A stretch of 21,128 nucleotides of DNA from IMG/VR virus record IMGVR_UViG_3300042553_000256, positions 1 through 21,128 of that record. The stretch is one strand, 5' to 3'. Source of the stretch: a virus. The translations under genes were made by a program, and so were the position numbers. Positions 1 through 21,128 of the stretch are shown piece by piece. How positions within the stretch are numbered: the first letter of the stretch is position 1; each line of letters opens with the position of its first letter. The notes below the pieces were generated by a model. The model was given only the letters and a program-made list of their open reading frames with translations, was not told the origin of the DNA and ran no database searches.

Positions 1-31
1 TGGAAACCGTTCGAATGTGAGCGTGACATGA
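1..31 (+). CDS. 3' end of an upstream gene (partial)
   Basis: Frame 2 is open from the window edge and encodes only GNRSNVSVT before a TGA at 29-31. That stop overlaps the ATG at 28 in an ATGA junction, the coupling used throughout this operon, which is why I think this is a real gene end. Too little is present to assign any function. Confidence 0.45.
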   Translation, partial: GNRSNVSVT

Positions 32-234
32 GTTTAAGAACATTTGCACAACGCACGTTCGCGGCCAGAACGTTCATGGCAAGAACATGGAATGGAAACG
101 GGGCACCGGCTCCATCACATGCAGGCTGGATTGCTCAATCTGCGAAACGTCATTTCGTAGCGTCAACTGCAAATCGCGTAAGCATCACATTGCCACATGA
201 CAGAGTTTGGATTGCGAGGGCTGACAATGGCTGA
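28..234 (+). CDS. small RTF-repeat protein of unknown function
   Basis: A 68-residue basic protein. Its N-terminus holds a short tandem repeat of the type RTFxx (RTFAQ, RTFAA, RTFMA, then RTW) at residues 4-19, mirrored in the DNA as an approximately 15-base periodicity around 37-90. The remainder has no recognisable motif, signal peptide or membrane segment. It starts on the ATG of an ATGA overlap with the upstream gene. It ends 8 bases inside the next gene, so it is likely translated as part of the same operon. Similar RTF-repeat small proteins occur, from memory, in planctomycete phage-like loci near tail or terminase genes, but no function is known to me. It could be a short structural or assembly protein; this is speculation. 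Confidence 0.6.
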   Translation: MSLRTFAQRTFAARTFMARTWNGNGAPAPSHAGWIAQSAKRHFVASTANRVSITLPHDRVWIARADNG

Positions 235-610
235 ATGTGTGCAATCAATTAATGTGATTTGTAAGCATGTAGAATCGAACGACACGTATTACGTCGATCT
301 GGCTCCACGCCTTGGGACAAATGAAACGGTCAGTAGTATCACGTCTGTCACGCCGTCTGACACGAACATGACAGCAGCCTCGGCAACGGTGTTGACTGGG
401 GCAACGACGATCACGCAAACATCAAGAGACCAGGAAGGCAATACCACGACGATCACCTATGTGATTGCAGCAAACAAAGGGGCATCGTTTACGTTAACGG
501 GTGGAAGCACTGGGGCTGGGTGTAGCGTTGTAACTGTGAAGTTTGTGAAGAGTACAGGCAAGACCGATGCGGTTGATTGTAGGGTTGAGGTGCATGGAGT
601 GGACGTGTAA
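227..610 (+). CDS. beta-rich phage protein, fiber-tail adaptor-like
   Basis: A 127-residue protein starting MAECVQSINV. The start at 227 is preferred over an in-frame ATG at 197 because GAGGG at 216-220 lies six bases upstream. The region from about residue 25 (DLAPRLGTNE, then Ser/Thr-rich strands, then TFTLTGG and VTVKFVKSTGKTD) has the alternating beta-strand pattern of the small Ig-like fiber-tail adaptor family, in which a sugar- or protein-binding fibre is linked to the tail. The family match is from recall of pattern, not a search. The stop TAA overlaps the ATG of the HNH gene by one base. Alternative: any Ig-like virion accessory protein. Confidence 0.5.
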   Translation: MAECVQSINVICKHVESNDTYYVDLAPRLGTNETVSSITSVTPSDTNMTAASATVLTGATTITQTSRDQEGNTTTITYVIAANKGASFTLTGGSTGAGCSVVTVKFVKSTGKTDAVDCRVEVHGVDV

Positions 611-903
611 TGCCGACGACACCGAAGACATTCCGAAGCACTGAGCGACGCAAGGAACGTGAACAGTATCGAGGGTCGAAGCAGAGTCGAGGATATGGTG
701 GCGAGTGGGAACGGATCAGCCTATTGAAGCGACAGCAGAGCCCGGTGTGCGAGGTGTGCAATGATGCGGCTGCTGATGACGTGGATCACATCGTGCCGTT
801 TAATGGAATAGATGATCCGAAGCGGACAGAATGGGGAAATTTACAAAGCATTTGTCGATCGTGTCATAACGCCAAGACTCATGGTAGGCGGCGAAAATGC
901 TGA
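610..903 (+). CDS. HNH endonuclease, short phage type
   Basis: A 97-residue protein with a complete HNH zinc-finger nuclease core. Zinc ligands are C47 and C50 (CEVC) and C82 and C85 (CRSC). The catalytic DH is D59-H60 (VDHIVPF), the central Asn is N77 (GNLQS) and the last His is H86 (CHNAKTHG). The N-terminal 35 residues are very basic and probably bind DNA. HNH proteins encoded beside terminase genes in HK97-like phages are known to take part in genome packaging by stimulating terminase cleavage, and the position three genes upstream of the large terminase fits that role. It starts at a TAATG overlap. The stop TGA is part of a TGATG junction with the next gene. A free-standing homing nuclease is the alternative. 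Confidence 0.88.
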   Translation: MPTTPKTFRSTERRKEREQYRGSKQSRGYGGEWERISLLKRQQSPVCEVCNDAAADDVDHIVPFNGIDDPKRTEWGNLQSICRSCHNAKTHGRRRKC

Positions 904-1649
904 TGGCCATACAACGCCAGAACCGCCCTTTACAAGCGCAAAAAAAAATCCAGTGTAAAGTGAAAATACTGACGTGTCAGTGCTGCGGGGGTAGTTTCCC
1001 CCGCGGCTTTGCTGGTGGTGACAGGGCGTTTTGCCTTATCTGCAAGCCTTGTTCCGGCAAAAAAATGCGTGTCGTCGATCGGAGTCAGCAACAATGTTCT
1101 TTGTGTGGTCAGAAATTCACTGGCAGGTTGCGGAAATTTTGTACGGCTAAATGCAGGGACGCAGCGAATCGAGTTACTCGCGGTTATGAATACAAGTGCA
1201 AGCATTGCGGCAAGATGTTCACACATAGAACGCAAAGGACATTCTGCTCGCTTGAGTGCAAGACGAAATTGTGGACGCGATCATGCGTTTCGTGCGGCAA
1301 TAGCTTTGTGCAGAAAACCAGCAAATCTGGAAAATGCAAAACGTGCCGAACAAAGGATAAGAACAGGGCATCATCAGTTCGCGGCCGCGTGCGACACGGA
1401 AAAGCGAAGGCGGCCGTGAATCGAATATCAGTCACTGAGTGCTGGCAGCGAGATGGCGGAAAGTGCCAAATTTGTGAGAAGTCGATTCGCCTTGATGTTA
1501 AATGGCCAAATCCATTGAGCATGTCTGTGGATCATATTGTCCCGCTTTCAAAGGGCGGAACGGACGAAGAAAGCAACGTGCGGGCGGCTCACTTAGGTTG
1601 CAACTCACGAAGAGGAAACAAGCTCGGAGTTCAAAGAAGGCTATTCTGA
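897..1649 (+). CDS. multi-zinc-ribbon HNH endonuclease
   Basis: A 250-residue protein with four C4 zinc-ribbon-like units spaced about 30-40 residues apart: C27/C30 with C46/C49; C67/C70 with C82/C86; C101/C104 with C117/C121; C130/C133 with C147/C150. A C-terminal HNH domain follows, with C180/C183, D202-H203 (VDHIVPLSKGG), N217, and H222/C225 in place of the usual CxxC. The zinc ribbons probably read DNA and the HNH domain cuts it. The ORF can start at ATG 897 or at ATG 903, the latter in a TGATG overlap with the upstream stop; both follow the GGCGG-like site at about 887-893. It may be a packaging nuclease or a site-specific homing enzyme placed between the first HNH gene and terS. Confidence 0.85.
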   Translation: MLMAIQRQNRPLQAQKKIQCKVKILTCQCCGGSFPRGFAGGDRAFCLICKPCSGKKMRVVDRSQQQCSLCGQKFTGRLRKFCTAKCRDAANRVTRGYEYKCKHCGKMFTHRTQRTFCSLECKTKLWTRSCVSCGNSFVQKTSKSGKCKTCRTKDKNRASSVRGRVRHGKAKAAVNRISVTECWQRDGGKCQICEKSIRLDVKWPNPLSMSVDHIVPLSKGGTDEESNVRAAHLGCNSRRGNKLGVQRRLF

Positions 1650-2104
1650 TGAAAGGAAGTATTGGAAAACCCGACGTTGTGAAGATTGCCCAAGGAACAA
1701 TGCGTAAATGTAGGGCTAAAAAGAACCCGCCAAAGCCAACAGGAAAGAAGCCGAGGTGCCCGTTTAATGTCACAACAATCGCCGGAAGAAAGTGGAGAGA
1801 GATCACCGAAGGACTGGAGAGACTTGGGCTGATAGATGGGATTGATGCGACACACATTGAGGGGCTATGCACACAGTATCAAATAGCTCATGAGGCGGAC
1901 GCCGTTGTTAGAAAAGAAGGAATAGTTATTGATGGGGCTATGGGCGGTCGAGTAAAGAATCCAGCATGCTCGGTGTCAGACGCAGCATGGGGGAAGGTCA
2001 GGGCGTATTGCAATGATCTCGGTTTGAATCACATGTCACGCCAGCGAATGGAGTCGACAACAACTGAAACGGAAAGCGACATTGAATCGAAGTACCTAGC
2101 ATGA
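1649..2104 (+). CDS. terS: terminase small subunit, P27 family-like
   Basis: A 151-residue protein, normal length for P27-type small terminases. The N-terminus is basic and proline/lysine-rich (residues about 20-37, ending KKPRCPF). A helical region follows (GRKWREITEGLERLGLIDGIDATHIEGLC, about 46-73), typical of the family where a helix-rich DNA-binding oligomer recognises the packaging site. The start is set by the TGATG junction with the HNH gene and by AGAAGG at 1635-1640, eight bases upstream; the longer reading frame from 1502 lies inside the HNH gene and is rejected. The C-terminus overlaps the large terminase by ATGA. Assignment rests on sequence pattern plus its position directly before terL. 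Confidence 0.8.
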   Translation: MKGSIGKPDVVKIAQGTMRKCRAKKNPPKPTGKKPRCPFNVTTIAGRKWREITEGLERLGLIDGIDATHIEGLCTQYQIAHEADAVVRKEGIVIDGAMGGRVKNPACSVSDAAWGKVRAYCNDLGLNHMSRQRMESTTTETESDIESKYLA

Positions 2105-3663
2105 GCAACTTTTATTTCGATCAAGACGCAGCAGATCGCGCGGTGCAATTCTTTCCAGAATGCCTCGTGCACGTTAAGGGAGAGAAGGCTGGGCAGCCAT
2201 TTCATCTGCATCCATCACACGCGAAGATTGTTTCTGACTTGTTTGGCTGGAAGCGATCAAACGGAACAAGGAAATATAGAAAAGCGTACATAGAGATTCC
2301 GCGAAAGAATGCAAAAAGCACTCTTGCTGCTGGCATAGCAATTTACCTGCTGTTGTGTGACCACGAAAAGGGGGGTGAGGTATACTCGGCCGCGTCAACT
2401 AGAGATCAGGCTAGTCTGGTTTTCAACATGGCTGCAAGCATGCTGAGGCATTCAAAAACATTGAGTAAGCATGTCAGCATTCGAGACAGCGTTAAACGAA
2501 TTTTGCACAAAAAGTCAGACAGTTTTTATCGAGCAATTTCAGCAGACGCAGAAGGGGCTCACGGATTTAACGCAAACGGCATTATTTTTGACGAGGTGCA
2601 CACTCAGCCAAATCGTGATTTGTGGGAGGTGCTTGACACTTCAACAGGAGCAAGGGCTCAGCCACTAACGTTTGCCATCACTACTGCCGGGCACGACAAA
2701 ACATCCATCTGTTGGGAGTTGCACCAGTATGCAAAGGCAATTCTTGGCGGAGAAATTGTAGACGATAGTTTTTATGCCGTGATATACGGGGCTGATTACG
2801 AGGACGACTGGCAATCGGAAAGCACATGGTTCAAGGCAAATCCATTGTTGGGGGAGGCTGTTTCGCTCGATTACATTCGCGAACAATGCAAGCGAGCACA
2901 GGAACAGCCAGCGTTTCAAAACAGTTTCCGGCGACTTCATTTGAATCAGTGGACCGAACAAGAAAGCAGACTGATTCCGATGCAGCAGTGGGACAAGTGT
3001 CAGGGTGATTTGGACATTAGAGATTTCGATGGCAGAGTGTGTTTTGGCGGGTTGGATCTGTCATCTACTCGGGACGTGACGGCATTTGTGCTGCTGTTTC
3101 CTCGGGCTGATGGCGTCGACATTTTCCCCTATTTCTGGATTCCGGAGGAAAACATCAGCAAGCGAGCCGCACAGGATCAGCGAGTCATTCGATCTTTTGC
3201 GGATGCAGGCTATATCGAGGTGACAGAGGGCAACGAAGTCGACGTGATGCGGGTTGCGGAACGCATCATGGAAATATCTGCCCCGTTTGATTTGCGTCGT
3301 ATCGGGTTTGATCCGTGGAATGCTGCAGGTCCGACACAACGAATGAAGGAACTCGGGCTTCCGGACGATGTGCTGATTAAGATGGTGCAGGGCACGGCAA
3401 CATACAATGAACCAATCAAGCAACTGCTGTCGATGCTCGGGTCAGGTCGGTTTCGTCACGATGGCAACAAGGTGCTGCGGTGGATGGCATCAAATGCCGC
3501 TGGATTAGAGGATAGCAATGGCAATTTGAAGTTTCACAAAGGCAAGTCGGGTGATAAGATTGACGGTATGACCGCTCTCGGCATGTCGTTGGCTCTATAC
3601 ATCACGGAGAACCCCGAATCGTCGGCATATAAAAAAGCAGGGTCCGGCGTAATTTTGTTCTGA
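2101..3663 (+). CDS. terL: terminase large subunit
   Basis: A 520-residue DNA-packaging motor. The N-terminal ATPase domain has a Walker A-type motif PRKNAKST at 67-74 and Walker B with the catalytic acid, IIFDEVH at 161-167 (D164, E165). A coupling motif-like segment FAITTAGHD follows at 191-199. The C-terminal RNase H-like nuclease domain shows the expected acidic triad: D319 in GGLDLSS, D404 in GFDPWNA and D488 in KIDGMTA. Length and motifs match the Terminase_1/HK97-type family. It would translocate DNA through the portal and cut concatemers. Translation is coupled to terS by ATGA. The stop TGA abuts the Shine-Dalgarno of the portal gene. Confidence 0.96.
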   Translation: MSNFYFDQDAADRAVQFFPECLVHVKGEKAGQPFHLHPSHAKIVSDLFGWKRSNGTRKYRKAYIEIPRKNAKSTLAAGIAIYLLLCDHEKGGEVYSAASTRDQASLVFNMAASMLRHSKTLSKHVSIRDSVKRILHKKSDSFYRAISADAEGAHGFNANGIIFDEVHTQPNRDLWEVLDTSTGARAQPLTFAITTAGHDKTSICWELHQYAKAILGGEIVDDSFYAVIYGADYEDDWQSESTWFKANPLLGEAVSLDYIREQCKRAQEQPAFQNSFRRLHLNQWTEQESRLIPMQQWDKCQGDLDIRDFDGRVCFGGLDLSSTRDVTAFVLLFPRADGVDIFPYFWIPEENISKRAAQDQRVIRSFADAGYIEVTEGNEVDVMRVAERIMEISAPFDLRRIGFDPWNAAGPTQRMKELGLPDDVLIKMVQGTATYNEPIKQLLSMLGSGRFRHDGNKVLRWMASNAAGLEDSNGNLKFHKGKSGDKIDGMTALGMSLALYITENPESSAYKKAGSGVILF

Positions 3664-3670
3664 GGTGCTT

Positions 3671-5299
3671 ATGGAATACGGCGTTTCTGAATTCGTTATC
3701 AACGCAACGCCGGTTTCAAACCGCAGCGAAGATCACCTGTGGCATCCCATGAGCTTTGCAAGCGGCGGCAAGTCGTCAGCGGGCGTCATGGTCAATGCAA
3801 AGACCGCACTTGGCTACCCTCCGCTCTGGCGAGCCATCAACCTGATTAGTTCAAGCGTGGCTGGATTGCCATTCGACTGCTTTCGTCGTCAACGTGACGG
3901 CGGCAAGAAAGTCGACATGCGGCATCCGGCACAGTTTCTCATGGAGAAAAAGGCAAACCGCTGGGTTCACGCCTACACGTTTCGGCGTGCGATGACAGCC
4001 ATTGCCATCTTGCACGGCAATTCATTTGCGGCAATCGACAGAGTCAACGGCCGTCCAGATGCTTTGATCATGCTGGACAGCCAGCAAACGATGATTCGGC
4101 TTGTCGGCGATCAGCTTTGGTACATTACATACATTGGCACGGAGCAGATCAAAATTCGTGGCGAGGACGTATTTCACGTTCGCGGATTTGGTGGTGACAC
4201 GATATCGGGCTGGCCGCTGCTTGAACTTATGAAAGACGCACTGGGCGTCGGCATGGCTGCACAGCAGTTCGGCGGCCGGTTCTTCGCTCAAGGCAGCAAC
4301 ATGAGCGGCCTGCTGATGATTCCCGGGTCGTTCAATGAAGAAAAAATCCGGAACACGATGACGGCCTGGAATTCCATGCAGACCGGTCTGACGAACGCTC
4401 ATAAAGTCGCGTTGCTTCAGGACGGAACGAAGTTTCAGCAGTTGACGATTGCCCCTGAGCAGGCCCAATTCCTTCAGACACGCGAACACGAGATTCGGGC
4501 AACGGTCAGCAACATCACGGGCGTTCCTCCGCACATGCTCGGCGACAGCACGCGGACAAGCCATAACAGCCTGGAATCTGAGGGCCAGAGTTATCTCGAT
4601 TACACGCTTCAGCCGTGGCTGCAAACGTGGGAAGCGGAAGCAGAGGACAAGTTGTTGAGTGACAAAGAAAAGGAACGCGACAGCCACGTAATGGAGTTCA
4701 ACCGCGAGGCCTTGGTCCAGATGACATTTGAAGCCAAGGTCAACGGGATCTACCGCCAGATCGAATCAGGCGTGATGACACGCAACGAAGGGCGGGCACG
4801 GCTCAACATGCCGTCGATCGGCGAAGAAGGTGACGTGTTTTATCATCCAGCAAACTGGATTGTGGCTGGAGAAGAACCAGAGCCTGTAGAACAGGAAGAA
4901 AAGCCAATGAAGGAAACGCCAGAGGAAACCGACACTGAGGACTCACCCGATCCAATGGAAAACGTTTTACGTGCGATGGTTACCACAAGCGTGACAGATG
5001 CGATAAAGCTTGAAAAGGATCGAGTTGTTCAGCGGGCCGGTATTCAGGCCGCAAGCTATCCTGACGCAATCGCAGAGTTTTATGCGACATGGACAGACAA
5101 GACTGTTCCGGCGTTGGCCGATTCACAGGCACGGCTGGCAATTATTTCACACGCTGAAGAGTCAAAGCGGCTGTTGCTAGATGTTCACAGCGTCTCATCA
5201 ACGAGTTCACTGAAAAGCAATGTTGCTGACGTGGTCGCATCGTGGGATTCACGGGCGGAATCTTTGGTCGAAAACCTGATGAAAGCGGTACAAAAATGA
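3671..5299 (+). CDS. portal protein, HK97 type
   Basis: A 542-residue protein with the landmarks of the HK97/phage_portal family: PPLWRAINLISSSVAGLPF near residues 50-68, the segment HGNSFAAIDR, a VFHVRGFGGD strand, and the helical AQFLQTREHEIRATVSNITGVPPHMLGD stretch. It forms the dodecameric ring at the capsid vertex that carries the terminase and connectors. A strongly acidic linker (Glu/Pro-rich, about residues 399-430) separates the portal core from a C-terminal helical extension of about 110 residues, longer than in the minimal family and possibly a fused scaffold-like or internal segment. The ATG at 3671 is preferred over the GTG at 3665 because GAGG at 3662-3665 sits five bases upstream. 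It ends in an ATGA overlap. Confidence 0.94.
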   Translation: MEYGVSEFVINATPVSNRSEDHLWHPMSFASGGKSSAGVMVNAKTALGYPPLWRAINLISSSVAGLPFDCFRRQRDGGKKVDMRHPAQFLMEKKANRWVHAYTFRRAMTAIAILHGNSFAAIDRVNGRPDALIMLDSQQTMIRLVGDQLWYITYIGTEQIKIRGEDVFHVRGFGGDTISGWPLLELMKDALGVGMAAQQFGGRFFAQGSNMSGLLMIPGSFNEEKIRNTMTAWNSMQTGLTNAHKVALLQDGTKFQQLTIAPEQAQFLQTREHEIRATVSNITGVPPHMLGDSTRTSHNSLESEGQSYLDYTLQPWLQTWEAEAEDKLLSDKEKERDSHVMEFNREALVQMTFEAKVNGIYRQIESGVMTRNEGRARLNMPSIGEEGDVFYHPANWIVAGEEPEPVEQEEKPMKETPEETDTEDSPDPMENVLRAMVTTSVTDAIKLEKDRVVQRAGIQAASYPDAIAEFYATWTDKTVPALADSQARLAIISHAEESKRLLLDVHSVSSTSSLKSNVADVVASWDSRAESLVENLMKAVQK

Positions 5300-5424
5300 A
5301 CCGATGGAAATTTGTGGCATTCATTTGCTCTGAGGGTTGGAAGCCGTTTGACGTGGACTTGGCAGCACGCCGGGCGATGCGTTTGACATTGTTTGGATTG
5401 CCCGTCGTTTTGAATGACAGATAG
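5296..5424 (+). CDS. 42-residue protein of unknown function
   Basis: Starts MNRWKFVAFI at an ATGA overlap with the portal stop and ends just before the protease ribosome binding site (AGGTG at 5423-5427). The coupling and the tight fit between two head genes support translation. The protein is basic with a few hydrophobic residues but no convincing membrane segment (it contains FVAFICSEGW and LFGLPVVL). No family recognised. It may be only a translational relay between portal and protease. Confidence 0.5.
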   Translation: MNRWKFVAFICSEGWKPFDVDLAARRAMRLTLFGLPVVLNDR

Positions 5425-5432
5425 GTGCAAAA

Positions 5433-6128
5433 ATGAGGCAAAAAATCACACTTTCGCTGCCAAAACGCATCGAAAACGCAGTGAAAGACGAGGATTTCCA
5501 CGTTTTTTACAACGATTCCGGCGAGGAGTTAGAAATCTTTCTCTACGGCGTCGTCGGCGATGAATACACGGAGTCTGACGCAGGCTCGATTGCTCGCATC
5601 CTCGCGCGTGATCGGAAGCGACCGGCGACCATGCGAATCAACTCATTTGGCGGGCTGGCCTATGATGGACTGGCGATTCACAACGCAATCGCGGACCATG
5701 CAGGCCCGACAACGGCTATCATCGAGAGCGTCGCAGCATCAGCGGCAAGCCTGGCAGCGATTGGGGCTGATACGGTCAAGATGTACGCGAACGCGACGTA
5801 CCAGATTCACGAGGGGATTGGCTTTGCCTACGGGCACATTGCGGAAATCAAGGAAACGCTTGACTGGCTTGAGAACTTTAACGCAGCGGCCGCTGAAACC
5901 TACGCAGCCAAGACCGGCAAGAGCGTGAAGGAAATGCAGAAAGCTTTGCTCGGAGCTAATGGCGACGGCACAAAGTACAACGCTCAGCAAGCTCTGGATA
6001 TGGGTTTTGTTGATGAAATCGTGACTGCCGGTGGAACCAAGAAATCGGCAGCAAAGAACGACGCAAGCAAACTGCAGTCGATGCTGAACTATCGAATTGC
6101 AAAATCAGCGTTGACAAATCGAAGGTGA
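5433..6128 (+). CDS. ClpP-like prohead maturation protease
   Basis: A 231-residue serine protease of the phage ClpP/S49-related type. Visible landmarks are the oxyanion-strand NSFGG at 70-74, the nucleophile region ESVAASAAS with S103 as the likely catalytic Ser, the catalytic His in YQIHEG (H126), and a plausible acid around D178 in the GDGT segment before the QQALDMGFVDEI helix. The family processes the scaffold or delta domain of the major capsid protein after assembly. The next large gene is an HK97-fold capsid protein with such a domain. Shine-Dalgarno AGGTG lies five bases before the start. The last residues, LTNRR-stop, are repeated in the same frame 457 bases downstream (see the repeat entries). 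Confidence 0.92.
   Translation: MRQKITLSLPKRIENAVKDEDFHVFYNDSGEELEIFLYGVVGDEYTESDAGSIARILARDRKRPATMRINSFGGLAYDGLAIHNAIADHAGPTTAIIESVAASAASLAAIGADTVKMYANATYQIHEGIGFAYGHIAEIKETLDWLENFNAAAAETYAAKTGKSVKEMQKALLGANGDGTKYNAQQALDMGFVDEIVTAGGTKKSAAKNDASKLQSMLNYRIAKSALTNRR
6111..6126 (+). repeat. direct repeat copy 1 (end of protease gene)
   Basis: The 16-base sequence TTGACAAATCGAAGGT encodes the last residues of the protease. It recurs at 6568-6583 with a single mismatch (A to C). Both copies read LTNRR followed by a stop in the same frame. The pair brackets the hairpin cluster and the orphan gene at 6254-6538. Confidence 0.75.
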
Positions 6129-6139
6129 TTTCCGATAGT
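6111..6139 (+). promoter_or_regulatory. weak sigma70-like promoter candidate
   Basis: TTGACA at 6111-6116 is a consensus -35. After 17 bases comes GATAGT at 6134-6139, four of six matches to a -10. It overlaps the end of the protease gene and would transcribe into the hairpin cluster. The -35 coincides with coding sequence and with the repeat, so chance is a real alternative. Confidence 0.25.
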
Positions 6140-6148
6140 CAAACCAAG

Positions 6149-6193
6149 TCATCTGGTCAGAGATGATTCTGCGATTTGCCCGGAGAAATCCGG
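6149..6193 (+). other. two consecutive RNA hairpins upstream of a terminator
   Basis: TCATCT at 6149-6154 pairs with AGATGA at 6161-6166 around a six-base loop. CCGGA at 6180-6184 pairs with TCCGG at 6189-6193 around GAAA, a GNRA tetraloop. They directly precede the terminator hairpin at 6200, so the protease-to-orphan-gene interval would be a string of three stem-loops. No known RNA family is recognised. Confidence 0.5.
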
Positions 6194-6199
6194 ACTAAG

Positions 6200-6238
6200 A
6201 AACCCGCCACAGGTCTGACCACTTGTGTGCGGGTTTTT
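6200..6238 (+). terminator. Rho-independent terminator after the protease gene
   Basis: AAACCCGC at 6200-6207 pairs with GCGGGTTT at 6229-6236. A second helix CACAGGT (6208-6214) pairs with ACTTGTG (6221-6227) with one G-T pair. The loop is CTGACC and one T is bulged. A run of five T at 6234-6238 follows the GC-rich stem. It would reduce transcription into the downstream orphan and capsid genes unless antiterminated. Confidence 0.8.
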
Positions 6239-6253
6239 GTTTTTGGAGTACAA

Positions 6254-6538
6254 ATGGCAAAACTTTATATGAGCTTGCAAGAAGCGACAAAGTTGCTGGG
6301 TGGTATAAAGCCAACAAAAAAGGCAAAGCCATGCACAATTGACGGTGTCGCCTGCCTCGTTTGGGCATCACACGGTAAAGCTGTTTTCGATGTAAGTGCT
6401 ATTCATGAACACAGTATTTACATTGGCAAAAATCCTGCCATAACAACTGAAGTGTACGATTCGCAAACGTTGAAAATGCGTAGTGAGGACGCCGTTAGTA
6501 TTGTCAGAACAGACTATGAAGGCGGCAAACAGAAATGA
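6254..6538 (+). CDS. orphan 94-residue protein in the protease-capsid interval
   Basis: Starts MAKLYMSLQE with GGAG at 6245-6248 five bases upstream. A longer in-frame extension from 6176 would run through the terminator hairpin and is rejected. The protein has a basic Lys-rich stretch (about 19-26), a hydrophobic core segment (DGVACLVWAS) and no signal or membrane segment. No family recognised. It lies between two hairpins (6200-6238 and 6665-6723) and inside a pair of 16-base direct repeats. This resembles an added 'moron'-type gene rather than an original part of the head module. Codons appear more A/T-rich than in the flanking protease and capsid genes, by eye. Confidence 0.7.
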   Translation: MAKLYMSLQEATKLLGGIKPTKKAKPCTIDGVACLVWASHGKAVFDVSAIHEHSIYIGKNPAITTEVYDSQTLKMRSEDAVSIVRTDYEGGKQK

Positions 6539-6552
6539 CTGGAGGTACAAAA

Positions 6553-6585
6553 GTGCAACAGAAACAATTGACAAATCGCAGGTAA
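6553..6585 (+). pseudogene. 10-codon minigene, relic of the protease 3' end
   Basis: GTG at 6553 follows a strong GGAGGT at 6541-6546 and reads MQQKQLTNRR then TAA. The LTNRR-stop end copies the end of the protease gene in frame. It may be a duplicated gene end left by insertion of the intervening segment, or a leader minigene. Translation is not proven. Confidence 0.35.
6568..6583 (+). repeat. direct repeat copy 2
   Basis: TTGACAAATCGCAGGT matches 6111-6126 at 15 of 16 positions and keeps the same reading frame (LTNRR then stop). About 440 bases of hairpins plus the orphan gene lie between the copies. Confidence 0.75.
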
Positions 6586-6664
6586 GCTGCTTACAGTTTC
6601 GCCACCAGTCAACAGGTTCCAAGAGGAATGAGTTGACGGCAAGATTGAGCAAGTGAAAGATCAC

Positions 6665-6723
6665 AGGCGTCAGTCGTTAGCGTTTTTCGAATCATCGAAC
6701 AACGCCAGCGGCTGACGCCTTTT
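6665..6723 (+). promoter_or_regulatory. long hairpin in the capsid gene leader
   Basis: AGGCGTCAG at 6665-6673 pairs with CTGACGCCT at 6712-6720. Inside, GCGTT (6680-6684) pairs with AACGC (6701-6705) and TTCGA (6686-6690) with TCGAA (6695-6699) around ATCA. Only four T follow (6720-6723). It ends 32 bases before the capsid start codon, with no promoter visible in between. It could be a weak terminator, an RNase III processing site or a 5' stabiliser for the capsid message. Confidence 0.65.
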
Positions 6724-6754
6724 GCGTTGGTCCTGGCATCATAGGGGACCAACA

Positions 6755-8200
6755 ATGAACAAGCTGAAAGAATTGCAGGCAAAGCGTCAATCCCTGCTGG
6801 ATGACGCTCAGAAGATTATCGACGCTGCTGGCGATCAGATGATGAGCGATGAAGATGCTGGCAAGGTCAAGGCCGCGATGGACGAGGCCGACACTGTCGG
6901 CAATGAGATCGAAGCTTTGGCGAAGAAATCTGCAGAGCAGGACGAACTCCGCAGCAAGTTGGCAAACGCCAAAAACAAGCCGGACGATCCCCGAATCCGT
7001 TCTCTGCTGAATCGTGGAACACTGGCTCCGCATGTTCCGCACGCTGGCAACGGACCGGCCAAACTGCCAAAGAACGTGCGGTTTCAGCGAGTCCAGAACT
7101 TCAAACAACTTGAGGACATGGAATCGCCACAGGTCCGAGCATACCGCTTCGGTATGTGGGCACTGGCCACCATTTCGCAGAGCATGCCGCATCGGTTTTA
7201 CTCACAGCAGGCCGTTAATTTCTGCCTCGATGAGGGGCTGATTTTCAACGCGGCTCATGGTGAAGGCGGATCGGACACGACTGGAGCACATATCTTCGTC
7301 CCGACGGAATTCGGCACAGACCTGATTTTGCTCCGCGAAGAATTCGGATTGGCCCGTCAGTTGTTCAACAACGTGCCAATGTCCAGCGACACAAAGACAG
7401 AGCCTCGCCAGCTGTCCGGCTTGACTGCCTACTTCACGGCAGAAAATGCAGCGGCAACTGAATCGACCATGTCATTCGATGACGTGACACTGGTTGCCAA
7501 AAAGCTGACAGCAATTTCCCGCTTGTCTAACGAACTGAACGCCGATGCCGCAATCAGTTTCGGTGACAAACTTGTTCGTGAAATCGCCTACGCATTTGCC
7601 TCAAAGGAAGATGATTGTGCATTCAACGGTGACGGCACATCGACTTACGGCGGCATGACCGGTGTGCGAACCCGCATGGACGAACTGACGGCCGGAACGG
7701 CTCCGGGGCTGATTCTTGGAGCTGGCAACGCCTACTCCGAATTGACGCTTGCGAACTTCCAAAGCGTGGTTGGTGCTCTTCCGCAGTATGCAGACGGGCC
7801 GGGCACATCGTGGGTATGTCATAAGACATTTGCCCACACTGTAATGCAACGGTTGGCGCTGGCGGCCGGTGGCGTAACTTCGACGGAAATCATCAACGGT
7901 GCATCCGTGATGATGTTCCTTGGGTATCCCGTTCGCATCAGCCAAAAGTTTCCGTCCGTCGAAGCAAACAGCCAGATTCCTGTGCTGTTCGGCAATTTTG
8001 CTCTTGGTGCGATGTTTGGAAGCCGCACAGGTTCCGAAACAATCGCATTCAGCAGCGAAGCGACCGTGGGCGGAGAGTCAATGTGGGAACGCGATCAGAT
8101 TGGCGTGCGTGGCACGGAACGCTTTGACGTGGTTGTCCACGACTACGGCAGCAACTCAACCGCAGGCCCGATTGTCGGCCTCGAAATGGCTGGCAGCTAA
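6755..8200 (+). CDS. major capsid protein, HK97 fold
   Basis: A 481-residue protein. Residues 1 to about 75 form a charged helical or coiled-coil delta domain (repeated Glu, Lys and Ala heptad-like pattern), the usual internal scaffold removed by the prohead protease. The HK97 core follows a Pro-rich linker near 85-105. It contains the typical N-arm and E-loop region with IFVPTEFGTDLILLREE, the SRLSNELNAD helix, FGDKLVREIAYAFASKEDDCAFNGDG, and a C-terminal VGGESMWERDQIGVRGTERFDVVV strand pattern. It assembles the icosahedral shell. The ATG is chosen because AGGGGA at 6743-6748 lies six bases upstream; an in-frame ATG at 6722 lies within the hairpin tail. The gene is flanked by hairpins on both sides, fitting separate control of the most abundant protein. 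Confidence 0.95.
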   Translation: MNKLKELQAKRQSLLDDAQKIIDAAGDQMMSDEDAGKVKAAMDEADTVGNEIEALAKKSAEQDELRSKLANAKNKPDDPRIRSLLNRGTLAPHVPHAGNGPAKLPKNVRFQRVQNFKQLEDMESPQVRAYRFGMWALATISQSMPHRFYSQQAVNFCLDEGLIFNAAHGEGGSDTTGAHIFVPTEFGTDLILLREEFGLARQLFNNVPMSSDTKTEPRQLSGLTAYFTAENAAATESTMSFDDVTLVAKKLTAISRLSNELNADAAISFGDKLVREIAYAFASKEDDCAFNGDGTSTYGGMTGVRTRMDELTAGTAPGLILGAGNAYSELTLANFQSVVGALPQYADGPGTSWVCHKTFAHTVMQRLALAAGGVTSTEIINGASVMMFLGYPVRISQKFPSVEANSQIPVLFGNFALGAMFGSRTGSETIAFSSEATVGGESMWERDQIGVRGTERFDVVVHDYGSNSTAGPIVGLEMAGS

Positions 8201-8222
8201 TCGACAGGCAGTAGCCTGATTC

Positions 8223-8253
8223 GCCTGCCGGTCATGTGATCGGCGGGCCTTTT
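8223..8253 (+). terminator. strong Rho-independent terminator after the capsid gene
   Basis: GCCTGCCG at 8223-8230 pairs with CGGCGGGC at 8241-8248 (one G-T pair). The stem continues inward for three more pairs (8231-8233 with 8238-8240) around ATGT. CTTTTC follows. It would lower transcription beyond the capsid gene and help keep capsid protein in excess. Confidence 0.85.
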
Positions 8254-8262
8254 CTAAAATCA

Positions 8263-8276
8263 ATCTCCAAGGAGAT
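8263..8276 (+). promoter_or_regulatory. ribosome binding site inside a palindrome
   Basis: The sequence ATCTCCAAGGAGAT is a perfect palindrome with AAGGAG (8269-8274) in its second half, eight bases before the ATG at 8283. Folding as ATCTC/GAGAT around CAAG would hide part of the ribosome binding site. The hairpin is small, so its effect may be minor. Confidence 0.4.
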
Positions 8277-8282
8277 AATTAT

Positions 8283-8705
8283 ATGTTGCGAGAAAGATTG
8301 GTAAACGATTCGCTGCTCATTGCCCCAAAAGCACAAACGAACAGCGCCACGACGACGGCAAACCTCGACACGAAGGGTGCGAATTACGCCACCATTCGCG
8401 TCGCATTTGCGTCAGAGCTGAACACCAACGCGGTCGGCCCAACACTGGTGCTGTCGCAGTCGGACGACACTGTCGTCACGAACTTTGCGACCATCGACAC
8501 TCAGACGGCCATCGACCTGACCGCAGCTCGTGAGGTTCACTACGGCGTCGATCTTCGCGGCAAAAAGCGTTATCTGCGTTTGGCCGTGACTACGGCAACG
8601 GCGACGAACGACAACGTCACGTTTGCTGCAGTCGCAACGCTCAGCGATCTGGAAAACGCACCGAACGGAACAACCAGCGTCGCCGACACGGTGGTGTTCG
8701 CTTAA
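8283..8705 (+). CDS. probable capsid decoration or cement protein
   Basis: A 140-residue Thr/Ala/Asn-rich protein with an alternating beta-strand pattern (NYATIRVAFAS, GPTLVLSQSDD, KRYLRLAVTTATA, NVTFAAVATL). The 'strand, Gly-x-Thr, LxxSxDxxxxTxF' arrangement recalls small beta-sandwich virion proteins found next to capsid genes. Its place directly after the capsid gene, before the connectors, is where decoration or cement proteins are usually encoded. The start follows AAGGAG, optimally spaced. The stop overlaps the methyltransferase ATG by one base (TAATG), which could mean the enzyme acts on this protein; that is inference only. Confidence 0.6.
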   Translation: MLRERLVNDSLLIAPKAQTNSATTTANLDTKGANYATIRVAFASELNTNAVGPTLVLSQSDDTVVTNFATIDTQTAIDLTAAREVHYGVDLRGKKRYLRLAVTTATATNDNVTFAAVATLSDLENAPNGTTSVADTVVFA

Positions 8706-9301
8706 TGTCGCAACACGGCTCAATCAATTACGTGGCTCACGTTCCTTGGCTTCAGGGCAAAGCTCACAACGTCTACACGCAATTTGGCGAGGACGGATTG
8801 ATCGCCGCCGGTTTGCAACGAATCGGAGAAACCAACCGTCACTGCTTCGAAATCGGAGCAGCTGACGGGCGGTTTTTCTCCAACACGCTACTCCTGAGGG
8901 AGCAGGGGTGGTTTTCCGTGCTGATCGAGGGCAACGAAAAACTGTTCGACAAACTGCAGGCGGACTATGGAACCGAGTCAACTTGTATCCATCGGCTTTG
9001 CGGTGATCTCGATTCTGTGCTTCGCGAAACAAATATCAACACGGAACCGGACCTTGGAATCATCGACATCGACGGTCAGGATTATTGGATGTGGCACGAT
9101 TTGCAAGACGTGCAGCCACGAATCATGCTTGTTGAAATCAGCACACAAGGAACATCATCGCCGATCCCGAAACGAGGCGAACCATATCCCGCACAGGCCG
9201 GGCTATTAGCGATTCAGTCACTGGGAATTCAGAAGGGGTATACGCTCGTTGCCTCGACTTTCTGTAACGCTCTATTCGTCAAAGACTCATGCTTAAATTA
9301 A
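8705..9301 (+). CDS. FkbM-like SAM methyltransferase
   Basis: A 198-residue class I methyltransferase-like protein. Landmarks: an N-terminal QFGEDGLI at 26-33, motif I FEIGAADG at 48-55, LIEGN at 73-77 (the acidic ribose-binding end of strand 2), and IDIDGQDYWMW at 120-130 followed by LVEIS at 142-146. The FEIGAADG/IDGQDYW combination is the pattern of FkbM-related enzymes, which O-methylate sugars or small glycosidic groups. The protein is complete but shorter than many FkbM proteins. It starts at a TAATG overlap and ends 13 bases inside the methyltransferase-glycosyltransferase gene, so the two are made together. The substrate is unknown; a virion glycan is plausible from context. Confidence 0.7.
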   Translation: MSQHGSINYVAHVPWLQGKAHNVYTQFGEDGLIAAGLQRIGETNRHCFEIGAADGRFFSNTLLLREQGWFSVLIEGNEKLFDKLQADYGTESTCIHRLCGDLDSVLRETNINTEPDLGIIDIDGQDYWMWHDLQDVQPRIMLVEISTQGTSSPIPKRGEPYPAQAGLLAIQSLGIQKGYTLVASTFCNALFVKDSCLN

Positions 9302-10413
9302 ACATTGGAGCAGGCAGCACAGTTATTCCGGGATTCACTGCCATTGATCGCAAGCTTGGCAGCGAGGCGTTCCCTCTTAATTATCCAGACAACTCGGTGG
9401 ATGAAATCCGAGCCAGTCACATCCTCGAACATTTCACATTCATAGACGCTCAGAAAGCTCTGCAAGAGTGGACGCGAGTTTTGAAACCTGGCGGTCGAAT
9501 TCGGCTGGCAGTTCCAGACCTCGACGCGGCGTCAAAAGCAGATCCAGATGAGTGGCCATTTATCGTGATGGGTGGCCAAACGAACGAGGACGATATTCAC
9601 CGCTCGGCGTGGAATGAAAACAGGCTGAAAGCCCACATGGAACACTTTGGTCTAACCAACGTGCGACGATGGGAATCACCGAATACGGACACGGCGGCAC
9701 ATCCATGCTCTTTGAATCTTGAGGGTGTCAAGGGTGCTGTCGCAGAACCAAAGATCAACACAGTAAAGGTCGGAGCATACCTGACGCTTCCACGATACGA
9801 AGCAGTGGCGGCCAGAACGGTAATTGAGCAGGCATTGAAGCCGCACAAAATCAACCTCACGACTACGCAAGGCGTGTTTTGGGGGCAGTGTATGCAGCGA
9901 ATGTTTCAGGACGCGGTGGATAAGGACATCGACTGGATTCTTTCACTCGATTCGGATTCGCTGTTTACAGACAAACACGTTTCTCAGATGTTTGCGATCT
10001 TTAATTCAAATCCGCATATCGATGCAATGGCGGCTTTGCAATGTCGACGCGGTTCGAAGTATCCATTATTGACGACCGGAACAGGCATCGAGGATGAACA
10101 CATTCAGGTCGACGGTAAACCGTTCCGAGTGACGACGGCACATTTCGGCCTGACGCTGATTCGGGTGTCGGCATTGAAGAACGTTGAAAAGCCGTGGTTT
10201 AAGTCACAGCCATCTGAAACTGGCGACTGGAACGACGACAGGCTGGATGATGACATATGGTTTTGGCATCAGTGGAGGCTGGCCGGCAAAAATATTTACG
10301 TGGCTCCGTCAGTTTCAATCGGGCATCTCGAGGAAACCGTCGCTGTCTTTGACGACCAGATGCAAGGCAAGCACATTTATGTGCACGAGTGGCGAAAGGA
10401 AAACGGGCTGTGA
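9289..10413 (+). CDS. methyltransferase-glycosyltransferase fusion
   Basis: A 374-residue two-domain enzyme. Residues 1 to about 145 are a class I methyltransferase: LNIGAGS (4-10, motif I), ASHILEHF (42-49) and RVLKPGGRIRLAVPD (63-77), as in Methyltransf_11-type proteins, but short. Residues about 155-374 are a GT-A-like glycosyltransferase: VGAYLTLPRY at the start, DWILSLDSDS (215-224) with a DxD-type metal site D221/D223, and an acidic motif D320-D322 followed by WFWHQWRLAGKNIYV and GHLE (345-348). The fold assignment is by pattern. The gene lies between capsid/decoration and connector genes, an uncommon place for a sugar-transfer enzyme, and overlaps both neighbours. No frameshift is needed to join the domains. 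It could add a methylated sugar to a head protein. Confidence 0.78.
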   Translation: MLKLNIGAGSTVIPGFTAIDRKLGSEAFPLNYPDNSVDEIRASHILEHFTFIDAQKALQEWTRVLKPGGRIRLAVPDLDAASKADPDEWPFIVMGGQTNEDDIHRSAWNENRLKAHMEHFGLTNVRRWESPNTDTAAHPCSLNLEGVKGAVAEPKINTVKVGAYLTLPRYEAVAARTVIEQALKPHKINLTTTQGVFWGQCMQRMFQDAVDKDIDWILSLDSDSLFTDKHVSQMFAIFNSNPHIDAMAALQCRRGSKYPLLTTGTGIEDEHIQVDGKPFRVTTAHFGLTLIRVSALKNVEKPWFKSQPSETGDWNDDRLDDDIWFWHQWRLAGKNIYVAPSVSIGHLEETVAVFDDQMQGKHIYVHEWRKENGL

Positions 10414-10637
10414 TTGTCCTGCTGAAAACATGGAACGGGTTTCCGGTTGGTTTCGTTAACACTGTCATCGGTCGCGGTGCTGCGATGGAATTGGTTCGGC
10501 GTGGAATCGCTCGCTGGGCTGACGAACATGAAAACGAGGATGCGAAATGTACCCAGGCAAAACGACATTCAAAACCACATCGGGGCCAACAACCGAACCG
10601 CTCACGCTCGATGAACTCAAAACACGACTCCGAATAG
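10410..10637 (+). CDS. 75-residue protein of unknown function
   Basis: Starts at GTG 10410 in a GTGA overlap with the upstream stop; AAAGGA at 10395-10400 may be the ribosome site. The first ~45 residues (MIVLLKTWNGFP, a Gly/Val segment, then AMELVRRGIARWADE) look like a small globular domain. The remaining ~30 residues are basic and disordered-looking, and are read from the first 91 bases of the gp6-like gene in another frame. Such a long overlap is unusual here. Small proteins of this kind are common before head-tail adaptor genes. Function unknown. Confidence 0.6.
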   Translation: MIVLLKTWNGFPVGFVNTVIGRGAAMELVRRGIARWADEHENEDAKCTQAKRHSKPHRGQQPNRSRSMNSKHDSE

Positions 10638-11131
10638 GCGTGTGCGATTTCGACAGCGAACTGCAGGACCAATTGAAGGCGGCACGTTTGGCTGTGGAGA
10701 TGGAAACAAATCGGCGATTGATTACGCAGACTGTCGAGTTGTATCTGGAGGATTTTCCGGGGCAGTTTGGCGACATCGAAATCCGGCTGGCTCCGATCTC
10801 GGCAATTACTCACGTCAAGTATTACGATCAAGACGACACACTGCAGACCGTGACATCAACGAACTATTACGAGGATCTGACGACGACACCGCCAAAGATT
10901 GCACTGAAGCAGTCACAGCACTGGCCAGAAACGGAATTGTATCGGCCGAATAAGGTCATCATCACGTTTACAGCCGGATACGGAGCGGCAACAGCAGTTC
11001 CAGCGGCTGCAAAGCTGGCAATCGTGGAATACATTCGATCGGTGAGATGCGGGTGCGATGGCATGTCGGACAAATTCAGGCGGTTGATTTCGGAATTGAA
11101 GTGGGCTGAATATCAAAGGGTTTGCGCGTGA
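10547..11131 (+). CDS. head-tail connector, HK97 gp6-like
   Basis: A 194-residue protein starting MYPGKTTFKT. The signature is PLTLDELKTRLRI near 18-30, then helices containing DSELQDQLKAARLAVEMETNRRLITQTVELYL, and a later VIITFTAGYG strand-turn followed by AAKLAIVEYI. This matches the gp6/YqbG-type connector family, which forms a ring beneath the portal. GAGGA at 10535-10539 is a good ribosome site, placed within the preceding ORF. The TGA stop overlaps the next ATG (TGATG). The position after head genes and before the closure protein is the standard one. Confidence 0.88.
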   Translation: MYPGKTTFKTTSGPTTEPLTLDELKTRLRIGVCDFDSELQDQLKAARLAVEMETNRRLITQTVELYLEDFPGQFGDIEIRLAPISAITHVKYYDQDDTLQTVTSTNYYEDLTTTPPKIALKQSQHWPETELYRPNKVIITFTAGYGAATAVPAAAKLAIVEYIRSVRCGCDGMSDKFRRLISELKWAEYQRVCA

Positions 11132-11478
11132 TGGATTGCAGCAAGCCACGAGACAAAAAGATTACCGTCGAAAAGCTAATCGGCCAAACGGCCGACGCTC
11201 ATGGACAGGTTGAACAAACGACCGATGCGAACTGGGGCACTTATTGCACAGAGTGGTGCTCTTGCGTTTCAAAAGGCGGTCGAGAGTTTTGGAAAGTGCA
11301 GCAGGTCAACGCAGACACGGATCAGGCATGGACAGCACCGTGGAGTAAAACACTGCAAGGGGTGACACCGGATATGCGGGTGATTTTTGAGGGCAACGTT
11401 TACGAGATTCTGGCGGTGATCGATGTGAACATGGACCATGAGGAAATCCAGATCCTGACGCGGAGAAAGGTGCAGTGA
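11131..11478 (+). CDS. head-tail joining (head closure) protein
   Basis: A 115-residue beta-rich protein of the phage head-tail joining family (SPP1 gp16/HK97 gp7-like). Landmarks are the N-terminal DKKITVEKLI strand, a 'DAHGQVEQTTDANWGTYC' turn where the family has a Asp-x-x-Gly-x segment, GGREFWKVQQVNAD, and the C-terminal DMRVIFEGNVYEI followed by IQILTRR. It would plug the connector ring and receive the tail. The ATG at 11131 is used in a TGATG overlap; AAAGGG at 11115-11120 lies about ten bases upstream. An upstream TTG at 11122 is less likely. Confidence 0.85.
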   Translation: MDCSKPRDKKITVEKLIGQTADAHGQVEQTTDANWGTYCTEWCSCVSKGGREFWKVQQVNADTDQAWTAPWSKTLQGVTPDMRVIFEGNVYEILAVIDVNMDHEEIQILTRRKVQ

Positions 11479-12059
11479 GTTATCAGGTAGACATTAAGGC
11501 TCTTCTTCGCCGCATGGATGAAATGAGCAAGGCGGCGAAAAACAAGATCGGGAAAAAGGCTATTTCGTCCGCCGCAAAGGTAATGGCAAAGGCGATCAAG
11601 AAAGAAATTCCGTCAAAACAGAAGAGTGCAAGAAAGGCGATAGGCCACAGTTTTAAGCGTCCCCGATCTGGAAAATACAAGAATATCATTTTTGCAAAGG
11701 CCGGAGCTGGGGCGGGCATGAAAAAAGGGAAGCGGGCGAAAATGAATGCCGCTGCTGCAGGAAAGGATCGCAAGAAAAAAAAAGGCGTCGGAATCGGGGT
11801 ATCAAATGTGATGTGGCTGCTTGAGGGCACTGATAAGCGGTACACAGGAACGAAGCGAAAAAACAGGCGACGTCGAGACAATTCACAAGGTGGATTCAAA
11901 TATGAGCGTGTGACGACAGGCAAAAAAATCAAATACACGGGCCGAATGAAACGGTCGGGCATCGTTCAAAGTGCCAAAGCCAAAGCATCGGCGGAGGTCG
12001 AGGCGGTTATGAAACGCGAATTTATTGCCGGTATCAGACGAGAGCTTGGGAAATCATGA
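11475..12059 (+). CDS. HK97 gp10-like tail/neck protein
   Basis: A 194-residue, very Lys/Arg-rich protein. The opening (MSYQVDIKALLRRMDEMSKAAKNKIGKK) and the following KAIKKEIP, the VMWLLEGTDKRYTG segment where the family has a 'LExGT' motif, and the C-terminal helix (EVEAVMKREFIAGI) fit the HK97 gp10 family of minor neck or tail-assembly proteins. An insertion of about 40 basic residues in the middle (around 75-105) is longer than usual. GTG start in a GTGA overlap, with AAAGG at 11466-11470. The stop overlaps the next ATG (ATGA). Function is inferred from order: it sits between closure and terminator genes. Confidence 0.75.
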   Translation: MSYQVDIKALLRRMDEMSKAAKNKIGKKAISSAAKVMAKAIKKEIPSKQKSARKAIGHSFKRPRSGKYKNIIFAKAGAGAGMKKGKRAKMNAAAAGKDRKKKKGVGIGVSNVMWLLEGTDKRYTGTKRKNRRRRDNSQGGFKYERVTTGKKIKYTGRMKRSGIVQSAKAKASAEVEAVMKREFIAGIRRELGKS

Positions 12060-12457
12060 AAGCAGGGCTTGTTTCACTTCTGACGGCAGAAGCCACGATC
12101 ACGTCAATTTGTGGTAGTCGCGTCTACGTGAACCGAGCCCCGCAGAAAGCCACGTTTCCGCATGTCATCATCACGCAAATGAGCAGCGAGGAAAACACTA
12201 CGCTGGATGGCGGAAGCGGACAACTCAGGTTTTTGGATTTCGACATTGATTGCAAAGCAAAGTCATCAGTAGAGGCCGAGTTACTCGGCAATGCAATTCG
12301 AACCTATATCGACGACTACAGCGGCACGGCTGGAAGCTACACGATTGGAGCAGTCGTCATGAACGATGAGTCAGATGATTATGAGCCGCCGCAAGACGGT
12401 TCAGATGTTGGTGTGTTCGTTGTCACTTTGGATCTGACAATCCATTACAACACTTGA
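12056..12457 (+). CDS. tail terminator/completion protein, DUF3168-like
   Basis: A 133-residue protein with the DUF3168 pattern: helical start KAGLVSLLTAEATITSICGSRVYV, then the FPHVIITQMSSEE strand, a beta region LRFLDFDIDCKAKSS, helix VEAELLGNAIRTYID, and a C-terminal GVFVVTLDLTIHYN strand. The family caps the tail tube before joining to the head. It begins at ATGA with the gp10-like gene and is followed directly by the tube gene. Length is normal for the family. Confidence 0.85.
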   Translation: MKAGLVSLLTAEATITSICGSRVYVNRAPQKATFPHVIITQMSSEENTTLDGGSGQLRFLDFDIDCKAKSSVEAELLGNAIRTYIDDYSGTAGSYTIGAVVMNDESDDYEPPQDGSDVGVFVVTLDLTIHYNT

Positions 12458-12470
12458 AGGAGCCTGAAAC

Positions 12471-12908
12471 ATGGCAAAGTTAAAGGTAAAAGGAACCGTT
12501 TTGTCACTGGCATCAGGCACAACCTACACGCCAGTTGCTCAGATTCGATCTTTCGGCGTGGACGGAATGGAAACAGAGACTTACGAGTCTCGAACCATCG
12601 ACGGCACTGCTGGAATCGAATATGACCCGACAGGCTACGTTGAAGGCGGATCAACGACGTTTGACCTGTTGCATGATCCAGCACTAGCAGGCCATCAGGA
12701 TATTCACGATCTCGTCACGTCGGCGTGCTTGAACACGAACGGCACGGCGAACAAAACAAACTGGAAGATCGTGTTCGCGAACACCGCATCCACCGAAATG
12801 ACTATGGTGGCAGCCGGCGTCGGCTTTTCAATCACTGGCGAAATGAGTGACGGGCTCGCAGCGTCTGTCACATTGAAGCACAGCGGTTGCCCAGTCCTTC
12901 CTACGTGA
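12471..12908 (+). CDS. major tail tube protein
   Basis: A 145-residue protein with the tail-tube/Ig-like beta barrel pattern: LKVKGTVLSLASG at the N-terminus, VAQIRSFGVDGMETETYESRTIDG (the loop typical of lambda V/HK97-type tube proteins), GYVEGGSTTFDLLHDP, a helix HQDIHDLVTSA, and a late FSITGEMSDGLAASVTLKHSG. It would polymerise around the tape measure to form the tail. Shine-Dalgarno AAGGAG at about 12456-12461 is well spaced. Placement between the terminator protein and the chaperones is standard for siphoviruses. Confidence 0.88.
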   Translation: MAKLKVKGTVLSLASGTTYTPVAQIRSFGVDGMETETYESRTIDGTAGIEYDPTGYVEGGSTTFDLLHDPALAGHQDIHDLVTSACLNTNGTANKTNWKIVFANTASTEMTMVAAGVGFSITGEMSDGLAASVTLKHSGCPVLPT

Positions 12909-12920
12909 TGAGGTGACGAC

Positions 12921-13232
12921 GTGAAGTGCAGAACGAATCGAAATATCGATGCCGATGTGAATTGCTTTCCGGGGTATGTCACGACGACTGAAACCGGAAA
13001 GAAAATCATTGCGGCTGGAACGCTGATCTGCCGCGATGAGTTTCCTCTGGCAAATTGCGTTGCGTTGGTGCAGAACGGCCTTGCAACGCCGGAGGACGAT
13101 GAATGCCGTCAGGCGTGCAATCGCACGGAAGCGGAGATTGCAGCGGCAAAGGCAGCAATGGACAGGCTCTTGAGTGGCAAGGGTTTGATTGAAGATGAGG
13201 ACGACGAAGACGACGAGGAGGGCGACGAGTGA
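12921..13232 (+). CDS. small acidic protein between tube and chaperone genes
   Basis: A 103-residue protein starting at GTG 12921 after GAGGTGA at about 12910-12916. It has five Cys (residues 3, 15, 37, 46 and others in DDECRQACN) and a central helical part. The last 12 residues are almost entirely Asp/Glu. No family recognised. It ends in a GTGA overlap with the chaperone gene, so it belongs to the tail operon. A role in tail assembly is only inferred from position. Confidence 0.65.
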   Translation: MKCRTNRNIDADVNCFPGYVTTTETGKKIIAAGTLICRDEFPLANCVALVQNGLATPEDDECRQACNRTEAEIAAAKAAMDRLLSGKGLIEDEDDEDDEEGDE

Positions 13233-13627
13233 CGCGGTCAATTGTAAGTGCTGACGAGTTTCTGAATTCACCTGTCATGGATCGGCAAAAGGTCGATGTG
13301 CCCGTTCCGGAGTTGGGTGAAGGCAAGGTTATTCCGATTTGGGGCATGACTCCTCGGGAGCGAACCGAATGGGAAGACAAGCAAAGCCGATTGCCGAAAG
13401 ACAAGCGTGCCGCGCACAAGTCAGAGATTCGTGAACGCATTTTGCTGGAATGCTGCCGAAACGATGACGGCGTCAAACTGTTTACAAGTGACCAGATTAC
13501 TCGTCTCGGACAGCTTCGTGGCGATGTTGTCGAACGACTCGTGAATGTAGCTATGGAGCTTTCCGGATTCACCGGCAAAGACCTTGAGGACATCGTAAAA
13601 AACTCCGCAGAAGCCCCCGAAGGCTGA
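13229..13627 (+). CDS. tail assembly chaperone, short (G-like) product
   Basis: A 132-residue, mostly helical protein: VDVPVPELGEGKVIPIWGMTPRERTEWED at the start, then a basic helix KDKRAAHKSEIRERILLECCRNDDG and KLFTSDQITRLGQL. This is the usual pattern of tail assembly chaperones that coat the tape measure during tail assembly. GTG start in a GTGA overlap. Near its 3' end an in-phase A AAA AAC site and stem-loop permit -1 frameshifting into the next frame (see the G-T entry), so two products are expected as for lambda G and GT. Confidence 0.88.
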   Translation: MTRSIVSADEFLNSPVMDRQKVDVPVPELGEGKVIPIWGMTPRERTEWEDKQSRLPKDKRAAHKSEIRERILLECCRNDDGVKLFTSDQITRLGQLRGDVVERLVNVAMELSGFTGKDLEDIVKNSAEAPEG

Positions 13628-13938
13628 CGGCACTTCGGTTGGCTGCACACGTCGCAAAGACAACAGACGTGGATTTGATGCTGTCAACAATGACTCACGC
13701 TCAGTTCGATGAATGGTGCGCCTTTGACATCATCGAGCCACTTGGTGAGCGTGGAACAAATGACATTCTTGCCAGATTGGCCGTGATGATTGCTTCTTAC
13801 TTAGGGCAAAAGGAAGCAAAGGAATCCATGTTCGCATGGTGGAAAAAAGATTCGAGCGACAAGCCAGTTAAAGAGGACGTTGCGATTGCAATGCTGGAAA
13901 TGATTGGCGGGAGGCGAACTGATGGCGTTTCTGGGTGA
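13229..13938 (+). CDS. tail assembly chaperone G-T fusion by -1 frameshift
   Basis: Reading the 0 frame up to Asn125 (codon AAC at 13601-13603), then shifting -1 so that CTC at 13603 is the next codon, gives a 236-residue protein. No stop lies between the slip and the TGA at 13936-13938. The downstream part begins LRRSPRRLTALRLAAHVAKT and continues MLSTMTHAQFDEWCAFDIIEPLG, the classic T-domain pattern, and it has no start codon and ribosome site of its own worth using. In lambda-like phages the GT product recruits tube protein to the tape measure. The T frame ends inside the start of the tape measure gene. Confidence 0.87.
13597..13643 (+). promoter_or_regulatory. programmed -1 frameshift signal
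   Basis: A AAA AAC at 13597-13603 is in the correct phase (GTA AAA AAC in the G frame). After a nine-base spacer, GCC (13613-13615) pairs with GGC (13641-13643) and CCGAAG (13617-13622) with CTTCGG (13633-13638), around a ten-base loop. This is the arrangement of a bacterial -1 slippery site with a stimulatory stem-loop. Confidence 0.88.
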
Positions 13939-15679
13939 TCTTATTGTGCGAATGGGAGCTAACGTGAATCCGTTCACGAACGCGCTCAAAAAAGCACAAT
14001 CGATGACGAAGACGTTCAAAGATTCGCTAAGCGACATGCGAACGACAGCGGCGGTGTTTTCAAAGCTTGCTGCGTCGATCAAGGCCGTCAACAATCAAAT
14101 GGATCGACTGGTGCATGTTTCGAAGGGAGCTTTAAACGCGACGCAAAATCTAGCTAAGGCTGAGCACGCCCAAGCTATGAACCGACTTCGTGAGCTGAAG
14201 ATGATTCAGTCCATGCAAGAAAAGCCGCAACGTCGCACATCCATGCTCGACATTGCTGGCGGAATCGGGATTGCGTCGACCGTTCAGGCCGGACTTGGCA
14301 GTATCGTCGAGATGGCAAAAGCGACCGTCAATCTCGCTGCGGACGCCCAGACAGCACAAATTACCTTTGAGGTATTAACTGGCGATGCCGCCAAAGGAGC
14401 AAAGCTTTTCAAGGACATTGAAAAGTTTGCCGCTCGCACATCGTTCGATCTGGCATCTGCAGCCGATGCGACTAAAAGCCTGCTGGCAGCTGGCGTCGCA
14501 GATCAAGACGTGATGGACACGATGCAGTTGCTTGGCGATTTAGCAATGGGAGACGCGGTCAAACTTGGATTCCTGTCGAAGGCATACACGGATGTGATGA
14601 ATAAAGGCAAATTGCAGGGGCAGGAAATTCGCCAGTTTGCAGAAAACGGCGTCGGATTGGTCGGTGCCCTCGCGGCGTCGATGAATAAGACCAATGCTGA
14701 AATTCTTGCAATGTCTGAGGCTGGCGAGATTTCTTTCAACGATATGAGAAAGGCGTTGGAGTCGCTAACAGGTCCGGGTGGCCGTTTCTTCGGCATGATG
14801 TCTCGCATCAACGAGACATTCACCGGGCAGTGGAATTCGCTAGTAGAGAACGTGCAAACGTTTGGTCGCGATCTCGGGGCTTTAGTGTTGCCAAAGCTGA
14901 CGTCACTTGTGTCTGAGGGAAACAAACTGCTGCAGACGTTCAATGAAATGCCGAACAAGGCAAAGTTCATCGGTGATGTGTTCGAAGCATCAATGGACGT
15001 CGCATTTGAGATGATCAAAGACAAATGGGACGACATGCTCAAGTCGATGGTCCACAGGGCTATTAAAATCGATTGGATGAGAATCATCAATCCCGTTGGA
15101 GGGGCTGCAAAAGATGTAGCCGCTGCAATGGGCGAGCGAGAAGGGGCTGCAAATCTCGGGGCAGCGCAACAAAGGCTAAATGGATTGCTGGCAAAGCTAA
15201 AGCCAGCACAAGCACCTATAGAGGCACCGTTTCAATGGCAAGGACCAAGAGAGCCCGGTTTTGCTGCCGGCGTTTTGCGAAACATGAAACCGAAATCTGC
15301 CGACATAGCAACAGCATTGGGGAAGATGTTTACAGCTATTGGAAAAGATCCCATTACGGCCTCAGTCATGAGCGGTGCCAGCGGAATGCTTGACCGTGCA
15401 AAAATTCAGGCAGGTGCAATTGCCGGCACGTTTTCCAATTGGTTTAACTCGCCAGATTGGGACAAAGAAAAGCAGCAATCACATCCACAACTTGCCGGAG
15501 CCATGCAGCAAGGCTCGCAGGAAGCCTACAGCACGTTGGTGCAAAACATGCTGACACGCAGCACTGATCCAATCGTGAAAGCCACACAGGAGCAAACAAA
15601 GCAGTTGGTAAAAGCGTGGACGAAAAAAGCTGTCGGTGAAAAATACGTGGCACTGATGTCGATGCCGGGGGGAATGTAA
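13922..15679 (+). CDS. tape measure protein
   Basis: A 585-residue tail length determinant starting MAFLGDLIVRMG; GGAGG at 13910-13914 lies seven bases upstream, so the TTG at 13904 is not used. Residues about 1-105 are helical and coiled-coil-like. A hydrophobic Gly/Ala segment (MLDIAGGIGIASTVQAGLG, about 106-124) is followed by the conserved tape-measure N-terminal domain pattern: AAKGAKLFKDIEKFAARTSFDL and LLGDLAMG, then KLQGQEIRQFAENG and AEILAMSEAGEISF. The C-terminal 200 residues are helical with low conservation. At the usual rough 0.15 nm per residue the tail would be about 85-90 nm. The stop overlaps the next ATG (TAATG). Confidence 0.93.
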   Translation: MAFLGDLIVRMGANVNPFTNALKKAQSMTKTFKDSLSDMRTTAAVFSKLAASIKAVNNQMDRLVHVSKGALNATQNLAKAEHAQAMNRLRELKMIQSMQEKPQRRTSMLDIAGGIGIASTVQAGLGSIVEMAKATVNLAADAQTAQITFEVLTGDAAKGAKLFKDIEKFAARTSFDLASAADATKSLLAAGVADQDVMDTMQLLGDLAMGDAVKLGFLSKAYTDVMNKGKLQGQEIRQFAENGVGLVGALAASMNKTNAEILAMSEAGEISFNDMRKALESLTGPGGRFFGMMSRINETFTGQWNSLVENVQTFGRDLGALVLPKLTSLVSEGNKLLQTFNEMPNKAKFIGDVFEASMDVAFEMIKDKWDDMLKSMVHRAIKIDWMRIINPVGGAAKDVAAAMGEREGAANLGAAQQRLNGLLAKLKPAQAPIEAPFQWQGPREPGFAAGVLRNMKPKSADIATALGKMFTAIGKDPITASVMSGASGMLDRAKIQAGAIAGTFSNWFNSPDWDKEKQQSHPQLAGAMQQGSQEAYSTLVQNMLTRSTDPIVKATQEQTKQLVKAWTKKAVGEKYVALMSMPGGM

Positions 15680-16524
15680 TGACGGCAACGCTGAAAAAGG
15701 AATTGGCCGAAGGCAGATCAGCTCGCAATAGTCGCGGCGTTCGAACTTATACCCGCGTGTTTTGGGTTGAAACAACGTCAGACAATGACGGCCCGTACAC
15801 GGTCGGATCTGCGTCCGGATTGCCGCTTATTGGGTCAGTACACCCCGACGATTCCGGAGCATGGTGCACCGATCTTGAGGTCCAAAATACTAACCCCTGG
15901 AAGGGCTGGACGGTCACCGCACAGTATTCCACAGAGCGTGAACTGTCGACAACTCCGACGAGCGATCCAGCGGTCATCACATGGAGTTCTGAGCAGTTTC
16001 AGCGGGTTGCTGCGTTCGATAAAGACGGAAACGCAATCGTCAATTCCGCTGGAGATCCGTTCGATCCACCGAACATGATGGACGATTCCCGCAGAATTGT
16101 AAGTGTCACGAAGAATTTGTCGGCTGTTCCAGTGTGGATTCTGACATATCAGGACGCGGTAAATTCAGATTCGTTCACGGTCGACGGAGTGACGATCGGC
16201 GTCGGGCTCGCAAAAATGCAGAGCGTGACGGTTGGAGAGGAGCAGTCGAGAAACGGCACATCGTTTCGAACAGTGACGTTTATCATGCACCTGCAAAAGT
16301 CAGGTTGGCTGCTCGAACCTCTGGACGCTGGATTTCGCGAAATTGATTACACATTGAGTTCGCTTGTTAACATCGTGAATCCCGGTGATGGAGAACAGCC
16401 ATCGGCTCCGGTTCCGCTGGATGGTACAGGCAGAGCGTTATCCGAACCGTCGACAACAAACTGCGTGTTCCTGTCCTTCAGCGTTTACGAAACTAAAGCA
16501 TTTTCATCCTTGCCGCTGAGCTAA
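15679..16524 (+). CDS. tail protein, possible distal tail component
   Basis: A 281-residue protein, Thr/Ser/Asp-rich and predominantly beta by pattern (RTYTRVFWVETTSD, TVTAQYSTE, SFTVDGVTIGVG, SFRTVTFIMHLQKSGW). No signal peptide, coiled coil or catalytic motif is visible. It starts at TAATG with GGGGGGA upstream, immediately after the tape measure, where siphoviruses usually encode the distal tail (Dit) protein; its length is compatible with a Dit. I do not recognise the family, so the role is from position only. Confidence 0.6.
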   Translation: MTATLKKELAEGRSARNSRGVRTYTRVFWVETTSDNDGPYTVGSASGLPLIGSVHPDDSGAWCTDLEVQNTNPWKGWTVTAQYSTERELSTTPTSDPAVITWSSEQFQRVAAFDKDGNAIVNSAGDPFDPPNMMDDSRRIVSVTKNLSAVPVWILTYQDAVNSDSFTVDGVTIGVGLAKMQSVTVGEEQSRNGTSFRTVTFIMHLQKSGWLLEPLDAGFREIDYTLSSLVNIVNPGDGEQPSAPVPLDGTGRALSEPSTTNCVFLSFSVYETKAFSSLPLS

Positions 16525-16527
16525 TCT

Positions 16528-16962
16528 ATGGACGGCAAAGAAATCGTCGAATGGACAAAAAAAGCGATTGATGAGCAGGGTAAGCTCAATCGCGAAGTTA
16601 TCCGGCGAATGAAAAACGAAGGGCCACATCGAGCCAGATGGCAGCATCGCGGCGGATCCGGCGGCGGTCACACTATCTGGTTCACAATCGATTCCGTTCT
16701 TTGCCCTGAAACAGATTACGTCGCAGAAACCACACTGGTCGTTACGGCAACATGGTACACCGCTGGATGCAACAAGACGCCGCCGGGAGCAAACGATGAC
16801 GGCACATACAATGTCTACGATTTGTGCAACTACCTGAGAGGACTAACGCCGGACGATCTTGAAGGCGGAACAGGCCGCGCGACGTATCACTACCCATTGA
16901 CAGGATACTGCGAACCCAGATGGATCATTGACGACCTTTGCCCACAACCGGAGTGCGCGTAA
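16528..16962 (+). CDS. hypothetical tail-region protein with conserved cysteines
   Basis: A 144-residue protein. The first 30 residues form a charged helix (GKEIVEWTKKAIDEQGKLNREVIRRM). A flexible Gly-rich linker (HRGGSGGGH) follows, then a C-terminal domain with six Cys (in VLCPE, AGCNK, DLCNY, GYCEP, DLCPQ, PECA) and an aromatic strand pattern. The Cys spacing suggests disulfides or metal binding, as in the next, larger Cys-rich protein. No family recognised. It overlaps the next gene by one base (TAATG), and may be an anchoring or adaptor part of the same tail-tip complex. Confidence 0.65.
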   Translation: MDGKEIVEWTKKAIDEQGKLNREVIRRMKNEGPHRARWQHRGGSGGGHTIWFTIDSVLCPETDYVAETTLVVTATWYTAGCNKTPPGANDDGTYNVYDLCNYLRGLTPDDLEGGTGRATYHYPLTGYCEPRWIIDDLCPQPECA

Positions 16963-18230
16963 TGCCTCCACGGTATCTTCGCAGGCCATCGCCAACACGC
17001 CTCAAGCCATGCCAAGAACGCATGGTCGAGACATGCGACATCGAAACGGCTGATGGCTGTTGTGGTGTGATTCCTTGCAAGATCTGCATTGAATGGGAAA
17101 CCTACGACGGTATCTCATACGGCTCAGCGGTATTTGCTGAATCGTCGTGGACCGGAACAGTCGGAGGAATCTCATTTACCGCGTACTGGGAACGTAACGG
17201 ATACGGCGTCTGTGAATTCGTCGTTTTGCTCGATGGCGATGAGGTCTATCGTGCGACCTGCTACGAAGGTGCAAGCTGTCGCAATCCTGCCGGTGAGGTC
17301 GCAGCGTCAATCGGCTACGAAGAAGGCACGTTACGATGGAGCGTGTACGAGCCTCGCGAACTGGCATTGATTGATGATCCGGAAACGGGATGCCGGGACT
17401 TCTTTTGCGGGACGTGTCGGTGTACCTGCGATTGCTTGTGCGTGACCATCACGGAGCCGGATGGAAACATAATCCAAGGTGAACTTTGCACTTCATCATA
17501 CCCGTGCGATCCCCCTGTGTGGGAAGGAACGCTCGGATACTATGATCTGTCGATTGCTCTCGGCAGAGACGAATATACCGCTGACTGCATCATCAGCCTG
17601 ACTGCGAACGACGAGGAGCCGGAGCCAGTATTCGTCACTGGTTGCGCTGACATGTCGGCAAGCGTGACGCTGTATGATGGCACGATAATCAGCGTGGCTT
17701 GTAAGCAATGTGCGTGTGAGCAACCATTGTGCTTCGGATGTTGCCCAGAGGGAATCCCATCAACGCTTTATGTTTCAGGTGGACTTTTAGGGGAAACTAG
17801 ACTAGCACTTGGTTGTGTCGATCGAGATACAGGACTTAGTTGTGATGTCGGCCCATGCGATGACGCCACGTTGAAAACATGGAACGGATCGTTTGTGACT
17901 GGATGGTACGTGATGAATGGCTATGGTTCGCTGTGTACGGTTATTTCCAGATACCGATTCAGAGCGAGACTCAATTTCGCCTGGACTTGCGGTTCAGGAT
18001 ACAACTTGTCCGTGACTGCTGTGGTTGAAGAGAATGATCCGACGTATGACCCAATAACGCTCGGTGACAATTCAACACAGAACGTCAGTGATGGTTGTGG
18101 ACCTTTGTTGAATATCTTCGATAACATCTGTATCGGAAATGGATGGATGCTGACCATTCCTCCCGGTCACTGCGGGGAGATTGTCCCCGGACAGGTTGTT
18201 TGTCCTCAAACTTACATTGTGACATTATGA
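16962..18230 (+). CDS. cysteine-rich modular tail-tip protein
   Basis: A 422-residue protein with 35 Cys. They form three dense clusters (C33-C42; C144-C160 with seven Cys in 17 residues; C247-C261 with six) that separate three beta-rich modules (about 43-143, 160-246 and 265-420). Each module begins with a related turn: SWTGTVGG at 62, VWEGTLGY at 187, TWNGSFVTG at 307. No signal peptide is present, as expected for a virion protein released by lysis. The start at 16962 is fixed by a TAATG overlap; the in-frame ATG at 16938 lies within the upstream gene. The role is probably host-surface binding or tail-tip stability, inferred from position after the tail genes and Cys content. No database family is recognised. 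Confidence 0.75.
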   Translation: MPPRYLRRPSPTRLKPCQERMVETCDIETADGCCGVIPCKICIEWETYDGISYGSAVFAESSWTGTVGGISFTAYWERNGYGVCEFVVLLDGDEVYRATCYEGASCRNPAGEVAASIGYEEGTLRWSVYEPRELALIDDPETGCRDFFCGTCRCTCDCLCVTITEPDGNIIQGELCTSSYPCDPPVWEGTLGYYDLSIALGRDEYTADCIISLTANDEEPEPVFVTGCADMSASVTLYDGTIISVACKQCACEQPLCFGCCPEGIPSTLYVSGGLLGETRLALGCVDRDTGLSCDVGPCDDATLKTWNGSFVTGWYVMNGYGSLCTVISRYRFRARLNFAWTCGSGYNLSVTAVVEENDPTYDPITLGDNSTQNVSDGCGPLLNIFDNICIGNGWMLTIPPGHCGEIVPGQVVCPQTYIVTL

Positions 18231-18241
18231 GGTGCCATGAA

Positions 18242-18391
18242 ATGAAAATGCTTTTCGTCTGTGCTGCTATCGCGGCAATGGCAATCTTTCTCATTGGAAG
18301 AGAAACGCAGTGTTATCAATTAAGATTCCGCGTTCATGCTGATGGCACAGTCTTTGTGGTCCAGAACGGTAATCTTCTCTGCACATTTTAG
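18242..18391 (+). CDS. 49-residue membrane or secreted small protein
   Basis: Starts MKMLFVCAAIAAMAIFLIG: a short basic N-terminus and an approximately 17-residue hydrophobic stretch, a signal anchor or signal peptide. A short beta-like tail (LRFRVHADGTVFVV) follows. GAGGTG at 18229-18234 favours the ATG at 18242; the earlier ATG at 18227 would form an ATGA overlap with the previous gene (54 residues). It lies in the modification/tail-tip cluster. It could be a small inner-membrane protein, for example of the lysis or superinfection-exclusion type; nothing in the sequence decides this. Confidence 0.55.
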   Translation: MKMLFVCAAIAAMAIFLIGRETQCYQLRFRVHADGTVFVVQNGNLLCTF

Positions 18392-18402
18392 GTGATGTGG
18401 AA

Positions 18403-19569
18403 ATGCGGCAGCTTTCAGGTCGAGCGCTGGAAATCGTTTCAGGGCTTTCGGAACTTCCACCGCACATCGTGCAGCAATACCGGGAAAGGCTCGGCGGGGC
18501 GTTCATTTTGCCAGAGGAGCCTGCTGGCATTAATCGAAAGACAGGCCGGGCAGTCAAGACATCATGCAAAAAACCATGCACGACCTGCAAGCAGAAATCA
18601 GCTTTATCCCGCGCGGTCGATCGGGTTGTAAATCTCAAGAACGCGGCGGTCAACTTCCTCGCTGACGGAATGCACGTTGCTACAGAAGAGCAGCAGGCGA
18701 AACGATCCACAATCTGTGCCGATTGCCCCCTGAACAACAACGGATGGTGCGACGATACGAAAGGCGGCTGCGGGTGCAATCTGGCGCTGAAAGTCAAGCC
18801 GCGTTCGTCATACTGCCCGCTCGGAAAGTGGTCGGCGTATCGAGATGATTGCAGGCCGCTGGTGAATCCGACGCGGCATCTGATGTTTCACCTGTATCCT
18901 CTGCGCGGGAAAGAATTCTGCTGGCACTGGCACATCGAGCAAATCAGAAAGCATCAAGACAAGTTCAACGGCAAAATCGTCATCGGCGTGGGCGTCGATT
19001 CGAAAACAGCGACGATTGAAGAAGTGCAGTCGATGTTCGACGGCATTCGCGTAGACCATTGGCTGCGGGCTGAAAATAACAAACTGGCAGAGACACTGAC
19101 ACACGTCGAGATGCTCAGCCAGTTGTTCACCAAAGATCCGAACGCGATAATCTTTCGCGGGCACACAAAAGGCGTTACGCATCAGCGTGATTCGGTGGAG
19201 CAGAAGTGGGCCGAGATAATGTGGGCGGCAAATATGGACCTGCCATCGGTCGAGGATGCTCTGGCAAGTCACGGAACGTGCGGCGTGATGCGGTCGCAGA
19301 CCCCGCTTGTGAAAACAAAGCCAGGGGCGTTCTTCTACGCGGGCTCGTTTTACTGGATGCGGGCCAAAGAGGTTTTTGAGCGTGACTGGACGTGGAAGGA
19401 AAACAATCGTTGGATTTCGGAATACGTGCCTTCGCATTTGTTCGAGTTCGCGGAGTCTGCCTGCATCTTCCACGACATGGTTCCGTCGTCGGTGCTAAAT
19501 CACGGATACTTTGCGGAACATGTTGACGCGGAATGGCTGGCGTGGAAAGCAGCGAGGGGCATTGAATGA
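18403..19569 (+). CDS. Cys-rich domain fused to a glycosyltransferase-like domain
   Basis: A 388-residue protein. AGGTGA at 18390-18395 fixes the ATG at 18403, rather than GTG at 18397. Residues about 55-145 hold nine Cys: C55, C59 and C62, then C105/C108, C116, C123/C125 and C138, ending SYCPLGKW, a pattern resembling zinc- or iron-binding Cys domains. Residues about 155-365 begin HLMFHLYPLRG and include KIVIGVGVDSKT, the HTKG motif (254-257) and FFYAGSFYWMRA. This arrangement resembles glycosyltransferases linked to polysaccharide synthesis. I would call it glycosyltransferase-like, not proven; no DxD motif is obvious. The stop overlaps the next glycosyltransferase ATG. Confidence 0.6.
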   Translation: MRQLSGRALEIVSGLSELPPHIVQQYRERLGGAFILPEEPAGINRKTGRAVKTSCKKPCTTCKQKSALSRAVDRVVNLKNAAVNFLADGMHVATEEQQAKRSTICADCPLNNNGWCDDTKGGCGCNLALKVKPRSSYCPLGKWSAYRDDCRPLVNPTRHLMFHLYPLRGKEFCWHWHIEQIRKHQDKFNGKIVIGVGVDSKTATIEEVQSMFDGIRVDHWLRAENNKLAETLTHVEMLSQLFTKDPNAIIFRGHTKGVTHQRDSVEQKWAEIMWAANMDLPSVEDALASHGTCGVMRSQTPLVKTKPGAFFYAGSFYWMRAKEVFERDWTWKENNRWISEYVPSHLFEFAESACIFHDMVPSSVLNHGYFAEHVDAEWLAWKAARGIE

Positions 19570-20243
19570 TTCCGGTCTATGTCAACACGTTTAACAGGCT
19601 GACAACAACACGCAAACTCTGCGAACAAATCGCAGCACTCGACAACGCTTTTCCGGTCATCATTGACAATGCGAGCACATGGGAGCCTTTGCTAGACTGG
19701 TATCAGCATTGCCCATTTGAGGTAATTCGACTGACAGAAAACTACGGCCATCACGCTCCTTGGCGGGTCGGATTAGTCAACAGTCCCAACGCTGGCTTTT
19801 ACTGCGTCACTGACTGCGATCTGGACCTGCAAGGCGTTCCGGCCGATCTCATTGAAGTGCTGCGAATTCCACTTAACTGGACGCGACGCTATGTAATTAA
19901 ATCAGGCGTTGCACTCCGCATTGACGATTTGCCCCCATTTCAAACGCAGGTCAAGGAATGGGAGTCACGGTTTTGGCGGAATCGCATCGGTGGCGACTAT
20001 TACGCAGCTCCAATTGATACGACGCTGGCAATGTATAGGGCACAAACACCGCATCGACTCGCAATGAAGGTAGCTGGAGTTCGTGCGGTTCGTGTTGGCG
20101 GCCGGTACACGGCTCGCCACGTTCCCTGGTATCTCGACCTGACGAATCTGGACGCAGAGAACCAGAACTACTTCGCGACGGCCAATAGTTCCAACTCGTG
20201 GCGGCCTGATGGCGATAAGCTGGTGTCAAGGTTCTGTGGTTGA
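19566..20243 (+). CDS. GT2-like glycosyltransferase
   Basis: A 225-residue GT-A-type protein starting MIPVYVNTFNR, the usual first strand and nucleotide-binding loop. VIIDNAST at 31-38, IRLTENYGHHAPWR at 54-67 and VTDCDLDL at 81-88 follow, giving a DxD-type metal site (D83, D85). The C-terminal part has GGDYYAAPIDTTLAMYRA and a His-containing HVPWYLDL segment, plausible acceptor-side elements. Short but complete for GT2 enzymes. It overlaps the Cys-rich gene by four bases (ATGA) and ends the late operon before a large hairpin. It could build a glycan on tail proteins or on host wall components; the target is not visible. Confidence 0.75.
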   Translation: MIPVYVNTFNRLTTTRKLCEQIAALDNAFPVIIDNASTWEPLLDWYQHCPFEVIRLTENYGHHAPWRVGLVNSPNAGFYCVTDCDLDLQGVPADLIEVLRIPLNWTRRYVIKSGVALRIDDLPPFQTQVKEWESRFWRNRIGGDYYAAPIDTTLAMYRAQTPHRLAMKVAGVRAVRVGGRYTARHVPWYLDLTNLDAENQNYFATANSSNSWRPDGDKLVSRFCG

Positions 20244-20272
20244 AATCATAGTTACGGCCCCGGCGTCATGAA

Positions 20273-20337
20273 CCGGACCAACGCAGTCTGGGAAGGGCTA
20301 TCCTCGATCGGGGGTAGCTCGCTGCGTTTCCGGATTT
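20273..20337 (+). terminator. long terminator-like hairpin after the late operon
   Basis: CCGGA (20273-20277) pairs with TCCGG (20329-20333). AACGCAG (20280-20286) pairs with CTGCGTT (20322-20328), with a two-base bulge. GGGCTATCC (20295-20303) pairs with GGGGTAGCTC-side bases 20312-20320 including G-T pairs, around a CGATCG loop. A short T run (20335-20338) follows. It begins 30 bases after the last glycosyltransferase stop. Its size and internal loops also fit a structured RNA. Confidence 0.6.
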
Positions 20338-20361
20338 TCAAAAAATCTTTGAAACACTCTA

Positions 20362-20390
20362 TTGCATAGCGTACGCACGGACGATATAAA
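20362..20390 (+). promoter_or_regulatory. promoter candidate for the downstream small-gene unit
   Basis: TTGCAT at 20362-20367 and TATAAA at 20385-20390 are separated by 17 bases. The spacer contains the palindrome GCGTACGC (20369-20376), a possible operator. Copies of ACGCA recur at 20373, 20403, 20408 and 20415. It lies in the only sizeable gap (20244-20435), just after the terminator, and 45 bases before the next gene. Confidence 0.5.
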
Positions 20391-20435
20391 TAACCAAGTC
20401 GAACGCAACGCAACACGCAAACAAGGGGATGAACG

Positions 20436-20630
20436 ATGGTCACAATCAAGCGACAGGCAGCTCCAGAGCTTCGCGGTTATCCAAAGAACGGAAACGTAGA
20501 CACGCAAGCAATGGCGTATCGGTGGCTTGTGTTCAACAATGCAAAGCTTGTTGGAAGTTTTACAAGGCTGAAAGACGCGAAGGGATTAGCATTGGAGTTC
20601 GGATTCACAAGGCCGATCATTTCACGATAG
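20436..20630 (+). CDS. 64-residue protein of unknown function
   Basis: Starts MVTIKRQAAPELRG with AAGGGG at about 20423-20428, seven bases upstream. The protein is basic with a compact aromatic middle (AYRWLVFNNAKLVGSF) and a final amphipathic helix-turn (RLKDAKGLALEFGFT). It is the first gene after the predicted promoter and is followed directly by a strong terminator, so it may form its own transcription unit. An alternative ORF in another frame from ATG 20429 runs through the terminator and is rejected. No family recognised. Confidence 0.6.
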   Translation: MVTIKRQAAPELRGYPKNGNVDTQAMAYRWLVFNNAKLVGSFTRLKDAKGLALEFGFTRPIISR

Positions 20631-20652
20631 GTCAGGCAAGCCCGATAGAACC

Positions 20653-20692
20653 GAAGCGGCTGGACGGGACACAGGTCAGCCGCTTCATTTTT
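20653..20692 (+). terminator. perfect Rho-independent terminator
   Basis: GAAGCGGCTG at 20653-20662 pairs perfectly with CAGCCGCTTC at 20677-20686, followed by ATTTTT (five T at 20688-20692). It lies 22 bases after the stop of the small gene and only 11 bases before the HTH gene start, so the latter depends on readthrough or an unseen promoter. Confidence 0.9.
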
Positions 20693-20703
20693 AGAAAGTA
20701 GCA

Positions 20704-20919
20704 ATGAACCCCCTTCAATCCACAATCGCCACCCGTGCCGAATCCATCGGACTATCATCCTACGAGATTTCCAAGCGTTGCAACGGCAGCCCAAACAAGG
20801 AAGCGGTGCGGCGATACCTGACAGGCCGGGCTGATCTTGGGTCGTCGTACGTGGCGAAAATCTGCGAAGTGCTGGGGCTGGAGTTGCGTGTAAAGCGGGC
20901 GATAACGAAGAAGAAATAA
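20704..20919 (+). CDS. XRE-like helix-turn-helix DNA-binding protein
   Basis: A 71-residue protein with the lambda Cro/C1-type layout: first helix IATRAESIG, helix-turn-helix SSYEISKRCNGSPNKEAVRRYLTGR, and closing helix SSYVAKICEVLGLEL, then a basic tail. It probably represses or activates phage promoters, perhaps the candidate at 20362-20390 with its GCGTACGC palindrome; that target is inference. The ribosome site is weak (AGAAAG at about 20693-20698). A strong terminator lies just upstream, which fits low expression. Similar small XRE proteins occur both as phage regulators and as antitoxins; no toxin partner is visible here. Confidence 0.78.
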   Translation: MNPLQSTIATRAESIGLSSYEISKRCNGSPNKEAVRRYLTGRADLGSSYVAKICEVLGLELRVKRAITKKK

Positions 20920-20942
20920 TGTGATTTGTAACCGGAGGTTTT

Positions 20943-21128
20943 ATGGCTGAGTTTTCGGATGATCTCGATGCGAAGCTACTGTTGCACACCGCTGGAGATT
21001 CGCTAATTGGGAGAGCAATGATTGTGAAAGCTCAAAAAACGGGCCCTGATCAGATCGACCTGTACTGCGGCAGTGGCGATGATGTAGCGATAATTTGTAT
21101 TGCAGTTTCCGATGACGGATACTTGATG
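20943..21128 (+). CDS. partial ORF of unknown function at the right edge
   Basis: ATG at 20943 follows a strong GGAGG at 20934-20938. The frame stays open for 62 codons to the window end. The visible part starts MAEFSDDLDAKLLL, is acidic with a helical look, and contains hydrophobic AIICIAVSDDGY near the end. No motif or family is recognised. The end of the gene is outside the window. Confidence 0.6.
   Translation, partial: MAEFSDDLDAKLLLHTAGDSLIGRAMIVKAQKTGPDQIDLYCGSGDDVAIICIAVSDDGYLM

Follow-up and report, generated by a model that had tools for sequence, protein, structure and literature searches.

Phage heads are usually regarded as bare protein, and glycosylation of the head is known from only a few phages. 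What, then, are genes for sugar transfer and methylation doing in the middle of a phage head operon? The window considered here, that is, the whole 21,128-base IMG/VR virus contig that was analysed, is arranged in the order terminase, portal, ClpP-type protease, HK97 capsid, connector and tail genes, and carries such genes between capsid and connector. A preliminary description had hypothesised that the encoded enzymes decorate the capsid surface with methylated sugars. Comparison with relatives indicates that, among highly diverged uncultured phages, the sugar-transfer gene is bound to the capsid gene no less tightly than the connector. Many related phages keep or swap sugar enzymes at this capsid-adjoining spot, which suggests a coat of modified sugars that these phages put on their own shells.

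Organisation of the head module

The HK97-type major capsid protein (MCP) gene lies at 6755–8200 on the plus strand, as do all the features that follow it up to the connector. Its product matches Pfam Phage_capsid (E 6e-31) and the major head protein family phrog_10 (E 3e-48), and the gene served as the synteny anchor for relatives. Between the MCP stop and the next gene, a consensus scan found a strong terminator-like hairpin of 11 pairs (8223–8248), possibly an attenuator that holds enzyme levels under the capsid level. The next gene (8283–8705) encodes a decoration-type protein of 140 aa, which matches phrog_5707 (E 2e-7) and is all-beta in its AlphaFold2 model (pLDDT 82.3); comparison of this model with the PDB gave no informative match.

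The two genes of interest follow. An FkbM-like, SAM-dependent O-methyltransferase of 198 aa (8705–9301) precedes a methyltransferase–glycosyltransferase protein, here called MTGT (9289–10413). A small ORF (10410–10637), taken from the ORF list, traced in relatives by tblastn and kept in the near clade, occupies the interval before the gp6-like head-tail connector (10547–11131; phrog_442 head-tail adaptor, E 4e-21), which marks the downstream boundary of the module. The decoration-type ORF ends in TAA, and the FkbM ATG begins on its final A; the FkbM ORF and MTGT overlap by 13 bases; and a GTG overlapping the MTGT stop (GTGA at 10410) is a usable start for the small ORF. Because of these overlapping starts and stops, the set from decoration-type gene to small ORF is likely to be translationally coupled. 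The position of the pair between capsid/decoration genes and connector, and its one-base overlap with the decoration gene, are as the preliminary description had them.

Two further regions of the window deserve mention. Immediately 5' of the terminase genes are two HNH-type ORFs, one with a Pfam HNH match (897–1649, E 1e-9) and one so called by eye (610–903). At the end of the tail module are two overlapping ORFs that are glycosyltransferase-like in appearance. The first (18397–19569) encodes 390 aa, of which the Cys-rich N-terminal part matches phrog_13558, and the second (19566–20243) encodes 225 aa with a CVTDCDLD stretch. Neither scored above cutoff against Pfam, and the pair is present at the equivalent position in some close relatives.

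Domains and predicted folds

The FkbM ORF carries FEIGAADG and IDIDGQDYW, so that the coordinates and motifs (FEIGAADG, IDGQDYW) first given for it are exact. Its family alignment has invariant GED, CFE.GA.DG and IDIDG.D motifs. The window protein itself matches PF05050 weakly (E 0.034; 14.7 bits against a curated Pfam cutoff of 22.7), while 5 of 19 family members match at E<=0.01, with a best E of 5e-7, and the protein of locus L249 exceeds the curated cutoff at 28.8 bits.

MTGT is a single ORF of 374 aa that contains NIGAGS, LKPGGRIRL and LDSDS in one frame, which bears out the original account of it. The N-terminal half (9289–9735) is a class I SAM methyltransferase of the short form, as judged from Pfam, Foldseek and alignment. 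It matches Methyltransf_11 above cutoff (E 1e-8 to 4e-8), and what is short in it is the spacing from motif I to beta-2, a correction to the earlier wording. The C-terminal half (9766–10413) reached GT2 Pfam models only below threshold (E 0.009–0.04). An AlphaFold2 model built on a 30-sequence alignment has a mean pLDDT of 89.7 and a pTM of 0.58, the latter making the relative placement of the two halves uncertain.

Foldseek searches of the PDB with the methyltransferase half returned class I SAM methyltransferases. The glycosyltransferase half has a GT-A Rossmann-like fold in its model and Foldseek matches, so both folds anticipated for the protein, Rossmann methyltransferase and GT-A, were found. 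Its top PDB matches are COLGALT1, STIV A197, LH3 and GalNAc-T2, among which COLGALT1 and GalNAc-T2 are protein glycosyltransferases and STIV A197 is a viral glycosyltransferase. COLGALT1, GalNAc-T2 and LH3 are the closest solved folds and act on protein acceptors, but identity is 10–16%, and they are eukaryotic secretory enzymes without a methyltransferase half. Among viral models, MTGT mainly matched phage glycosyltransferases and methyltransferases of uncultured Caudovirales, together with Gp87 of mycobacteriophage Ardmore. With D221-x-D223, H285, D320-x-D322 and GH346, this half is predicted from the model to be a GT-A glycosyltransferase of the metal-dependent type.

Conservation and spread of MTGT

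Searching IMG/VR with MTGT yielded 129 confirmed near-clade relatives and a large distant set; reading of the latter covered its best 80 members. The alignment comprises 152 distinct MTGT proteins (153 rows), and locus counts rest on the best 80 loci per search. D221 and D223 are present in 152 of 153 rows, the remaining row having a gap, and together with H285, D322, W326 and H346 they are essentially invariant in the 152 proteins, which adds to the GT-A assignment. The methyltransferase half keeps H44, L46, E47, H48 and G69 throughout; in its motif I, G7 occurs in 147 and G9 in 142 of the 153 rows. The acid expected to contact the SAM ribose at the end of beta-2 is D20 in the window and 110 relatives; a distant clade with 40 members has Gly there and retains the other conserved positions of this half. 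In that clade, to judge from sequence, the methyltransferase half may have lost or changed its activity or taken on another role.

Pairwise dN/dS between MTGT and relatives of about 95% identity is about 0.03 overall and low in both halves. Wherever synonymous sites are unsaturated, it is about 0.03–0.1, which is far below 1 and indicates strong purifying selection. Conservation, dN/dS and intact frames rule out a chance or misread ORF.

All members are uncultured or prophage sequences, and searches of 50,697 phage and 72,556 plasmid records turned up no relative of full length. Prophage-like matches come from assemblies titled Planctomycetaceae, Phycisphaerae, Deltaproteobacteria and others; since all of these are metagenome-assembled genomes (MAGs), binning error is possible. 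A locally acquired host gene was considered and rejected: for one prophage-like locus, L145 (titled Phycisphaerae), a search of 392 genomes from the same phylum gave only its own copy at E<=1e-20, which indicates that MTGT is phage-borne. Partial matches in cyanophages S-SM2 and S-CRM01 were rejected as instances of the same system, as capsid genes do not adjoin them.

Four relatives (L003, L004, L008 and L009) have capsid and MTGT regions near-identical to those of the window, and small-terminase or tail genes with 25–40% identity. This pattern suggests a stable head cassette around which recombination is frequent.

Linkage to capsid genes

Upstream sequence of 2.5 kb or more is available for 115 distinct MTGT loci, and in 114 of them an MCP gene lies within 6 kb upstream, at a median gap of 857 bp. 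A decoration-type gene likewise accompanies MTGT in 114 of the 115 loci with enough upstream sequence. Some loci had been retrieved via the MCP, which could have biased this count. Selection bias was rejected, as an HK97-type capsid gene lies within 6 kb in 101 of 102 loci retrieved by MTGT similarity alone (again with at least 2.5 kb upstream). In the exception, L142, MTGT still lies in a phage head module: the ORFs upstream of it resemble portal and protease genes, and those downstream resemble head-tail genes. Distances between MCPs and between MTGTs are correlated (Mantel rho 0.67; 0 of 999 permutations).

Conservation beside capsid genes, which the preliminary description had proposed as a check on the pair, is near-complete for MTGT and partial for the FkbM gene, which is present in 48 of 152 MTGT loci and absent in about two thirds. 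The remark that head operons seldom carry sugar-transfer genes is correct where isolates are concerned; in this uncultured group, such genes are the rule. One phage, L121, has capsid and decoration genes like those of MTGT phages and lacks MTGT, the connector coming next; its capsid needs none, so MTGT is dispensable in principle. Relatives with and without MTGT or FkbM provide natural controls.

Sugar-related neighbour genes

The accessory genes found between capsid and connector in the 152 MTGT loci are mostly sugar enzymes. They include GDP-mannose 4,6-dehydratase (GMD; 10 loci), GDP-fucose synthase (two loci, L125 and L033), sulfotransferase (L048, L140 and L296), an RfaE-like nucleotidyltransferase fused to a kinase-like region (L140, L288 and L289) and extra glycosyltransferases (three loci). 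In L033 and L140, one such gene each is placed between terminase and portal instead.

The fullest arrangement is that of L125, which reads MCP, decoration, GDP-mannose dehydratase, GDP-fucose synthase, MTGT, FkbM. Its GMD scores 540.8 against an NCBIfam equivalog cutoff of 415, and its GDP-fucose synthase 496.5 against a cutoff of 500, short by 3.5 bits; the GDP-fucose synthase in the terminase–portal interval of L033, a window-clade phage, falls below cutoff at 335.6. No donor-synthesis gene was recognised among the window ORFs, and the window phage would draw on a host nucleotide sugar.

The FkbM position is itself variable: in L048, a sulfotransferase occupies it. In a deltaproteobacterial MAG (L143:8459–10666), a single ORF of 735 aa directly 3' of the decoration-type gene combines methyltransferase, FkbM and GT-A regions. 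By the Rosetta stone argument, this triple fusion indicates that FkbM and MTGT belong to one function.

The L140 head module has ORFs at 2153–3238 and 8784–9491 for the RfaE-like nucleotidyltransferase, whose C-terminal region is kinase-like, and for a second protein, which resembles cytidylyltransferases and has a possible MazG-like tail.

Proposed function and alternatives

The FkbM/MTGT pair is probably the central part of a cassette with which the phage glycosylates its own virion. On the best reading, the capsid or decoration protein is glycosylated with a (deoxy)sugar that is then O-methylated or sulfated. Decoration of the capsid with methylated sugars, as originally hypothesised, is the best-supported interpretation given the near-perfect capsid linkage, the co-located genes for GDP-deoxysugars and sulfation, and the triple fusion; the acceptor, the product and the methylation of the sugar are the parts of it that we infer. 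Adjacency in a late operon suggests co-expression rather than a substrate.

In such a cassette, the GT-A half would use a nucleotide sugar as donor, with D221 and D223 holding a divalent metal. Transfer would take place in the cytoplasm during late gene expression, and the sugar would be attached to a side chain, or to a short glycan, on one of two candidate acceptors, the MCP and the small all-beta decoration protein. The donor in some relatives is probably a GDP-deoxyhexose, since GMD or GDP-fucose synthase occurs in the same module. The methyltransferase half and the FkbM enzyme would then O-methylate two positions of the transferred sugar, the latter enzyme being absent or substituted by a sulfotransferase in relatives. 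The outcome would be a head with a capped, methylated sugar coat. Its selective value can be guessed at: altered particle surface chemistry might confer protection, adhesion or escape from binding factors.

A broader generalisation can be advanced tentatively. A widespread, hitherto undescribed class of uncultured tailed phages may carry, inside the head operon, a self-contained, cytoplasmic capsid glycosylation cassette that is independent of lipid carriers. The methyltransferase–glycosyltransferase would add a GDP-deoxyhexose-type sugar to the decoration protein or the capsid, and surface chemistry would vary between close relatives through an exchangeable slot for tailoring functions: O-methylation by FkbM, sulfation, further glycosyltransferases and donor synthesis. 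With GDP-deoxysugars named as candidate donors, and the two proteins above as acceptors, the surface chemistry of many uncultured phages becomes an ordinary expression and mass-spectrometry question.

The pair might instead modify a host surface glycan (O-antigen, capsule or S-layer) in the style of serotype conversion, blocking superinfection or adsorption to debris. Cell-surface glycans often contain GDP-deoxysugars, O-methylation and sulfation, phage-encoded LPS glycosyltransferases are known, and one MTGT phage, L226, is temperate in organisation, with integrase-like ORFs at both contig ends. Conversion genes are normally morons with their own promoter, and Gtr systems add a membrane-bound flippase and transferase. 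Here, however, the genes are translationally coupled within the head module in essentially every case, and the enzymes would act late in infection only. Neither FkbM nor MTGT has a detectable hydrophobic or transmembrane segment (maximum KD19 1.1), contrary to the Gtr type, and the pair fits a cytoplasmic protein-modifying enzyme, in which no such segment is expected. Modification of the host surface consequently appears unlikely.

It is doubtful, too, that the cassette targets another virion protein, such as tail tube or tail fibre, or a secreted or host factor, with its place in the head operon a matter of timing only. Mycobacteriophage tail proteins, besides capsids, are reportedly glycosylated, and the two glycosyltransferase-like genes that close the tail module (18397–20243) could be taken in the same sense. 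Against this stands the strict MCP/decoration neighbourhood, which persists across very diverged phages, including those with unrelated tail modules.

It is highly improbable that the enzymes act ahead of packaging to glycosylate or hypermodify the phage's DNA or some other nucleic acid: phage glycosyltransferases acting on DNA bases are classical in T-even phages and packaging genes are nearby, but the T-even enzymes have the GT-B fold whereas the MTGT half is GT-A and by Foldseek closest to protein glycosyltransferases, GMD, sulfotransferase and FkbM suit glycans better, and the window, whose tail half is incompletely annotated, has no recognised gene for a hydroxymethylase or for base modification.

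Comparison with known systems

Virion glycosylation thus remains the favoured reading, and it has precedents. In the chlorovirus PBCV-1, A064R combines glycosyltransferase and methyltransferase domains in one protein and, with A061L, a second methyltransferase, builds the methylated end of the capsid glycan (PMC9614988). As in the present pair, a viral fusion that includes a GT-A domain is joined by a separate second methyltransferase; the virus makes its own nucleotide sugars, and its major capsid protein ends up carrying an O-methylated sugar (PMC9614988). By analogy, MTGT would work most like A064R/A061L without being a member of that system. PBCV-1 is a virus of eukaryotic algae, its glycan is a multi-sugar N-glycan, and its genes are not shown as a head operon. 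The three domains of A064R stand in the opposite order, GT-GT-MT, whereas MTGT is MT-GT and L143 is MT-FkbM-GT. The sole structural link found to PBCV-1 is a weak Foldseek match to Q98454 (E 1.5e-6).

Mycobacteriophages of the Che8/Rita type are tailed phages in which, as summarised in PMC11256854 from Freeman 2023, phage-encoded glycosyltransferases place covalent glycans on the major capsid protein. Gp87 of Ardmore, noted above, is structurally related to the GT half. In Maravista, an F1 relative, the glycosyltransferase genes lie near the genome 3' end according to the same source, unlike the decoration–connector interval occupied here, and that account describes no MT-GT fusion.

The claim that the arrangement is undescribed consequently holds for this arrangement in particular, of which a literature search, mostly without subscription papers, found no description; it does not extend to virion glycosylation by phages (Che8) or to fusions of the A064R kind.

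A further parallel comes from ctKR88 (MW202524; L305/L307/L308), an uncultured and unrelated podovirus. Unfused homologues of both MTGT halves adjoin one another downstream of its MCP gene, beside three more glycosyltransferase genes. It differs in the lack of fusion and in phage type, and is annotated by similarity only. In total, at least four glycosyltransferase and two methyltransferase genes lie downstream of the ctKR88 capsid gene.
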